The notes beneath the pieces are model-generated. The model did not search any database and was not told the DNA's origin. It worked only from the letters and a program-made list of their open reading frames with translations. From the NCBI RefSeq assembly GCF_012932565.1, contig NZ_JABBYJ010000001.1:1488001-1552000 (forward strand): 64,000 nt of DNA, written 5' to 3'. Shown here piece by piece: positions 1 through 64,000 of the stretch; the stretch's first letter is position 1, and every line of letters starts with the position of its first letter. Source of the DNA: Sneathiella limimaris (GTDB lineage Bacteria > Pseudomonadota > Alphaproteobacteria > Sneathiellales > Sneathiellaceae). Both the position numbers and the translations under genes were made by a program.

Positions 1-897
1 TATGGGGCTCAGGACGGGGTGGTTCCGGCCAAGATTGTCCGCAACTGCCTGGATTATGAAGAGGTTGAGCGGGATGACGAGATCCGTCGGGATTGTGGCC
101 TGAAACCAGAGGACAGGCTGGTTCTGTATCCGAACTCGGTCTTTATTGATTGTGGGGTTGAGGAGACGGTGACGGCGCTGAAGCATCTGCCGGAAACGGT
201 TCACCTGGCGATCATGGGGTGGATCCCGGCGTTTCTGGGCGATCCGTTGAAGGAGCGAATTGCCCGTCAGGGCCTGGAAGGGCGGGTGCATTTTCTCGAC
301 CTGAAGGGACCGGATGATCTGATCCGCTATCGCAGCGGGGCGGATATCGGAATCATTCCGATCCGCCCGACGATTGGCAATCATCGAACGATGCTGCCGA
401 ACCGGGTGTTTGAGTTGATCATGAGCCGGGTGCCGATGCTGGTCTCGAGCCTGCCTTATGTGCAGGAGGTTGTCGAGACCTATGATTGTGGGGTTGTGTA
501 TGAGGGGAGCCAGCCGGAGACGATAGCCCGATCCCTAGAGAAGATGCTGTCTCGTTTGGACTATTACCGGGAGCGGATGGAAGCGACGGCGAAGGAGATG
601 TGCTGGTCACAGGAAGAGGGCGCCTTTGAGGCCGCGATGTCGCCGGTTCTGAGCCCCTCGGATCCCCCGAGGAAGATCCTGTGCCTGGCCAACAAGCCGC
701 TGACGACGAACCGCCGGTTTTACCGACATACCCGGACCCTGGCCAACTGGGGGCATGACATCACCGTCATGGCACTCGAAATCCCCGACCCACAGCTCCA
801 GGTCAACGGGGTCAGGTATATGGAAATGCCGTCAGAGGATGGTACAGAGCAGAAGAAAACTCCGAGAGGTGTTTCAAAAGCTTTATCCAAACGCTAG
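1..897 (+). CDS. Glycosyltransferase, GT4-like, 5' end outside window
   Basis: This open frame enters from the left edge and ends with TAG at 895-897; the GTG at 19 is an internal codon because the preceding codons already align with the paralogue at 954-2525. The visible 298 residues hold the nucleotide-sugar-binding half of a GT-B fold: a run ending VRNC, a strand-rich segment with the HLAIMGW type turn, and the acceptor-side motif LPNRVFELI followed by a glycine-rich patch. After this domain, at about residues 220-275, comes a new beta-alpha-beta unit (ILCLANKPLTTNRRF, GHDITVMALE) that is normally the first unit of a GT4 N-terminal domain. The protein probably transfers a sugar in surface-polysaccharide assembly; donor and acceptor cannot be read. 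Base composition is visibly richer in G+C than in the genes that follow. Confidence 0.8.
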   Translation, partial: YGAQDGVVPAKIVRNCLDYEEVERDDEIRRDCGLKPEDRLVLYPNSVFIDCGVEETVTALKHLPETVHLAIMGWIPAFLGDPLKERIARQGLEGRVHFLDLKGPDDLIRYRSGADIGIIPIRPTIGNHRTMLPNRVFELIMSRVPMLVSSLPYVQEVVETYDCGVVYEGSQPETIARSLEKMLSRLDYYRERMEATAKEMCWSQEEGAFEAAMSPVLSPSDPPRKILCLANKPLTTNRRFYRHTRTLANWGHDITVMALEIPDPQLQVNGVRYMEMPSEDGTEQKKTPRGVSKALSKR

Positions 898-953
898 AAC
901 TTTCTATATCTCCTGCTAAAGTGATGACATTCGGATACTAAGCTCGGTGAGTT

Positions 954-2525
954 ATGAAGTGGTTTTTTGATTTTACGTCCAGGTGGAAGAAACAGGGATC
1001 CTCTCGAGGAGGTGGCCAGCGCATTCTGGCTGAACTGAAAAAAACTGATCCGGAAGCGCACGAAAAAATTTCCAGGCATATTCAGCAGGTCAAGTTTCAG
1101 CTGAGAAAAACCAACAAGGCGCTGCTTGAACGGCTAGCGGATCTGGAGAAAAAACGTCTGGCGCTGCTGAAGCGGATTGGAGAGCTGGAAGAGCGCCGCG
1201 ATACTGTTGTTGCAAACTACAATGAGCTTCGTAAAAACCGAAACTATGCCTTGTGGCTTCGGCATTTGAAGAAAACCTTCGATTTCGCGCAATTTGCCTA
1301 CGAAGATATTACCGATGGACCAGTCAGGCTATGTTTGGCCCATGATACATACTCATTGCAGGCCGCAGAGCTATTTCGAAAGAAATATGGCGCCAGAGTG
1401 CTTTATGATGCCGTAGAGGTGCCGAACTATCGGGATCGATCTCTTGCCGCTCAAAAAGGGTATGCAACCAATATCTATGCCGCAGATTTTATCATGAGTA
1501 CTGAATATGAGTTGATCCGGCGGGCAGACAGTCTGATCAGTATTAGTGATGGATTGGCAGATGTGGTTGCCGAACAGACAGGGGCCGCGCGGCCAACCGT
1601 CGTGCGAAACTGTCGATATACGCAGCCTTTTAAATCCAGTAATTCAATCCGCAAGGATGTCGGTTGTAAGAAGGATGACAAGGTTGTCCTTTTTCTGAAT
1701 ACCATCAACTATGGGGATGGTTTTGAAGAAACGATGGAGGCGCTAAAAGAGCTTCCAGACTATATCCGGTTTGTCTTTCTGGGCGGTGTCCAACGTCTGG
1801 AAGGAGGCAAAGATATAAATGTCGAGCTCCGGAAAATCGGCTTGTTTGAAAGGTGTACATTTATTGAAGCCCGTGAGCCGAAAGAGCTGATCCGCTATAT
1901 CTCTGGTGCGGATATTATGGCTATTGTCAGAAGGCCCAGCAATTTAAACAATGAAATTAGTCTTCCTAATCGGGTGTTTGAGGCTATTTCAGCGTCTGTT
2001 CCCCTTGTTGCCCCTAATTTGCGGGATATCGGAAAAATTGTTGCCGACTACGATATTGGGGAGGTTTATGAGGCGACTGATCCTGGCGATATGGCCGAAA
2101 AAATCTTATTCTCTCTTGAGAAGAGGCGCCAAAAACAACTCGAAAAATCATTAAAAAAGGCCAATAAACTGTTGTGTTGGGAAGAGGAGGAAAAGCAATT
2201 CCTCGCAGCTGTACAAACCGCTATGGCTGAAAGCGGACCACAACAGGGCAAAACAGTTATACTCGCTTGCAAGGGGCTTGAGCGAAACGACAGAATTTTC
2301 CGAATGAGTAAAACCCTCGTGGAGAATGGCCACGATGTCCATGTCGCTTGCCTGGAACTGCCAAAAGAAGAATTGTTCCACGCTAAGGTCCAATATCACA
2401 AATACAGAGATCCAGAACCTGATCCTTCTGGATCGGATTTAAGATTTCATGACAATACAAACCAAGAGATGAAAGACTCGGAAGCTGAAAGTCATGCATC
2501 AGAAGCAGCAGAGGCCCGCACTTGA
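954..2525 (+). CDS. Glycosyltransferase with N-terminal coiled coil, GT4-like
   Basis: The 523-residue product is a paralogue of the gene to its left (shared VVRNC and LPNRVFE motifs). Residues about 20-105 form a charged heptad-like coiled coil. A truncated first Rossmann half follows (LCLAHDTYSLQAAELF, then RVLYDAVEVPNYRD at about residues 120-160), then the complete C-terminal GT-B half to about residue 430. Residues about 440-490 again hold a beta-alpha-beta unit (NDRIFRMSKTL, GHDVHVACLE) expected at the start of a GT4 protein. The architecture therefore looks permuted. The ATG at 954 is the first good start after the upstream stop. Its stop codon overlaps the TTG start of the next gene by 4 nt, implying translational coupling. 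A role in capsule or O-chain sugar transfer is inferred from family and context. Confidence 0.8.
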   Translation: MKWFFDFTSRWKKQGSSRGGGQRILAELKKTDPEAHEKISRHIQQVKFQLRKTNKALLERLADLEKKRLALLKRIGELEERRDTVVANYNELRKNRNYALWLRHLKKTFDFAQFAYEDITDGPVRLCLAHDTYSLQAAELFRKKYGARVLYDAVEVPNYRDRSLAAQKGYATNIYAADFIMSTEYELIRRADSLISISDGLADVVAEQTGAARPTVVRNCRYTQPFKSSNSIRKDVGCKKDDKVVLFLNTINYGDGFEETMEALKELPDYIRFVFLGGVQRLEGGKDINVELRKIGLFERCTFIEAREPKELIRYISGADIMAIVRRPSNLNNEISLPNRVFEAISASVPLVAPNLRDIGKIVADYDIGEVYEATDPGDMAEKILFSLEKRRQKQLEKSLKKANKLLCWEEEEKQFLAAVQTAMAESGPQQGKTVILACKGLERNDRIFRMSKTLVENGHDVHVACLELPKEELFHAKVQYHKYRDPEPDPSGSDLRFHDNTNQEMKDSEAESHASEAAEART

Positions 2526-3550
2526 GATATAAAGGTGCGATTTGCTGTTTTGCCTGGCGGGCCCATCTTGATCACTGGAATGATATGGTGATAGAGACGG
2601 CTGCCGAACTGGGCTGGCCAATATTTATCAGTCCACAGGCTATTCCGCCTGCTGGGTGGATTTGGAAGGCAGTGAAGAGAGGTGTTCGTTTTCATATTGC
2701 ACGGAACTCGCTCCTGAAAAACTTAAAAATAGAAACCTTGCTTTGTTTCAATGGGCGTTTTGAATGGCAGAAACCTGTTATTTCTAGCGCTGAAACTGTC
2801 TATTATTTCGAAACAGGGCCACTCTACCAGTCAATCATTATTGATAGAGGTTTGGGGGAGCAGTCGGGATTTAGGGAGCAACTTCCGGGCTTACTTTCGA
2901 ATATTGAACCTGATCTTGATTGGATTGAAAGTTACAAACAGGGGCAGAAAACAAAATATCCTGAAGATCAAAATGGTTCAGTCAAAATTGACAATTATGT
3001 TGCTGTTCCCTTGCAAAGCGGCCGGGATCGGCAAATCATAAATGACTCTGAGGTGACTGTCCGGGGTTTTGTTCACGAGGTTAGCGTTGCAGCAAAAGAA
3101 ACTGGTGTTAGGGTTGTTTTCAAACCACATCCTCGAGATCTGGAGAGTGATCATATCTCCTGGGTCTTGAGGCAGTATGTGGATAATCAGATAATCTTTT
3201 TATCAACTGCTGCGATCGGTGATTTTCTACAAAAATCCAACTGGGTCTGTACAATCAACTCCGGTTCGACAATAGATGCTTTTTTTCACGGAAAGCAAGT
3301 CTTGCAACGTGGGTTTTCTCTTTACGATCAGAGTGATAGTCTAATATTTGCACGAGATATTGCGGCCGGATTTAGAAAATTGCAGGACGAAGCCGTGGGG
3401 ATTAGACAGCGCCGTGTTTTGCAGCAGCTGAAACTCTTAACCTGGCTAAAATCAGAATATCTCTATGGCTTTGAACAAACAGGAAAGCCAACTGCCGACG
3501 GATTTCTTAATCATTTTGATAAGATCAAGAACAGGTTGGCTGACGGTTAG
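2522..3550 (+). CDS. Capsule biosynthesis protein of the KpsC/KpsS type
   Basis: The frame opens with TTG at 2522, overlapping the upstream stop by 4 nt, and has no earlier in-frame alternative; the next methionine is well inside the fold. The product of 342 residues ends in a GT-B-like half with FKPHPRD at about residues 200-206 and a TINSGSTIDAFFHGKQV segment at about residues 241-257. This HPR-then-NSGST order is typical of the Capsule_synth family, whose KpsC and KpsS members transfer beta-Kdo to the lipid end of group 2 capsules. The N-terminal half is less typical. It is likely an inner-membrane-associated sugar transferase acting with its neighbours. It ends 4 nt into the convergent wecB-like gene. 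Base composition is AT-rich compared with position 1-900. A distant GT unrelated to Kdo is the main alternative. Confidence 0.6.
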   Translation: MRYKGAICCFAWRAHLDHWNDMVIETAAELGWPIFISPQAIPPAGWIWKAVKRGVRFHIARNSLLKNLKIETLLCFNGRFEWQKPVISSAETVYYFETGPLYQSIIIDRGLGEQSGFREQLPGLLSNIEPDLDWIESYKQGQKTKYPEDQNGSVKIDNYVAVPLQSGRDRQIINDSEVTVRGFVHEVSVAAKETGVRVVFKPHPRDLESDHISWVLRQYVDNQIIFLSTAAIGDFLQKSNWVCTINSGSTIDAFFHGKQVLQRGFSLYDQSDSLIFARDIAAGFRKLQDEAVGIRQRRVLQQLKLLTWLKSEYLYGFEQTGKPTADGFLNHFDKIKNRLADG

Positions 3551-4701
3551 CTCGCACTGTAATGCCCGATGACCTCATTTGCGATATCTGCAATCTGATC
3601 TGATGTCGATCCGTCTCCAAATGGTGTCGGCCAATTTCTTTCTTTAGAAATCATTTCGTTACCTGAGGCCAATATCCTCTCAGGGTTACAACCGGCTAGC
3701 TGATTGGCACCAAGATCAAGAGTTTCAATCCATTCAGTATTGTCTCTGAGAGTAACGGCAGGAACTTTGTGAATTGCTGCTTCTTGTTGTACGCCCCCAG
3801 AGTCCGTAAAAACCAGTTTGGCGCTGGCCAACAGTTCCAGAAAGTTGAGGTACCCTTGAGGTTCTATTACTTTGATATGGTCTAGATCTTTTAGCCAATC
3901 GTTGAGGCCAAATTCATCAATCCGTTTCAAAGTTCTGGGGTGAGCAGGAAATATCACTGGCAGACTTTTCTGTGCGGCAAAATCTTGTACACCTTGCAAT
4001 GATCCTCTCAAGTTGGCAACAGTGTCAACATTTTCCTCCCGGTGTGTTGTCAGTAGCAAATACCGGTTTGGCTCCAGATTGAGCTCTCTGAGAATTTCCG
4101 CATTCTTCTTCGTCAGTTCATAGTGGCGTAGGGTTGCATCCACAATGGGATTACCTGTCAGGAACACATGACTGGTTAAGCCTTCGTTTTTCAGGTTCTT
4201 GATACTGTTTTCATTGGTTGCGAACAGGAAATCCGAAATATGGTCGATCATAATTCGGTTGTGCTCCTCAGGCATTCTTTTGTCGAATGAGCGTTCTCCA
4301 GCTTCAATATGCCCAATGTTAATATGGAGCTTTCGGGCTGCCAATGCGGCTGCTAGATTGGTGTTGGCATCTCCGCCCACTAGGAAAAAGCAAGGTAGTC
4401 TTTGAAGCAAAATCTTCTCGACGCCTTGCAGCATTGCTGCGGTTTGGCTGCCATGGGTTTTATTTTCTGACACGCCCTCCAGCTTATAGTCGGGTTGGGG
4501 TAATTCGAGATCCTGAAAAAAAGCAGAATCCATACTTGGCGAAAAATGTTGTCCTGTATGGATCACAAAATGTGGGATTTTTCTTTCCCGCATTTTATGA
4601 ATGAGAGGTGCAAACATTACAATACTCGGGCGAGTGCCGACGACTAAGCCAACTTCTGGAGAAAGTGGTTTTTCACTTAACTTATTTAATTGGATTTGCA
4701 T
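3547..4701 (-). CDS. wecB: UDP-N-acetylglucosamine 2-epimerase (non-hydrolysing), WecB-type
   Basis: The 384-residue protein matches the WecB/MnaA GT-B epimerase fold that interconverts UDP-GlcNAc and UDP-ManNAc for surface polysaccharide. Visible motifs are GTRPS near residue 23, VGGDANT, GHIEAGERS and PEEHNR in the first half, THREEN near residue 219, and TDSGGVQQEA with TEWIE in the second half. The family's catalytic acids and histidine are therefore kept. Two family motifs deviate: GTRPE reads GTRPS and HGDT reads GGDA, so the exact sugar substituent may differ from GlcNAc. It lies alone on the minus strand inside a plus-strand polysaccharide block and its 3' end overlaps the preceding gene by 4 nt. 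The ATG at 4701 gives about 16 residues ahead of the first strand. Confidence 0.88.
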   Translation of the reverse strand: MQIQLNKLSEKPLSPEVGLVVGTRPSIVMFAPLIHKMRERKIPHFVIHTGQHFSPSMDSAFFQDLELPQPDYKLEGVSENKTHGSQTAAMLQGVEKILLQRLPCFFLVGGDANTNLAAALAARKLHINIGHIEAGERSFDKRMPEEHNRIMIDHISDFLFATNENSIKNLKNEGLTSHVFLTGNPIVDATLRHYELTKKNAEILRELNLEPNRYLLLTTHREENVDTVANLRGSLQGVQDFAAQKSLPVIFPAHPRTLKRIDEFGLNDWLKDLDHIKVIEPQGYLNFLELLASAKLVFTDSGGVQQEAAIHKVPAVTLRDNTEWIETLDLGANQLAGCNPERILASGNEMISKERNWPTPFGDGSTSDQIADIANEVIGHYSAS

Positions 4702-4858
4702 GAAGACTTTCCGGTCTCATTCGTCTATGAATTGGGTTCATATATCTAAACTGACTAGACCTTTAGCACAGGTCAGGAACTGATTGTAAATAAAAGCTAT
4801 CCGCTTTTGTGGAAAATAATTTTGAGACACTTATGTCGAGAGGACGAAGAGCGAGACA

Positions 4859-6007
4859 ATGAGAATATTGGTACTGGGCGGAGATGGTTATCTGGGATGG
4901 CCAACTGTCATGCATTTTGCGGCAAAAGGTCACGATGTAATGGCCGTGGACAATTATCAGAGACGTCAGATTGCATTGGAAACTGACTCAGAAGCTTTGA
5001 TCCCAACTCCTAATCTTGATGAGCGCGCACAAGTTTTTTATCAGCAAACTGGGAAGAAGGTTGAGATCAAGATTGGCGATTGTGCTGACATGCTGTTTCT
5101 CAATACGGTCGTAAAGGACTTTCAGCCAGAAGCTATTGTTCATTATGCAGAGCAGCCATCTGCACCGTACTCAATGAAAGGATTTCATGAAGCCCAGATG
5201 ACGCTTCAAAACAATCTTGGTGTGACATTCAATACGATCTGGAGCGTTCTGGAAAATTGTCCAGATTGTCATATTGTTAAGCTTGGTACGATGGGTGAGT
5301 ATGGAACGCCTAACATTGATATTGAGGAGGGGTGGATTGATATCGAGCATAATGGTCGAACCCAAAAATTTCTGTATCCCCGCCAAGCTGGTAGTTTGTA
5401 CCATACGACCAAAGTTCTGGATACTGATCTTCTATGGTTCTACGTAAGGACTTATGGCTTGCGTGTGACTGATCTGATGCAGGGGCCGGTCTATGGACTG
5501 TCAACTGAAGAAAGTCAGCTGTCCGATGATTTGCTCCCCAATTTTCATTACGATGATATTTTTGGAACAGTCGTTAATCGTTTTCTCGTTCAGGCAATTG
5601 CAGGTGTCCCATTGACTGTTTATGGAAAAGGTGGGCAGACCCGTGGTTACCTAAATTTGATGGACACGCTTAATTGTGTGGAACTGGCGGCCACCAACCC
5701 TGCGAATAAGGGTGAGCTCAGAATATTCAATCAGTTTACGGAACAGTTTACTGTCAATGAACTTGCCGATCGGGTTCATCGTGTTGGAAACTCAATGGGC
5801 TTGGATGTGAAAATCAAAAATATCGAAAACCCGCGGAAGGAAATGGAAGAGCATTATTATAATGCGAAACATCACGGGTTGATCGAACTGGGACTGGAAC
5901 CTCATTTCATGACAGATGATGTTCTGGCCGCCATGATAGAAAAAATCCTGAAGTATAAGGATAAGATTGCCACTCGGAAGATTATGCCACGTGTAAAATG
6001 GTCCTGA
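4859..6007 (+). CDS. sqdB: UDP-sulfoquinovose synthase homologue (SQD1/SqdB-type SDR epimerase)
   Basis: This 382-residue extended SDR begins with the NAD-binding GGDGYLGW motif and carries segments diagnostic for SQD1: EQPSAPYSM, KLGTMGEYGTPNIDIEEG, the catalytic YHTTK tetrad part at about residue 181, YGKGGQTRGYL and FNQFTEQFTVNEL. The characterised family converts UDP-glucose plus sulfite to UDP-sulfoquinovose, head group donor of the sulfolipid SQDG. A GT4 gene lies 22 nt downstream, the arrangement expected for a sulfoquinovosyl donor and its transferase. Because the surroundings are polysaccharide genes, the sugar might instead enter a capsule or glycolipid. ATG at 4859 is preceded by a purine-rich GAGGACGAAGAGCGAG stretch. 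Assignment to the family is strong; the product's fate is inferred. Confidence 0.85.
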   Translation: MRILVLGGDGYLGWPTVMHFAAKGHDVMAVDNYQRRQIALETDSEALIPTPNLDERAQVFYQQTGKKVEIKIGDCADMLFLNTVVKDFQPEAIVHYAEQPSAPYSMKGFHEAQMTLQNNLGVTFNTIWSVLENCPDCHIVKLGTMGEYGTPNIDIEEGWIDIEHNGRTQKFLYPRQAGSLYHTTKVLDTDLLWFYVRTYGLRVTDLMQGPVYGLSTEESQLSDDLLPNFHYDDIFGTVVNRFLVQAIAGVPLTVYGKGGQTRGYLNLMDTLNCVELAATNPANKGELRIFNQFTEQFTVNELADRVHRVGNSMGLDVKIKNIENPRKEMEEHYYNAKHHGLIELGLEPHFMTDDVLAAMIEKILKYKDKIATRKIMPRVKWS

Positions 6008-6029
6008 TTGTAACAGGTAGTATCAGGGA

Positions 6030-7238
6030 ATGAAGAAGACTGTCGCCGTTATAGGAAGTGAAAGTGGTCATAATGATCAAAGGCTCCGTAACTGGGCGAC
6101 AGTTGCATCAACCTCTGGTTTTCAAGTTCTGTTTTGTACTCGCTATGGGAAATTCAAGGGGAATCCTTTTGATAAGCAGAGTGGGATAGAGCAATTTAGG
6201 TATATCCTGACGCCGGAAGAATACGAACTGGCTGGACTAAAAAATAAGACAGACCTACTGATAGGCCTCGTTAATCTTCCCTTTATCAGGTCCCTGTTTC
6301 GCTATTTCCTGCCCGAGCTAATCGTCGCTAAGCTCAAGCCAAAACTGTTGCAGTTCGAGCCCGATGTTGTTGTCGCTTGCGGACTGAATGCTCTTAAGGT
6401 AGCTCAGAAAGTACAAAACCAGACTGGGTGCCAAATTATTTATGACTCCCCAGAACTTGAGCAGCATCGTAATGCCAGATATTCTTTGAATTTACAGAGA
6501 AAGCGCAGGTGGCTTGAGCGGAAGGCATTGAAGCAGGTTAATGTTGTGACGGTTCCCTCTCCGTCGATCGCAGCATATCTAGCTAATGCATACAACTTAC
6601 GCAATACACCAATAGTGATTTACAACATTCCGTTGCAAGTTTGTGGGGAAGAGGATGTAGGGACTTCCCCGGAGCCTGCAAACAACCAGAATAAAATTAT
6701 TCTTTATGTCGGTTACAGGGGAAACGGGCGTGGTTTGGAGTGGTTGCTACGTGCCCTGCAACTTCTTCCTGAGAATTTCAGATTGGTTTGTATCGGAGGC
6801 AGCCCTCCAGAAAATGACAAAAAATTACTCAAGTTGGCTGAAAGTCTCTCTATTTCTCATAGAATTGAACTGTGCGGCCCTGTGCCGCCAGAAGATGTGA
6901 TACAGGAGATCAGTTTTGCAGATGTCAGCTTTATCGGTGTTGAAAATAGGTGTCTGAGTTATTATTACGCTCTTCCTAATAAATTGTTTCAGAGCTTTCA
7001 GGCGGGGTTGCCTGTTGTTGCTCCCGCATTTCCAGATATTCTAAAGGTTGTAGAAGAGACGGGGATGGGCCTCTGTTTTCATGAGTTCGAGGCAAATCAA
7101 ATTGCAGAAGCTCTTCAGAAGGCAAGTAGCCTGAAAAATGACCCCAATTGGGAAGAAAAGTGTACGCTAGCAAACAAAAAATTTAGCCCGGCGGTGCAAA
7201 GAAAAATAATGATCGATTTGCTCAGGCCCCAGGCCTAA
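6030..7238 (+). CDS. Glycosyltransferase family 4 protein
   Basis: A complete 402-residue GT-B protein. The N-terminal domain starts at once with VAVIGSESGHNDQRLRNWA and continues with IIYDSPELEQHRN near residue 150. The C-terminal domain has KIILYVGYRGNGRGLEWLL, then LCGPVPPEDVIQEI and LPNKLFQSFQAGLPVVAP. It is a conventional-order relative of the two permuted proteins at 1-2525, which share the YD-E...R and LPN[KR] motifs. It starts 22 nt after the SQD1-like gene and is likely cotranscribed. This suggests, without proving, that it uses UDP-sulfoquinovose as SqdX does. Its last bases overlap the convergent LtaS-like gene by 4 nt. Confidence 0.82.
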   Translation: MKKTVAVIGSESGHNDQRLRNWATVASTSGFQVLFCTRYGKFKGNPFDKQSGIEQFRYILTPEEYELAGLKNKTDLLIGLVNLPFIRSLFRYFLPELIVAKLKPKLLQFEPDVVVACGLNALKVAQKVQNQTGCQIIYDSPELEQHRNARYSLNLQRKRRWLERKALKQVNVVTVPSPSIAAYLANAYNLRNTPIVIYNIPLQVCGEEDVGTSPEPANNQNKIILYVGYRGNGRGLEWLLRALQLLPENFRLVCIGGSPPENDKKLLKLAESLSISHRIELCGPVPPEDVIQEISFADVSFIGVENRCLSYYYALPNKLFQSFQAGLPVVAPAFPDILKVVEETGMGLCFHEFEANQIAEALQKASSLKNDPNWEEKCTLANKKFSPAVQRKIMIDLLRPQA

Positions 7239-8854
7239 CCGGTGATTGCCTCATTATTGATTTCCGTATGAGTATCTTTGCGATCATTCAATCCTGCATC
7301 CAGGATTAGCCTGCCCAGGGTGTCAACAGATGTATCGAATTCACGGCTTCGGAAACCATAGTTTTTCCATATGAAATAATCTGTCTTGTGATCGGTGTAG
7401 CCGGTTTTGCGAAATGCGTTCTGAAGGTTTGGCATGTGGTCTCCATAGAAACATAAGATGGAGTCTTTCTTTGTAGCGCTCATATGCTGGGTTAGATTTC
7501 CGATCATTTGATCAGTATTCTTCATGTGTGTCAGATAGTGACTGAGTGAGTAGCAACCAAGAGGCCATGATTGTTTAGGGGGCATTTCAATTCCTGACTT
7601 CGTGAGCCTATCAAGCGGCCAGGCGCCATGATTTTCCATGGTAATTACAAAAATGAAAAGAGGTTCATCTTCTGTTGTTAAAGTTTCAATGACCTTTTTC
7701 CCTAGGGCAATATCACTGATATAGGGACCGAACTGATCTTCTTTTTCAAATTCTGCCATATCAATGAACTTATCGAAGCCTAAGTTCGGAAAAATTTTCT
7801 TACGATTAAAGAAGGTCCCTGCAAAAGGATGAATACAAACCGTCCGATACCCGAGAGCTTTCAGGTTATGAGCGATTGTCCAAAAAGGTGCGCTTGCAAG
7901 TTGTAGGTATGGGTTGAATTTATGATGCCCTAGTACGTCTTCTGGCAAACCACTTAGAAATGCGAACTCGGTTCGCATGGTGTAGGCACCCCAGGCTGGC
8001 ACATTAAGCCGACCAAAATATGTTGAATTTCTTTTAGCGTGGTCATAATGCCTCAGTATAGAGCTATCCAGGTCAGGATGCATGAACCGAACATCAAAAA
8101 ATGACTCCGCCTGGATCGCTACTATGTTCGGTAACTCTCTTTTGGATTTCCTATCTTTGTGGAAACTAGTCGTTGCGAGAGGGAAGGAAGGAGTTTTACC
8201 GGGCTTTTTGGCTCTTTTGGGTTGTTCCAGTTCGATTTTATCCGTGCCGGCAAGAAAAAAGTAGAAAATCAAGCAAACGACTAGACCTAGCTGAGTGACA
8301 TTTTCTTTGACGTCAGCTGTGGGGCCAAAACTGAGTAATATACGTTTGAACTCATTTTGGAATGGCCCTTTCACAATCATGTAAATAACGCCAAGTGTGA
8401 CTCCGAAGAATGCAAGCGTTGGGAAGAAATCAGCTGTGGCGTTTCTTTCGATAAATGGTTTTTCGAAGTATATTGACCCTCCAATTGCAATTGCGCCCAA
8501 TGAGAGCAGAGCAATGAGCTTAGCAAGTCCAATATATTTTACATAGAGATGGGGGTGCCGAATGACCTCACGAAAAAGCTGAAAATCGCTATAAACCAAA
8601 GGTTCTTTGACAGCCTTAAATTTCGCGTTATTCAGAACGACAATAACAGCGTAAGTTACAGTTGATATGAGAAGTGAGAAGATTGGTCTGTAGGTCAGCA
8701 TTAAGACACTGACATAGAACATAATCGGTGGGGTTATCGTGAAAAGTGTAAAAAGATGCCCTTTACGACTGCGTTCTCGTTTTGGGAGTACAATATGATC
8801 CAAAAGCCATATTGCTGAGATTAGTAAGAATATGGATGAAAATGTGATCCACAT
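7235..8854 (-). CDS. LtaS-like membrane phosphoglycerol transferase (sulfatase fold)
   Basis: The 539-residue product has about five hydrophobic segments in its first 200 residues, then an extracytoplasmic alkaline-phosphatase/sulfatase domain. Metal and nucleophile signatures are IVAIQAESFFD near residue 245, the catalytic threonine T292 in YTMRTEFAFLSG, FVITMENHGAW near residue 395, and FYGDHMPN near residue 470. This is the layout of LtaS, MdoB/OpgB and capsule phosphoglycerol transferases, which move glycerol phosphate from phosphatidylglycerol to an outer glycan in the periplasm. It lies downstream of the SDR gene on the same strand with a 96-nt gap and may occupy the place of rkpI in rhizobial clusters, though I cannot confirm homology to RkpI. 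Phosphoethanolamine transfer or glycan sulfatase activity are alternatives. Confidence 0.8.
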   Translation of the reverse strand: MWITFSSIFLLISAIWLLDHIVLPKRERSRKGHLFTLFTITPPIMFYVSVLMLTYRPIFSLLISTVTYAVIVVLNNAKFKAVKEPLVYSDFQLFREVIRHPHLYVKYIGLAKLIALLSLGAIAIGGSIYFEKPFIERNATADFFPTLAFFGVTLGVIYMIVKGPFQNEFKRILLSFGPTADVKENVTQLGLVVCLIFYFFLAGTDKIELEQPKRAKKPGKTPSFPLATTSFHKDRKSKRELPNIVAIQAESFFDVRFMHPDLDSSILRHYDHAKRNSTYFGRLNVPAWGAYTMRTEFAFLSGLPEDVLGHHKFNPYLQLASAPFWTIAHNLKALGYRTVCIHPFAGTFFNRKKIFPNLGFDKFIDMAEFEKEDQFGPYISDIALGKKVIETLTTEDEPLFIFVITMENHGAWPLDRLTKSGIEMPPKQSWPLGCYSLSHYLTHMKNTDQMIGNLTQHMSATKKDSILCFYGDHMPNLQNAFRKTGYTDHKTDYFIWKNYGFRSREFDTSVDTLGRLILDAGLNDRKDTHTEINNEAITG

Positions 8855-8950
8855 GTGTCTTGTTTTTCCATTGCAAACGCAAAGATTAGCTATGCAATCT
8901 TCTGTACAGAATTATCCAAAGGTCTTAATCATCAAGAATGATGACTGAAC

Positions 8951-9727
8951 CTATTGTGAATTGACACTGTAGTCAAAAAAATTTGCTAATTTATGCTTAA
9001 GGAAAGCTGGTAATATACTTAAGAATCTCACACCAACCCAAAGGCTGCAAGGAAAACCAAACTCCGGTTTTCCCTTCTCTATTGCTTTTGCTATTTTTTG
9101 GGCAGCTTCCGTAGCCGAAATTTGCAGGGGCTTGCTTGCATTTACTCTATCAGCCATCGAGGTTTTCACATAGCCGGGGAATATTGTAGTAACTGATATC
9201 TCTGAATTTTGGAGTAGCCTACTTAAACTTTCACAGTAAATTCTGAGACCGGCTTTGCTGCTGCAATACCCTGGTGAACCTGAAAAGCCGACATAGCTGG
9301 CCAAGGAACTGATCGCTGCAATTTTCCCAGTTCCCTTCTTGAGAAAAATTTCTGCAGCCGGTTGTAATGTGTTGATTGAACCAAGTAGGTTTATACAGAG
9401 TATCGATTGAGTGTTTTCAATCGCCTCTAATTGATCTTCAGGTTTTATCCCGCCGGTAATGCCCGCGTTGGCAATCACAATCTGCAGATCACTATCATTA
9501 TCTAATCCATGTAGCCATTCACTCACTCTTTTTGCATCCTGGACATCAAGATCTGTATAGCTGACTAGGCCACCCAACTTGGTGCAGGCAGATTGCACTA
9601 TCTTCAGCTTATCCACATTTCGACCTGCAATCGCCACATGATACCCTTGCGAAGCATACAGTTTTGTAAGGGCAGCCCCGATCCCTTCCCCACCGCCAGT
9701 AATCGCTACGGTTTTAGTTGGCTTCAT
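8951..9727 (-). CDS. Short-chain dehydrogenase/reductase, RkpH-like
   Basis: A classical SDR of 258 residues: cofactor motif TGGGEGIG at about residues 10-17, D-x-D acidic turn, NAG at about residues 88-90, and catalytic S...YCSSK near residues 140-160. The C-terminus is hydrophobic (GVRFLSILPAFL), suggesting membrane contact, as in lipid-ketone reductases. It is on the same strand as the alpha-oxoamine synthase and the PKS, but separated from them by about 3 kb holding bipA and the GNAT gene. In rhizobial rkp clusters an SDR (RkpH) accompanies the RkpA synthase and RkpG. If the module makes a long-chain alpha-aminoketone, this enzyme would be the natural ketone reductase. The reductase fold is certain; the substrate is inference. 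Confidence 0.85.
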   Translation of the reverse strand: MKPTKTVAITGGGEGIGAALTKLYASQGYHVAIAGRNVDKLKIVQSACTKLGGLVSYTDLDVQDAKRVSEWLHGLDNDSDLQIVIANAGITGGIKPEDQLEAIENTQSILCINLLGSINTLQPAAEIFLKKGTGKIAAISSLASYVGFSGSPGYCSSKAGLRIYCESLSRLLQNSEISVTTIFPGYVKTSMADRVNASKPLQISATEAAQKIAKAIEKGKPEFGFPCSLWVGVRFLSILPAFLKHKLANFFDYSVNSQ

Positions 9728-9794
9728 GGTAGATAAAACAGGCTTTCTGGAAGGAATTGAAGATTGCCAAGAAACTCCGGCTGATGAGATTTGG

Positions 9795-10448
9795 TCATTC
9801 GATATCCATCTTCAAAAGGATCATTCCCCCATCGTGTGGCAGAAGATCATGACGAGTCATAGGGATATCCTCAACCTCTTGAAAGCCAGTTTTTTGATAC
9901 AGAATTCTGGCTGGTTCGTTGTCTCGCCAAACATGTAAACTCAGATTGTCCAGACCTTCATCTACTGCGATTTCCTTGGCGATATCAATCAGTGCTTTAC
10001 CACCACCTCTTCCTTTGACGCTATCATCAACGGACAAGGCATGAATGTAAAAGCTTCGCGGAATTTTTTTGGTATAGAGGCTTCGGACTGCATCCAACTT
10101 TTCCTGATCCACGAACATCTGCATTTCTTCTGATATATTGAAGTCTTTGAAAGGATAACCAAGCATAACGCCTTTTACTTCGCCATCTTCATCCAGAACA
10201 ATGCTGTTACTATAGGACAGGGCTGACTGGGGTTCTGTTAGAACAACTGCAAGCAGTTGTTCTGGTGAAACATCTGGGACAACATTATGCAATAGAAATT
10301 CCATTAATCCCCCACCGGCTCTACATAGGTGGTCGGCAATCGACGAAACATCACTTGGATTTGCCATGCGGATGGAATAGGACACGCTCTTTTCCCAGTC
10401 TGCTTGAATAAATGAAATTAGTGTCCAATTGTAGGTTAAACAAACCAT
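9795..10448 (-). CDS. GNAT family N-acetyltransferase
   Basis: The protein carries the GNAT fold: first strand YSIRMANPSDV, a central beta4 FYIHALSVDDSVKGRGGGKALI with the acetyl-CoA pyrophosphate loop (KGRGGGKAL), then LSLHVWRDNEPARILYQKTGF. The open frame from ATG 10448 has 217 residues, but the fold begins at residue 24. A GTG at 10385, preceded by GGGAAAAGAGC, is a good alternative start giving 196 residues. It sits 67 nt upstream of the SDR gene on the same strand, so the two may be cotranscribed. The acceptor is unknown; nothing in the sequence discriminates small-molecule from protein acetylation. Confidence 0.82.
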   Translation of the reverse strand: MVCLTYNWTLISFIQADWEKSVSYSIRMANPSDVSSIADHLCRAGGGLMEFLLHNVVPDVSPEQLLAVVLTEPQSALSYSNSIVLDEDGEVKGVMLGYPFKDFNISEEMQMFVDQEKLDAVRSLYTKKIPRSFYIHALSVDDSVKGRGGGKALIDIAKEIAVDEGLDNLSLHVWRDNEPARILYQKTGFQEVEDIPMTRHDLLPHDGGMILLKMDIE

Positions 10449-10591
10449 TTTGGCTATAGCTTTGCAGCTATCTAGCTCCTAAACACATATGGGCTTAAGC
10501 CAATTTTAGCGAGGATTAAACACCTTGCTATCTGGCGCGTCATCGCTATACTGCGCGCGCCTTTTTTAATTAGTTGATTGCGTTATTTATC

Positions 10592-12415
10592 ATGGAAATT
10601 CGGAACGTTGCGATTATCGCCCATGTTGATCATGGGAAAACCACACTTGTGGATGGACTGCTGAAACAGAGCGGAACGTTCCGGGAAAACCAACAGGTGG
10701 CTGAACGGGCCATGGACTCCAACGATCTGGAACGGGAGCGGGGTATTACCATCCTCGCCAAATGTACGTCCGTTGAGTGGAACAACTATCGCCTCAACAT
10801 CGTTGACACCCCAGGCCATGCCGACTTCGGCGGTGAGGTTGAGCGGATCCTCAGCATGGTGGACGGTGTTGTCGTCCTCGTCGATGCGGCTGAAGGCCCC
10901 ATGCCACAAACCAAGTTCGTGACGCAGAAAGCCTTGGGCCTTGGCCTTCGCCCGATCATCCTGATCAATAAGGCGGACCGTCCTGATGGTCGCCCTGAAG
11001 AAGTCCTCGACGAATGTTTTGATCTTCTCGTTGCGCTTGACGCGAATGAAGATCAGCTCGACTTTCCAGTACTTTATGCCTCAGCAAAAGAAGGGTGGGC
11101 CGTTACCGACCTTTCTGAGCCAAAGGAAAATCTCGATCCGCTTTTTGATTTGATCGTTAAGCATGTTCCGGCGCCAACCGTTGATGAAAGCGCCCCCTTC
11201 CGGATGCTGGTTACCACCATTGAAAGTAATCCGTACCTGGGTCGTTTGCTAACCGGCCGGATCGAATCTGGCACTCTGAAGACAAATGATCCCATCAAGG
11301 GCATGTCCCGGAGCGGTAAGAAAATTGAGGATGCCCGTGCAGCCAAGATCCTCGCTTTTCGCGGATTGGAGAGGGAATCCATTGAGGAAGCCCGCGCAGG
11401 CGATATTGTCTCTGTCGCAGGTCTTGTGAAAACAACCGTGGCAGACACGCTTCTCACACCGGATGGGACAGAACCCCTGGATGCGCAGCCAATCGATCCA
11501 CCCACCATCTCCATGACCTTTGCCATTAACTCCTCTCCCCTTGCTGGGCGGGATGGTGACAAAGTTCAAAGCCGGGTTATCCGCGATCGTCTGATGAAGG
11601 AAATCGAAGGTAACGTTTCCATCCGGGTCGAAGACAGCCCGGAAGCAGACAGTTATGTGGTTTCAGGACGCGGCGAATTGCAGCTGGGTGTTTTGATTGA
11701 AACCATGCGCCGCGAGGGCTTTGAGCTGTCCATCAGCCGGCCACGAGTTTTGTTCCGCAAAGATGAAGCCACTGGCGAGCGGCTGGAGCCGATTGAAGAA
11801 GTGGTCGTTGACGTGGATGAGGAATTCTCAGGCGTTGTGGTTGAGAAAATTGCCCTTCGCAAAGGCACGATGACAGACATGCGGCCCTCTGGTGGTGGGA
11901 AAACCCGCGTGACTTTCCTGTGTCCAACACGCGGCCTGATTGGCTATCACGGCGAATTCCTCACCGATACCCGCGGTACCGGTATCATGAACCGACTGTT
12001 CCATTCCTATGCGCCTTATAAAGGGGAAATCCCAGGTCGCCGGAACGGCGTTCTGATCTCCAATGCAACGGGTAAATCTGTTGCCTATGCCATCTGGAAC
12101 CTTGAAGCGCGCGGGGCCTTCTTTATTGGCGGCGGCGTTGAGGTTTATGAAGGCATGATCCTTGGTGAGCATAACCGCCCCAATGATCTGGAAGTCAATC
12201 CACTGAAAGCCAAGCAGCTGACCAACATCCGGGCTGCTGGCTCTGATGAGGCAGTTCGCCTGACCCCACCTCGGAAAATGAGTCTGGAGCAGGCCATCGC
12301 CTATATCGATGACGATGAACTCGTAGAAGTAACTCCAAACCATATCCGGCTTCGCAAGCGTCACCTGGATCCACACGAGCGGAAAAAAGCTGCCCGTGCT
12401 GGTGAAAATGCCTAA
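10592..12415 (+). CDS. typA: Ribosome-associated translational GTPase TypA/BipA
   Basis: The 607-residue product has the canonical length. It opens [19 protein letters not shown] with the P-loop, followed by the switch I segment [16 protein letters not shown] and NKAD for guanine recognition. EF-G-like domains follow, then the BipA-specific C-terminal domain ([26 protein letters not shown]). BipA binds the ribosome and aids 50S assembly and stress or low-temperature adaptation. I chose ATG 10592, not the in-frame TTG at 10574, because family members begin exactly at this MEIRN. No strong Shine-Dalgarno is visible. The gene is transcribed against the rkp-like genes on both sides. Confidence 0.97.
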
Positions 12416-12514
12416 TACACCTGATCACCAACCCATTGAAATTTGATTGGCATTGGGCGAAACTTGTGGAAACATGAACTTCGCCCATAACAATCAGAAC
12501 AAGAGGGGGACAAT

Positions 12515-12736
12515 ATGGCGATCATTGAAGTGGAAAGCGAAATTGCCGGTAAGGTCTGGAAGATCGAAACCGAGATCGGCCAGCAACTCGAAGAAGACGA
12601 TGCCATCCTCATACTGGAAAGTATGAAGATGGAAATCCCGGTCGATGCACCTGAGGATGGCAAGTTAGTTGAACTCTTGGTTGGCGAGGGAGATCCGGTC
12701 GAAGAAGGCCAGGTCGTCGCCAAACTGGAAGTTTAA
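12515..12736 (+). CDS. Small biotinyl/lipoyl carrier protein (BCCP-like)
   Basis: A 73-residue single-domain protein made entirely of a biotinyl-attachment domain. The lysine to be modified is K38 in the canonical ESMKME hairpin, with matching proline and glycine turns before (SEIAGKVW) and after (VEEGQVV). A clear Shine-Dalgarno (GAGGGGGA) precedes the ATG. Such stand-alone carriers usually serve a biotin-dependent carboxylase whose other subunits are elsewhere; no biotin carboxylase or carboxyltransferase is in this window. It follows typA by 99 nt on the same strand. Its position inside a fatty-acid-like synthase locus is suggestive of malonyl-CoA supply, but that is speculation. Confidence 0.88.
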   Translation: MAIIEVESEIAGKVWKIETEIGQQLEEDDAILILESMKMEIPVDAPEDGKLVELLVGEGDPVEEGQVVAKLEV

Positions 12737-12765
12737 GTTCATGTGATGTTGAGGCAGACTTTGTA

Positions 12766-14106
12766 CTAAGTTTTTAACGCTTCCCAACATGATTTGGTTT
12801 TTTCAACGGCTTCTGTAATTTGTTCGGCTGTATGTTCGCTAGAGAGGAAGAAGCGAAGACGGGCGCTTTCTTCAGGAACAGCCGGGTAGATGATTGGTGG
12901 GGCATAAACGCCTTCATCAAATAGGCTGGAGGAGAGCTGTCCTGCTTTCACTGAGTTCCCGATGATAATTGGGACAACTGCATGGCCTTGGCTTAGTCCA
13001 GTATTTAACCCTGCTTTTTTCGCTAGCTTGATGAATAGGTTGGCATTTTCCCGAAACCGTTTAATCCGTTCTGGTTCGCGGAGCATTACATTAAGGCTAG
13101 CAAGTGCTGCAGCCGCGACAGGCGGTGGCATGCCAACACTATAGACAAATCCCGGCGCAGAGAATTTCAGATATTCAATTAGTGCAGCCGACCCTGCAAT
13201 ATAGCCACCGCACCCAGCTGTGGTCTTGGAGAGAGTTCCCATCCAGATATCCACATCCTGGCCAGCAACGCCAAAATGTTCTCCTGCACCGCGTCCGGTC
13301 GCCCCAAGAACACCAAGACTATGGGCTTCGTCGACCATCAAAAGACATTTGTAGCGATCTTTGATCTCCACCAACCTGTCAAGAGGAGCCGCGTCACCAT
13401 CCATGCTGTACACTCCCTCAACAACAATCAGGCAGCGTTCATACTGATGCCGAATGTCTTTAAGGATCTGATCCAGCATATTCATGTCGTTATGGGGGAA
13501 CATGCGCCGTTTGGCTTGAGACAGCTGAGTCCCTTGCAGAATACTATTGTGAGAGAAATTATCGTATAGAATAAGATCCTTGGGTCCCAAAAGGTTGCCA
13601 ATTACAGTCAGGTTGGTCGCGTACCCACTGACCATAACTACGGCATCATCCACGTTGTAGACTTCGGCCAGTTTTTTCTCCAAATCCTGATGGATTTGCC
13701 GCTCACCAGCGACAATGCGGCTGGCGGAAACGGAAGTGCCATATGTATCAATAGCGTCATGGGCTGCTTTACTGACTTCAGGATGGCCGTTCATACCTAA
13801 GTAATTGTAGTTGGCAAAATTGATCAGTTGATGATTGCCAACGCTTACAGTGCTGGCAGCCATACCATCTTGAAGACGGAAAAATGGATTTTCGATCTTG
13901 GCTTTTTCAGCAACAATCCGGTGAAGATGAAGCTTCTGGTATTCCGGAAATTCCTCAATTTTATAATGGCTCGTTGGAATGACCGGATGAAAATCATCTG
14001 CTTTGGTATCCGTTGTGGATGGCCTTTTCCTAGCCCGAAGACTATTCAGCAGGTTTTTTTTATCATCCTTGGAAAGACCAAATTGCGGCTTTTTCTGATC
14101 TGTCAT
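12766..14106 (-). CDS. rkpG: PLP-dependent alpha-oxoamine synthase (RkpG-like, AONS/SPT family)
   Basis: A 446-residue fold-type I enzyme of the alpha-oxoamine synthase family, which condenses an acyl thioester with an amino acid with loss of CO2 (as in AONS, KBL and serine palmitoyltransferase). Motifs: NYNYLGMNGHP, SVSASRIVAGERQIH, DNFSHNSIL, VDEAHSLGVLG, and the Schiff-base lysine K294 in GTLSKTTAGCGGYIAGS. An approximately 60-residue N-terminal extension precedes the catalytic core. It begins 48 nt after the end of the giant PKS gene on the same strand, so the PKS-bound acyl chain is its probable substrate, making an alpha-aminoketone lipid. The rhizobial counterpart is RkpG of K-antigen synthesis. 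Biotin synthesis is unlikely because no bio genes are present. Confidence 0.85.
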   Translation of the reverse strand: MTDQKKPQFGLSKDDKKNLLNSLRARKRPSTTDTKADDFHPVIPTSHYKIEEFPEYQKLHLHRIVAEKAKIENPFFRLQDGMAASTVSVGNHQLINFANYNYLGMNGHPEVSKAAHDAIDTYGTSVSASRIVAGERQIHQDLEKKLAEVYNVDDAVVMVSGYATNLTVIGNLLGPKDLILYDNFSHNSILQGTQLSQAKRRMFPHNDMNMLDQILKDIRHQYERCLIVVEGVYSMDGDAAPLDRLVEIKDRYKCLLMVDEAHSLGVLGATGRGAGEHFGVAGQDVDIWMGTLSKTTAGCGGYIAGSAALIEYLKFSAPGFVYSVGMPPPVAAAALASLNVMLREPERIKRFRENANLFIKLAKKAGLNTGLSQGHAVVPIIIGNSVKAGQLSSSLFDEGVYAPPIIYPAVPEESARLRFFLSSEHTAEQITEAVEKTKSCWEALKT

Positions 14107-14154
14107 AACTACTCTTCTGACCTGAGAATTTTCTTACCGATTGCGGGAATGAAC

Positions 14155-17100
14155 CTAGTTGTTTTTCGCAGGACTGTCATCAAGATCTTCAGTGATCCCG
14201 TGCTGAGCCATCAGGACATCCATCTCGCTTCCGGCTTGTTCGGTTGCCTCTCCTTCACCGGTTAGCAAAGAAGCAACTTTATCGGCCAAATCTGAAATGT
14301 TACCCCCACCAATAATGCTCATCGACGATAGCTCAATGCCTGTTTTGCGCTCAAGTTCCATGGTCAGTTCCAGGGCCATGAGGCTATCAATTCCGAGGTC
14401 AAATAGGGACTTTTCGGCAGAGATTTTATCAGTTGGTGAACCCGTGATGGCTGAAATCTGGCTGATGACAAGAGCTTGGACGAGTTCCACGATTTCATCA
14501 TGAGACTTACCTTCAAGCGAGGCAATGAAATCATCAGCATCTTCAACAGAGCCGGCTTCGCCAACAAGGTGTTGGATATCCAGATACCGTGAGGTTGAAC
14601 CCACAGCAAAATTCCGTGTTACATTGCCCCAGTCCAGTTGAAGCATTGCGACATTATCTTTATTTGCAAGGACAACATCTTCAAGACCAGAGAGTGCCGC
14701 AGCAGAGCTCATGGCTTTTAGTCCCGTCCGTTTGACAAGGATATCCTTCACGTCTTCATTTGCTGCGAGGACACCAACATCATCAATTGCACCCCATGCG
14801 ACTGTGGTTGCAGGCAGACCTTGTCTACGGCGGTAATCTGTTAAGGCTTCTAAGTAGCTATTGGCAGCGACATAACTTGCCTGACCCGGGTTGCCGATAT
14901 AGGTCGTTGCTGATGAGTACATCAGGAATAGTTCAATCGGATCTGACAGGGTCAGCTCATGTAGGTTCCAAGCGCCAGCAATTTTTGGGGCGGCGACTTT
15001 CTGAAGTCCTTCAGGCGCCATATTGGCAATCAAGCCGTCTTCCAAAACCATTGCGCAATGAATGATGCCAGAAATAGAAACTTTTTTGCTGCGAAGATCA
15101 GCGAGCAGAGTTTCAAGTTCCTGTCGTTTAGTAACATCTGCGTTGTAGAGGTCGATTTGAATGCCATCAGCTCGCAGTTGGTCAATAATGGCCTGATCTT
15201 CAGGTGTTTTAACGCCACTTCTGCCGATGAGAACCAGATGATCAAAGTGCTTGGATGCAAAATTCTTTGCTGTGGCTAAGCCAAAACCACCTTGTCCGCC
15301 GGTAATCAGGCATGCTCCATCGTAATGCGATTGAGGCGTTGTAGCCTGTTTTTGTGCAGCGACAGTTTTACGATCTGCTGTGTCATCCATGCTCACAACG
15401 ATTTTGCCGATATGTCGGCTTTGCTGCAGGGTGCGAAACGCTTCTTCAATCTGAGAGGGTTTGAATTTCAGATGCACAAGAGGTCTGAAGGCTTCTGTTT
15501 CAAACAGCTCCATCATCTCCTTAAACAAGCGACTGGAAAGGGCTGGTTTTTCAGCAAGTAGCTGATCTGCGTCAATCCCGTAATAGGTAATATTGTTGCG
15601 GAATGGACGAAGACCGATTTTGCTATCTGCATAGAAGTCCCGTTTACCCAACTCCAGAAAACGCCCGAAGGGTTTCAGGATAGACAGGTTTTTGGGAATT
15701 GCCTGGCCGGATAGGGAGTTCAGAATAACATCCACGCCTTCGCCGTTGGTCAGTTCCATAATTTGATCTGCGAATTCGAGCGTGCGTGAATTAAGCACAT
15801 TTTCACAGCCCAGCAGTTTCAGGAAATCCCGCTTTTCAGCAGAGCCAGCTGTGACATAAATTTCGGCGCCAATATGCTGGCAATACTGTATGGCGGCAAG
15901 ACCTACGCCACCGGCAGCACCATGGATGAGGACCTTCTCCCCAGGTTCCACGCGCGCAAGATAGTGGAGTGCATAGTAAATGGTAAAAAATACACTCGGG
16001 ATTGTTGCCGCTTCGTCATAGGACATTTCGTCCGGTATTTTGGCAACGGCAGTTGTCCGGGTGCGAATGATATCGGCGAAGCAATTGGGGGCAAAACACA
16101 TGACTCGGTCACCTGGAGCGAAATCAGTGATTCCGCTGCCAACTGACTTGACGATACCAGCACCTTCCATGCCGAGGGTGGGGCCTGCATACCCGTTTTC
16201 GACAGCTTCATCTTTCAGAATGCCCATGGCCAACATAACATCACGGAAGTTGAGGCCCGTTGATTTCATGTCGACTTCAATTTCATCCGCGCCAAGTTCT
16301 TCCTGATGATCCATCTCAAACCAGGTCAAATTTTCGAGCGCGCCGGGTTTTGCAAAATCAAGACGGAAGTGGCTATCCGAAGTTGCGGATTGAGTTGTCA
16401 GGTCTGCTTGCCGAATGCGCGAAGCAAACCGGCCACCTTCACGGATCACAATTTCCCGATCCCAATCGAATGTTTCCAGTTCTCGACTGAGGATCTCAGC
16501 GGTTGCCGTTCCAAAAAGGGCTTTAGTTCCAGCTGGAAGGTCAATGAGCTTGCACTGCAAATCCGGGAATTCATTGGTAATGACTCGACCCAAGCCCCAA
16601 AGAGGTGCGTGTAGAGGCTGGGTCTGATCCGTTTCATTTATTTTCTGACTGCCTTGTGTAACAAGCAGCAACCGTGTTTTGCTGAGCAGAGAAGGGGATA
16701 GACCTTGAAGAAGGTTTACCAGAGGAAGGCATCTAACATCTTGCGCTGCAAGAGCTTCCGCTTCGTTATGGAGAGAGAGGCCCGCCAGATAGAGGCAGCT
16801 TTCAACCGTCTTGCCGCTATCCACTATTAACTTTGAAAGACTGCTGATTTCTTCTGTAGTTGCAGCGCCAAGGCCCATTTCCTCTTGTAGGTCAGGCGTA
16901 AACTCTGTTCCAAGCTTTAGAATATGGTGCTCTTTCGGCCCTTCTAGCGCGGCAATCCGCTTGGCCAGTTTCAGCTCATCCTCTGAATTTGAGACAATGA
17001 TCAGTTTCAGGCCAGAGGCTTCTACGTCAGGCTGAGCTTTAGGCAAAGCCGCATTTTTAACGTGGGAGCCGGTCAGCAGCATGCTGTTGTGAAATGGCGT

Positions 17101-20100
17101 GTTGTCAGTAGAAAGAAGTAGTTCGGTTTCAAACTCTTCATTGCCAGCCAATTGTTGCATCCAAGTGGCTTCGTTTAAGGTCAGTGGCCGGAGTTGATTG
17201 GTAGAGGTACTCCGATCCCACCAATTGGGCGCGCCGCCTGCAAGGAAAGAAGAGATGCGGCCACCACTATTTTGGCCGAGGAAAAACCGTCCGTTCAGTT
17301 TCAGCAGAGAACGGATCATTGGCGCAATGACCTCATAACGAGGTGGTGTAACTGGTGTTCCCCTAAAAATAATCACGTCATACTGAGGGGCATTTTCCAT
17401 ATAGGATTGAAGGGCTTCACCAGACGTGTCTTCCAGGTATTGGCAGGAAACCCCGTTCATTGCTGAAAATTCCAGGCGTGCGCGGTGATGCGCATTGGAG
17501 TCTGTCGCCACAAAATCGTAAATCAATCGGTCTTTTGGTGCCTGATTAAGGAAAGATTTTGTGCTGAGAATATTCTGACCACCGAATTCCAGAATACGTA
17601 CGCTAATACTCTCTGGTAAGGATGACAGGAACTCGGCAAGTGCTGAATTTAAAGCCGTGTCAGATGTGGCAGAATAGGCTGATCCTTCCACCAACTGTTT
17701 TGCCAAAGAGGTTTCGGAGTGGATGGGCAGATCCTCTGGAAGAACAGCACCAGAAAGAATTTCCGGAAGGTTCTGTCCTGTCCGACCGATCATGGTGAGT
17801 TCTGGCAGAAGTTCTGGATGATCTGCAATCAGGAGCCGCCAGATGTCACTTGCGGCAAAGAGTTCGGCTTCCTCATCCAATTTCCACGTGTCGTCTTCGC
17901 GTTCAAGTAAACCATCTTCCTTGAGGAGATTGAGCAGAAAATTCACAAACCGGGATTGTGCCGGATCGATCTGTTCAGTGGCAATCAGATCAAGAACCCG
18001 GAAGCCAGACTTTAGATTTGCGCCCAAGGTTTCCAGTGTTTCCAAGACAAAGGCAGAAATGAGCGCATCTGTCAGAGGGGCAACTTCTTCACCATAACTG
18101 CTTGCATCACTGGTTGCTTCAAAAGGAAGGTTAGCCTCCTCAATACCAGAAGGCAGAGGATGCCCTTCCAAGAGTGGAGTTGGAACATAGTTTTGTTGGT
18201 ACAGCGTTGGCGTTTTGCTTTGCCCTTGGCTTTCGAACAGGCGGAAACGGCAATCCTGCAGGTCTGCTACTGGACTGCCATCTTCTGCAACCAGCCTAAA
18301 GTCTGCAATGATCGAGCGGCTGCTGATCCGATTAATACGGGCAATTGAGCGGACCGCCTTTGCTCCGGGCTGATAGAGGCGCACCTTACCGAAAACGGAT
18401 GGCAGGTAGGTTGCTGCTTTTACCGAATTGGTTGGATCTGTCAGCAGGGTGAACAAGCTTTGTAGACATCCATCGCCAATCGCGGGATGGAGGTTATAAA
18501 GATCTGCCGTCTCAAGGCAGTCTGTTGCCAATTGAATTTTGGCACTGACTAAATTTTCGGCGAGTTGGATTTGCTGTACGGTCTGAAAATTGGGCCCATA
18601 TGTTAGTCCCAACGATTGGGTCAGTTCATAGAAGCCGGATTTATCAAACGGGGCCTCAGCGAGCGCATCGTTATGATCTGCCCAAGTCCAGTTCGGTATT
18701 TCGGACGAGGTATCTTTTACGACATTTGCTGTCACATTGGTGAGACCTGCTGAATCGCTAAGGTAGGGGCGACTTTGGATCTGAACCTTGCCATCAACTG
18801 GATCAAGGTCAACGATCAGCGTGCGAAGAGCTTTTTCTTCGAGGGCAAGGGGTGCATGAATTTCGAGGTTTTCAACAACCAGATTGCCTTCACCATACGC
18901 TTTGCGACCTGCTGCAAGCACAATTTCCAAGAAGCCCGCTGCGGGAAAGATAACCGTGTCGTTGACTAGGTGATCTTTCAAGAAATTAGGTTTCAAGGCG
19001 CCCAGATGAACCATCCATTCTGTCTGTTCAGGATTAAGCGCCTCACCGAGCAGAGGGCCTCCCCAATCAGCCGTTAGAGAAAATCGAGCTTCAGAGGTGG
19101 TTTCGAGATGATAAGTTTGCCGATCCCAAGGATAGGTCGGCAGCAACTCAGATTTCACAGGTTTTGAGAATTGGGACGCGTAATCAATCCGACCGCCTTC
19201 AACATAGACGGCTTCCAGAATGTGAGCTATTCGATCCGCATCCGCCTTGCCAGTAATTGCAGGAAGGACACTAAAGCCTTCTGATTTCTGTTTGAAGCTG
19301 TTCTTGAGATAACCGCCCAGGATCGCTTTGGGTCCGATTTCCAAGAACATGCGGCAGCCCTGATCCCAGGCGGAGTTTATGGCCTGATCAAAAAGCACAG
19401 GTTTACGGATGTTTCGCCACCAATAATTTGCTGTGAGCTCTTCACCTGAAATTTCTTGGCCGGTCACAGTTGAAATGAGTGTACCGGAGCCATTTTCTGG
19501 AGATAGTTTTGCAAGGTTGGTGAGAATTTCGTCTTCAACAGGATCCATTAAAGAGCTGTGGAAGGGATATTCAAGATCCAGTTTTTTAAAGAGAATTCGG
19601 TTCTTTTTACAATATGGTTTTAAGATATCCAGTTGATCGTCATGACCAGACAATGTCAGACTGGTCGGACCGTTATATCCTGCAATTTCCACATCCAGGG
19701 CAAGCTCAGCGATAATTTCATCCAGCTTTTCGGGCGCTATTTCAATAGCTGCCATGCCGCCATGGCCGCGGGTGTTGCCTTGAGCATTACTCCGCGTGAG
19801 GATGACAGTAACCGCTTGCTCTAGAGACAAATGGCCCGCTGAGTAGGCTGCGGCGATCTCTCCGACACTGTGACCAATACTGGCTTCAGGCTCAATGCCC
19901 TGACTTTTCAAGACCTCGATCAAACCGATCTGAATGCTCATAATCAGTGGCTGGGCAACAGTGGTATCAGCAATATGTTCTTCGGTTGAGTTCTTGAGCG
20001 TCTCAACAATTGACCAACCAGCTTTACTTTGGACTATGGCATCTATCTGACGGATCTTCTTGGCAAAGGTTTCATTTTCTTTGAGAAGGTCGGCTGCCAT

Positions 20101-21783
20101 TCCTACATACTGGGAGCCATTACCATTAAAGATAAAGGCAATAGGTTTATCCGCCCCATGTGTGTGTCCTGTTTGGCAAGGGAAGTCAGCAGTATCTTCC
20201 TTTGCATACTTCAGCAGAGCATGCCGGATTTCATCGAGCGTATTCGCAGACAGACCAAGCCGGTATTCAAAATCTTCGCGATGGAATACAGTTGAGGCAG
20301 CAAGGGTTGAGAAATCATTCAAGCTAAATTCTGGCTGTGAGAGGATCTCAACGTAATCGAGACAGAGTGCTTTTAACGAGAACTCAGATCTGGCTGACAA
20401 CAGGAGTGGCGGAAGTTGCGTATCATCTGCTGTGGAGACAGTTTTCTGGTCTTCAGCCTGCTGACTGTAAGAGCTGAGGATTGCGTGTCCGTTCGCACCA
20501 CCGAACCCGAAGGAGTTCACGCCAACCGTCATTTTGGTTGATTTGTCGAAGGTGTGGTGTTCCGTTGCGACTTTGATTTTGTAATCTTCGAACGGTATAT
20601 CCTGACGGAGTTCCTTGACGTGGATTGAAGGCGGCACTTCCGCATTTTTTACAACAAGTGCAGCTTTAATCAGCCCGATCATGCCTGATCCTGCTTCCAG
20701 ATGACCTGCATTTGATTTGGCAGACCCAATCAGCAAGGGTTGATCCGTTTTTCGTTCTTCGCCAAAGAAGCGACCGATCGCACCAACCTCAGCAGCATCG
20801 CCGACAATGGTTCCTGTACCGTGGGCTTCGATATACTGAACTTCATCTGGTGCGATGTTGGCGCTTTTGTATACGCGGCGTAACAGGGCTTCCTGATGAT
20901 CAGAGCTTGGCAATGACATACCGTTTGTCCGCCCATCGGCATTTGTTCCAATACCTTCGATGGTGGCAATAATTGGGTTCCCATCTGCCAAGGCCTGGTC
21001 CAGATCTTTCAGGATTAGAACGCCACCGCCTTCAGAGCGAACGTAGCCATTACCCTGGCTGTCAAAAGCTTTACAGCGTCCATCGGGGGATAGCATGTTG
21101 GCTTGTGAAAAGCCGATAAAAGGGAAGGGGGTCAACAAGACGCTGACGCCGCCACAAATTGCGATATCCGATTGACCAGAGGCAATCCTGTTACAGGCTT
21201 GCTCCAGTGCATAAAGAGATGAGGAGCAGGCCGTATCGACTGAAAAGCTGGAGCCATGCAAATCATAAAAATAGGAGAGGCGATTGGACGCAATGCTCAT
21301 GGTTGAGCCGAGCATAAAGAAGGAGTTGCCTGTCGCGCTATCACCGAATTGGCTCGTGCCAAAATCGTTGGATGAAATACCTACACAGACACTCGCATTG
21401 CTGCCCCGTATGCTGGATGGTTTTATGCCTGCATCTTCAAATGCTTCCCAGCTCATTTCGAGCAATAGGCGTTGCTGAGGGTCCATCTGAGCCGCTTCTC
21501 TCGGCGAGATGTTGAAGAAATCAGCGTCAAAATCCCAAATATTCTCTAACTGTCCAGCAGCCTTTGTATAGGCTTTTCCCTGAATATCTCTTGCCGGATA
21601 GTAAAAGGTTTCTGGGTTCCAACGATCAGGGCTTATTTCCGAGATGAGGTCATCACCATTAATCAAAACTTCCCAAAAACGGCTAGGGGTATCACAACCT
21701 TTAGGAAGACGAACGGAAGAGCCAACAATGGCGATTTTACCGGCGTTGGACGCTGGGATACGCTTAGAATTCTGATCAGTCAT
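14155..21783 (-). CDS. rkpA: Type I highly reducing PKS / fatty acid synthase (RkpA-like)
   Basis: A 2542-residue modular synthase. Domains in order: KS (about 15-435; Cys186 in DTACSSS, histidines in EAHGTGT and KSNAGHLEAG); AT (about 548-860; GHSVGE near 638 and PFHS favouring malonyl units); DH (about 905-1185; HLVNDTVIFP near 937, where the usual glycine is aspartate); a methyltransferase-like region near 1395-1500 lacking a proper GxGxG; ER (about 1815-2140; HGAAGGVGLA); KR (about 2155-2340; TGGQGGFG, catalytic Ser and Tyr near 2287 and 2301); and one ACP with DLGIDSL near 2464. There is no thioesterase, so release must come from another enzyme, most likely the downstream oxoamine synthase. 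Length and neighbours match rhizobial RkpA, which makes a lipid for K-antigen. Its start overlaps kpsS by 8 nt. Confidence 0.93.
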   Translation of the reverse strand: MTDQNSKRIPASNAGKIAIVGSSVRLPKGCDTPSRFWEVLINGDDLISEISPDRWNPETFYYPARDIQGKAYTKAAGQLENIWDFDADFFNISPREAAQMDPQQRLLLEMSWEAFEDAGIKPSSIRGSNASVCVGISSNDFGTSQFGDSATGNSFFMLGSTMSIASNRLSYFYDLHGSSFSVDTACSSSLYALEQACNRIASGQSDIAICGGVSVLLTPFPFIGFSQANMLSPDGRCKAFDSQGNGYVRSEGGGVLILKDLDQALADGNPIIATIEGIGTNADGRTNGMSLPSSDHQEALLRRVYKSANIAPDEVQYIEAHGTGTIVGDAAEVGAIGRFFGEERKTDQPLLIGSAKSNAGHLEAGSGMIGLIKAALVVKNAEVPPSIHVKELRQDIPFEDYKIKVATEHHTFDKSTKMTVGVNSFGFGGANGHAILSSYSQQAEDQKTVSTADDTQLPPLLLSARSEFSLKALCLDYVEILSQPEFSLNDFSTLAASTVFHREDFEYRLGLSANTLDEIRHALLKYAKEDTADFPCQTGHTHGADKPIAFIFNGNGSQYVGMAADLLKENETFAKKIRQIDAIVQSKAGWSIVETLKNSTEEHIADTTVAQPLIMSIQIGLIEVLKSQGIEPEASIGHSVGEIAAAYSAGHLSLEQAVTVILTRSNAQGNTRGHGGMAAIEIAPEKLDEIIAELALDVEIAGYNGPTSLTLSGHDDQLDILKPYCKKNRILFKKLDLEYPFHSSLMDPVEDEILTNLAKLSPENGSGTLISTVTGQEISGEELTANYWWRNIRKPVLFDQAINSAWDQGCRMFLEIGPKAILGGYLKNSFKQKSEGFSVLPAITGKADADRIAHILEAVYVEGGRIDYASQFSKPVKSELLPTYPWDRQTYHLETTSEARFSLTADWGGPLLGEALNPEQTEWMVHLGALKPNFLKDHLVNDTVIFPAAGFLEIVLAAGRKAYGEGNLVVENLEIHAPLALEEKALRTLIVDLDPVDGKVQIQSRPYLSDSAGLTNVTANVVKDTSSEIPNWTWADHNDALAEAPFDKSGFYELTQSLGLTYGPNFQTVQQIQLAENLVSAKIQLATDCLETADLYNLHPAIGDGCLQSLFTLLTDPTNSVKAATYLPSVFGKVRLYQPGAKAVRSIARINRISSRSIIADFRLVAEDGSPVADLQDCRFRLFESQGQSKTPTLYQQNYVPTPLLEGHPLPSGIEEANLPFEATSDASSYGEEVAPLTDALISAFVLETLETLGANLKSGFRVLDLIATEQIDPAQSRFVNFLLNLLKEDGLLEREDDTWKLDEEAELFAASDIWRLLIADHPELLPELTMIGRTGQNLPEILSGAVLPEDLPIHSETSLAKQLVEGSAYSATSDTALNSALAEFLSSLPESISVRILEFGGQNILSTKSFLNQAPKDRLIYDFVATDSNAHHRARLEFSAMNGVSCQYLEDTSGEALQSYMENAPQYDVIIFRGTPVTPPRYEVIAPMIRSLLKLNGRFFLGQNSGGRISSFLAGGAPNWWDRSTSTNQLRPLTLNEATWMQQLAGNEEFETELLLSTDNTPFHNSMLLTGSHVKNAALPKAQPDVEASGLKLIIVSNSEDELKLAKRIAALEGPKEHHILKLGTEFTPDLQEEMGLGAATTEEISSLSKLIVDSGKTVESCLYLAGLSLHNEAEALAAQDVRCLPLVNLLQGLSPSLLSKTRLLLVTQGSQKINETDQTQPLHAPLWGLGRVITNEFPDLQCKLIDLPAGTKALFGTATAEILSRELETFDWDREIVIREGGRFASRIRQADLTTQSATSDSHFRLDFAKPGALENLTWFEMDHQEELGADEIEVDMKSTGLNFRDVMLAMGILKDEAVENGYAGPTLGMEGAGIVKSVGSGITDFAPGDRVMCFAPNCFADIIRTRTTAVAKIPDEMSYDEAATIPSVFFTIYYALHYLARVEPGEKVLIHGAAGGVGLAAIQYCQHIGAEIYVTAGSAEKRDFLKLLGCENVLNSRTLEFADQIMELTNGEGVDVILNSLSGQAIPKNLSILKPFGRFLELGKRDFYADSKIGLRPFRNNITYYGIDADQLLAEKPALSSRLFKEMMELFETEAFRPLVHLKFKPSQIEEAFRTLQQSRHIGKIVVSMDDTADRKTVAAQKQATTPQSHYDGACLITGGQGGFGLATAKNFASKHFDHLVLIGRSGVKTPEDQAIIDQLRADGIQIDLYNADVTKRQELETLLADLRSKKVSISGIIHCAMVLEDGLIANMAPEGLQKVAAPKIAGAWNLHELTLSDPIELFLMYSSATTYIGNPGQASYVAANSYLEALTDYRRRQGLPATTVAWGAIDDVGVLAANEDVKDILVKRTGLKAMSSAAALSGLEDVVLANKDNVAMLQLDWGNVTRNFAVGSTSRYLDIQHLVGEAGSVEDADDFIASLEGKSHDEIVELVQALVISQISAITGSPTDKISAEKSLFDLGIDSLMALELTMELERKTGIELSSMSIIGGGNISDLADKVASLLTGEGEATEQAGSEMDVLMAQHGITEDLDDSPAKNN

Positions 21784-22993
21784 GGAGTAACTCTAAACTA
21801 CTACTTTCGATCATTCTACGAAAAGAATTTTTAACACCTAGATTCATACCGATTTCTGTGTAGAAGTTGCCATTAACATGGCAATTTCTGAGAAGCTGGT
21901 CCTTGAATTTCTCCAATACCAATGGATCTGTACTCACCGGATTGGTCCAGAATTCCTCAACACTTCCTTGGTAAATCAATTCATGAGAGTCATAAATTGA
22001 CTTTCCAAGCAAGGCAACCGGCAATTGCATTTCCAGGGCAGTGATTCCAACTGTGCTGTTTACTGTAATCACGCCTTTTGCATAGGATAATATTCTATTC
22101 AAATCACCACCGTCGATAAAGGTGATACGGCCTGAAATATTTAATCTACGTGCTTCTTTTTGAATATGAGATCGATAGTTCAGCATCCCGTTATCAAGAG
22201 GATGGTTTTTAATCAATAGATGCGCGTTTTCAGGCGCTTTTTCGGCAAACTCCTTCAATACATGATCTATTGCTCCGGGCATACCTTGAAAAGGAGAATG
22301 AAGTCGTATCTGAAAATCTGAATCCAGCTGAAGTGGAAACAGAAACACAGGCCCCTCGTGACGGGACAAGGTTTCAATGTCCGCTCGTGCCTGCCGCCTT
22401 TGCCATGAGAGCTTAAAAAGTCGCCTAATCCAATAGGCGTACTCAATCAGAATTGGGTACGGGCGATGGGTTTTGTGATATGGAAACCGCCACTTTAGTA
22501 TTATGTTGAAAAAATTATAGATAAAATCAAAGGTTACGCGTTGCTTGAAACCGCCTGAGAGTTTTTGGAATTCGGACGTTTTCGAAAGTTCACTGGAAGG
22601 ATCGAACTCAAAACTAGAGTTGGCGTTGACACCTCCTTCTTCCAATGTCACCCAATGAGGGCGGAGGTATCCCTCTTCAAAAACCCAGATCTGGATTCCG
22701 GTTTTTTGTGCAAGGCGAATGGCCTTTAGATGCCAGGGGCGGCAGTCACCAAAAAGAACGAAATCGGTAAAAACTTCTTGTTTGATTAGAGTGCCGAGAA
22801 AGTCTTCAAATTTTTCAGGCCGCCCTCGATAGTTGATTTCATTCAAGCCATGCCAGTAGAACCAATCACCGCCATTGAAGTTGATCTTTCGTATGGAGTA
22901 GCCCTCGGATTGGAGCTTTCGTCCAAGTTTTCGAAAGAAGGGACTGGCTATGGTCTGTAAGAAAAGGAAGGAGCGTTTTGAAGTTTCCGGCAA
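21776..22993 (-). CDS. kpsS: Capsule polysaccharide Kdo transferase, KpsS/RkpJ-like
   Basis: A 405-residue protein with KpsS hallmarks: FLFLQTIASPFF at the start, KINFNGGDWFYW near residue 37, FGDCRPWH near residue 102, FEEGYLRPHWVTLEEGGVN near residues 124-142, KNHPLD near residue 265 and ITVNSTVGITALE near residue 312. KpsS adds the first beta-Kdo residue to the lysophosphatidylglycerol anchor of group 2 capsules; the rhizobial relative is RkpJ. It is cytoplasmic or membrane-peripheral. Its stop overlaps the PKS start by 8 nt, strong evidence of coupling between making the lipid and putting the first sugar on it. It begins 79 nt downstream of the acyl-CoA dehydrogenase gene on the same strand. 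Confidence 0.9.
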   Translation of the reverse strand: MPETSKRSFLFLQTIASPFFRKLGRKLQSEGYSIRKINFNGGDWFYWHGLNEINYRGRPEKFEDFLGTLIKQEVFTDFVLFGDCRPWHLKAIRLAQKTGIQIWVFEEGYLRPHWVTLEEGGVNANSSFEFDPSSELSKTSEFQKLSGGFKQRVTFDFIYNFFNIILKWRFPYHKTHRPYPILIEYAYWIRRLFKLSWQRRQARADIETLSRHEGPVFLFPLQLDSDFQIRLHSPFQGMPGAIDHVLKEFAEKAPENAHLLIKNHPLDNGMLNYRSHIQKEARRLNISGRITFIDGGDLNRILSYAKGVITVNSTVGITALEMQLPVALLGKSIYDSHELIYQGSVEEFWTNPVSTDPLVLEKFKDQLLRNCHVNGNFYTEIGMNLGVKNSFRRMIESSSLELLHD

Positions 22994-23019
22994 GTCTTAT
23001 AGTCCAGTTAAAATGAGTT

Positions 23020-23043
23020 GGGCGGTTTCTATATTTGCCGCCC
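23020..23043 (-). terminator. Possible stem-loop terminator after the acyl-CoA dehydrogenase gene
   Basis: In the 79-nt gap between the acyl-CoA dehydrogenase stop and the kpsS start there is a GGGCGG / CCGCCC stem with a 12-nt loop. On the minus strand it is followed by a weakly T-rich stretch (CATTTTAAC), so termination would be partial. It may separate the capsule transcript from the upstream metabolic gene. Confidence 0.35.
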
Positions 23044-23072
23044 GGCATACCATTATGTTGTGCGTAGTGCCA

Positions 23073-24875
23073 TCAGAAAAACTCTTCGGTTGCATTGAAC
23101 GTCGTCTCATCGATTGAGCCAACAAGATCGGCCCAAACTGGAATGCGCGGCATTTCATACCTGTAGAAATATTGGCAAGCAAGTATCTTACCGTTAAGGA
23201 AATCAGCGTCTGCAGTTGTACCGTTTTCTAATTTTTCTCTGGCGACTATGGCCATACGAAGCCATTGCCAGCCAATGATCAGGTGGCCTAACATATCCAG
23301 ATAAGGCGTCGCATTGGCAAGTGCCAGATTGACATTTCCTTTAGCGAGTTCAACGCCGACCTTTTGGGTTGTCTCTCCAATTTTTTCGAGTGAGACTGAC
23401 AGTGTATGAGCAAATGGGGCAAGGCCTTCGACCTTCATAGCCGCGTCAATCGTCTCACTAATGCGGGAAGCGACCAATTTAAACCCGGCACCGTTATTCA
23501 TCACGACCTTTCGCCCGAGAAGGTCCAGTCCCTGAATCCCATGGGTGCCCTCATGGATCGGATTTAACCGGTTGTCCCGGTAATATTGTTCCACCGGATA
23601 ATCTCGGGTGTATCCATACCCTCCCAAGATCTGGATGGCATGTTTGTTCGCTTCCAGGCAGAACTCGCTGGGCCAGGATTTTACCACTGGGGTCAAAGTA
23701 TCTAAAAGCAGACTTGCGTCTTTTCGGGTCTGTTCATCTGTTGACGTTTTCTCATCATCAACTAGATCAGCCGCATATAGACAAAGAGCCAGCGCCCCCT
23801 CTACCGCCGCTTTCTGGGAGAGGAGTAGGCGTTTAATATCTGCATGTTCAATGAGCATACGCTGGGGTTCGTTAGGATCTTTCCCATCGGGATGCCGGCC
23901 TTGTGGTCGATTTTTCGCATAATCGAGACTGTAGAGATAGCCAGCATAGCCAAGACTTACTGCACCGAGGCCAACACCAATACGGGCTTCGTTCATCATG
24001 TGGAACATGTAAAAGAGCCCTTTATGCTCTTCGCCAATCAGGTAGCCGACAGCGCCTTCGTTCTCCCCGAAATTTAATAGCGTATTTGTGGTTCCCCTAT
24101 AGCCCATTTTATGGTTTAGGCCAGCAAGCGAAACATCGTTCCGTTCGCCTAACGATCTGTCGTCATTGACCAGGAATTTTGGGACGATAAACAGAGAGAT
24201 GCCCTTTACACCCGGTGGGCCACCCGGAATTTTGGCGAGAACCAGATGGACAATGTTTTCAGAAAGTTCATGTTCCCCAGCCGAGATCCACATTTTGTTG
24301 CCAGTTATGCGATAAGTGCCATCCTCCTGTTTGACAGCTTGTGTTTTAATATCAGAAAGCGAAGATCCCGCTTGCGGTTCGGATAGACACATTGTTCCAA
24401 AGAAACGCCCCTCCACCATGGGTTCCATAAAGCGTTTCTTCTGCTCATCAGATCCATAAGCCCTAAGCACGTTGGAGGCACCGATAGTCAGGAAGGGATA
24501 ACCCGACGTTCCCACATTAGCGCTGTTGAAAATGGCGCTGCAGGACATGGCGATAGAGGTTGGCATTTGCATTCCGCCAACCTCATAGTCATGCTGAATG
24601 CCAATAAAGCCGGCCTCAATATAGGCATCGAGGGCCTCCTTGACTTCAGGAATGATATGAACTGTTTTGCCATCAAAAGTCGGCTCGTTGAGATCAGCTT
24701 TTCGATTGTGAGGCTCAAAAAGATCGCCGGCGATTTTTCCTGCTGTTTCCAGCACAGCCTGAAAAACATCCATGTCATGGTCTCTGAAGCGCTCCCTGTC
24801 ACACAATCGATCAACATGCAGCATGTCATTCAGGTGAAATTCCAGATCTTTTAAGCTCAGAGTGTTTAGAGGCAT
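23073..24875 (-). CDS. Acyl-CoA dehydrogenase, DmdC/AcdA-like long form
   Basis: A 600-residue FAD-dependent acyl-CoA dehydrogenase of the longer class carrying an extra C-terminal domain. Visible motifs include MCLSEPQAGSSLSD and ITGNKMWISAGEHE in the middle domain, GYRGTTNTLLNF, and the C-terminal LGGYGYTRDYPVEQYYRDNRL and HEGTHGIQGLDLLGRK, which hold flavin and active-site residues. This subfamily includes DmdC, the 3-methylmercaptopropionyl-CoA dehydrogenase of DMSP breakdown, and general long-form enzymes; no dmdB or dmdD is in view, so the substrate stays open. It is divergent from the 2OG-oxygenase pair across a 248-nt gap holding two perfect CRP-like palindromes. Confidence 0.9.
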   Translation of the reverse strand: MPLNTLSLKDLEFHLNDMLHVDRLCDRERFRDHDMDVFQAVLETAGKIAGDLFEPHNRKADLNEPTFDGKTVHIIPEVKEALDAYIEAGFIGIQHDYEVGGMQMPTSIAMSCSAIFNSANVGTSGYPFLTIGASNVLRAYGSDEQKKRFMEPMVEGRFFGTMCLSEPQAGSSLSDIKTQAVKQEDGTYRITGNKMWISAGEHELSENIVHLVLAKIPGGPPGVKGISLFIVPKFLVNDDRSLGERNDVSLAGLNHKMGYRGTTNTLLNFGENEGAVGYLIGEEHKGLFYMFHMMNEARIGVGLGAVSLGYAGYLYSLDYAKNRPQGRHPDGKDPNEPQRMLIEHADIKRLLLSQKAAVEGALALCLYAADLVDDEKTSTDEQTRKDASLLLDTLTPVVKSWPSEFCLEANKHAIQILGGYGYTRDYPVEQYYRDNRLNPIHEGTHGIQGLDLLGRKVVMNNGAGFKLVASRISETIDAAMKVEGLAPFAHTLSVSLEKIGETTQKVGVELAKGNVNLALANATPYLDMLGHLIIGWQWLRMAIVAREKLENGTTADADFLNGKILACQYFYRYEMPRIPVWADLVGSIDETTFNATEEFF

Positions 24876-25036
24876 TATGCTGTTTCTTCTTCGTTATGGG
24901 ATCACATGATTACCTTTATCATGAAGGCTAGCTTCTTTCACTTGGAAATCTGATTTAGTGAGAGAGCTCCAAAGGGTCGGTGTACTCTATTTTTTGGAAT
25001 TCCTATCTTGCTTTTCTATATCGATCTGCCTAAAAA

Positions 25037-25069
25037 TGTGACAACCGTCACAGTGTGACGTTTGTCACA
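25037..25069. promoter_or_regulatory. Two tandem perfect palindromes of CRP/FNR-like form
   Basis: Two 16-bp palindromes, TGTGACAACCGTCACA at 25037-25052 and TGTGACGTTTGTCACA at 25054-25069, lie 1 bp apart. Each has perfect TGTGA-N6-TCACA half-sites, the classical CRP consensus, and even an extra matched C/G pair. They lie in the divergent gap between the acyl-CoA dehydrogenase (minus) and the oxygenase pair (plus), 55 bp upstream of the oxygenase ATG. Centre spacing is 17 bp, too close for two CRP dimers on the same face, so a TetR-type operator pair or alternative occupancy is also possible. Confidence 0.75.
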
Positions 25070-25123
25070 ACTGTAGCCGCTTAAGGGGAAGCAGCAGCGT
25101 CTGTGACTAAAGGGAGAACGAGT

Positions 25124-25726
25124 ATGATTGTTATGCCGTCCGCACCCATGCGGAATTCAGGCACAGCGGCTGTGTACGTGAATACAGTATTCACAGAGGA
25201 AGAATGCGATCGAATTCTGGAAACGCTGGATGACGACAAATGGGAAGAGGCCATGGTCGGGGGCGTTCAGGAAAAGGGTGTCTTCACAGTCGAGAAGGAT
25301 TTTCGCAGCAACTATCAGCAAAAAGTTCCTGTTGATGACATGGGCTTTCCGCTGAACCGGATTGCTGAAGAGATTAGCCGCGCAAATTCAGAAATTTGGC
25401 GTTTCGATCTTGGAGGGTTCGCCGAAGATGATATGCCGTGGGTCATGGATTACTGCCGCCAGGGTGATCATAATGATTGGCATGTGGATCTTGGTCAGGC
25501 GGCAACCGCCTCCCGTAAGCTAGGGTTTTCCCTACAACTGACTGAAGGCTCCGAGTATGAGGGGGGTGACCTTGGTTTTCATAGGATCAAAAAGAAACGG
25601 GAAGAACTGACAAGAAAAGGAACGCTGATTGTATTCCCGTCATTCTGGCTACATCGGGTTGCACCCATGACAAAAGGCGCACGAAAAGTTGTTGTCGGCT
25701 GGGTCCATGGTCCGAGTTTTCGATAG
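25124..25726 (+). CDS. 2-oxoglutarate/Fe(II) oxygenase, PKHD/prolyl-hydroxylase-like
   Basis: A 200-residue double-stranded beta-helix protein. The iron triad is intact: H120 and D122 in NDWHVDLG and H177 in FWLHRVAP; R187 follows ten residues later as the expected 2-oxoglutarate carboxylate ligand. The GGDL turn at 147-150 is typical of the prolyl-4-hydroxylase/PKHD group, which hydroxylates proteins or small molecules. I chose ATG 25124 over the in-frame GTG at 25103 because AGGGAGA lies 5-11 nt upstream of it. The gene is followed after 9 nt by a paralogue that lacks the iron ligands. Target unknown. Confidence 0.87.
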   Translation: MIVMPSAPMRNSGTAAVYVNTVFTEEECDRILETLDDDKWEEAMVGGVQEKGVFTVEKDFRSNYQQKVPVDDMGFPLNRIAEEISRANSEIWRFDLGGFAEDDMPWVMDYCRQGDHNDWHVDLGQAATASRKLGFSLQLTEGSEYEGGDLGFHRIKKKREELTRKGTLIVFPSFWLHRVAPMTKGARKVVVGWVHGPSFR

Positions 25727-25735
25727 GGGGATGCT

Positions 25736-26341
25736 GTGAACAAGATTTCTATGCTGCCACTTCGCAATACAAATGTTTCACTTTCAATGCATTGGCCTGT
25801 GTTTTCAGCTCAGGAATGTGCCCAAATCGTTGCCCAGGCAAATTCGGGGGCTTGGACATCCAAGTTACCATTGGGCCCTGGAAATGCACCGGTGTTTCCT
25901 GATGCGAGAGAATTTAAGGCAATTGATCGTCAGCGCCTGCCGCTTGGTAAAAATGGGTATCCACTGGATCAGATAAACTATGGGGCCTGTCAGGTAAATT
26001 CTGATGGTTGGCGTTTTGAACTAACCGGATTTCCTGCTGACGATATGCCGTGGATGGTTCGCCAGAAGAAAGGCGATATAGCTGATGATGAATGGCTGGT
26101 AGATATTGGCGGCGGTTTTACGTCTTCTAGAAAACTGACCTTCATTTTGCAGCTGTCAGATCCCAATAGTTATGAAGGTGGAGATATCCATCTACATAAT
26201 ATGGGACAGGATACAGAAGGATTTCGTCAGCAGGGAACGCTGGTTGTTTTTCCATCCTACTGGCTACAACGCATAACACCAGTTACCCGTGGAACCCGCC
26301 ATTATGTTGTTGGTTGGATCCACGGGCATAGTTTCCGTTGA
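25736..26341 (+). CDS. Degenerate 2OG-oxygenase paralogue, probable pseudoenzyme
   Basis: A 201-residue paralogue aligned over its whole length with the preceding protein (shared DDMPW, SRKL, YEGGD, GTLxVFPS, VVGWxHGxSFR). The GTG start at 25736 follows a GGGGG box. Both iron-binding histidines are replaced: the HxD motif reads L121-V-D123 (EWLVDIG) and the distal histidine is Q178 (YWLQRITP); the oxoglutarate-binding arginine R188 is kept. Canonical Fe(II) chemistry is therefore unlikely. A local HLH at 152-154, absent from the partner, is a curiosity. The close pairing suggests a regulatory or scaffold subunit of a heterodimer, but no such complex is known to me for this pair. Confidence 0.83.
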   Translation: MNKISMLPLRNTNVSLSMHWPVFSAQECAQIVAQANSGAWTSKLPLGPGNAPVFPDAREFKAIDRQRLPLGKNGYPLDQINYGACQVNSDGWRFELTGFPADDMPWMVRQKKGDIADDEWLVDIGGGFTSSRKLTFILQLSDPNSYEGGDIHLHNMGQDTEGFRQQGTLVVFPSYWLQRITPVTRGTRHYVVGWIHGHSFR

Positions 26342-26358
26342 TAACAGAATAAGGGGAC

Positions 26359-27345
26359 TTATCCCCACAAAGCATGTGTGCTGGGATGCATGACGCTTTC
26401 GTCGAACTGGATCCCATCTGGACGGTCTTTCTCCAATAGGAGCGGGCCGTCCAGATCGACGAAACGAGCCATTCCACCTAAAAGCATTGCTGGTGCCATT
26501 CCAAGACTGGTTCCGAGCATACATCCGACCATGATCCCCAGTCCAAATTCTCGTGCGGCTTCTGCCATCTGCAAGGCTTCGGTGAGGCCTCCGGTCTTGT
26601 CCAGTTTGATATTGATATAGTCGTAGTTGCTGGCGACCTGATCAAGGGTGGATGTGTCATGACAACTCTCATCAGCGCAGATGGGAACAGGCCGATCTAG
26701 CTCGCCCAGGTTGTCGTCCTCACCTGCCGGAAGTGGTTGTTCAATTAATTCGACACCGAGTTCTGCCATTGCCGGAAAATAACTTCCCAGCATGTCTGGC
26801 TCCCAGGCTTCGTTTGCATCAACAATCAGTCTTGTCTTGGGTGCAGCTTCTCGAACGGCAGTTACTCGTTCAATATCACCCTCTCCCCCCAATTTTAGTT
26901 TGATCAGAGGGCGGTGAGCATTGGCAGAAGCCGCCCCAGCCATCTTTTCTGGCGTATCCAGAGAAAGAGTATAGGCCGTAATCAAAGGACCAGGCGATGG
27001 AATTCCAGCCAGTTCTGAAACAGATTTTCCTGTTTGTTTCGCTTCTAGATCCCAAAGGGCGCAATCGACAGCGTTACGCGCAGCGCCAGAAGGTAGTAGA
27101 CTCAACAGATCAGTGCGGCTGGCGCCATGATTGATCGCCTCTCGAATTGTCGAAATCTCATCCATAACAGTAGATGGACTTTCCCCGTAACGGGGATACG
27201 GAACACATTCTCCGCGGCCTGTAAAGCGACCGTCTGTGATTTCCACGACAACAACATCGGCAGAGGTTTTTGCACCACGACTGATCCGGAAACTTCCCCG
27301 GATCGGCCAGCTTTCCTGATAGGCGATAAGATTGCGCATAGACAT
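26359..27345 (-). CDS. dgcA: N-acetyl-D-glutamate racemase DgcA / dipeptide-epimerase-family enolase
   Basis: A 328-residue enolase-superfamily enzyme of the dipeptide epimerase branch. Catalytic and metal residues are visible: IKLKLGG (K-x-K base), LIVDANEAW (Asp), LIEQPLP (Glu), CADESCHD (Asp) and NIKLDKTGG (second catalytic Lys). Its ATG overlaps the stop of the DUF1611/DgcN gene (TGATG). That pair defines the D-glutamate route reported from marine bacteria, in which DgcN acetylates D-Glu and DgcA converts N-acetyl-D-Glu to the L form. The older alternative is L-Ala-D/L-Glu epimerisation of peptidoglycan peptides. Context favours DgcA. Confidence 0.85.
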   Translation of the reverse strand: MSMRNLIAYQESWPIRGSFRISRGAKTSADVVVVEITDGRFTGRGECVPYPRYGESPSTVMDEISTIREAINHGASRTDLLSLLPSGAARNAVDCALWDLEAKQTGKSVSELAGIPSPGPLITAYTLSLDTPEKMAGAASANAHRPLIKLKLGGEGDIERVTAVREAAPKTRLIVDANEAWEPDMLGSYFPAMAELGVELIEQPLPAGEDDNLGELDRPVPICADESCHDTSTLDQVASNYDYINIKLDKTGGLTEALQMAEAAREFGLGIMVGCMLGTSLGMAPAMLLGGMARFVDLDGPLLLEKDRPDGIQFDESVMHPSTHALWG

Positions 27346-28334
27346 CAGAGATTATCGATAATCGGAGCCACACCAGTGCGGAAGGCATCTACACAAGGAA
27401 GACCAAGTTCGTCTTCCAGCTTTTTCAAAAGAGCATCCCCTTCAGCAACGGACAGACCAGAAGTATTGACGCTGACACCAACAAACTTAGCGTCTTTATT
27501 CGTCAATCGGGCAGTCGTCAGGTTCAGTTCCATGCATTCTTTCAGGTCTGGCAGCGGTTGATGAGGCAAACCCCGCATATGAGTTCTTGTTGGCTCATGA
27601 CAGAGGATCAGGGCATCAGCTTGGGAGCCGTGGAGCAGACCAAGGCTAACGCCTGCAAAAGACGGATGAAAGAGAGAGCCCTGTCCCTCAATAATATCCC
27701 AATGGTCTTCATCATTGGCAGGGGAGAGGACTTCCACAGCGCCCGAAATAAAGTCTGCAACAACCGCATCAATTGAAATACCCGTGCCTGCGATAAAGAT
27801 GCCAGTTTGACCCGTAGCCCGGAAATCGGCTTTCATACCCCGCTTTTTCATCTCTTTTTCAACAGCAAGCGCGGTATACATTTTTCCAACCGAGCAATCT
27901 GTGCCCACTGCGAGAAGGCGTTTGCCAGAACGTGGTGTCCCTTTTCCTGTTGGCAGGTCCTGCGTTGGGTGACGGACGTCAAACAAGTTACGGCCTAAAC
28001 GTTCTGCTGCTTCTTTGACCTCAGAAATAGAGCCGAGACGGATATGCAGACCACTGGCAATATCCATACCTGCTTCCATGGCTTCAATGATATCCCGAAC
28101 CCAATGCTCAGGTAAGAAGCCGCCAGAATTTACGATTCCGATTACCATTGTTTTGGCACCATTTTTGGCAGCTTCTGCGATGGAGATATCCTGAATGCCG
28201 AGATCTGCTTTACAATCCGCCAGGCGAACTTGTCCCAGACACCATTCTGGCCGCCAATCTACGATACCTTTCGCTGTTTTTGCGCCCAGTTGATCGGGTA
28301 CGTCTCCAAGATACATGAGATATGGATGTTCCAT
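27345..28334 (-). CDS. dgcN: D-glutamate N-acetyltransferase DgcN (DUF1611 family)
   Basis: A 329-residue DUF1611 protein. It has an N-terminal Rossmann-like domain and a C-terminal P-loop domain with AVGTDCSVGKMYTALAVEKEM near residues 142-162 and GQTGIFIAGTGISIDAV downstream. The family was long unassigned; the member paired with DgcA was reported to be the D-glutamate N-acetyltransferase starting D-Glu catabolism in marine Proteobacteria. The gene is translationally coupled to dgcA and lies 32 nt after the hexapeptide gene. D-glutamate from peptidoglycan turnover is the presumed substrate. The family assignment is firm; the activity rests on gene pairing. Confidence 0.82.
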   Translation of the reverse strand: MEHPYLMYLGDVPDQLGAKTAKGIVDWRPEWCLGQVRLADCKADLGIQDISIAEAAKNGAKTMVIGIVNSGGFLPEHWVRDIIEAMEAGMDIASGLHIRLGSISEVKEAAERLGRNLFDVRHPTQDLPTGKGTPRSGKRLLAVGTDCSVGKMYTALAVEKEMKKRGMKADFRATGQTGIFIAGTGISIDAVVADFISGAVEVLSPANDEDHWDIIEGQGSLFHPSFAGVSLGLLHGSQADALILCHEPTRTHMRGLPHQPLPDLKECMELNLTTARLTNKDAKFVGVSVNTSGLSVAEGDALLKKLEDELGLPCVDAFRTGVAPIIDNL

Positions 28335-28366
28335 TTGGTCTTCAAACCACGAAAAGGTGGCTTCCT

Positions 28367-28951
28367 CTACTGTTCAAGTTGTTGCTGTTCAGCCCGAAGT
28401 TTTTCCATTTCGGCGTTCATCGCTTCCAGGCAGTTCTCGCTCGCCCACTCACGATGCTTGTCACTCGCATAAGCTAGGGCATTTCGGTAATACATGAAGG
28501 CATTTAGGCGGCAACGAGCATAGTTGTTCTGCGTTCTAACCACCTTGCCAGGGGTTCCCATAACGATTGAATTATCTGGGATTATCGTGCCCTCTTTCAG
28601 GAAACTATGGCCCGCAATGATGCAATTATCACCAATAACACACCCATCCATGATTGTTGTATTAATTCCGATGAGGCAATTATCTCCAATTGTGCAGCCA
28701 TGGATCGTGCAGTGGTGAGTGATTGAGCAATGGGATCCAATATGGGTTCCAGTGGTATCCCCAATATGGATCATCACAAAGTCCTGTATATTGGTAAATT
28801 CTCCAATAGTGACTTCCTGGGACTCGGCGCGGATTACAGAATAGGGCCACATGGAGACACCCTTTTCCAGCGTGGCTTTGCCATAGATCAAGGCGCTTGG
28901 ATGAATGTATGCCGCATAGTTGATAGTTACGTCCGGCCCGAAATCGGTCAT
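28367..28951 (-). CDS. Hexapeptide-repeat (left-handed beta-helix) protein, gamma-carbonic-anhydrase-like
   Basis: A 194-residue protein whose first 150 residues are imperfect hexapeptide turns ([LIV]GxxxxI type), ending in a helical, Gln-rich tail. It resembles gamma-class carbonic anhydrases and PaaY. Candidate metal ligands are present: H in VMIHIG near residue 62 and the HH...H of SITHHCTIHGC near residues 79-87; the family Arg-x-Asp appears as RAE. It begins the minus-strand dgcN-dgcA operon (32-nt gap). It could hydrate CO2, act as a thioesterase like PaaY, or be an acyltransferase linked to D-Glu metabolism. The fold is sure, the reaction is not. Confidence 0.8.
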   Translation of the reverse strand: MTDFGPDVTINYAAYIHPSALIYGKATLEKGVSMWPYSVIRAESQEVTIGEFTNIQDFVMIHIGDTTGTHIGSHCSITHHCTIHGCTIGDNCLIGINTTIMDGCVIGDNCIIAGHSFLKEGTIIPDNSIVMGTPGKVVRTQNNYARCRLNAFMYYRNALAYASDKHREWASENCLEAMNAEMEKLRAEQQQLEQ

Positions 28952-29111
28952 GATGGTCCTTCTGCTTCAGTTTTGGTGAATTTTCCCATTTTCTCTGCCA
29001 GTTTCAGGCAGCAGGAGGAGAAATCCTGACCAGTGTATCAGGAAGCGATCAGGCGTCAAATAGATGTTGGAAAGAAAACCAATAGAGGAGGGTGCTTATT
29101 GGTTTGCAGCG

Positions 29112-30908
29112 CTATTTCGCGATTGCCCAAGGGGAGTCTAAGAGCCAGTTTTCGAAGGTTTCCCGATCAACTGGTCGGCTCATATAGTAACCTTGGGCGA
29201 CATGACATCCAAGGCCAGCCAGCATGTACCAGGTCTCCCGATCCTCAACACCTTCGGCAACTACTGAAAGATCAAGATTGCGTGCAAGTTCCAGCAGTGT
29301 TCGAACGATAACAGCATCGTCCGCTACCGTGTTCATGTTGAGAACAAAGCTTTTATCGATCTTGATTTCGTCAACAGGAAGCTTGCGGATATAGGCTAGT
29401 GAGGTATATCCAGTTCCAAAGTCATCGATGGAGACTTTCACGCCAAGATCGTGCAGCCGGTTGACCACATCAGTGGCCCGAACCACATCCGAAATAATTG
29501 CGCTTTCTGTGATTTCCAGCTTCAACAAATCTGCCGGAAAACCAGATTGCTCCAGAAGGCGGTTGACGATATCCGGGAAGATCGGATTATGTAGAATAAG
29601 AGCTGAGATATTGACTGAAACGGTTAATCGCTTGCCCGTCTTGAGCCAGTCTGCACCCTGACGAATTGCGGCGTCAAGTACCCAGCGTGTGAGCGGTTCA
29701 ATGCTGCCAGAACTTTCTGCCAATTGAACAAAGCTATCAGGGAAGAGAAGTCCCCGGCTTGGGTGCTGCCAACGAACGAGAGCCTCAACACCAATGACCG
29801 TGCTGTCATGCATCCGGATCATCGGTTGATAATGTAGGCGAAGTTGGTTTTTCTCGATAGCTTCTGGAAGTTCGTGGACGAGTTTTAATTGCTCGCGGCG
29901 TTCAGCATCTTCCTGCCGAGTGTAAACCATGAATCGGTTTTTATCGCGTTTGGCAGTGTAAAGTGCTGAAAGGGCTTTGTGCAATAGGGTGTCAGGTGTG
30001 TCTTCCTGATCCAGTTTTGCAATTCCCATGGTCGCGCTCAGGTTTGTCGTGTGACCGTTCAGGAAATAGGGTTGGCGCAATTCATGAGACAGGCGTGCTG
30101 CAATCGTTGTGTCTGAAATTTTGGAAAGCGCTTTTTGATCTAGCAATAGAGCAAACTCATCGTCCCCCATCCGACCAACAATTGCTGTTTCGGGGGCAAA
30201 TTGGAGAAGACGTTCGGCGACTGTTGCCAAGATGAGGTCGCCATATTCATGGCCACGACTCTCATTGACGCCCTTGAAACTATCGATATCCAGGATGATC
30301 AGTGAGATTTCCTCATTGTCCATCTTCGCTTCATGGGTTTTTGCATGCAGCTTTTGTTTGAACGAAACCCGGCTGACCAAAGAGGTCAACGTGTCAAACG
30401 CATGTGTCCCTTTTGCCAAATTGACAGAAGAAGGCAGAAAAGTATTCAGTTTCCGGAGCCGGTGGGCATGAATGAGGGCCGTTTCCAGCCGCTCTTTGCT
30501 AAGTGCATCAAAAGGAATACGATCAGCGGCCCCCTTATTGAGCAGGTCGACACCCCCATCAATGACAAAAACTGAGAGGTGTGGGTAGCGCATTGCATAT
30601 TTGCGCAAAAACTCAAGAATGAGATCTTCACCAATTTCGACGTCGACAAAAGCGATATTGGTTTTCCCTTCGGACACAAATAGATCAACGGAGCTGCCAA
30701 GTTTGTCCGTTACTTTGGAGGGAAAAATACCAAATTCACTGAGTTTGCTGCTGAGCCGATTTGTCTTCTCCAGCACGAGAGGCGTCACGGTTTGTAAATC
30801 GGGCTGAAGGTTTAAGGCGGAATCAATCGACAGATCAACATCAGGATTTGTATCTGTCGTTGGTACCAGCGATGAAGCGTTAATTGAAACCAAAGCTATG
30901 CTCAGCAA
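29112..30908 (-). CDS. Cyclic-di-GMP GGDEF/EAL protein with degenerate GGDEF
   Basis: A 598-residue cytoplasmic protein without membrane segments. The first about 150 residues look like a diverged receiver domain (ALVSINAS start, FVDVEIGED, VFVIDGG). A GGDEF domain follows at about 185-335; its signature reads GDDEF near residues 248-252, the second glycine being Asp, so cyclase activity is doubtful. The EAL domain (about 350-590) keeps EAL near residue 373, EITESA, DDFGTGYTSL, KIDKSF and EGVE, so phosphodiesterase activity is expected. The only plausible start is TTG 30908, as an in-frame TAA lies five codons upstream and the first strand begins at residue 3. No Shine-Dalgarno is evident. 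Confidence 0.88.
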   Translation of the reverse strand: MLSIALVSINASSLVPTTDTNPDVDLSIDSALNLQPDLQTVTPLVLEKTNRLSSKLSEFGIFPSKVTDKLGSSVDLFVSEGKTNIAFVDVEIGEDLILEFLRKYAMRYPHLSVFVIDGGVDLLNKGAADRIPFDALSKERLETALIHAHRLRKLNTFLPSSVNLAKGTHAFDTLTSLVSRVSFKQKLHAKTHEAKMDNEEISLIILDIDSFKGVNESRGHEYGDLILATVAERLLQFAPETAIVGRMGDDEFALLLDQKALSKISDTTIAARLSHELRQPYFLNGHTTNLSATMGIAKLDQEDTPDTLLHKALSALYTAKRDKNRFMVYTRQEDAERREQLKLVHELPEAIEKNQLRLHYQPMIRMHDSTVIGVEALVRWQHPSRGLLFPDSFVQLAESSGSIEPLTRWVLDAAIRQGADWLKTGKRLTVSVNISALILHNPIFPDIVNRLLEQSGFPADLLKLEITESAIISDVVRATDVVNRLHDLGVKVSIDDFGTGYTSLAYIRKLPVDEIKIDKSFVLNMNTVADDAVIVRTLLELARNLDLSVVAEGVEDRETWYMLAGLGCHVAQGYYMSRPVDRETFENWLLDSPWAIAK

Positions 30909-31061
30909 TAAATTAAAGAATTAGGGACGCGAAAATACTCATGCGCTGATCATAGCGAGGACGAGTAAACAAGGTCTTAACCGATCCCTTAAAGTTTCAG
31001 AAAATCAGAGAAAAATTTGCTTTTGTGATGGATGTCATATTCGGAGCAATTGATTCTTATT

Positions 31062-31087
31062 TTGCAAAAATGAAACAATTGTTGCAA
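31062..31087. promoter_or_regulatory. Inverted repeat upstream of the RpiR regulator gene, candidate autoregulatory operator
   Basis: TGAAACAATTGTTGCA at 31071-31086 is palindromic except for one pair, and is framed by a TTGCAA at 31062-31067 and another at 31082-31087. It lies about 80 bp upstream of the RpiR ATG, in a 256-bp gap otherwise without features. RpiR-family proteins typically bind such AT-rich inverted repeats near their own genes. Assignment is by position only. Confidence 0.45.
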
Positions 31088-31164
31088 TATCAGAAAGCTG
31101 CGTCTACTCTCATATGAAGACACGGAAGGCATAAGACCTTTTGAAGAGGGTGAGGGCGGCAGGA

Positions 31165-32028
31165 ATGTCAGATATTCTGGCGACTATTCAGAAAGAATAT
31201 CAAGGGCTTAGCCCGCAATTGCAAGTTGCGGCTCGTTATATGTTGAGCTCTCCAGATGATGTGGCCGTCTATTCCATGCGAGAAATCGCAGGCCGGGCTT
31301 TTGTCACGCCAGCTACCATGGTTCGCCTGTCCTCCAAGCTTGGATTTGAGAAATATAACGATCTTAGGGACCGGTTCCGTCAACTGGTCAGTCGGCCAGC
31401 CAGTGGCTATGCCGCGCGCGCCAGAAAACTTCAACTAGAGCAAGGCGGCTTATCATCAGAGGGCTTACTTGGAACGTTGTTGAGCGCTGAGAAAGATAAC
31501 CTGCAAACCACATTCGGCAATATGGATGAAAGGTTACTTGGAGATGCGGCTGCAACCCTTGTCAATGCGGACCGGGTTCACATGATCGGTCTTCGAAAAT
31601 GCAATGGAATTGTGTCTTTCTTTAAGTATGCTACGCGGGTCTTTTTCCCATCTGCCAGAATGATCACAGGGGCAGCCGGTCAATTTATAGAAGAACTGAC
31701 CGAAATCGGACCTGATGATGTTTTGCTCGCGGTCGCATTTGACCCGTACACGAGAGAGACTGTTGAAGCGGTCCGTTTTGCCCATACAGCAGGCGCCAAA
31801 ATTATCGCCATTACGGATAGCCCTGTCTCGCCTCTGGCTGAAAATGCAGCTCATCTGTTTATCGTTGGAAATCGGAGCCCCTCCTTCTATCGCTCGCTCA
31901 GTGGGGCATTAATTACGGTGCAGGCGCTTGTTGCTGCGATTGTAACCCGCCTCGGGGATGAGGCTATCGACGCTCTTGAAAAATCGGATCAACGTCTCAG
32001 GGAAGCTGAGACTTATTGGCAAGGATAA
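31165..32028 (+). CDS. RpiR (MurR) family transcriptional regulator
   Basis: A 287-residue protein with the N-terminal HTH_6 domain (residues about 1-75: LSPQLQVAARYML, SMREIAGRAFVTPATMVRLSSKLGF) and a C-terminal SIS sugar/phospho-ligand domain (about 120-260: DDVLLAVAFDPYTRETVEAV, GAKIIAITDSPVSPLAENA). ATG 31165 is preferred over the in-frame TTG at 31141 because it follows GGCAGGA and starts just before the HTH. It lies 6 nt upstream of the aminotransferase gene and so heads the catabolic-transport cluster, which it presumably controls in response to a metabolite. The effector cannot be read. Confidence 0.88.
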   Translation: MSDILATIQKEYQGLSPQLQVAARYMLSSPDDVAVYSMREIAGRAFVTPATMVRLSSKLGFEKYNDLRDRFRQLVSRPASGYAARARKLQLEQGGLSSEGLLGTLLSAEKDNLQTTFGNMDERLLGDAAATLVNADRVHMIGLRKCNGIVSFFKYATRVFFPSARMITGAAGQFIEELTEIGPDDVLLAVAFDPYTRETVEAVRFAHTAGAKIIAITDSPVSPLAENAAHLFIVGNRSPSFYRSLSGALITVQALVAAIVTRLGDEAIDALEKSDQRLREAETYWQG

Positions 32029-32034
32029 CTTTCG

Positions 32035-33360
32035 ATGACACATGTGTTCCATCGCGTATTGAATACAGACTACCCTGTCGCTGTAAAAGGTGATGGGGCC
32101 TACATTACAGACAGCACAGGTAAGCAGTATCTGGATGCTTGCGGTGGTGCTGCTGTTTCCTGCCTTGGTCACAGCAATGAGGCCGTGGCAGCTGCTATAG
32201 AAGCCCAATTAAAGAACATTGCGTTTGCTCATTCCGGTTTCTTCACAAATCCGGCGATGGAAGAACTGGCTGACTTTCTGATAGAACGGGCACCGGGGGA
32301 TCTGGACAAGGTTTACTTTGTCTCAGGCGGGTCAGAGGCTGTTGAGGCGGCGTTGAAACTGGCCCGTCAATATTTCCTGGAAACGGGAGAGAGTTCACGA
32401 ACCCGGTTTATTTCCCGCAAGCAAAGTTATCATGGAAATACTCTAGGAGCGCTCTCTGCAGGGGGTAATGAATGGCGACGGGAGCCTTATGCGCCGCTTC
32501 TGATGCCAGTGGATCTGATTTCCCCTTGTTATGAATATCGTGAGAAAAGGGATGGAGAGAGTGAGTTTGAATTTGGTCAGCGGGTTGCCAACGAACTTGA
32601 AGCTTCCCTTCTGAAGTCTGGCCCCGAGACAATTTGCGCGTTTATTTGTGAGCCGGTTGTTGGAGCGACGCTGGGTGCTGTGCCAGCAGTTGAGGGGTAC
32701 TTCAGACGCATCCGGGAAATCTGCGATCAATATGGCATTTTACTCATTCTGGACGAAGTGATGTGCGGTATGGGCCGAACTGGTTCTCTTTTTGCTGTTG
32801 AGCAGGAAGGCATTGCCCCAGACATTCTGGTCACGGCCAAAGGCCTCGGCGCAGGGTATCAGCCAATTGGCGCCATGTTAGCGAGCAAGCGAATTGTTCA
32901 GGCCGTCGCGGATGGAAGCGGGTTTTTCCAGCATGGGCATACATATATGGGGCACCCTTTAGCGTGCGCTGCGTCACTTGCTGCACAAAAATACGTTGAG
33001 GAAAATGATCTTCTCAGCAATGTACGCGCCATGGGTGGGAAATTAAAAGATGCATTACAGGCCAAATTCGGCCAGCACCCCAATGTGGGTGATATTCGTG
33101 GGCGAGGACTGTTCCTTGGGCTTGAGTTGGTGGCTGATCGGCAAACCAAGGAAGCCTTTGATCCAGCTCTAAAGGTCAACGCCAAAGTCAAGAAGGCTGC
33201 CATGAATGCAGGTCTGATGTGCTACCCCATGGGCGGCACCATTGATGGCCGTAAGGGTGATCATATTCTGTTGGCTCCACCTTTTATCCTGACAGAAAAT
33301 CAGGTCGGTGAAATCGTCGACAAACTGGATACAGCGCTAGCTGTTGGTTTGAAGGGATAA
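32035..33360 (+). CDS. Class III (omega) aminotransferase, PLP-dependent
   Basis: A 441-residue fold-type I class III aminotransferase. Motifs: SGGSEAVEAALKLARQYF near residue 101, SYHGNTLGALS near residue 132, LILDEVMCGMGRTG near residue 236, and the PLP lysine K269 in TAKGLGAGYQP. Members act on omega- or beta-amino groups with pyruvate or 2-oxoglutarate as acceptor. It lies 6 nt after the RpiR gene and 4 nt before the BKACE gene. A beta-amino acid substrate would give the beta-keto acid that BKACE enzymes cleave, a chemically consistent pair. The particular substrate is inference. Confidence 0.9.
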   Translation: MTHVFHRVLNTDYPVAVKGDGAYITDSTGKQYLDACGGAAVSCLGHSNEAVAAAIEAQLKNIAFAHSGFFTNPAMEELADFLIERAPGDLDKVYFVSGGSEAVEAALKLARQYFLETGESSRTRFISRKQSYHGNTLGALSAGGNEWRREPYAPLLMPVDLISPCYEYREKRDGESEFEFGQRVANELEASLLKSGPETICAFICEPVVGATLGAVPAVEGYFRRIREICDQYGILLILDEVMCGMGRTGSLFAVEQEGIAPDILVTAKGLGAGYQPIGAMLASKRIVQAVADGSGFFQHGHTYMGHPLACAASLAAQKYVEENDLLSNVRAMGGKLKDALQAKFGQHPNVGDIRGRGLFLGLELVADRQTKEAFDPALKVNAKVKKAAMNAGLMCYPMGGTIDGRKGDHILLAPPFILTENQVGEIVDKLDTALAVGLKG

Positions 33361-33364
33361 AGTC

Positions 33365-34195
33365 ATGACCGATTTGAAGCTGGATCCCTTGATGATAATG
33401 GTCGCGCCAAACGGAGCGCGCAAAACCAAGGCTGACCACCCAAACTTGCCTATTTCACCTGAAGAACTATCTGCGGAAGCGAAAGCCTGTCTGGAGGCGG
33501 GCGCTTCTGCCATTCATCTTCATGTGAGGGACGCAGAAGATAAGCATTCTTTGGATGTGGACTTATATCGTGAGGCCATCGCGGCTATTCGGGAAGTTTG
33601 CGGTGATGACATTCTAATTCAGGCAACTAGTGAAGCCGTTGGAATTTACAGCGCTGCAGCACAAATGAAGATGGCGCTGGAATTATGCCCACCGTCAGTT
33701 TCCTTGGCGATCAGAGAACTGGTGCCTGAGGGCGGTGAAGCGCTGGCGAAAGATTTTTTTGAAGAACTGCGTAAGCAGTCAGTTCTTCCTCAGTTCATTT
33801 TGTACGATTCTGAGGATGTGAGGAGATTCAATACACTCAGAGAGCAGGGTGTGGTTCCTGATGGTCCCGCGCTCCTCTTGTTTGTGTTGGGTAGGTATGC
33901 AAAGGATCAGGTCTCAAGGCCTGCAGATTTGCTGCCATTTTTAGCGGTCCGTGATCCTCGTGATCCGTGGTCCGTTTGTGCCTTTGGACCCCTTGAACAT
34001 GCGGCGGCGAGCGCCGCTATTGCAATGGGCGGGCACGTCAGAGTAGGCTTTGAAAATAACCTTTTGCTAAAGGATGGGTCAGTTGCAAAAAGCAATGCTG
34101 ATCTTGTCAGGCAGGTCTTTCAAGTTTCCGAGGCAATTGGCCGTCCGCTTGCGACAGCCGCTGACCTCAAATTTTTCGTATCAAGTAGTGCGTAG
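33365..34195 (+). CDS. Beta-keto acid cleavage enzyme (BKACE, DUF849)
   Basis: A 276-residue TIM barrel of the BKACE family, Zn-dependent Claisen-type enzymes that take a beta-keto acid plus acetyl-CoA to acetoacetate and a new acyl-CoA. The zinc motif HLHVRD is near residues 49-54, an early APNGARKTKADHP loop and VRVGFENN (third ligand Glu) near residue 225 are present. Known substrates of the family include 3-keto-5-aminohexanoate, dehydrocarnitine and beta-keto-glutarate-like acids. It starts 4 nt after the aminotransferase and precedes the TAXI transporter, suggesting one catabolic unit. Substrate specificity cannot be set from sequence alone. Confidence 0.88.
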   Translation: MTDLKLDPLMIMVAPNGARKTKADHPNLPISPEELSAEAKACLEAGASAIHLHVRDAEDKHSLDVDLYREAIAAIREVCGDDILIQATSEAVGIYSAAAQMKMALELCPPSVSLAIRELVPEGGEALAKDFFEELRKQSVLPQFILYDSEDVRRFNTLREQGVVPDGPALLLFVLGRYAKDQVSRPADLLPFLAVRDPRDPWSVCAFGPLEHAAASAAIAMGGHVRVGFENNLLLKDGSVAKSNADLVRQVFQVSEAIGRPLATAADLKFFVSSSA

Positions 34196-34329
34196 TTGAC
34201 TTACGGAGTTTTCAGCAGAAAACGACGGTCGTTGTCTACATAGGATTCATTTGGAGTCTGTTAACGGATCTGTCTTTGGCGCAAGCCGTTGAATAGATCT
34301 CTCAATAATGACAGGTTGAGGAGTAAAAT

Positions 34330-35304
34330 ATGAAACGTTTCTTTTCACTGGCAGCAACTGCTGCTATCGCTTATGCCAGCGTGATGGCGGCATCTACATC
34401 TGCTCAGGCGGAAAAGTTCATCACAATCGGTACCGGTGGCCAAACAGGTGTTTACTACCAGGTTGGTGGCGCAATTTGTAAACTTGTTAACCGCGGTACA
34501 AAAGATCACGACATCAAATGTACGCATACAACAGGCGGTTCCACGAAAAATATCAATGGTATCCGCGCTGGCGATCTGGACATGGGTGTTGCTCAGTCTG
34601 ACTGGCAGTATCATGCTTATAACGGAACTGCTCCTAAGCAATTCCCTGACGGAGCATTTAAAGAACTTCGCTCTGTTTTCTCAGTCCATCCAGAACCATT
34701 TACAGTTGTTGCCCGTGCAGACGCTGGAATTGAAAAGTTCGAAGATCTGAAAGGCAAACGTGTCAACATTGGCAACCCAGGCTCAGGTCAGCGGGGAACC
34801 ATGGAAGTTGTCATGGAAAAAATGGGCTGGACCATGGATGATTTTGCGCTCGCATCCGAGCTGAAATCCTCTGAGCATTCAGCTGCACTTTGCGATAACA
34901 AAATCGATGCTTTTGTTTTCACCGTTGGTCACCCAACAGGTAACATTAAAGAAGCAGCAACCACTTGCGATGTGAAACTGATTCCTGTAACCGGTCCAGC
35001 AATCGACAAGCTGGTTGACGAAAACGCTTACTATGCAAAGACAGCCGTTAAAGGTGGAACTTACAAAGGCACAGACAGCGACACTCCAGTGTTTGGTGTT
35101 GGTGCGACTTTTGTTTCATCCACAAAAACTGATGAAGCAACTGTCTATGAAATCGTGAAAGCGGTTTTTGAGAATTTCGATCGGTTCAAGAAAATGCATC
35201 CTGCATTCGCTAACCTGAAAAAAGAAGAAATGATCAAAAACAACCTGTCTGCTCCTCTGCATCCAGGTGCGATCAAATACTATAAAGAAGCTGGTTTGAT
35301 GTAA
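34330..35304 (+). CDS. TRAP transporter TAXI-family solute-binding protein
   Basis: A 324-residue periplasmic receptor: N-terminal signal peptide with cleavage likely after SAQA (about residue 27), then [25 protein letters not shown], the signature opening of TAXI receptors, [27 protein letters not shown], and [22 protein letters not shown]. Four cysteines in the mature part could form disulfides. A good Shine-Dalgarno (TTGAGGAG) precedes ATG 34330. It delivers its ligand, by family often a dicarboxylate or amino acid, to the fused permease encoded downstream. A strong stem-loop follows the stop. Confidence 0.93.
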
Positions 35305-35312
35305 TCAGTTGA

Positions 35313-35338
35313 GCAGGGTGGGCTTATCCCCACCCTGC
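35313..35338 (+). promoter_or_regulatory. Intercistronic stem-loop between receptor and permease genes
   Basis: GCAGGGTGGG at 35313-35322 pairs perfectly with CCCACCCTGC at 35329-35338 over a 6-nt loop, 8 nt after the TAXI receptor stop. No T-run follows, so it is more likely an mRNA 3' stabiliser or partial attenuator giving more receptor than permease, a common arrangement in binding-protein transporters. Confidence 0.7.
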
Positions 35339-35399
35339 ATTACTCTGGCCTTAAACGGGCCTGATGAAAATTTACAGGGAATTTGGTGCAGGGGGGAGT

Positions 35400-38228
35400 A
35401 TGACAGATACTTCATCAAATCAAGGTAGTCTGAGCACTGCTGAACTTGAGGATCTTGTAGCCTCGACGGATACCGGGGGGCGGACCCCTGACAATAAATC
35501 AATTGCGATATTTATGGCGGCTGTTGCATTGATCTGGTCACTTTGGCAGATCTGGATTGCATCACCCTTGCCTTACCTGATCGGAACGGGGGTATTTTCT
35601 GGTCGGGAAGCGCGTCCTATCCATTTGGGATTTTCAATTTTCCTGGCTTTCCTGGCCTATCCGGCTTTGAAAACCTCCCCTCGGCATCGGATCCCTTTCA
35701 CAGATTGGATCTTGGCCATAGTGGGAAGCCTTTGTGCCCTTTACATCTTCATTGCAGATAGTTCTCTGATTAACAGCATTTTTGGAACTAGACTGAGTGA
35801 CCGGCCAGGTAACCCTGGCAGTTTTGATATTATAGTGGCGTCAATCGGCATTGTGATGTTGCTCGAAGCGACACGCCGCGCTTTGGGTCCTCCCTTGATG
35901 GTCGTTGCCATCGTTTTTCTGGGCTACACATTCCTTGGTCCGTATGCGCCTGGTTTCCTCGCATGGAAAGGCGCAAGTTTTGGTGCCGTAGCAGATCACC
36001 AATGGCTCTCCTCAGAGGGTGTGTTTGGTATCGCCCTTGGCGTTTCAACCGGTCTTGTATTCCTTTTTGTTTTGTTTGGTGCACTGTTGGATAAAGCCGG
36101 CGCAGGCAATTATTTCATTAAGGTCGCCTTCTCATTGATGGGACATATGCGGGGTGGTCCGGCGAAAGCAGCCGTTGTCGCCTCTGGCATGACGGGACTG
36201 ATTTCCGGATCTTCCATTGCGAACGTGGTAACCACAGGTACCTTCACCATTCCTATGATGAAGCGGGTGGGCTTCTCACCTGAAAAAAGTGGTGCCGTTG
36301 AAGTAGCATCGTCCGTAAACGGGCAAATTATGCCCCCGGTTATGGGGGCTGCGGCCTTCCTGATGGTGGAGTATGTTGACATCAGCTATTTCGAAGTCGT
36401 GAAACACGCCTTCATTCCAGCCATTATTTCTTATATTGCGCTTGTTTATATTGTTCATCTGGAAGCAATGAAGAGCAATATGGAAGGCTTGCCAAGGGCA
36501 GTTCAGCCGAAACCCACAAAGCTGGCATTGCTGTCTATGGGCATAACGATCAGTGCTATTTTGGCTATTGGTGGTGCGATCTACTATCTCTTCATGCTAT
36601 TCCAAATGCTTGGCACGAACCTGAACCAGTTGATTGCTGTATTGATCGTCTTTGCGCTGCAGGCCGTTCTTGTCTTTGGCGTGAAAAAGCAGATCACTGA
36701 TGAGCAGAAATTATTGGGTGTTGTGTCCACTGGTGGCATCGTCCTTTGCAACTTGGTCATTGGTGCCTTTGGTGTCTTCTTCCTGGTTGGCTTTATCACA
36801 GAAATGGCAGGTCCTGTTTTTGCTCCGTGGGTAATTGGGGCCCTGATCATTTTGGCCTATGTGGCGCTGGTTGCAATTTGTGCGAAAGTACCGGATCTGG
36901 TTATGGATGATCCCAATGCGCCAGTAACAGCATTGCCAGAACCCCGTCCAACGATCTTGGCTGGGCTTCACTTCCTGTTGCCGGTCGGGGTGCTGATCTG
37001 GTGTTTGATGATCGAGCGTCTGTCACCTGAGCTTTCTGCTTTTTGGGCGGTGGCCTTGATGATCTTCATCTTGCTCACCCAACGTCAACTTTTTGCCTAT
37101 TTCCGCAAAGAAGCCTTGAGCGGAACAGCGGCCAGAGGCTTCAAAGAGCTGATTGAAGGGTTGATTTCCGGTGCCCGGAACATGATCGGTATTGGTATTG
37201 CAACAGCTGCAGCCGGCATCATTGTGGGAACGGTCTCGCAGACTGGTGTTGGGTTGGTTCTTGCCGAACTGGTTGAGTTTTTGAGCCAAGGGCAGATCCT
37301 GCTGATGTTGATCTTTACAGCAATCCTCAGTCTGATCCTGGGTATGGGGTTGCCGACAACTGCTAACTATATCGTGGTGTCATCCCTTTTGGCGCCTGTG
37401 ATTGTCAGTCTTGGTCAGCAAAATGGCTTGATTGTGCCGCTGATCGCGGTTCATCTTTTTGTATTCTATTTTGGAATTATGGCAGATGTGACCCCGCCGG
37501 TGGGACTTGCGTCCTTTGCTGCCGCGGCAGTTTCTGGTGGAGATCCGATCCGAACAGGGTTTGTGGCGTTTTTCTATTCGTTAAGAACAGCTATTTTGCC
37601 ATTCCTCTTCATTTTCAATACAGAGCTATTGTTGATTGATGTGACCCCGTTGGAGGGCGTGTTTGTCTTCATTGTCGCAACGGCAGCTATGCTGCTCTTT
37701 ACCGCTGGGACGCAAGGGTACTTCATGGCGAAATCCCGCATTTGGGAATCCGCGTTGTTGATCCTGATTGCCTTTACCCTGTTTAGGCCAGGCTTCTGGA
37801 TGGACTTGATTGTTCCCCCGTATGAGCAGAAATCTGCAACGGAAATCGAGGCGGTTCTGGGGTCTGTTGAAACAGGAACTGAAATCCGACTAATCGTTGA
37901 TGGGCTAGATGATGTTGGAGACCCGCTTACCATTACAGCCATTTTACCCATTGAAAGTGATGGAACAGGAGCTGAGCGTTTGGAAGCACTTGGGTTGGAG
38001 CTGTTGATTGAGGATGACAAAGTCATCATTGATAATGCAGCTTTTGACAGTCCTTCCGAAGCTGCAGGTCTCGACTTTGATCAAGTGATCAAGCAAGTGC
38101 TGGTCCCATCAGACCAACCTGCACGGGAGTTGCTCTATATTCCGGCTCTGGTCATTCTGGGGTTGATTTTCCTTATGCAGCGGCGGCGGAATCCTTCCGG
38201 CGCAGCCTCATCTGCAACCGTATCCTGA
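35400..38228 (+). CDS. TRAP transporter fused permease (4TM-12TM) with DUF3394
   Basis: A large membrane permease of 942 residues fusing the small and large TRAP subunits, as usual in TAXI systems. It has about 18-20 hydrophobic segments, including the DctM-like signatures GGPAKAAVVASGMTGLISGSS, SSVNGQIMPPVMGAAAF and LGMGLPTTANYIVVSSLLAP. The C-terminal DUF3394 region has an extramembrane domain (about residues 805-915) ending AGLDFDQVI before a last TM helix. I chose ATG 35400 because GGGGGGAG immediately precedes it, rather than the in-frame ATG at 35364. It works with the receptor at 34330 to import a substrate with Na+ across the inner membrane. Confidence 0.92.
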   Translation: MTDTSSNQGSLSTAELEDLVASTDTGGRTPDNKSIAIFMAAVALIWSLWQIWIASPLPYLIGTGVFSGREARPIHLGFSIFLAFLAYPALKTSPRHRIPFTDWILAIVGSLCALYIFIADSSLINSIFGTRLSDRPGNPGSFDIIVASIGIVMLLEATRRALGPPLMVVAIVFLGYTFLGPYAPGFLAWKGASFGAVADHQWLSSEGVFGIALGVSTGLVFLFVLFGALLDKAGAGNYFIKVAFSLMGHMRGGPAKAAVVASGMTGLISGSSIANVVTTGTFTIPMMKRVGFSPEKSGAVEVASSVNGQIMPPVMGAAAFLMVEYVDISYFEVVKHAFIPAIISYIALVYIVHLEAMKSNMEGLPRAVQPKPTKLALLSMGITISAILAIGGAIYYLFMLFQMLGTNLNQLIAVLIVFALQAVLVFGVKKQITDEQKLLGVVSTGGIVLCNLVIGAFGVFFLVGFITEMAGPVFAPWVIGALIILAYVALVAICAKVPDLVMDDPNAPVTALPEPRPTILAGLHFLLPVGVLIWCLMIERLSPELSAFWAVALMIFILLTQRQLFAYFRKEALSGTAARGFKELIEGLISGARNMIGIGIATAAAGIIVGTVSQTGVGLVLAELVEFLSQGQILLMLIFTAILSLILGMGLPTTANYIVVSSLLAPVIVSLGQQNGLIVPLIAVHLFVFYFGIMADVTPPVGLASFAAAAVSGGDPIRTGFVAFFYSLRTAILPFLFIFNTELLLIDVTPLEGVFVFIVATAAMLLFTAGTQGYFMAKSRIWESALLILIAFTLFRPGFWMDLIVPPYEQKSATEIEAVLGSVETGTEIRLIVDGLDDVGDPLTITAILPIESDGTGAERLEALGLELLIEDDKVIIDNAAFDSPSEAAGLDFDQVIKQVLVPSDQPARELLYIPALVILGLIFLMQRRRNPSGAASSATVS

Positions 38229-38244
38229 AGGAAAGGGATTATCG

Positions 38245-38673
38245 ATGTTTAAGCATATCCTTCTTGCAATTGATCTGGAGCATCCAGAAAGTTGGGTAAA
38301 AATGGTGCCAGAGGCTGTCAATTACGCAAAAAATGCGGAAGCTACTCTGCACGTGATGACAGTGACGCCGGATTTCGGAATGAGCCTTGTCGGATCCTTC
38401 TTTCCAAAGGATCATGAAGCGAAAATGATGCAGGAGGTGAATGATAAACTGCATCAGTTTGTCAAAGACAATATCCCCTCAGACATCAAGGTTCAGCATA
38501 TCGTTGGCCATGGAAACGCCTATGAGGAAATCCTGCGTATGCAGAAGAAACTGAAATGTGACTTGATCATTATTGGGGCGCATCGACCTAAGATGCAGGA
38601 CTATTTGCTCGGTCCGAACGCTGCAAGGGTCGTTCGTCACGCAAACTGCTCCGTATTGGTTGTACGTGAGTAG
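38245..38673 (+). CDS. Universal stress protein (UspA), TeaD-like
   Basis: A 142-residue UspA-fold protein (FKHILLAIDLEHPE start, VQHIVGHGNAYEEIL, CDLIIIGAHRP, LLGPNAARVVRHANCSVLVVRE end). The ATP-loop is close to the GxxGx9G pattern but lacks the second glycine. It begins 16 nt after the TRAP permease. An UspA protein ending a TRAP operon is seen in the ectoine system TeaABCD, where TeaD regulates transport, so the same role is likely here. A rho-independent terminator follows. Confidence 0.88.
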   Translation: MFKHILLAIDLEHPESWVKMVPEAVNYAKNAEATLHVMTVTPDFGMSLVGSFFPKDHEAKMMQEVNDKLHQFVKDNIPSDIKVQHIVGHGNAYEEILRMQKKLKCDLIIIGAHRPKMQDYLLGPNAARVVRHANCSVLVVRE

Positions 38674-38691
38674 GACTTAGAATTTCACAAT

Positions 38692-38723
38692 AAAAAAGCG
38701 GCCTATCAAGGCCGCTTTTTTTT
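38692..38723. terminator. Bidirectional rho-independent terminator
   Basis: A GCGGCCT / AGGCCGC stem with a 4-nt loop is flanked by six A upstream and eight T downstream. It sits between the plus-strand usp gene and the convergent minus-strand cytochrome c gene and can stop transcription from both sides. Confidence 0.9.
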
Positions 38724-38739
38724 GGCCTCTGGGGCCGAA

Positions 38740-39120
38740 TTATTTCAGGGTTTTCAAGTAAGCGATGACATCGGCGCGATCGCTATCTTTTTTAAGTCCC
38801 GCAAAACTCATTTTTGTTTTTTTGACGAAGCTTCTTGGTTTTTTCAAATATTCATCCAAGTTTGCCTCATCCCAAGTCAAACCAGATTCGCTCATGGCTT
38901 TTGAATATTTGTATCCATCTTTGGCTGCGGCGGAAGCGCCCACAATGCCAAATAGGTTAGGGCCAACTTTATGCTTACCACCTTCTTCTACAGTGTGGCA
39001 GGCCTGACATTTTTTGAAGACTTTTTCACCCTTTGCAGGGTCACCTTCTGCAAAGGCAATTGACGAAGATACACTTAAAACAGTAGCTATACCGACTGTC
39101 AGCAAATGAGATTTTTTCAT
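38740..39120 (-). CDS. Class I c-type cytochrome (c550-like), periplasmic
   Basis: A 126-residue precursor: signal peptide [12 protein letters not shown]... cleaved near AFA-EGD, one haem-binding CQACH at about residues 38-42, and distal methionine in [10 protein letters not shown], followed by the usual C-terminal helix ([11 protein letters not shown]). I start at the second ATG (39120) because the AGAGG box directly abuts the ATG at 39132, which leaves no spacing there. It is a soluble electron carrier of respiration. It is monocistronic with the shared terminator at its 3' end. Confidence 0.92.
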
Positions 39121-39336
39121 AGATGTTACCATCCTCTTTTTTCTCTAGCTCGAAGACTTACTCTTATATAATCCTATTACATTAAAAATTAAGGCGCGAT
39201 GTAAATCTGTGTCAATTTGTCGCGAACCCAAGTTCTTTGGTGTGAAAAACTGTGATTATGCAACTGCAGTTAACAGTATATTAAGATTAATCCATTTAGA
39301 TGCCTAACTAGGTTAACTCTATTTTATGGAGCCAGT

Positions 39337-40464
39337 GTGTCTGAAAACGGTTCTCTTAGCCCGGCAGACGTAGAGCGTCTACTCTCTGATCGCTCTGCCA
39401 GTGCGCGGGCACAAACGGTTGAAAAAATCGCAACTGAATTGACAAGTCAGCAGTTCAGTGAGACGGAACGCAAAGAGGCTGAACAGATTTTCCGTCTGTT
39501 GGTATCTGATGCAGAGGTTCTGGTCCGACAGACCTTGGCAGAGACCCTGAAGACGCTTCCAGATCTCCCTCATGATATTGCTTTCTCTCTAGCCAGTGAT
39601 ATTTCTGAAGTCGCTACACCGATGCTGAGCGCTTCTGAAGCCTTGAGCGATGAGGATCTGGCAGAGATTATCAGCTCTAAATCGGAAGAGCATCAAACGG
39701 CAATTGCCGCAAGGTCCAACGTATCTGAAGCTATTTCTGAGAAATTGGCGGATACAGGGAACGAGAATGTCGTCGCTACCCTGATGGAAAATGATACGGC
39801 GCAGATTTCCGAAAAAACCTTCGAGAAGGTTTTGGACAAATTTGGCGATAGTGAAAAAGTCAATAAACCGATGGCCTATCGGAGCAAATTGCCGCTAACC
39901 GTTACTGAGCGGTTGGTTAGCTTGGTTTCCGATCGTCTTCGCGAGCACCTTGTCAGCCATCATGAGCTTTCACCTGCAACAGCAACGGACCTTATCCTTG
40001 CTAGTCGTGAGAAAACCATGATTGGTTTGTTGAAAGAGGGCACAAGTCAGGGCGAATTAAAACGCCTGATCGATCAGCTCTATGATAATGGCCGTCTGAC
40101 ACCAACAATTATTCTGCGTGCACTCTGTGTCGGCGATATTGATTTCTTCGAAACGGCTCTTGCTAAGGGCGCAGACATCTCAGTCTCTAACGTCCATATG
40201 CTGGTTAATGATGCAGGCGGAAATGGTCTTAAACAGCTTTGTAAGAAGTTGGATATCCCAGCAGGTTTGGTCGAAATGATGCGTGTCGCTGTCGATCTCG
40301 TAAACGAGCTTGAGTATGATGGTGACCCTGGAGATCGGGAGCGGTTCCGCGATGCGGTTATCCAGCGGGTTTTAACCCATTTTGAAGATCGCTTCGATGC
40401 AGAAAATGTGGATTACCTGATTTCGAAAATCAGCAGCGGAGATGATGAGACGGCTGCAGCCTGA
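39337..40464 (+). CDS. DUF2336 domain protein
   Basis: A 375-residue protein starting at GTG (GAGCCAGT-GTG) and made of alpha-helical, HEAT-like repeats. It matches the alphaproteobacterial DUF2336 family, with blocks such as AEQIFRLLVSDAEVLVRQTLAETL and YRSKLPLTVTERLVSLVSDRLREHL. No signal peptide or membrane segment is visible. No biochemical function is established for the family to my knowledge. It stands alone between a 216-nt gap and its own terminator. Confidence 0.82.
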   Translation: MSENGSLSPADVERLLSDRSASARAQTVEKIATELTSQQFSETERKEAEQIFRLLVSDAEVLVRQTLAETLKTLPDLPHDIAFSLASDISEVATPMLSASEALSDEDLAEIISSKSEEHQTAIAARSNVSEAISEKLADTGNENVVATLMENDTAQISEKTFEKVLDKFGDSEKVNKPMAYRSKLPLTVTERLVSLVSDRLREHLVSHHELSPATATDLILASREKTMIGLLKEGTSQGELKRLIDQLYDNGRLTPTIILRALCVGDIDFFETALAKGADISVSNVHMLVNDAGGNGLKQLCKKLDIPAGLVEMMRVAVDLVNELEYDGDPGDRERFRDAVIQRVLTHFEDRFDAENVDYLISKISSGDDETAAA

Positions 40465-40488
40465 TCAAGCTTAACATTTAAGTTTCAA

Positions 40489-40516
40489 ATGCCGGTTCAT
40501 GCGACCGGCATTTTTT
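40489..40516 (+). terminator. Rho-independent terminator of the DUF2336 gene
   Basis: ATGCCGGT and ACCGGCAT form an 8-bp stem with a 7-nt loop followed by T5-6. The convergent YhhN gene has its last codons and stop inside this hairpin, so the same DNA serves as coding end and terminator. Confidence 0.85.
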
Positions 40517-41168
40517 GTGAGCCTTTGATGATGCCGAGTGTCAATAGCACTTGAGCACCGATGTAGGTAATCCAGATAAGCGGACCTGATAGCTCGAATG
40601 CATACAGGAACTTGTTAATTGCAATTGTCGCGTCTGAAATCAGGAAGCTAATAGCACCTAGCACAACAAGTCTTGGGTCCAGTCGGGATCCTAGTGCCAA
40701 AAGCGCCATCGTTGAAATAACAGCAATGTATATGAAGACGGGTGCTTTAAGGGCGCCAAGTTCTGGCCAGAGCATACCCAGCATAGAGGCTGCGAACAGT
40801 ACGACTAACGCGGTAGCTCCTTTTCGCCACGTTGCCACTTCTTTCCAGCTTTGGGTTTTGGCAAAGATGGAAATATACAGTAGATGCGCAATAAGAAACG
40901 CCCCGAGGCCATGGGTGAAGTAATCCCCATTTCTAATGGCCAGAAACGCATCGCCAGCCGCAGAACACAGGAGTGCCAGGCATAAAAGCTTGGAAATCCT
41001 TTTCTGTTCTGTCGCCATCAGACCCAAGATGGCCAGAAAAACGCAGGCGCTCGACTTTTGAATGATATTGCCAATGGAACCTTCCGCAAGTGGGACAAGA
41101 AGGTAGCTGAGCGCGAGGCCAATTGCGATAAGCAGGAGATTGACCTGGTGTTTGGTAAGGGCTGGCAT
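40497..41168 (-). CDS. YhhN/TMEM86 family membrane protein (lysoplasmalogenase-like)
   Basis: A 223-residue integral membrane protein of about eight helices. The YhhN signature is clear: SAAGDAFLAI near residue 70 followed by HGLGAFLIAHLLYI near residue 86, with a second polar motif ISFLISDATIAINKF near residue 172. Animal TMEM86 hydrolyses the vinyl-ether bond of lysoplasmalogens; the bacterial role is not settled. The downstream end overlaps a terminator hairpin. It lies 3 nt from the thioesterase gene on the same strand and is probably cotranscribed with it. Confidence 0.82.
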   Translation of the reverse strand: MPALTKHQVNLLLIAIGLALSYLLVPLAEGSIGNIIQKSSACVFLAILGLMATEQKRISKLLCLALLCSAAGDAFLAIRNGDYFTHGLGAFLIAHLLYISIFAKTQSWKEVATWRKGATALVVLFAASMLGMLWPELGALKAPVFIYIAVISTMALLALGSRLDPRLVVLGAISFLISDATIAINKFLYAFELSGPLIWITYIGAQVLLTLGIIKGSQKMPVA

Positions 41169-41171
41169 GGT

Positions 41172-41660
41172 TTAAGCTGTCTTTCGCCGGATCCCAATTT
41201 TCGATCCCAGCTTTTCAGGCATCGGAAGGTGGGCTTGTTCCTGTTTTAATGTCTCAAGGTTATTTTGGATAAAAGCTGGCATTGGGGTTGCCTTCGGACC
41301 AGCAGCATCGATATGCAGGATCATCTGCTCAGATGTCGCGGCGAGAAAGCCGTCTTTTCCATGATACATTTCTAGGTAGAGGTGAATGCGCTTCTCATCA
41401 CAATCAATAACCCGGCAGGTAATATCAAGCGGGTCGCCTTCTTTCACTTCCTGCAGATAGCAGACATGGGTTTCTAGGACATACACGGTGTTCCCGGACT
41501 GTGCCCGATAGTCACGGGTCAATTCGATATTATCGAGCAAAACGTCTAGCGACTGATCAAAAATCAGCACATAATAGGCGACATTCATATGTTGGTTATG
41601 GTCAATCCATTCAGGCAGAACGGTCAACTGGCGAAGTATGTTTTTATTATTCTCAATCAT
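41172..41660 (-). CDS. Hotdog-fold acyl-CoA thioesterase
   Basis: A 4HBT-type protein of 162 residues when started at ATG 41660; an in-frame TTG at 41678 would add six. Features: LPEWIDHNQHMNVAYYVLIFDQSLD, the typical D-x-N-x-H-MN active region, then VYVLETHVCYLQEVKEGDPLDI and LATSEQM-like strand. It probably hydrolyses an acyl-CoA; the sequence resembles the group containing betainyl-CoA thioesterases, but this is tentative. It lies just upstream of the YhhN gene in the same direction, suggesting a lipid-related pair. Confidence 0.82.
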   Translation of the reverse strand: MIENNKNILRQLTVLPEWIDHNQHMNVAYYVLIFDQSLDVLLDNIELTRDYRAQSGNTVYVLETHVCYLQEVKEGDPLDITCRVIDCDEKRIHLYLEMYHGKDGFLAATSEQMILHIDAAGPKATPMPAFIQNNLETLKQEQAHLPMPEKLGSKIGIRRKTA

Positions 41661-41780
41661 GGCGGAGAGAGTAATCAAAAATTTGTGTGAGGAAAAGCTT
41701 TTGATCTTCCGTGACTAAAATGGTATCAAATGAAACTAATTTTTTAATTCCGCTGTCGATCTCATTGGAAAGAGGAAAAT

Positions 41781-43163
41781 ATGTCCATCCCCATGGAAAA
41801 ACTTGATGTTGCGAAAAAAGAACTGACTGCCTTACTGGGAGAGCGATGCTCAACGTCACAAGCGGTGCGGGATCAACATGGCAAGGATGAAAGCTGGCAT
41901 GAGCTTTGTGCCCCTGATTTGGTTTGCTTCGCCAAGAGCACAGAGGAAGTCTCTGAGATTGTTAAAATCTGCGCAAAACACAAGATCCCGGTTGTTCCTT
42001 TTGGGGCAGGAACATCACTGGAGGGACATATCAACGCGGTCGAAGGGGGTGTTTCTCTCGACCTGAACCAAATGGACCAGATCCTCGAAGTTCATGAGGA
42101 GGATCTGGACTGTGTCGTGCAGCCAGGTGTCCGGCGGAAACAGTTGAATGAACATTTGCGGGATACAGGGCTATTCTTTCCAATTGATCCGGGTGCGGAT
42201 GCGACCATCGGCGGTATGGCTTCGACCCGCGCATCAGGAACGAATGCGGTGCGCTATGGAACAATGAAGGACAATATCCTCAATCTGACGGTTGTTTTGC
42301 CCGATGGTAAGATCATCAAGACAGGCGGACGGGCCAAGAAAAGCTCTGCCGGTTATGATTTGACCCGGCTCTATATTGGATCCGAAGGGACACTCGGCGT
42401 TATCACGGAAATTACCCTGAAATTATACGGAATCCCAGAAGCCATTTCTGCAGCCACGGTCTCTTTTCCAGACGTGGAAAGCGCTGTCCAGTCGGTCATT
42501 CTGACGATCCAAAGTGGTATTCCAATTGCACGCATTGAGTTTCTGGATGACGTACAGATTGATGCGATTAATAAATATTCTGGCCTTGATTTACCTGTCC
42601 AGGTTTCTCTGTTCCTTGAATTCCATGGCAGTGAGCAGGGTGTCGCTGAACAAGCGGAAATGGTTGGGGAGATCTGCAAGGATTTTGGAGCTGAAGACTT
42701 CAAGTGGACAAGCAAGCCAGAAGATCGCACCAAGTTGTGGGAAGCCCGACATAACGCGGCCTATGCAGCACGTGCTCTTCGCAACGGAGCTTCTATGTGG
42801 GCTACGGATGTCTGCGTTCCGATTTCCAGACTTGCAGACTGCATCTTGGAAACAAAAGCGGATCTAGATAAAAGCTCGCTAATTGCGCCAATCGTTGGAC
42901 ATGTTGGCGACGGGAACTTCCACCTGGCCTTTGTTCTCAACATGGATGACCCTGCGGAGATTGCTGAGGCTGAAGAGTTAAATGCGCGCTTAATTGCAAG
43001 GGCCCAATCCATGGAAGGGACCTGTACCGGCGAGCATGGGGTTGGATTGGGTAAGAAAAAATACCTGAAAAATGAGCTTGGTGAAGGGGCTGTCGAGGTG
43101 ATGGCGACCCTCAAAGCTGCGCTGGATCCAGACAATATCATGAACCCTGGAAAAATTATCTAG
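41781..43163 (+). CDS. FAD-linked D-lactate/2-hydroxyacid dehydrogenase (GlcD/DLD-type)
   Basis: A 460-residue flavoprotein with a PCMH FAD domain (PVVPFGAGTSLEGHINAVEGGVSLDL near residue 73; DPGADATIGGMASTRASGTNAVRYG near residue 136) and a C-terminal FAD-linked oxidase domain (GHVGDGNFH near residue 375; CTGEHGVGLGKKKYL near residue 415; ALDPDNIMNPGKI end). The group oxidises D-lactate or related 2-hydroxy acids, passing electrons to cytochrome c or quinone. It stands alone; no GlcE/GlcF subunit is adjacent, fitting a single-subunit DLD rather than glycolate oxidase. Confidence 0.9.
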   Translation: MSIPMEKLDVAKKELTALLGERCSTSQAVRDQHGKDESWHELCAPDLVCFAKSTEEVSEIVKICAKHKIPVVPFGAGTSLEGHINAVEGGVSLDLNQMDQILEVHEEDLDCVVQPGVRRKQLNEHLRDTGLFFPIDPGADATIGGMASTRASGTNAVRYGTMKDNILNLTVVLPDGKIIKTGGRAKKSSAGYDLTRLYIGSEGTLGVITEITLKLYGIPEAISAATVSFPDVESAVQSVILTIQSGIPIARIEFLDDVQIDAINKYSGLDLPVQVSLFLEFHGSEQGVAEQAEMVGEICKDFGAEDFKWTSKPEDRTKLWEARHNAAYAARALRNGASMWATDVCVPISRLADCILETKADLDKSSLIAPIVGHVGDGNFHLAFVLNMDDPAEIAEAEELNARLIARAQSMEGTCTGEHGVGLGKKKYLKNELGEGAVEVMATLKAALDPDNIMNPGKII

Positions 43164-43179
43164 CCCTGTCTGTCCCGTC

Positions 43180-43986
43180 TTATTCGCAGTCTGGGACTTT
43201 AAGTTTTCCTGGCAGGCGTGTTTCTGAATTCCCGCAAGCGCCTGTCAGCTGATCCTGCTCCAGATCATCTGCTTTCGAGAAGTCCGCCCCAGAGATATCA
43301 GCCTTCCAGAAGATAGCACCTTCCAGGTTAGTATCCTTGAAGTTGGCGCCAACAAGCGTTGCCCGGTAAAAGTTGGCAAGGGACAAATCCGCATCCTCAA
43401 AATTTGCGCCGCTAAGGTCGGCTCGGGTCAAGCGAGTACTCTTCAGTTTGGCATCTTCGAAATTTGCGTTTCGGGCAACTGCGCGTTTGAGATTAGCCTC
43501 TGAAAGTTGGGAATCTTCAAAAGAGCTATTATTAAAAACACCCCGTTTCAAGTTTGTTTTCCGCATGTCAGACCCACTGAAATCAGCGTTTTCAGCGATT
43601 GTGTTCTCAAGATCTGCATCTTGAAGATCTGAACCTTTGAAAGATGTGCCATTGAGCAGAGATTTCTCCAGATCGGTGTCTCGTAGAATTGCGCCCGAAA
43701 TATCCGCGTTTTGCAGGGAGGCTTTTTCAAGATCAGCTCGGCGAAGGTCGGAACCTGAGAGATCCGCACCATCGAATGTCGTGTTCTTTAAAAGACTGTC
43801 ACGCAAATTGACCTTCTCCAATTTTGCGCCTTTCATCTCGTTGCCTTGTAACATCACATTCCGCAGGTCACATTTCTCGCAAGCGTTGGTTTTTTTGAAT
43901 TTTTCCAGATCCGCGTTTTCCGTTGCTAATAAGGGGCCTGCGAACAAGGGACCCATCAAAACTGCAAAGATGATTGTGTTTCTCAT
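43180..43986 (-). CDS. Exported pentapeptide-repeat protein
   Basis: A 268-residue protein with an N-terminal signal peptide (IFAVLMGPLFAGPLLA) and about 35 consecutive A(D/N)LxX pentapeptides from about residue 40 to 245, predicting a right-handed quadrilateral beta-helix in the periplasm. Cysteine pairs flank the helix: CEKC before it and two cysteines after it (TGACGN and PDC), suggesting disulfide capping. Function unknown; pentapeptide proteins range from gyrase mimics to structural adaptors, and the export signal argues against a gyrase role. It is convergent with the D-lactate dehydrogenase gene. Confidence 0.88.
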   Translation of the reverse strand: MRNTIIFAVLMGPLFAGPLLATENADLEKFKKTNACEKCDLRNVMLQGNEMKGAKLEKVNLRDSLLKNTTFDGADLSGSDLRRADLEKASLQNADISGAILRDTDLEKSLLNGTSFKGSDLQDADLENTIAENADFSGSDMRKTNLKRGVFNNSSFEDSQLSEANLKRAVARNANFEDAKLKSTRLTRADLSGANFEDADLSLANFYRATLVGANFKDTNLEGAIFWKADISGADFSKADDLEQDQLTGACGNSETRLPGKLKVPDCE

Positions 43987-44158
43987 ACCGCGTTATCCAC
44001 CCCGGGTTTGTTTTGGTAATTTTCTAATAGATAAGCATGACAGCGTGACAAGTCCAGATTTGACAAGCAAATTTCATACTGCCACTATCCTCATCAATTA
44101 AGAAATAATCAAAGTCTAACGGCCTCGTAAGAGTTGAACAATCAATAAAGGAAAACGA

Positions 44159-44800
44159 ATGATAAAGGCAGTCCTCTGGGATTTTGGAGGGGTTCTCACG
44201 ACGAGCCCTTTCGAGCAGTTCAAACTGTTTGAGGAAAAGAACGGTCTTCCCGTGAACTTCCTGCGAACAGTGAATTCGACGAACCCGGATCGCAATGCCT
44301 GGGCCAAGTTCGAACGGAGTATGGTAACAGCTGCGGAATTCGACCAGCTTTTCCTGGAAGAAAGTACTGCCCTTGGACATCCTGTACCTGGCAGCGAAGT
44401 TATAAAACTGTTGTCTGGGGCGTTACGGCCTCGAATGATAGCTGCGCTCAACGACATTCGAAAAGATTTCAAGTGCGTTTGTCTGACAAATAATGTGTCC
44501 GCGGGAAAAGGCCCGGGAATGAGTCGCTCTGAAGAAGCTCAGAAGGCGGTTCTGGACGTCATGGCTCTTTTTGATCAGGTCATTGAGTCCAGTAAAATCG
44601 GTATGCGTAAACCGGACCCGGAAATCTATACCTACACGTGCGAACAGATGGGTGTTGAGCCCGCTGAGATCGTATATTTGGATGATCTTGGTATTAACTT
44701 GAAACCGGCGGCTGCTATGGGTATGAAAACCATCAAAGTGGTTTCTGAAGATCAGACACTGACCGAGTTGGGGCAGTATTTAGATCGGCAATTTGATTGA
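44159..44800 (+). CDS. HAD superfamily IA hydrolase
   Basis: A 213-residue HAD phosphatase-like enzyme. Motif I is VLWDFGGVL (nucleophile D9; the second Asp of the usual DxD is replaced by glycine, as in the epoxide-hydrolase N-domain/ACAD10-like branch). Motif II is CLTNN near residue 104, motif III lysine is in KIGMRKPDPEIY near residue 145, and motif IV is YLDDLGINLKPAAAMGM near residue 180. Likely cytosolic phosphatase; substrate unknown. It starts 35 nt upstream of the nitronate monooxygenase gene and is likely cotranscribed. Confidence 0.88.
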   Translation: MIKAVLWDFGGVLTTSPFEQFKLFEEKNGLPVNFLRTVNSTNPDRNAWAKFERSMVTAAEFDQLFLEESTALGHPVPGSEVIKLLSGALRPRMIAALNDIRKDFKCVCLTNNVSAGKGPGMSRSEEAQKAVLDVMALFDQVIESSKIGMRKPDPEIYTYTCEQMGVEPAEIVYLDDLGINLKPAAAMGMKTIKVVSEDQTLTELGQYLDRQFD

Positions 44801-44835
44801 TTTTTTGAAAAGTAAAAACACAGGCAGGAAACTTT

Positions 44836-45771
44836 ATGAACCGCTTTTTGCAGCACACAGGAGCCAAATATCCAATAATTCAAGCACCAATGGGTTGGAT
44901 CGCGAGATCCCAGTTGGCATCTGCCGTATGTAATGCTGGTGGCCTTGGAATTATTGAAACGTCATCTGGTGAGACAGAGAATTGCATCGCTGAAATTAAC
45001 AAGATGAAGGAGCTGACGGACGCTCCGTTTGGAATTAACCTTCCGCTTCTGTTTTTGCGCGATGAAAATATGATCCGATTTGTTGCTGAATCCGGTGTAA
45101 AATTTGTTACCACATCAGCAGGTAATCCTGAGAAACTGATCCATATCCTGAAACAACATGACATCATCGTCTATCATGCGGTTCCAACAGTTAAGGCGGC
45201 GCTAAAAGCTGTTGAGGCTGGTGTGGACGGACTTGTCGTCGAAGGCGGTGAGGGAGGTGGGTTTAAGAACCCCGAAGAGGTTTCCCTACTTGTGTTGTTG
45301 CAAGCCATCCGGGAGAGAGTTGACGTCCCAATGGTCGCTGCTGGCGGCATTGTGGATGGCCGTGGTATGGCGGCGGCTTTTGCTGCAGGTGCTGAAGCTA
45401 TTCAGATGGGAACTCGTTTCGTTTCTGCCAAAGAAAGCCCGGTTCATGACAATTACAAGAACGCCATCATTTCAGCCGAGGATGTAGGTACAGTCGTTCT
45501 CAACAAAAAATCCACCCCATGCATTCGCGCCTTGAAGACGGACAGAACACTGGAAATCTTTGAGGAAGGTGTGATGCCTAAGGATATGTTTAAGCGGATC
45601 CAAGAGCTTTATTTTGGCGGGGATATGGAGGCAAGCGCAGGGCTTGCGGGACAGTCAGCAGCCCTTATCCACGGTCAGAAACCAGTGGCAGAAATTATTG
45701 AGGAAACAGTCTCTGGATTTCATGAAATCTGCAAGCGCATGGGTCAAATGGGCGCTGAGCAAGGCTTCTAA
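44836..45771 (+). CDS. Nitronate monooxygenase family flavoprotein
   Basis: A 311-residue FMN TIM barrel of the NMO/2-nitropropane dioxygenase family: YPIIQAPMGWIARSQLASAV near the start, GGLGIIETSS, FGINLPLL, VDGLVVEGGEGGGF near residue 135, PMVAAGGIVDGRGMAAAFAAGAEAIQMGTRF near residues 165-195. The family oxidises alkyl nitronates and related propionate-3-nitronate; FabK-type enoyl-ACP reductases share the fold and remain an alternative. It follows the HAD gene closely. Confidence 0.88.
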   Translation: MNRFLQHTGAKYPIIQAPMGWIARSQLASAVCNAGGLGIIETSSGETENCIAEINKMKELTDAPFGINLPLLFLRDENMIRFVAESGVKFVTTSAGNPEKLIHILKQHDIIVYHAVPTVKAALKAVEAGVDGLVVEGGEGGGFKNPEEVSLLVLLQAIRERVDVPMVAAGGIVDGRGMAAAFAAGAEAIQMGTRFVSAKESPVHDNYKNAIISAEDVGTVVLNKKSTPCIRALKTDRTLEIFEEGVMPKDMFKRIQELYFGGDMEASAGLAGQSAALIHGQKPVAEIIEETVSGFHEICKRMGQMGAEQGF

Positions 45772-45787
45772 TAATTATGTGTAGATT

Positions 45788-46651
45788 TTAGCGGTGGCGA
45801 TTGCGCCGCCGCTTTTCTTTCTCCATTTCCCGGTTTTCCCAGTCGTCGGAAAAGTGTCCCTTACCAAATACCCGAAATCCATCCATGGCTAAAACGAGTA
45901 GCATGGGCAGGGCTGGCCAAATGAACCAAAGGTAATCGGGTGAGGAGAGGATATTAATGAAAAAGAGGAATATTATAACACTGCCCATCATCATGCAGCG
46001 CCGATAATAGGAGGCTTTTCGCCGGACTTGTTTTCTAAGCTCTGCTTCTTCTTGATCTTCAGGGGAATAGTTTTCTTCCGGCGAGTTGGTGATCGTTTCG
46101 GTTTGTGTCTGCGTTCCGGCAGTTTCTCCTGCAAGGCCAAGCGAATAGACAGGCACCGCCCCTTCTATATTCTTTACATGTTTCTCGCCGAGATATGTGA
46201 AACTAGCGGGTAGCTTGTTTTTGACGTGATCGTAAACCGTTCCAGAAATGCAGATACCGCCGGTTGGCGCCATGGCTTCAAGGCGCGATGCTATGTTGAC
46301 ACCGTCGCCAAAAATATCATCACCTTCAATCATCACATCGCCAAGGTTCAGGCCAATACGGAAATGCATCGGGACATCAAAATCACCCTTTGCATGCTTT
46401 TCCTCCAGCAAGTTCTGGATGGTGACTGCGCCTTGCACAGCATTAACAACACTTGGGAATTCAGCGATGATCCCATCGCCAGCCATATTGATCAGTCGCC
46501 CACCATGTGCTTCGATTTGTTCTTGAAAAAGGACGCGTGCAATTTTCAGATCATTTAAGGTTGCAACTTCATCCTGTTCCATCAAACGACTGTAACCTGC
46601 AACATCAGCGCAGAGGATGGTTGTCAGTTTTCTTTCAACAGTCGTTGTCAT
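45788..46651 (-). CDS. Class III adenylate/guanylate cyclase with C-terminal membrane hairpin
   Basis: A 287-residue protein. The catalytic domain fills residues 1-175: metal Asp D16 in LCADVAGYSRL and D59 in MAGDGIIAEF, IGLNLGDVMIEGDDIFGDGVNIASRLE, then the typical GAVPVYSL end. After an acidic linker come two membrane helices (SVIIFLFFINIL and LWFIWPALPMLLVLA) and a basic tail rich in Arg. Placing the anchor after rather than before the cyclase domain is less usual. It makes cAMP or cGMP from the cytoplasmic face. It is the last gene of a tight operon with an unknown protein and haloalkane dehalogenase. Confidence 0.9.
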   Translation of the reverse strand: MTTTVERKLTTILCADVAGYSRLMEQDEVATLNDLKIARVLFQEQIEAHGGRLINMAGDGIIAEFPSVVNAVQGAVTIQNLLEEKHAKGDFDVPMHFRIGLNLGDVMIEGDDIFGDGVNIASRLEAMAPTGGICISGTVYDHVKNKLPASFTYLGEKHVKNIEGAVPVYSLGLAGETAGTQTQTETITNSPEENYSPEDQEEAELRKQVRRKASYYRRCMMMGSVIIFLFFINILSSPDYLWFIWPALPMLLVLAMDGFRVFGKGHFSDDWENREMEKEKRRRNRHR

Positions 46652-46664
46652 CGCGTGCCTTAGT

Positions 46665-47006
46665 TCAGTGATCAGAAACGCTCATAAATTTGTCTTCCAA
46701 ACCGGTGGAAAAAGCAAGTCCTTCCGCCGTGATGACAATACCATTTTCATAACTTTCCTGGATCAGTCCTTTTCGGGCCAAGGCAACGAATACAGCCGGG
46801 TTATCAAGACCGGTCGCATCTTTCGAAGAAATGACATAGGGCCCAACATGCATATGGTTGCCATGGGCGTGAGGAAGGCTCGTGATCCTTACATCCTCGG
46901 ATCCTTCAATAGGCATGGAGCTGTTAGGATCCTTGGCCAAGACCTGCAACAGAACCAGAGTTTTACTTTGCAGGGGGTTCAGCTTAATTTTTTTCTGTGG
47001 CGCCAC
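46665..47006 (-). CDS. Conserved-looking hypothetical protein, 113 aa
   Basis: I do not recognise the family. The 113-residue product has no signal peptide or TM segment. It has an N-terminal helix (NPLQSKTLVLLQVLAKDP), a central His-rich LPHAHGNHMHVGPYV motif at about residues 44-58 and a C-terminal helix-turn-helix-like part (FVALARKGLIQESYENGIVITAEGLAF), reminiscent of a winged helix. The histidines could bind metal. It sits 13-14 nt from both neighbours (cyclase and haloalkane dehalogenase), so it is surely cotranscribed. Confidence 0.7.
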   Translation of the reverse strand: MAPQKKIKLNPLQSKTLVLLQVLAKDPNSSMPIEGSEDVRITSLPHAHGNHMHVGPYVISSKDATGLDNPAVFVALARKGLIQESYENGIVITAEGLAFSTGLEDKFMSVSDH

Positions 47007-47020
47007 CGGAAGCTCTCCTC

Positions 47021-47905
47021 TTATGGCAGGTCATTCAGGAATTGGGCAATGGCCTTGCCGATCTCGGCAGGGCTGTCCTCTTGTATAAAGTGAGTGCCCT
47101 TCACTGTCACCTCTTTCTGGTTGGGCCAGCTCCGGCAAAAGTCGCGCTGCTTGCCAACCAAAATTGAGCCTGGATCTGCATTGATGAAAAGTTTCGGTAG
47201 ATCCTGGCTCCGAGATAGCCAGTCTGCATAAGACTGAACAATTTCAGTTACATCTTCCGGCTCTCCACCAATGGGGATTTGACGTGGCCATGTAAGGGTA
47301 GGGCGCCGGTCTTCACCTGGATTTGCGAAAGGTCGAATATATTCAGCCAGCTCAGCATCCTCAAGGTCCCGGATGATGGAACTCGGCAGAACCCGCTCGA
47401 CGAATATGTTTTTGGTCAGAACAAGTTCCTCGCCAGCTTCGCTTCGAAAGGCTTGAAAGATATTGCGTGCATCTTCTGGCCAGTCATCCCACCCGTCAAT
47501 CGGACGGACAATGGCCTCCATATAGGCGATGGCTTTTACAGCCTCCTGGTTCTGGTTGGCCCAATCAAAGCCGAGCGCTGATCCCCAATCATGAATGACT
47601 AAGGTGACATTTGATTTAACATCCAGATATTCCAGCAATTCTTTCAGGAAAAGCTGATGGTCGACAAAGCGGTAACTCTCTGGCCCACTATCGGGAAGTT
47701 TTTCGGAATCACCCATTCCAATCAGATCTGGGGCAATTAGTCGGCCATGAGCTTCCAAATGCGGCATGACATTGCGCCATAGATAACTGCTCGTCGGATT
47801 TCCGTGCAGAAAGACGATAGGATCACCCTCTCCCTCGTCAATAAATGCCATCTTGAGACCACGGATGGTCGCGCTTTGCTTCTTGTATTTGCTGCTGGCC
47901 GTCAT
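47021..47905 (-). CDS. dhaA: Haloalkane dehalogenase, HLD-II type
   Basis: A 294-residue alpha/beta-hydrolase with the full dehalogenase signature: [14 protein letters not shown] (oxyanion hole, halide-binding Asn), the nucleophile in [14 protein letters not shown] (Asp with halide-stabilising Trp next to it), catalytic Glu in YMEAIVRP, and catalytic His in [10 protein letters not shown]. This Glu position marks subfamily HLD-II (DhaA, LinB). It hydrolyses carbon-halogen bonds of alkyl halides; many marine bacteria carry such genes with unknown natural substrates. It is first in the operon with the hypothetical gene and the cyclase. Confidence 0.93.
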
Positions 47906-47957
47906 GTTTCATCCCGTATGTCATTTTTGTTTTTTAGGGGAATAGTATACGATGCAA

Positions 47958-47988
47958 ACAAAAAAGCGCCAACCGGACAGTTGACGCT
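47958..47988 (-). terminator. Rho-independent terminator, minus strand
   Basis: On the minus strand AGCGTCAAC and GTTGGCGCT form a 9-bp stem with one G-U pair over a 6-nt loop, followed by T6. It would end transcription of the small gene at 48008-48175. Confidence 0.82.
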
Positions 47989-48007
47989 ATAAGTGATGCT
48001 GATCACC

Positions 48008-48175
48008 TCAGTTTAAGGTTACTCGCTGGCACAGTTTGATTTCTTGATAGCGTTGAATGACTTCTTTGACATCGTCAATTGTTAAACCATCCCGTTTTAA
48101 AACAGCAAGCAGTACGGGGTCTCCAAATAAATCTTCCAGTTCAGGTTCCTGATATTTAGGGGTCAGGCTATCCAT
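48008..48175 (-). CDS. Small hypothetical protein, 55 aa
   Basis: A short open frame starting MDSLTPKYQEPELEDLFGDP at ATG 48175, preceded by a good AGGAG box seven nucleotides upstream. The longer frame to 48220 begins with no such box. The product has an acidic N-terminus and a helix (LLAVLKRDGLTIDDVKEVIQRYQ). It is followed by a convincing terminator, which supports a real gene. I do not recognise the family. Confidence 0.6.
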   Translation of the reverse strand: MDSLTPKYQEPELEDLFGDPVLLAVLKRDGLTIDDVKEVIQRYQEIKLCQRVTLN

Positions 48176-48330
48176 GGTTTTCTCCTGTAGAACATTCTGT
48201 TCGCAGGCACAGATACGCATGAAATGCTGCAGTAATATGACTAAATCAATGAATAATAGAGGCAGAAAGCTGAATAGCTTTCAGGCCTTAGTCAAAAGGG
48301 AGCTGATATCTCTTGCAATCTACTGAAAAA

Positions 48331-48525
48331 TTACTGTTCTTCTGGGTTTTCCGGAGAGAGCTGTTTTCCGTCTAGAGAGGATTTTTGACGATCCTGTTCC
48401 TGTTTCTCCAAGCTCTTCTCTTGTTTTGTTCGGCCAAATTTATGGCGGTTTTCCGAAGCTTGCTGTTCTTTATCCGTTTTCGCTTTTGCTTTTCGAAATT
48501 TATTCAGATTGACCACGTCACCCAT
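48331..48525 (-). CDS. DUF4169 family small protein
   Basis: A 64-residue highly charged protein of the type VVNLNKFRKAKAK...ENRHKFGRTKQEK, matching the alphaproteobacterial DUF4169 family. It is mostly Lys, Glu and Gln and probably disordered. No function is known for the family. It lies between the ribbon-helix-helix gene and the small gene at 48008 on the same strand; the roughly 70- and 150-nt gaps leave room for a separate promoter. Confidence 0.75.
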   Translation of the reverse strand: MGDVVNLNKFRKAKAKTDKEQQASENRHKFGRTKQEKSLEKQEQDRQKSSLDGKQLSPENPEEQ

Positions 48526-48598
48526 AGTCGCGTTACCCTTGATTTAGTTTCCAGCGCCCATCTTAAAGATTAGGTAATAAGCGAGAGAGTTCAAGTCT

Positions 48599-48826
48599 TC
48601 ACGGTAAGTTGCCATCAAGTAATTCCTGTAAAACATACAGTCGGATGGCACTAGACAGATTGCCGCTGCGGGTTTCATCAATCTCAGCGATCAGTGAATT
48701 GAGACTTTGTCCTTTTTGGTTAGCAGCTGCCTTGAAGAGATCCCAAAAAGGTTTTTCCAGCGAGATACTGGTTCGATGCCCTGCGATACTTACAGAATGT
48801 TTGATGATTTCATTCTCAAGCATCAC
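48599..48826 (-). CDS. Ribbon-helix-helix domain protein
   Basis: A 75-residue protein matching the PF13467-type ribbon-helix-helix family: HSVSIAGHRTSISLEKPFWD, then GQSLNSLIAEIDETRSGNLSSAIRLYVL. The start is GTG 48826 or the adjacent ATG 48823. It begins 18 nt after the fumarase stop on the same strand, so it is very likely read from the fumarase transcript. These proteins are predicted small dimeric DNA binders; its target is unknown. Confidence 0.82.
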   Translation of the reverse strand: MMLENEIIKHSVSIAGHRTSISLEKPFWDLFKAAANQKGQSLNSLIAEIDETRSGNLSSAIRLYVLQELLDGNLP

Positions 48827-48844
48827 AGAGCGATCCCGAACGGT

Positions 48845-50455
48845 TTACTTCTTAGCGAAGAAATCGTTGCCCTTGTCATCGGTAACGATGAAAGCAGGGA
48901 AATCTTCGATTTCAATGCGCCAGACAGCTTCCATGCCCAGCTCTTCAAACTCTTGAACTTCAATCTTTTTAATATTGTTCTGAGCCAGAATAGCAGCAGG
49001 TCCACCAATGGAGCCTAGATAGAAACCACCATGTTTCTTACAAGCATCCACGACAGCCTTGCTGCGATTGCCTTTGGCCAACATGATCATGCTGCCGCCA
49101 TGGCCCATAAATTCATCAACATATCCGTCCATGCGGCCTGCGGTCGTTGGGCCGAAGGAGCCAGAGGCATAACCTTCCGGTGTCTTGGCCGGACCTGCAT
49201 AATAGATGATGTGATCCTTGAAATATTGCGGGAGGTCTTCGCCATTTTGCAAGCGTTCCCGCAACTTGCGGTGGGCAAGGTCACGCGCAACAATAATGGT
49301 GCCGGTTAGACTTAATCGTGTTTTGATCGGGTACTGGCTCAGTGTCGCCAGAATATCTTTCATTGGACGATTGAGATCAATTTTGACGACGCTTTCTTCC
49401 AATTGGTTTTCAGATACTTCTGGAAGATATTTTGCGGGATCGGTTTCCAGCTGCTCTAGGAATACACCTTCCTTGGTGATCTTGCCTTTGATCTGCCGAT
49501 CGGCAGAGCAGGAAACACCAATGCCAATCGGAACACTGGCGCCATGACGCGGCATGCGAATGACCCGAACATCATGGCAGAAATATTTACCACCAAACTG
49601 AGCGCCAATGCCGATGTTCTGGCTTATTTTATGGATCTCTTTTTCCATTTCTACGTCCCGGAACGCGCGGCCATATTCATTACCGCTGGTTGGGAGCGTA
49701 TCGTAATATTTGGTTGAAGCCAGCTTCACAGTCTTCATTGTGTCTTCAGCAGATGTGCCGCCGATAACCACAGCCAGGTGGTATGGCGGGCAGGCTGCTG
49801 TGCCAAGTTCAGCAATTTTTTCTTCAATAAAGGGAACAAGCCGATCTGGCGCTAAAACACTTGGTACTGCCTGATGCAGGAAAGATTTGTTGGCAGATCC
49901 GCCGCCCTTGGCAATGAACAGGAACTCATAAGAATCCCCGTCTGTTGAATATAGGTCAATTTGCGCAGGCAGGTTTGTACCAGTGTTCTTTTCATCGAAC
50001 ATACTGATTGGGGCAAGCTGGGAATAGCGCAGGTTTGTTTCTGTGTAGGTTTTAAACACACCCTTGGACAGGGCTTTCTTGTCCTGACCTTCTGTCCAGA
50101 CATACTGGCCTTTCTTGCCCATGATGATGGCGGTGCCAGTGTCCTGACAGCCAGGAAGAACCATGCCAGCAGCAATGTTGGCATTCTTTAGAAGTTCTGT
50201 CGCGACAAACTTGTCGTTTTCAGAGGCTTCATCGTCTTTGAGAATATTGGCAAGTTGCTGAAGATGTGCAGGTCGCAATAAATGGGCGACATCTCGCATG
50301 GCTTCCGCAGTGATCAGTTCAAGGGCTTCAGGCTCGATTTTGAGGATTTCTTTTCCATCAACCTCAATCGTTGACACGTATTTGTCGGTTAGTTTGCGAT
50401 AAGGGGTCTCGTCTTTCCCCAGTTCGAAAATATCCTGAAAATGAAATTCTGGCAT
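48845..50455 (-). CDS. fumA: Fumarate hydratase class I (iron-sulfur)
   Basis: A 536-residue class I fumarase with both the N-terminal catalytic and C-terminal swivelling domains fused. [4Fe-4S] cysteines are seen in LPGCQDTGT near residue 102, in [16 protein letters not shown] near residue 220 and in GVSCSADRQ near residue 315. C-terminal signatures include [30 protein letters not shown]. It catalyses reversible hydration of fumarate to malate in the citric acid cycle. It is followed closely by the RHH gene, and its 5' side is 106 nt from sspB. Confidence 0.95.
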
Positions 50456-50561
50456 TATGATATGTCCCGTCAGACCTGTTTAAAACACGTCAGCCCGGTT
50501 CATCATCCGTGGTTCTGCAACTGATGAGGCGGGCCGTTCCCGTCAAATGATGAGTGCAGTC

Positions 50562-51053
50562 TTATTGTTTTTTACGGAAGGCGTCCAGTGTTATGACTTC
50601 ACCGGCCTTGTTTTCTTCTGAGTCAGTGTCGGTTGTATCTGCAGAAGCAGCTTTGGCTTCCTCATCACTACTATCTGTCGCATCCAGTTCCGCTGCCGGT
50701 GTGGAAACCGTAAATTGCAGGCCAAACTGCTCAGAGGGATCCGCAAAGGCAGTGATGCTGGCAAAAGGGATTACCAGTGTTTCTTTCTGATGATTGAAGC
50801 TAAGTCCAATGCTGAAGCCTTCGTCGGTTACTTCCAGATCCCAGAATTGATGCTGAAGCACAATGGTCATGTCATCGCTATACCGTTCCCGAAGATGATC
50901 AGGAATGACAACGCCAGGGAAGCGGGTTTTGAAAGTAATGTAGAAATGCTGCTGACCGGATAAACCGTGAGCCGCGGCATGATTGAGCGATTCACGCACA
51001 ACACTCAATAGAGCGCGCTCTACCAGAAGATTGTAATTAAGATCACCAGCCAT
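50562..51053 (-). CDS. sspB: ClpXP adaptor SspB, alphaproteobacterial type
   Basis: A 163-residue protein: N-terminal helix NYNLLVERALLSVVRESLNHAA and the SspB beta-barrel (FYITFKTRFPGVVIP, MTIVLQHQFWDLEV, GFSIGLSFNHQKETLVIPFASITAFADPS) that holds the ssrA tag. A long acidic, Ala/Asp/Ser-rich linker follows, ending in the basic ClpX-binding tail ITLDAFRKKQ. It hands tmRNA-tagged proteins to ClpXP for degradation. ATG 51053 has a GCAGGAG box. Its gene directly follows the tmRNA gene that encodes its ligand. Confidence 0.93.
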   Translation of the reverse strand: MAGDLNYNLLVERALLSVVRESLNHAAAHGLSGQQHFYITFKTRFPGVVIPDHLRERYSDDMTIVLQHQFWDLEVTDEGFSIGLSFNHQKETLVIPFASITAFADPSEQFGLQFTVSTPAAELDATDSSDEEAKAASADTTDTDSEENKAGEVITLDAFRKKQ

Positions 51054-51117
51054 ACTCTCACACTCCTGCCCTAAAACTTTCCGCGCTTTATGAATTGGAT
51101 AACCGCGCTTGGAAGGT

Positions 51118-51390
51118 TCAATAAAGTGAAGGGGCTTCTGTTGCCAGGTGCCCCTTCGAACCCCGTGTAGCTAAGCTATTAAGCAGCTACGGCAAATGCT
51201 TCGTTATCGTTTGCATTTGTAAAGTTTGAACCGATAACGGTGGTATCTCACCGAGCGAAAATTACGTCTTTACTGCGCGCGTCGAACCTATTTCGCCCCC
51301 AAAGAGAATTTGGTGGAGGCGCCGGGTACCGCCCCCGGGTCCGCAACGTTTATTCCACGAAACGTTTATCGCCATAGTTGGTTGCCCAAC
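51118..51390 (-). ncRNA. ssrA: Two-piece (circularly permuted) tmRNA
   Basis: Read on the minus strand, the acceptor piece comes first: a GTTGGgcaaCCAAC hairpin, then CCGGG/CCCGG T-arm, ending in encoded CCTCCACCA at 51311-51319. A short loop (about 51301-51310) to be removed joins it to the coding piece, which begins GGGGGCGAAATAGGTTCGACG; GGGGGC pairs with GCCTCC as the acceptor stem. The tag reading frame is 51214-51179, ANDNEAFAVAA then TAA. A GAAGGGGC/GCCCCTTC stem at 51128-51157 is the last structured element. This permuted order is the alphaproteobacterial form. Ends are approximate. It tags stalled peptides for SspB-ClpXP. Confidence 0.93.
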
Positions 51391-51396
51391 ATCTGT

Positions 51397-51425
51397 AATA
51401 TAGACATTCCCTCTTGAGATTGAAA
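51397..51425 (-). promoter_or_regulatory. Candidate sigma-70 promoter for ssrA
   Basis: On the minus strand TATATT (51402-51397) lies 17 nt after TTTCAA (51425-51420), so a transcript would start near 51390 just before the first tmRNA hairpin. The -35 match is poor, but position fits. Confidence 0.4.
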
Positions 51426-51446
51426 GGGGCGAAATATCTTTGAGCG

Positions 51447-51968
51447 TTATTCCGTTTTTCGCTCGAGAATTCGAAAGGTATGCGGGAAATCATCTCGCTC
51501 GGAGGTTCGGTGCACTTCCTGAAAGGTCTCCCGCCAACTTGCTTCTGCTAGGGGACCAAAAAATGTGTCGCCGTCAAGCTCGGTATGAACCCGCGTCAGG
51601 TAATAGCGATCTATCTGATCTGCAAAAAGCTTGTAGATCTCACCCCCGCCAATAATCATGATTTCGGATACTGATTTCTCGTTTGCATCCTTGGCGGCAA
51701 TCTCGAGGGCCTGTTCCATTGTTGTTGCGACAGGGTTGCCTTCTCCCTGAAAACTTGGGTCCCGGGTCAAAATGATATGAGTGCGATTGGGTAAAATTCC
51801 AGGTAAAGACTGAAATGTTTTCCGGCCCATGATCATTGGTTTGTTAAGCGTGTTTTTCTTGAACCATTTCAGATCATTTGAAAGACGCCAGGGAAGATCT
51901 CCGTCTGAGCCAATGACATTATTTTCCGAAACCGCGAGAATAGCGCTGACAATGTTCCCTTTGAACAT
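51447..51968 (-). CDS. folA: Dihydrofolate reductase
   Basis: A 173-residue DHFR: SAILAVSENNVIGSDGDLPWRLSNDLKWFKKNT start with the conserved WxL region and Asp/Glu equivalent, PMIMGRKTFQSLPG NADPH-binding segment, RTHIILTRD, and IMIIGGGEIYKLF. It reduces dihydrofolate made by thymidylate synthase. Its ATG shares one base with the thyA stop (TAATG), so the pair is coupled. Confidence 0.96.
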   Translation of the reverse strand: MFKGNIVSAILAVSENNVIGSDGDLPWRLSNDLKWFKKNTLNKPMIMGRKTFQSLPGILPNRTHIILTRDPSFQGEGNPVATTMEQALEIAAKDANEKSVSEIMIIGGGEIYKLFADQIDRYYLTRVHTELDGDTFFGPLAEASWRETFQEVHRTSERDDFPHTFRILERKTE

Positions 51969-52762
51969 TAGACGGCAACCGGTGCAGCGATATGCGGATC
52001 GGCTACATAGTTTTTCAATTCAAAATCTTCAAACTTAAAAGCGAAGATATCTTTGACTTCTGGATTTATAACCATTGTAGGAAGTTCTTTTGGCGTGCGG
52101 GTTAATTGCATGTCCGCCTGTTCCAGGTGGTTGGAATAAAGGTGAGCATCGCCAAAGCTATGCACAAAATCGCCCACCTCTAGATCACACACTTGCGCAA
52201 GCATCATGGTGAGCAGCGCGTAGGAAGCAATGTTAAAAGGAACCCCCAGAAAAACGTCTGCACTTCTCTGATAGAGCTGGCAGGAGAGCTTTCCATCAGC
52301 CACATAAAACTGGAAAAGGCAATGGCAGGGCGGAAGGGCCATATCATCAACATCCGCCGGGTTCCAGGCGGTCACGATGTGACGGCGACTATCAGGATTA
52401 CTTTTGATTTGCTGGACCAGTTTGGCGATCTGATCAATTTTTTCTCCGTTAGGCGCAGGCCATGATCTCCACTGGTAGCCGTATACAGGTCCCAGGTTGC
52501 CATTTTCATCGGCCCATTCATCCCAGATTCGCACTCCGTTTTCCTGCAGATACTTGATATTGGTATCGCCGGCCAAGAACCAGAGAAGTTCGTGAATGAT
52601 GGATTTAAGGTGCAGCTTTTTTGTTGTCAGGACTGGAAAACCCTTGGACAGATCAAAGCGCATTTGGTGACCAAAAATGCTGTAAGTCCCGGTTCCAGTT
52701 CGGTCACCCTTATATGTGCCATTTTCTCTGATCGTCTTGAGAAGATCCAGGTACTGCTGCAT
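51968..52762 (-). CDS. thyA: Thymidylate synthase ThyA
   Basis: A 264-residue protein, the normal length for ThyA. Landmarks: [20 protein letters not shown] near residue 20, [14 protein letters not shown], the active-site cysteine in [13 protein letters not shown] near residue 146, [20 protein letters not shown] and [11 protein letters not shown]. It methylates dUMP to dTMP using methylene-tetrahydrofolate, leaving dihydrofolate for FolA encoded just downstream. Confidence 0.97.
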
Positions 52763-52870
52763 ATCATCACTCTAGTTTCATAAAAATTCCGGTTGGGTTC
52801 CGGCTTCGACCTTCTTAAGATATCGAAGCTGCTAGAGTTTAAGAAAATCGGTCCGAGAGGCAAGAGGGGA

Positions 52871-54508
52871 ATGAAATCTAAATCAGTGATGACGGATCGT
52901 CAGATGGCAATTGTGCAAAGTATCCCCCGACATGCCAGGCGAGTTGCTATCGTCGGACGCGAAGGTGAATTGCTGAAGACCGAGTTCACCTCCCTGTCAC
53001 CTGCCACCAATGAGGAAGTTTATCTGGACCTCTTGGCCTTTGCATCCCATCTGTTGGAAAATGAAACAATCAAGTATGACGCTGTTCTTTTATTGGACAC
53101 GACGCCAGCAAGAGATTTAATCCCACGCATTTCGAAGCACCTGAAACCTCATTTGGAAGATGACGCTGTTCTTATTTTGGAGCTTATTAATCCGTTCTCT
53201 GCCGACCAGCTAAAAGAAGAAGCAAAAAGGTTGGTAGAGGTTGGGAAAGAGGAAATCAGTATTCTCTCTGAGCGAGCAGATGTCTTCACTAAAAACCTCC
53301 GTGATGAAATCCAAAAGGGAGAGTTTTTTCTGGATCGGATAAATCGGATTACCGATCAGCGTTTTGATGATTTTCTCGCTGAGATGCAGGATAGGTATGC
53401 CCTTGATGATCAATTGCAATCCAGTTTAAGGCGGATTGCTACTCCCTCACATTTCCAGCTCCGTCTGACAATAAGGCCAAAGCGTCAAATTCGCATTCAG
53501 GGGAAAGTCCTGAAACCCGTTGGTGGGGTCAACGATGTGCGGATGCATGAGCCCCTATCGGCCCTGCAAAGCCTGCCTGGTGTTCAGGTTCAAGTTGCTG
53601 AAGATCAATCCATTTTAAATCGGCAGGAAAAAGGGATTGAAAAGATTTTCCTGTGGCAGCGACCTATTTTGACGTTCAAGTCATCGCTACAAATCTTGCT
53701 GGCACTTCGAAAAGCAGGCTATTTAATCATTGTGGATTTCGATGATCATCCCTCTCCCTGGCCTCAGATTTCTGAAAATAACTATTTATCTTTCGCTGGA
53801 GTGCATGCGGTTCAAACAACGAATGAGTCGCTCGCTAAGCTGATCCGTCGCCATAACCCAGAAGTTGGAGTGTTTGCCAACCAGCTGAACAGTTTCCCTG
53901 AGAGGGCTTTGGATGCCTCAGATGAACCTGTGCGGATATTCTATGGCGCACTTAATCGGGAGCAGGACTATCGAGACATCCTTCCAGCGGTAAATTCAGT
54001 CCTGAAGGATCTTACTCAACCTTTTGAATTTGTAGTGCTACATGATCGAAAATTCTTTGATGGGCTTGAAACGTCTCACAAAAAATTTCATGGTCTTGGC
54101 AGTTACGAGCAGTATCTGCAAACGCTAAGAACTTGCCATATCTCCTTTATGCCATTGGCGGGTGGTGAGTTTAATCGGATGAAATCTGATCTGAAATTCA
54201 TCGAAAGTGCCGGTGCAGGGGCTGTACCGTTGGCAAGCCCTGTCGTTTATGCGGATACAGATCCAGACAAACACTTCAGTGAGATATGCGAAAGCCCAAA
54301 TGATTTTGCGAAAGGATTGGTCCGTCTAGTGAATGAGCGCGACTATCGACTGGCAAAACAAGAAATGGGCCGGTCCTATGTTAAAGAAAACCGCATGCTG
54401 TCGGAACATTTTCGAGATCGGTATCAGTGGTATTTAGATTTGCTGGATCGACATACAGAACTGGATCAGGCTTTGGGGCGACGGCTTAAGCAGATTGTAC
54501 CAAGATAA
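52871..54508 (+). CDS. Orphan GT4-like glycosyltransferase with N-terminal extra domain
   Basis: A 545-residue protein when started at ATG 52871 after GAGGGGA; a longer frame opens with TTG at 52793. The first about 130 residues look like a diverged Rossmann or methyltransferase-like domain (RRVAIVGREGELLK, YDAVLLLDTTPARDLI, DDAVLILELINPF). A helical coiled stretch follows (about 130-190), then a GT-B-like part: KPVGGVNDVRMHEPLSAL, YLIIVDFDDHPSPWP, IFYGALNREQDY, and SDLKFIESAGAGAVPLASPVVYADT. It likely glycosylates a surface component or protein. It is isolated from other polysaccharide genes, divergent from thyA, with a convergent DUF1491 gene 17 nt past its stop. Confidence 0.72.
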   Translation: MKSKSVMTDRQMAIVQSIPRHARRVAIVGREGELLKTEFTSLSPATNEEVYLDLLAFASHLLENETIKYDAVLLLDTTPARDLIPRISKHLKPHLEDDAVLILELINPFSADQLKEEAKRLVEVGKEEISILSERADVFTKNLRDEIQKGEFFLDRINRITDQRFDDFLAEMQDRYALDDQLQSSLRRIATPSHFQLRLTIRPKRQIRIQGKVLKPVGGVNDVRMHEPLSALQSLPGVQVQVAEDQSILNRQEKGIEKIFLWQRPILTFKSSLQILLALRKAGYLIIVDFDDHPSPWPQISENNYLSFAGVHAVQTTNESLAKLIRRHNPEVGVFANQLNSFPERALDASDEPVRIFYGALNREQDYRDILPAVNSVLKDLTQPFEFVVLHDRKFFDGLETSHKKFHGLGSYEQYLQTLRTCHISFMPLAGGEFNRMKSDLKFIESAGAGAVPLASPVVYADTDPDKHFSEICESPNDFAKGLVRLVNERDYRLAKQEMGRSYVKENRMLSEHFRDRYQWYLDLLDRHTELDQALGRRLKQIVPR

Positions 54509-54525
54509 ATTAATTTCTGAGGTCG

Positions 54526-54867
54526 TTAAGCAACCACATCTTCTTGCAGAAAGTGCCGACCCTCCTGATCTTCAATTTCCAGAACCCATAAATCAGGATC
54601 AAATTTAAGCTGCTTTTCAATATAGGCGTCGGCGGTTTCTTCGCTGACCCAATCAGCCCCTGTACTTTGCATCCACTGTCTTTTGCCCGTTTCAAAGTTG
54701 GTGACAGGGCTTAAAACCATACATTTATCATTTAACCGGTTAATTTTTATGAGTACGGATCCTGCGGTTTCATCCCCGCGCCGAACAACAAAGGCAGGAA
54801 CATTCATGAAGTTGCAGGTTCGTATATGGGCTTTGACCCAAATCTCCGCTTTTAGGCGCGCTTCCAT
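54526..54867 (-). CDS. DUF1491 family protein
   Basis: A 113-residue protein matching DUF1491 (RLKAEIWVKAHIRTCNFMNVPAFVVRRGDETAGSVLIKI, WVSEETADAYIEKQLKFDPDLWVLEIEDQEG). The family is small, cytosolic and largely alphaproteobacterial, with no assigned role. Its start overlaps the preceding 70-aa gene by 16 nt, and both follow tag on the same strand, so it ends a four-gene operon (ygfZ, tag, small gene, DUF1491). Confidence 0.82.
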   Translation of the reverse strand: MEARLKAEIWVKAHIRTCNFMNVPAFVVRRGDETAGSVLIKINRLNDKCMVLSPVTNFETGKRQWMQSTGADWVSEETADAYIEKQLKFDPDLWVLEIEDQEGRHFLQEDVVA

Positions 54868-55064
54868 TTGGGTTCCTCGTCGGAAATTGGTGAAGGGTCC
54901 TCTGCCGCAAGCAGGATGCGATCCCGAACTCTCAGCAATCGGTTTCGGTAATGCAGGTTCCCTTCGGCCTCCCAGAAGGCGGCGGCTTCTTCTAGCCGTT
55001 CCAGGACACGATCTCCATATTTCTCTGTGTAATAGGTCACCATGTCAGCGCTGTCACGACGCAT
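54852..55064 (-). CDS. Small hypothetical protein, 70 aa
   Basis: The probable start is ATG 55064 (MRRDSADMVTYYTEKYGDRV), one base after the tag stop; an earlier start would run through the tag coding end. The product is helical and charged, with a long amphipathic segment (VLERLEEAAAFWEAEGNLHYRNRLLRVRDRILLAAED). I do not recognise a family. Overlaps with both neighbours support a real, coupled gene. Confidence 0.65.
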   Translation of the reverse strand: MRRDSADMVTYYTEKYGDRVLERLEEAAAFWEAEGNLHYRNRLLRVRDRILLAAEDPSPISDEEPKWKRA

Positions 55065-55065
55065 A

Positions 55066-55665
55066 TCAGTCCTCTGCCAGTTCTGGGTATCTAAAACAAT
55101 CGACCGGATGATCATTTACCATTCCGACGGCCTGCATGAAAGCATAGACGATGGTCGGGCCGACAAATTTGAAGCCGCGTGATTTAAGGTCTTTCGAAAT
55201 TTTTTGGCTGAGGTCGGTTTCCGCTGGAATCTCCGCCATGGATTGACGTTTTGGTTGCAGTGGTTTGCCGTCTATGTAGTTCCACAGCAAATTTGAAAAG
55301 CCATTTTCTTTCTCTTCGATTTCTAGAAAAAGCTGGGCCCCAGTTATGGTTCCCAAAATTTTTGCTTTATTTCGGATGATGCCGGAGTTGGACATCAACT
55401 CAGCTACCTTCTTATCATCATAGTTGGCAATGAGCTCTGGCTTAAATCCATCAAAGGCTTGGATGAAGTTTTCCCGTTTGCGAAGGATGGTTATCCAGGA
55501 AAGACCAGCTTGGAAACCATCTAAAATCAGTTTTTCAAAAAGGGCACGACTATCAAATACAGGAACACCCCATTCTGTGTCATGATAGGCCTGATAAAAA
55601 GGGTCATCCCCGCACCAGCTGCAACGATGAACCCCATCGTCACCTATTTTGAGACCATTATTCAT
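55066..55665 (-). CDS. tag: DNA-3-methyladenine glycosylase I
   Basis: A 199-residue Tag enzyme: HRCSWCGDDPFYQAYHDTEWGVPVFD, LFEKLILDGFQAGLSWITILRKRENFIQAF with the HhH-type core, NSGIIRNKAKI and the C-terminal FKFVGPTIVYAFMQAVGMVNDHPVDCFRY. Early cysteine and late His/Cys residues fit the structural Zn site. It removes 3-methyladenine from alkylated DNA. It is second in the ygfZ-led operon. Confidence 0.95.
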   Translation of the reverse strand: MNNGLKIGDDGVHRCSWCGDDPFYQAYHDTEWGVPVFDSRALFEKLILDGFQAGLSWITILRKRENFIQAFDGFKPELIANYDDKKVAELMSNSGIIRNKAKILGTITGAQLFLEIEEKENGFSNLLWNYIDGKPLQPKRQSMAEIPAETDLSQKISKDLKSRGFKFVGPTIVYAFMQAVGMVNDHPVDCFRYPELAED

Positions 55666-55727
55666 TTGAGGTGGGTTCCCATTTTGTTCTTGCTGAAGAA
55701 TGCCTGAGGGGAAGTCTGAAAGTCAAG

Positions 55728-56612
55728 TCAGTCTTTCTCGTCTTCCAGTTCAGGCAAGACTACATACTCGGGTTTGGCAAGAACCAATCCAGCAGGTTCA
55801 AGGGTTGGATTTTCAGCTTCAATTTTCCGCCAGGCTTCCAAGCGGGTGAGGGCCAGACCGTGCGGTTTTTGGAATGTAGTCACTGTGGCTATCTCTTTTC
55901 CATCAAGGAAAATGCCGTCGCCGATTGACAGATCGCCGTCATAAGTAAAACTGAGCAGGCGTTTGCGGATCTTTGCTCGGAATTTCGTCCTATTGGTGAG
56001 CTCCTGTCCGACATAGCAGCCCTTGGAAAAACTAACCCCATGAAGTTCTTCAAAGTTTACCTCAAGCAGAAAGTTTTTCTCTGGAACAATGTCTGTGCCG
56101 CCTTCTGGAACCCCAAGCGCCAGACGATGGGCAGTGTAATCTTCAAGGGTTACTTTTTCAGCGGTTGCGATACTCGCTGGTTGGCTTCCATTCTCTGCAA
56201 TCAAACGCCACCCTAATTGAGGAAGGCGCGGATCTGGATAAAGGAACTGTTTATTGTCATCAGTTTTCTCTGGCGTTCCCTCAAACAGGGCATAAACCTG
56301 ATAGCTGCCGCTGACGTCCTCAATAGTCATGTCAGCACGTAGCTTGTACATGGTGAGGCGGCGGATCAAATCATCTTTGCGCTCCGCGAGTACATCCAGA
56401 TAAAGGGCATCCTTCCAAGCAATAACAAAGAAATCATGTAGGAATTTTCCCTGTGGTGTCAGCAGGGCCGAATATACAGCTTTGCCCTCATTCGTAGGTT
56501 TAAGATCATTACTCACTAAATTTTGCAGTAACTCGAAGCAATCCTTACCTGTCAGGCGGAGCAGGGAACGGTTTGAGAGGGGGGTATATTTCATGATCTC
56601 TTCGGTTTCCAT
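55728..56612 (-). CDS. ygfZ: YgfZ/GcvT-type tetrahydrofolate-binding Fe-S repair protein
   Basis: A 294-residue GcvT-fold protein carrying the invariant KGCYVGQE near residue 195. The N-terminal part KYTPLSNRSLLRLTGKDCFELLQNLVSNDL and LTPQGKFLHDFFV are typical. YgfZ supports tetrahydrofolate-dependent assembly or repair of Fe-S enzymes such as MiaB. ATG 56594 (MKYTP) is a possible alternative start to 56612. It heads the operon with tag and is divergent from dihydroorotase. Confidence 0.92.
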   Translation of the reverse strand: METEEIMKYTPLSNRSLLRLTGKDCFELLQNLVSNDLKPTNEGKAVYSALLTPQGKFLHDFFVIAWKDALYLDVLAERKDDLIRRLTMYKLRADMTIEDVSGSYQVYALFEGTPEKTDDNKQFLYPDPRLPQLGWRLIAENGSQPASIATAEKVTLEDYTAHRLALGVPEGGTDIVPEKNFLLEVNFEELHGVSFSKGCYVGQELTNRTKFRAKIRKRLLSFTYDGDLSIGDGIFLDGKEIATVTTFQKPHGLALTRLEAWRKIEAENPTLEPAGLVLAKPEYVVLPELEDEKD

Positions 56613-56736
56613 CCAACTAATCAGACCAAACTGGTCCTGTATCCTATCAGTAACTTTTGACCTTTCAAGTGGTCATCTCTTGGCAAGTTCCTAAATGAAG
56701 GATACAAAGTCCTCAAACGGCAAAAGGAGTATACCC

Positions 56737-58056
56737 ATGCAGGCAGATCTGATCATCAGAAACGGGACCGTCGTCTCTCATCGTGGCATCGACAAGCTGG
56801 ACATCGCCATCAAAGATGAAAAGATCGTTGCGATTGGGGATGTGGGTGGCGTTAGCGCGAAAGATGAGATTGATGCCTCGGGCCTCCATATCCTGCCTGG
56901 CGTGATCGATAGTCAGGTCCATTTTCGCGAACCAGGGCTTGAGCACAAAGAGGATCTGGCAACAGGAACAGCTGCCGCTGCCATGGGCGGCGTTACTGCA
57001 ATCTTTGAAATGCCAAATACCAATCCGTTGACGCTGACCGCTGCTGATATGGCTGATAAGGTTCGCCGCGGACGGGAGAAGGCTTGGACTGATTTTGCCT
57101 TCTTTATTGGGGCAGCAGCCGAGAATGTGGAGCATCTTCCAATGCTGGAGCGGCAGGAAGGAGTAAGCGGCGTTAAATTGTTTATGGGCTCTTCCACAGG
57201 TAGTTTGCTTGTCGATAATGATGAAGATATCCGCAAAGTACTAAGCGCTGGCGTTCGCCGGGTTGCCATTCATGCTGAGGATGAACCAAGACTGTTGGAG
57301 CGGCGTCACCTTGCAGTCGATACAGTTCACAATCATCCGATCTGGCGGGACGAGATTGTTGCCTATCGGGCAACAGAACGCGTGTTGAAGATTGCAAGGG
57401 AAACCGGCCGCCGCATTCATGTCCTGCACATCACGACCAAGGATGAGATGGATCTCCTCGCGCAGTATAAAGACATTGCAACCGTTGAAACAACGCCGCA
57501 GCATTTAACTCTCTCCGCACCAGACTGCTACGATCAGCTTGGCTCTTATGCGCAGATGAACCCACCCATTCGTACCGAAGATCACCGGCAGGGAATTTGG
57601 AAGGGTGTCCGCGATGGTGTTGTCGACGTGATCGGATCTGATCATGCCCCACATACCAAAGAAGAGAAAGCCAATGCCTATCCAGCGAGCCCGTCTGGGA
57701 TGCCGGGTGTACAGACCCTGTTGCCGCTTATGCTGGATCACTGTAACAAGGGAGAGCTTTCCTTGCAGCATGTGATGGACTTGACCTCAGCTGGCCCATC
57801 TCGGATTTATGGCGTTGCAGGAAAAGGGCGCATAGCTCTGGGCTTTGACGGCGATCTCACCTTGATCGATCTTAAGCGCAAACAGGAAATTACGTCTGAC
57901 TGGCTTCAATCCAAGTGCGGTTGGTCACCATTTGAAGGCAAGGTTGTCGAGGGCTGGCCGGTTGGAACCATCATCCGCGGTCGGCAGGTCATGCGGGATG
58001 GAGAACTCCTAGGTCCTTCTGCTGGTCAACCAGTCAAGTTTCAGGAATGTCTCTAA
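56737..58056 (+). CDS. pyrC: Dihydroorotase, class I type
   Basis: A 439-residue amidohydrolase started at ATG 56737, seven nucleotides after AAAGGAG; the in-frame ATG at 56695 lacks such a box. Metal ligands are visible: DSQVHFREPG (two His), the carboxylated lysine in GVKLFMGS near residue 146, IHAEDE, HVLHITT and GSDHAPHT (catalytic Asp). It cyclises carbamoyl-aspartate in pyrimidine synthesis. Allantoinase is a close homologue, but the DxHxREPG and SDHAPHT contexts and absence of purine genes favour dihydroorotase. No pyrB is adjacent. Confidence 0.87.
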   Translation: MQADLIIRNGTVVSHRGIDKLDIAIKDEKIVAIGDVGGVSAKDEIDASGLHILPGVIDSQVHFREPGLEHKEDLATGTAAAAMGGVTAIFEMPNTNPLTLTAADMADKVRRGREKAWTDFAFFIGAAAENVEHLPMLERQEGVSGVKLFMGSSTGSLLVDNDEDIRKVLSAGVRRVAIHAEDEPRLLERRHLAVDTVHNHPIWRDEIVAYRATERVLKIARETGRRIHVLHITTKDEMDLLAQYKDIATVETTPQHLTLSAPDCYDQLGSYAQMNPPIRTEDHRQGIWKGVRDGVVDVIGSDHAPHTKEEKANAYPASPSGMPGVQTLLPLMLDHCNKGELSLQHVMDLTSAGPSRIYGVAGKGRIALGFDGDLTLIDLKRKQEITSDWLQSKCGWSPFEGKVVEGWPVGTIIRGRQVMRDGELLGPSAGQPVKFQECL

Positions 58057-58065
58057 TCGGATCCC

Positions 58066-58097
58066 AAAAAGGGGGATGTGCGTTACACATTCCCCTT
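58066..58097 (-). terminator. Rho-independent terminator of cysQ
   Basis: On the minus strand AAGGGGAATGTG and CACATCCCCCTT pair over a 5-nt loop and run into T5. The cysQ stop codon falls at the stem-loop junction, so the end of the gene forms the terminator. Confidence 0.82.
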
Positions 58098-58853
58098 GGC
58101 AACAAAATAGGGATTGTCATGGCCGTCTTTGCCATAGCCAAGTGGCTTGCCATCCAGGGTTTCCACTGATCCGCCTGCCGCTTCCAAAATAGCCTGACCC
58201 GCACCAATATCCCATTCCATAGTGCGACCCATCCGTGGATAAAGATCAGCGTTTCCTTCTGCCACTAGACAAAGCTTGAGGGAGGAACCTGCCGAAATAA
58301 GATCCGCGACATCAAACTTGTTGATGTAGTCATCGGTTTCCGGGGTCCGGTGAGACCGGCTTGCCACCACCGTCAGGCCATCAGCTGGCGTCGGACGGAC
58401 TGTGATCTTTGCCGTGTTGCCTGCCTCGTCAATTTTGTAGGCTTCGCCCTTATCATAGGCATAATATGTGGTGTTTTTTGCAGGTACATGAATGACGCCC
58501 ATAGTGGGTTTGCCATTTTCTACGAGCGCTATATTGACCGTAAACTCGCCTCTTTTATGGATGAACTCCTTGGTGCCGTCCAATGGGTCAACCAGCCAGA
58601 ATGTTCCGCCTGATAGATCCGGTACGCGGCCTGCTTCAACACTTTCCTCTGCAAGTACTGGAATATCTGGCGTTGCCTTGGTTAAGCCTTCCAGAATGAC
58701 TTTTTCCGCAGCCACGTCAGCTTCCGTAACCGGGGAGCTGTCGTCCTTGGTATTGACCTCGAAATCCCGATTGTAAATTTCCAGAATAACAGCGCCAGCA
58801 TCGATGGCGATCTGGGTAATTGTCTCGGAAAGGGTTTTGCGATTTTCGATCAT
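58083..58853 (-). CDS. cysQ: 3'(2'),5'-bisphosphate nucleotidase CysQ
   Basis: A 256-residue inositol-monophosphatase-superfamily enzyme: SPVTEADVAAEKVI, VLAEES, WLVDPLDGTKEFIHKRGEFTVNIALVENG (metal motif DPLDGT), and MEWDIGAGQAILEAAGGSVETLDGKPL. CysQ removes the 3' phosphate from PAP arising in sulfate assimilation. The KEF after DGT and the length separate it from SuhB. Its stop is inside a terminator. Confidence 0.92.
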   Translation of the reverse strand: MIENRKTLSETITQIAIDAGAVILEIYNRDFEVNTKDDSSPVTEADVAAEKVILEGLTKATPDIPVLAEESVEAGRVPDLSGGTFWLVDPLDGTKEFIHKRGEFTVNIALVENGKPTMGVIHVPAKNTTYYAYDKGEAYKIDEAGNTAKITVRPTPADGLTVVASRSHRTPETDDYINKFDVADLISAGSSLKLCLVAEGNADLYPRMGRTMEWDIGAGQAILEAAGGSVETLDGKPLGYGKDGHDNPYFVAKGNV

Positions 58854-58968
58854 GTCCAGCCTTTGGCAATTGTCAGTTCCGTTTTCGGCACAATACGGAA
58901 TTTCAACTTTGTGTCACCTGTTAATTCATGGCCTTTACAAGAACTGAGATGAGGGAGATAGTGGGCGC

Positions 58969-59835
58969 ATGAAGGAATTCGAAGTCTCACCCGACATATC
59001 AGATCCTCGCCTGTTCGAGGAAGTGGAAGGCCTTGATCACGAAGGTCAGACCTTTTCGATACCAGTAATCGTTGAAAAACCGCTTGCCCTTTATTTGAAC
59101 TCCCGGGAAATAGTGACAATGATGACCATTGGCGATTATCCAGAATATCTCGCCATTGGGTATTTGCTGAACCAGAATATGCTGAGCCCATCGGATCAGG
59201 TGACGGGTGTGGAATATGATGAGGATTTGGAGGTTGTGATCGTCCGAACGGAGAATGAGGCTGATTTTGAGGATAAGCTCAAGAAAAAGATCCAGACCTC
59301 AGGATGTGCGCAAGGCACCGTTTTTGGCGATGTCATGGAAAAGTTTGAGGATGTCGCATTGGATCAGGCTGCAGTTTTAAAAACCTCCTGGATCTATGAG
59401 CTATCCAGAAAAATTAATCGGCAACCCTCTCTCTATCTGAAGGTAGGTGCCATTCATGGCTGTGTCTTGTGTGAGGGAAATACTCCTCTTATCTATATGG
59501 AGGATGTAGGCCGTCACAACGCAATTGACAAAATAGCCGGGTATATGTGGTCCAAGGGGATTTCTCCTAAAAATAAAATTTTTTATACAACCGGGCGCCT
59601 GACGTCGGAAATGGTGATTAAAACGGTACAGATGGAAATCCCGATCCTCATTTCACGAAGCGGTTTCACAGCCTGGGGCGTTGAGCTTGCCCGGCAAGCC
59701 GGACTCACTCTGATTGGTAGGGCTAAAGGGAAGCGCTTCCAATGTGTTTCGGGGATTGATCGTCTTGAATTTGATGCTGATCCAGAAGCCGTTATGGAAG
59801 AAGACAGGAAACATCAAAGAAAGGGAAGCCAATGA
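58969..59835 (+). CDS. fdhD: Formate dehydrogenase sulfurtransferase FdhD
   Basis: A 288-residue FdhD: EKPLALYLNSREIVTMMTIGDYPEYLAIGYLL in the N-domain, a TSGCAQGT loop near residue 110 supplying the likely persulfide cysteine (the E. coli CxxC is a single Cys here), VGAIHGCVLCEG, MEDVGRHNAIDKIAGY near residue 182, and RLTSEMVIKTVQMEIPILISRSGFT. It delivers sulfur to the molybdenum cofactor of formate dehydrogenase. Its stop overlaps the mobA ATG by 4 nt. No fdh structural gene is in this window. Confidence 0.93.
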   Translation: MKEFEVSPDISDPRLFEEVEGLDHEGQTFSIPVIVEKPLALYLNSREIVTMMTIGDYPEYLAIGYLLNQNMLSPSDQVTGVEYDEDLEVVIVRTENEADFEDKLKKKIQTSGCAQGTVFGDVMEKFEDVALDQAAVLKTSWIYELSRKINRQPSLYLKVGAIHGCVLCEGNTPLIYMEDVGRHNAIDKIAGYMWSKGISPKNKIFYTTGRLTSEMVIKTVQMEIPILISRSGFTAWGVELARQAGLTLIGRAKGKRFQCVSGIDRLEFDADPEAVMEEDRKHQRKGSQ

Positions 59836-60446
59836 CAGAAGCTGGTTCAACATTGCCACCTTGTGTCATCCTGGCTGGAGGACAATCTCGTCGTATGGGC
59901 GGGGAGCATAAATTCCTGAAAACGTTGGGTGGAATGAGCCTGATGGATCGAGTGATCCAAACCATAAAGCCACAAGTCAGTGATATCCTGATCAATAGTA
60001 ATACCCCGATTTCTCGAGATGATTACCCAATTGTTTCTGATATGGTGGATGGGCATTTGGGTCCACTTGCTGGGATCTTGACGGGTCTTAAGTACTTTAA
60101 AGATCAAGGAAGCAAGGCGACCCATTTGCTGTGCGTGCCGTCTGACGCACCCTTTATTCCATTAGATCTTGTGAAGCGTTTAACCGAGGGTTTAAGTGGC
60201 AAGATTTACTCAATTTCCATGGCTTATTCAGATCACCGGATTCACCCGGTTATTTCCCTTTGGCCTTTTGCATTGCTGGAAGATCTTGAAAAAGCTGTAA
60301 CAGAAGAAAATCTTCGGAAAATACTGGTTTTTGCAGAACGTTATAGCTTGAGAAGCGTGGAATGGCCGATTGAGGGTGGAGATCCTTTTTTCAACATCAA
60401 TCGACCTGAGGATCTTGAAGAAGCAGCAAATCGGCTCATCGATTAG
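59832..60446 (+). CDS. mobA: Molybdenum cofactor guanylyltransferase MobA
   Basis: A 204-residue nucleotidyltransferase: VILAGGQSRRMGGEHKFLKTLGG GTP-binding start, LGPLAGILTGL, CVPSDAPFIPLDLVKRL metal/nucleotide motif, and FFNINRPEDLEEA end. It makes Mo-bis-MGD from molybdopterin and GTP for DMSO reductase-family enzymes such as formate dehydrogenase, matching the coupled fdhD. Confidence 0.94.
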   Translation: MTEAGSTLPPCVILAGGQSRRMGGEHKFLKTLGGMSLMDRVIQTIKPQVSDILINSNTPISRDDYPIVSDMVDGHLGPLAGILTGLKYFKDQGSKATHLLCVPSDAPFIPLDLVKRLTEGLSGKIYSISMAYSDHRIHPVISLWPFALLEDLEKAVTEENLRKILVFAERYSLRSVEWPIEGGDPFFNINRPEDLEEAANRLID

Positions 60447-60448
60447 TC

Positions 60449-60850
60449 TTAGCGAATGCCGGTTTCAAACTCTTCTGAGGAATAGCCAAGTTCGGATAGC
60501 CCTTCCTCCAGATAATCCCCTAGCTGGCCCATATTGATCAGGTAATCGGCAATATGTTCTGGATTGATATTATCTACTTCTGCCAGTGCATCTTCCCATT
60601 CATCAGCACCAAATGATCCGCGTCCAATCCAGGCGAGAGCAACCAGATCCTGCTTTTCTTCGATGTTAAATTTGTTAATCACCCGCCGAAGCTCAATATA
60701 ACGATCATCTTCTTTCTCAGAAAATTCCATCTCATCGTCGATAACCGGGAGATCAACAAAATCGTCTCCTCCTTCTTCCTCATAGGAAGAATTTAGGGCA
60801 AGGGCCTTGATTATGACATCACAGACTTTTTCGACAGCAATTTGCAACAT
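60449..60850 (-). CDS. DUF3775 family protein
   Basis: A 133-residue acidic protein matching DUF3775: a first helical part (VEKVCDVIIKALALNSSYEEE), an acidic linker, RRVINKFNIEEKQDLVALAWIGRGSF, and AEVDNINPEHIADYLINMGQLGDYLEEGLSELGYS. No signal peptide or TM. The family is conserved in Alphaproteobacteria, function unknown. It is convergent with mobA, only 2 nt apart. Confidence 0.82.
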   Translation of the reverse strand: MLQIAVEKVCDVIIKALALNSSYEEEGGDDFVDLPVIDDEMEFSEKEDDRYIELRRVINKFNIEEKQDLVALAWIGRGSFGADEWEDALAEVDNINPEHIADYLINMGQLGDYLEEGLSELGYSSEEFETGIR

Positions 60851-60929
60851 GGGGTCACTCTGATTGATGTAATATATTGAATCAGATTTTTCTTAATTAA
60901 AAGTAATTTGTGTCCTGAAAACGAGAAAC

Positions 60930-61835
60930 CTAAGAAAGGGGCAAGCCCATCAGCTCTTCTCGTCGAGCCTCTACCCGTTCGGTGAGGAACTGGCTCACCG
61001 CTTTGATCCGCGCCAGATCATGAATATCTTCAGGAGTATTCAGCCAGTAGGTCCGCTCAACCTTAATTTCATTGGGTAGCAGGCAAACCAGTTCCGGATA
61101 TTGATCTGCCACAAAGCAATGCATGATATTCAGGCCACCACCGGCCAGGGCCGCTTGAAATTGAAACACAATGCTGGAACTTTTTAAAGTTACGTTCGGG
61201 TTAGAGACAAATTCGCTCAAATACAGCATTTGCGGATCCGGGACGAGCTCATCAATATAAGACACAAAATTATGGTCCTTTAAGTCCGCCATGGTTTTGA
61301 TCGGAGCATGATTTGCAAGATAGCTCTTACTTGCATAAAGGCGCAGCGTATAGTCGGTCAGTTTCTTTGAAATTAGACGACCTGATCTCGGGCGCTCCAA
61401 CGTAATGGAGAGATCAGCCTCCCGCTTTGAGAGGCTTACAAATCGATCATTGGCGACAAACTCAAGCTCGATCTCGGGATGTAGGGCTTGAAACAGGGGC
61501 ATATCGCGGGACAAAAACTGACTGCCAAATCCTTCCGGGACACCCAGGCGAACAACGCCTGTTAGGTTTCGGTTAGCGCCGCCCACCATATCCTGGATCG
61601 TCGCGGAGGCGCTTTCCATCTGTTCTGCCTCTTTGAGTAATCGCTCGCCTGCTGAGGTGAGAACATAACCACGGGGGGAACTTTCAAACAGTTTGGCATC
61701 CAGTTCCGCCTCCAGGGTTGCAATCCGGCGGCTCACAGTCGTATGGTCTACCTTCAGGGCTTTAGCCACTTCCGTCAGTCGGCCTTTGCGGCTAAGCTCC
61801 AGAAAGAAACGGATATCATTCCAGTCAAACATCAT
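60930..61835 (-). CDS. LysR family regulator, probably of the mmsAB operon
   Basis: A 301-residue LTTR started at ATG 61835 (the frame to 61895 adds 20 residues before the usual FDWNDIRFFLEL beginning). The HTH is RLTEVAKALKVDHTTVSRRIATLEAELDAKLFE. The effector domain has GVVRLGVPEGFGSQFL and the usual two-lobe pattern. It is divergent from mmsA across 113 nt, the classic arrangement for a LysR protein regulating the neighbour operon; presumed effector is a valine-catabolic intermediate. The HTH and C-terminal lengths are full. Confidence 0.92.
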   Translation of the reverse strand: MMFDWNDIRFFLELSRKGRLTEVAKALKVDHTTVSRRIATLEAELDAKLFESSPRGYVLTSAGERLLKEAEQMESASATIQDMVGGANRNLTGVVRLGVPEGFGSQFLSRDMPLFQALHPEIELEFVANDRFVSLSKREADLSITLERPRSGRLISKKLTDYTLRLYASKSYLANHAPIKTMADLKDHNFVSYIDELVPDPQMLYLSEFVSNPNVTLKSSSIVFQFQAALAGGGLNIMHCFVADQYPELVCLLPNEIKVERTYWLNTPEDIHDLARIKAVSQFLTERVEARREELMGLPLS

Positions 61836-61948
61836 CAGTATCCGGTTGTGTATTTTTGCACATAGTATCTGCAATCTTACCTGATTACTTTGCATTTATA
61901 CCCATGTAAAGTACCGGACATCAAATGACCTTTATGGGAGCGAAACAG

Positions 61949-63442
61949 ATGACAACCCAGATCAAGCATTACATTGGCGGGAAACTGGTCGAAGGCAAAT
62001 CCGGCCGGACCAGCCCGGTCTATAACCCAAGCACGGGCGAGCAGACAAAAGAATGCCCTTTGGCAACTGAGGCAGAAGTTGGTGATGCAATTGCCAATTC
62101 CCTGGAAGCTTTTCCAGAATGGGCAAATACATCGCCGATTACGCGCGCACGGGTAATGTTCAAGTTTAAGCAGCTTGTTGAAGATAACATGGATGAGTTG
62201 GCAGCTCTGCTCTCCAGCGAACATGGTAAAGTTCACTCCGATGCGAAAGGCTCCATCATCCGAGGTTTGGAAGTTGTTGAATTTGCCTGCGGTATTCCGC
62301 ATCTCCTGAAAGGCGAGTTCTCTGACAATGTTTCCTCTGGCATTGACATGTACAGTATGCGGAAACCTCTTGGCGTTGTTGCCGGTATTACACCGTTTAA
62401 CTTCCCGGCCATGGTTCCAATGTGGATGTTTGCAGTTGCCATCGCCTGCGGTAATACTTTTGTTTTGAAACCATCTGAGAAAGACCCATCTCTGCCAGTT
62501 CGTCTGGCTGAGCTGATGTTGGAGGCAGGCGCTCCTGCAGGTGTGCTGAATGTTATTCACGGTGACAAGGTTGCAGTGGATACGCTCCTAGACGATGAGC
62601 GCGTTAAAGCCATCAGCTTTGTGGGTTCTACCCCTATTGCGAAATATGTCTATTCCCGCGCGGCAGCGGCCGGCAAGCGGGTACAGGCCATGGGTGGTGC
62701 GAAAAACCACATGGTCATTATGCCAGACGCAGATATGGATAAAGCTGCTGACGCTCTGATCGGTGCTGGTTACGGTTCTGCCGGTGAGCGCTGCATGGCG
62801 ATCTCTGTTGCCGTTGCGGTTGGCGATGCTGGTGACCAGCTGATGGAACGTCTTGCTCCGCGAGTTGCGGAACTGAAAGTCGGTCCAAGTGCTGATGATG
62901 GCGATATGGGTCCACTGGTAACCAAAGAGCATCTTGAAAAAGTGAAGGGTTATGTTGACCTTGGTATCACTGAAGGTGCGGATCTGGTTGTTGATGGCCG
63001 GAACTTCTCCATGCAGGGCTATGAAAACGGCTATTACATGGGTGGTTGTCTGTTTGATAATGTGACAACTGACATGCGGATTTACAAAGAGGAAATCTTT
63101 GGTCCAGTTCTGTCTGTTGTTCGCGCGCCAGACTTCAACGATGCGATCTCAATGGTCGACAAGCATGAGTTTGGTAATGGTACCTCAATCTTCACCCGGA
63201 ACGGTGACGTGGCTCGTGCCTTCTCCAACAATGTGGAAATCGGTATGGTTGGTGTGAACGTTCCGATCCCCGTGCCGCTTGCCTTCCACAGCTTCGGTGG
63301 CTGGAAAGCATCTGCATTTGGTGATCACAACCAGCATGGTCCAGAAGGCGTCCGCTTCTATACAAAAGTGAAAACCGTGACATCCCGTTGGCCGGACTCA
63401 ATCAAGGCCGGTGCGGAATTTGTCATGCCTACACATAAGTAA
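61949..63442 (+). CDS. mmsA: CoA-acylating methylmalonate-semialdehyde dehydrogenase
   Basis: A 497-residue aldehyde dehydrogenase from ATG 61949 (GGGAG box 9 nt upstream; the in-frame ATG 61925 lacks one). MmsA features: HYIGGKLVEGKSGRTSPVYNPSTG, GVVAGITPFNFPAMVPMWMF, VGSTPIAKYVYSRAAAAGKRVQAMGGAKNH, catalytic Cys in GSAGERCMAIS, and the absence of the general-base Glu in MGGAKNH, typical of CoA-dependent members. It turns methylmalonate semialdehyde to propionyl-CoA in valine (and inositol/thymine) breakdown. Confidence 0.95.
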   Translation: MTTQIKHYIGGKLVEGKSGRTSPVYNPSTGEQTKECPLATEAEVGDAIANSLEAFPEWANTSPITRARVMFKFKQLVEDNMDELAALLSSEHGKVHSDAKGSIIRGLEVVEFACGIPHLLKGEFSDNVSSGIDMYSMRKPLGVVAGITPFNFPAMVPMWMFAVAIACGNTFVLKPSEKDPSLPVRLAELMLEAGAPAGVLNVIHGDKVAVDTLLDDERVKAISFVGSTPIAKYVYSRAAAAGKRVQAMGGAKNHMVIMPDADMDKAADALIGAGYGSAGERCMAISVAVAVGDAGDQLMERLAPRVAELKVGPSADDGDMGPLVTKEHLEKVKGYVDLGITEGADLVVDGRNFSMQGYENGYYMGGCLFDNVTTDMRIYKEEIFGPVLSVVRAPDFNDAISMVDKHEFGNGTSIFTRNGDVARAFSNNVEIGMVGVNVPIPVPLAFHSFGGWKASAFGDHNQHGPEGVRFYTKVKTVTSRWPDSIKAGAEFVMPTHK

Positions 63443-63449
63443 CAAAGAT

Positions 63450-63482
63450 AAGGCGTTCCGAAAAACTCGGGACGCCTTTTTT
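63450..63482 (+). terminator. Rho-independent terminator/attenuator between mmsA and mmsB
   Basis: AGGCGTTCCGA and TCGGGACGCCT form an 11-bp stem with one G-T pair and a 5-nt loop, followed by T6. mmsB begins 15 nt later, so either mmsB has a read-through share of the transcript or its own promoter. Confidence 0.85.
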
Positions 63483-63497
63483 GCCTGGGAGGACACA

Positions 63498-64000
63498 ATG
63501 GCAAAAATAGGATTCATCGGTGTTGGAAATATGGGCGGCCCAATGGCCCTAAATCTTCTGAATGCCGGACATAATGTCAAAGTTTTCGATCTCTCTGAAG
63601 CTGCTGTTAAAACCTGTGTCGATGCAGGTGGTGAAGCCGCTGCCAGCGCAAGCGACGCTGCAAAAGGCGTCAACATCGTCGTCAGCATGTTGCCCAAAGG
63701 GGATCATGTGCGGGGTGTTTACCTTGGAGATGATGGCGCCCTTGCTGCCGCTGATGAAGGGACTTTGTTTATTGACTGTTCTACGATTGATGTCGCGACG
63801 GCTCGTGAAGTTGCCGAGGCTGCAGCAGCTCGCGGCATGATGATGGTAGATGCACCGGTCTCCGGTGGTGTTGGTGGTGCCGCTGCGGGAACCCTGACCT
63901 TTATGGTAGGTGGTCCAGCAGGTGCTTTTGAAGCGGCAAAACCAGTTCTAGAGGTGATGGGTGCCAATATTGTTCATACCGGCGCATCTGGTAATGGTCA
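63498..64000 (+). CDS. mmsB: 3-hydroxyisobutyrate dehydrogenase, 3' end outside window
   Basis: From ATG 63498 (GGGAGGAC upstream) a frame runs to the right edge without a stop. The visible 167 residues start MAKIGFIGVGNMGGPMALNLL, the GxGxxG NAD-binding motif of beta-hydroxyacid dehydrogenases, with FDLSE at the second strand, DCSTID near residue 100 and the substrate loop DAPVSGGVGGAAAGTLTFMVGG near residues 118-140. The enzyme makes methylmalonate semialdehyde from 3-hydroxyisobutyrate, feeding mmsA directly upstream. The C-terminal half with the catalytic lysine is not visible. Confidence 0.93.
   Translation, partial: MAKIGFIGVGNMGGPMALNLLNAGHNVKVFDLSEAAVKTCVDAGGEAAASASDAAKGVNIVVSMLPKGDHVRGVYLGDDGALAAADEGTLFIDCSTIDVATAREVAEAAAARGMMMVDAPVSGGVGGAAAGTLTFMVGGPAGAFEAAKPVLEVMGANIVHTGASGNG

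Follow-up and report, generated by a model that had tools for sequence, protein, structure and literature searches.

A putative operon of a 2OG-Fe(II) oxygenase and its pseudoenzyme paralogue in Sneathiella limimaris

Two adjacent genes, here called A and B, were analysed in a window of 64,000 nt, which is the whole stretch of DNA under study. Our main reading, to which we give a probability of about 0.6, is that they form an operon of two genes, with A as a working enzyme and B as a non-catalytic partner subunit. A would be a P4H/PKHD-like 2OG-Fe(II) oxygenase that oxidises a substrate, and B a paralogue that has kept the fold and given up catalysis. B would bind A and either stabilise it or shape or complete its substrate pocket, as TlxI does for TlxJ. 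To a fuller version, in which a bacterial P4H/PKHD-like oxygenase is an obligate heteromer with its pseudoenzyme twin under an operator almost exclusive to its promoter, we give slightly less than even odds.

The gene pair and its promoter region

Gene A (25124..25726, plus strand) encodes a 2OG-Fe(II) oxygenase of 200 aa that matches PF13640 and has Y110, H120-x-D122, H177 and R187 intact. The codons of its iron ligands lie on the same strand at 25481..25489 (H120-V-D122) and 25652..25654 (H177, the distal ligand). Gene B (25736..26341, plus strand) starts with GTG and encodes a paralogue of 201 aa in which the corresponding residues are Q110, L121-x-D123, Q178 and R188. The coordinates and residue numbers given in the original prediction proved correct when the sequence was read again, and B does align with A throughout, as had been stated, with 40% identity over 195 aa in BLASTP (E = 2e-55). 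The scores against PF13640 (2OG-FeII_Oxy_3) were 45.9 bits for A and 32.5 bits for B, both above the Pfam cut-off (gathering score) of 27 bits. That a B-type protein passes an oxygenase cut-off without an iron triad calls for caution in annotation. The GTG of B follows the stop codon of A after 9 nt, so the two genes very likely share one transcript; the spacing in the other pair-bearing genomes is about 6-26 nt.

A motif search and a comparison of 11 genomes revealed an operator-like palindrome, TGTGACAACCGTCACA (25037..25052, plus strand), 87 nt upstream of A. The motif search gave a second one, TGTGACGTTTGTCACA, at 25054..25069 on the same strand, and two boxes are also present in the sister genome G005. 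This 16-bp palindrome, TGTGAYN4RTCACA, stands 61-87 nt upstream of the ATG of A; it is exact in 10 of the 11 pair-bearing genomes and has one mismatch in the eleventh, G024. Exact sites number three in the 3.66-Mb genome studied here, two of them being those before A, while the site before A is the sole one in the genomes of G003, G018 and G022. The adjacent palindromes look like a dedicated, putative operator. In form they resemble a CRP-family site, and six CRP/FNR-type HTH matches exceeded the Pfam cut-off in this genome; our literature search found no paper on a TGTGA-N6-TCACA regulator in alphaproteobacteria. By eye, a promoter-like stretch (TTGGC...TAG) was seen just upstream of the box in several genomes, and the box would therefore coincide with the start of transcription, in the manner of a repressor site. 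The third exact site (L126:1501-1516; G000 C3:49578) precedes, by about 85 nt, a gene on the minus strand whose product, named by eye, resembles a secreted fasciclin-domain protein.

Of 26 genomes from the same family, 11 have both genes, all of them in one genus, and neither a lone A nor a lone B was found among the 26. The conserved gene order is an acyl-CoA dehydrogenase (minus strand), A and B (plus strand), a mandelate-racemase-type epimerase (minus strand) and a DUF1611 gene (minus strand). The divergent acyl-CoA dehydrogenase, located here at 23073..24875 on the minus strand, adjoins the pair in 10 of the 11 pair-bearing genomes, and an enoyl-CoA hydratase stands in its position in G022. 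At the same place the pair-less genomes carry an enoyl-CoA hydratase together with two genes whose products, judged by eye from sequence, are an M20-type hydrolase and a TypA-like GTPase. In a tree of the flanking genes, genomes with the pair fall on either side of the genus root, which makes it probable that the pair is ancestral in the genus and was lost at least once. B is intact in G005 and A is frameshifted (6866-7467 of L076); the neighbouring acyl-CoA dehydrogenase (4827-6627 of L076) is also split by a frame change, so these breaks are probably assembly errors. Elsewhere in the window, a 2542-aa multidomain polyketide-synthase-type protein (14155-21783; KS-AT-DH-ER-KR-ACP by Pfam) is followed by a capsule-synthesis-type gene (21776-22993).

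Active-site residues and selection in B

The family-invariant positions were defined as the 25 alignment columns with the same residue in at least 20 of 21 rows of A and 11 diverse outgroup oxygenases. The HxD...H iron triad was invariant in all 10 intact A orthologues and in the 11 outgroups. Among the 25 columns, only R61, Y110 and H120 (the last in 10 of 11 orthologues) are consistently lost in B, and the other 22 are mostly kept. R61 and Y110 are gone from all 11 orthologues. Y110 is the tyrosine ten residues ahead of the HxD histidine, and the tyrosine of PHD2 that matches it presumably lines the 2OG pocket. In the B of this genome it is replaced by Q110 (26063..26065, plus strand), and the 11 orthologues have Q, H or R in place of a tyrosine that is invariant in A and the outgroups. 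Changes in B cluster in the pocket more than expected by chance. The B of this genome is changed in 4 of the 25 columns, 3 of which belong to the five pocket residues Y110, H120, D122, H177 and R187 (hypergeometric p = 0.016). Over all orthologues, which are not independent, 25 of 55 pocket cells were changed compared to 15 of 220 elsewhere (Fisher p = 9e-11, without correction for kinship).

The ligand positions themselves differ between species. Position 121, the first (proximal) ligand (L121-V-D123 in place of H-x-D, 26096..26104, plus strand), carries Q in six orthologues and E in three; this genome has L and G024 has H. At the distal position (Q178, 26267..26269, plus strand), 9 of 11 have H, with Q only here and Y in G021. 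The Asp of the HxD motif is kept in 10 of 11, with A in G022, and the 2OG-carboxylate arginine (R188, 26297..26299, plus strand) likewise in 10 of 11, with C in G017. Only the B of G024 combines H-S-D with the distal His to give a complete iron triad (1 of 11). Because CTG is one base from CAG and G005, the sister genome, carries Q here, L121 probably arose recently from Q.

These data change the picture given by the original prediction, in which B had lost just two histidines and kept the 2OG arginine. In the B of this genome the two histidines and the arginine are as described, but this is not the conserved state: across the orthologues the proximal histidine is generally lost, the distal one is generally kept, and the arginine is retained with the single exception of G017. 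The losses of R61 and Y110, common to all orthologues, had been missed. Independent histidines in the second gene of other genomes, which had been named as evidence against selected loss, are present both at the distal position and, in G024, at the proximal one, and by that criterion the literal two-histidine claim fails. The homologues thus show the same pair but mostly not the same substitutions, and the two-histidine loss is largely peculiar to this species rather than a conserved signature. The HLH at residues 152-154, which had been called new, is not: H154 corresponds to the invariant H153 of A, and H152 is private to this genome, the other B orthologues having I, V or L. The motif was rejected as a replacement metal site in B.

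B is an open frame without frameshift in all 11 genomes, with orthologues 60-79% identical and a protein divergence of up to 40%. The median pairwise dN/dS was about 0.10 for B and about 0.06 for A, with dS saturated and few A pairs computable; the firmer figure is the dN of B, which was 1.8 times that of A in the same genome pairs. Furthermore, 33 positions are B-specific: at least 10 of 11 orthologues agree there on a residue that A lacks, and most of these positions lie in the N-terminal half. Because B is under purifying selection, has conserved positions of its own and concentrates its changes in the pocket, it appears to be kept for something other than the old active site, and on these sequence grounds we regard it as a genuine pseudoenzyme. 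The selection for a non-catalytic role proposed originally therefore finds support: B is intact beside every A with nearly all of its family-invariant fold positions kept, and none of the 11 B genes shows the random decay or frameshifts that had been named as contrary evidence.

Fold and relatives of the two proteins

The AlphaFold2 model of B (pLDDT 84.4, pTM 0.83) has the oxygenase fold, a double-stranded beta-helix (DSBH). Its Foldseek matches were PiuC (9qn0), Shewanella 3dkq, a Pseudomonas P4H, PHD2 and OGFOD1 (4nhx), with E-values down to 5e-8 and moderate TM-scores of 0.45-0.65; PiuC and 3dkq came nearest. The closest solved sequences to A were PiuC (9qn1, E = 6e-6) and 3dkq. Among solved proteins, the PKHD-type PiuC/YbiX group thus comes closest to A in sequence and to B in fold. 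According to the alignment, PiuC keeps the H-x-D and H ligands, unlike B. Neither protein reached the YbiX/PiuC equivalog cut-off of NCBIfam (NF00397x), where 143 bits were needed and the best scores were 65.1 for A and 51.7 for B. Because of this shortfall, we do not class A as YbiX/PiuC proper. In the trees, A and B were each monophyletic at 99-100%, with B on a long branch. The AU test gave p = 0.165 for A and B as one clade and p = 0.31 for B outside, which leaves the tree undecided on their sisterhood.

Role of B beside A

A partner role for B is suggested by the co-occurrence of the two genes, since each genome of the family has both or neither. The separate loss of ligands in different lineages (H177 to Q or Y, D122 to A, R187 to C) suggests that binding of metal and 2OG is no longer selected. 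On the other side, two neighbouring genes could also co-occur because single deletions removed them together, and not through functional dependence. The B of G024 has a full iron triad, and a model of A and B as one fused chain gave no confident arrangement of the two domains. Moreover, AspH variants remain active with only one His ligand (PMC10947486), so the loss of ligands is not in itself proof of inactivity.

B may instead be a stand-alone non-catalytic binding protein, such as a substrate carrier, a decoy or a regulator of another target, which is only co-regulated with A. We consider this unlikely. The 33 near-invariant positions of its own would suit such a role, as would the read-through A-B fusion model (4-residue linker), in which AlphaFold returned a pTM of 0.56, no confident domain arrangement and no confident A-B interface. 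In the genomes searched, however, B never stands alone, and A and B always share one tight operon.

The AspH variants, H679A and H725A (PMC10947486), together with the H-x-D...H of G024, make residual catalysis by B possible on sequence, and E-x-D together with the distal His could still coordinate a metal. It is nevertheless improbable that B as a whole is a still active enzyme with changed ligands (E/Q-x-D...H), since two of the three ligands and the pocket tyrosine are gone in this genome, and position 121, with L, Q, E or H, does not behave like a conserved new ligand. AspH has a reduced ligand set like that of B but belongs to an unrelated branch, and it serves here as a caution.

The original prediction had offered a partner subunit or a 2OG sensor. 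The partner subunit is the best reading, but the sensor, a B that binds 2OG (or metal) without turnover and signals to A or another protein, now seems very improbable. Retention of the arginine in 10 of 11 orthologues, and of D123 and H178 in most, would fit it. But the pocket tyrosine is lost throughout, the arginine appears dispensable in view of the Cys in G017, the metal ligands, which anchor 2OG, vary from lineage to lineage, and the B of this genome retains D123 alone of the three. A decaying pseudogene, to which the 1.8-fold faster evolution of B and the drift of its pocket might point, is refuted in practice by 11 intact genes without stop or frameshift across up to 40% protein divergence, a dN/dS of about 0.1, and the retention of most of the 22 other invariant positions besides the residues that are B's own.

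The partner reading has counterparts among known systems. Heterodimers of live and dead Fe/2OG oxygenases were called unprecedented on their discovery in fungi in 2021 (PMC12141560). In TlxI-TlxJ, catalysis is made more efficient by the dead subunit, which also supplies a substrate-binding loop; TlxI lacks the 2OG arginine, is catalytically incompetent and is required for full TlxJ activity (PMC11880133, PMC12141560). Like A and B, TlxI-TlxJ (and TlxC-TlxA) of talaromyolide biosynthesis are encoded by clustered, related oxygenase-type genes with the fold kept, and in TlxI-TlxJ, too, one member is catalytic while the other lacks an active-site or co-substrate residue. A and B are clustered, related, retained together and missing such residues in one member, as in a TlxI-TlxJ-like heteromer. 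They differ in that TlxI-TlxJ belongs to a fungal natural-product branch; moreover, TlxI lost the 2OG arginine, whereas B mostly keeps it and lost the tyrosine and the proximal histidine. In OGFOD1, a catalytic DSBH is packed on a second, non-catalytic DSBH, possibly arisen by gene duplication (PMC4396695). The eukaryotic ribosomal prolyl hydroxylases OGFOD1, Tpa1 and Ofd1 thus resemble A and B in joining a live and a dead DSBH, and 4nhx is among the matches of B, but they are single linked polypeptides and not two separate bacterial proteins of about 200 aa. By analogy, the pair may be a counterpart of TlxI-TlxJ, or of OGFOD1 with its dead domain, in another branch of the oxygenases.

If the fuller version, with an obligate heteromer, is true, bacteria would have arrived independently at the TlxI-TlxJ arrangement, here in the prolyl-hydroxylase-like branch, and the residues lost by the pseudo-subunit would differ from those of TlxI and keep changing between species. 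The eleven natural pairs, graded by how far the active site has been lost, would then form a tractable system for the role of a dead subunit.

Outside the genus, A-like proteins (E < 1e-50) were present as single copies in three of 385 genomes of the class (G144, G388 and G181), and none but this genome had the pair or an A-like protein among 398 genomes of the phylum. A viral origin was rejected after two scans of viral contigs gave no relative. Tandem arrays of three related 2OG oxygenases occur in G239 and G403 (L070, L071); they were dismissed as further enzyme/pseudoenzyme sets, HxD and the distal His being present in the copies read. In G144 (L067:7949-10351), the single-copy A homologue adjoins a TPR-sulfotransferase protein and is also next to a gene resembling thioredoxin reductase, and these neighbours possibly hint at the substrate.
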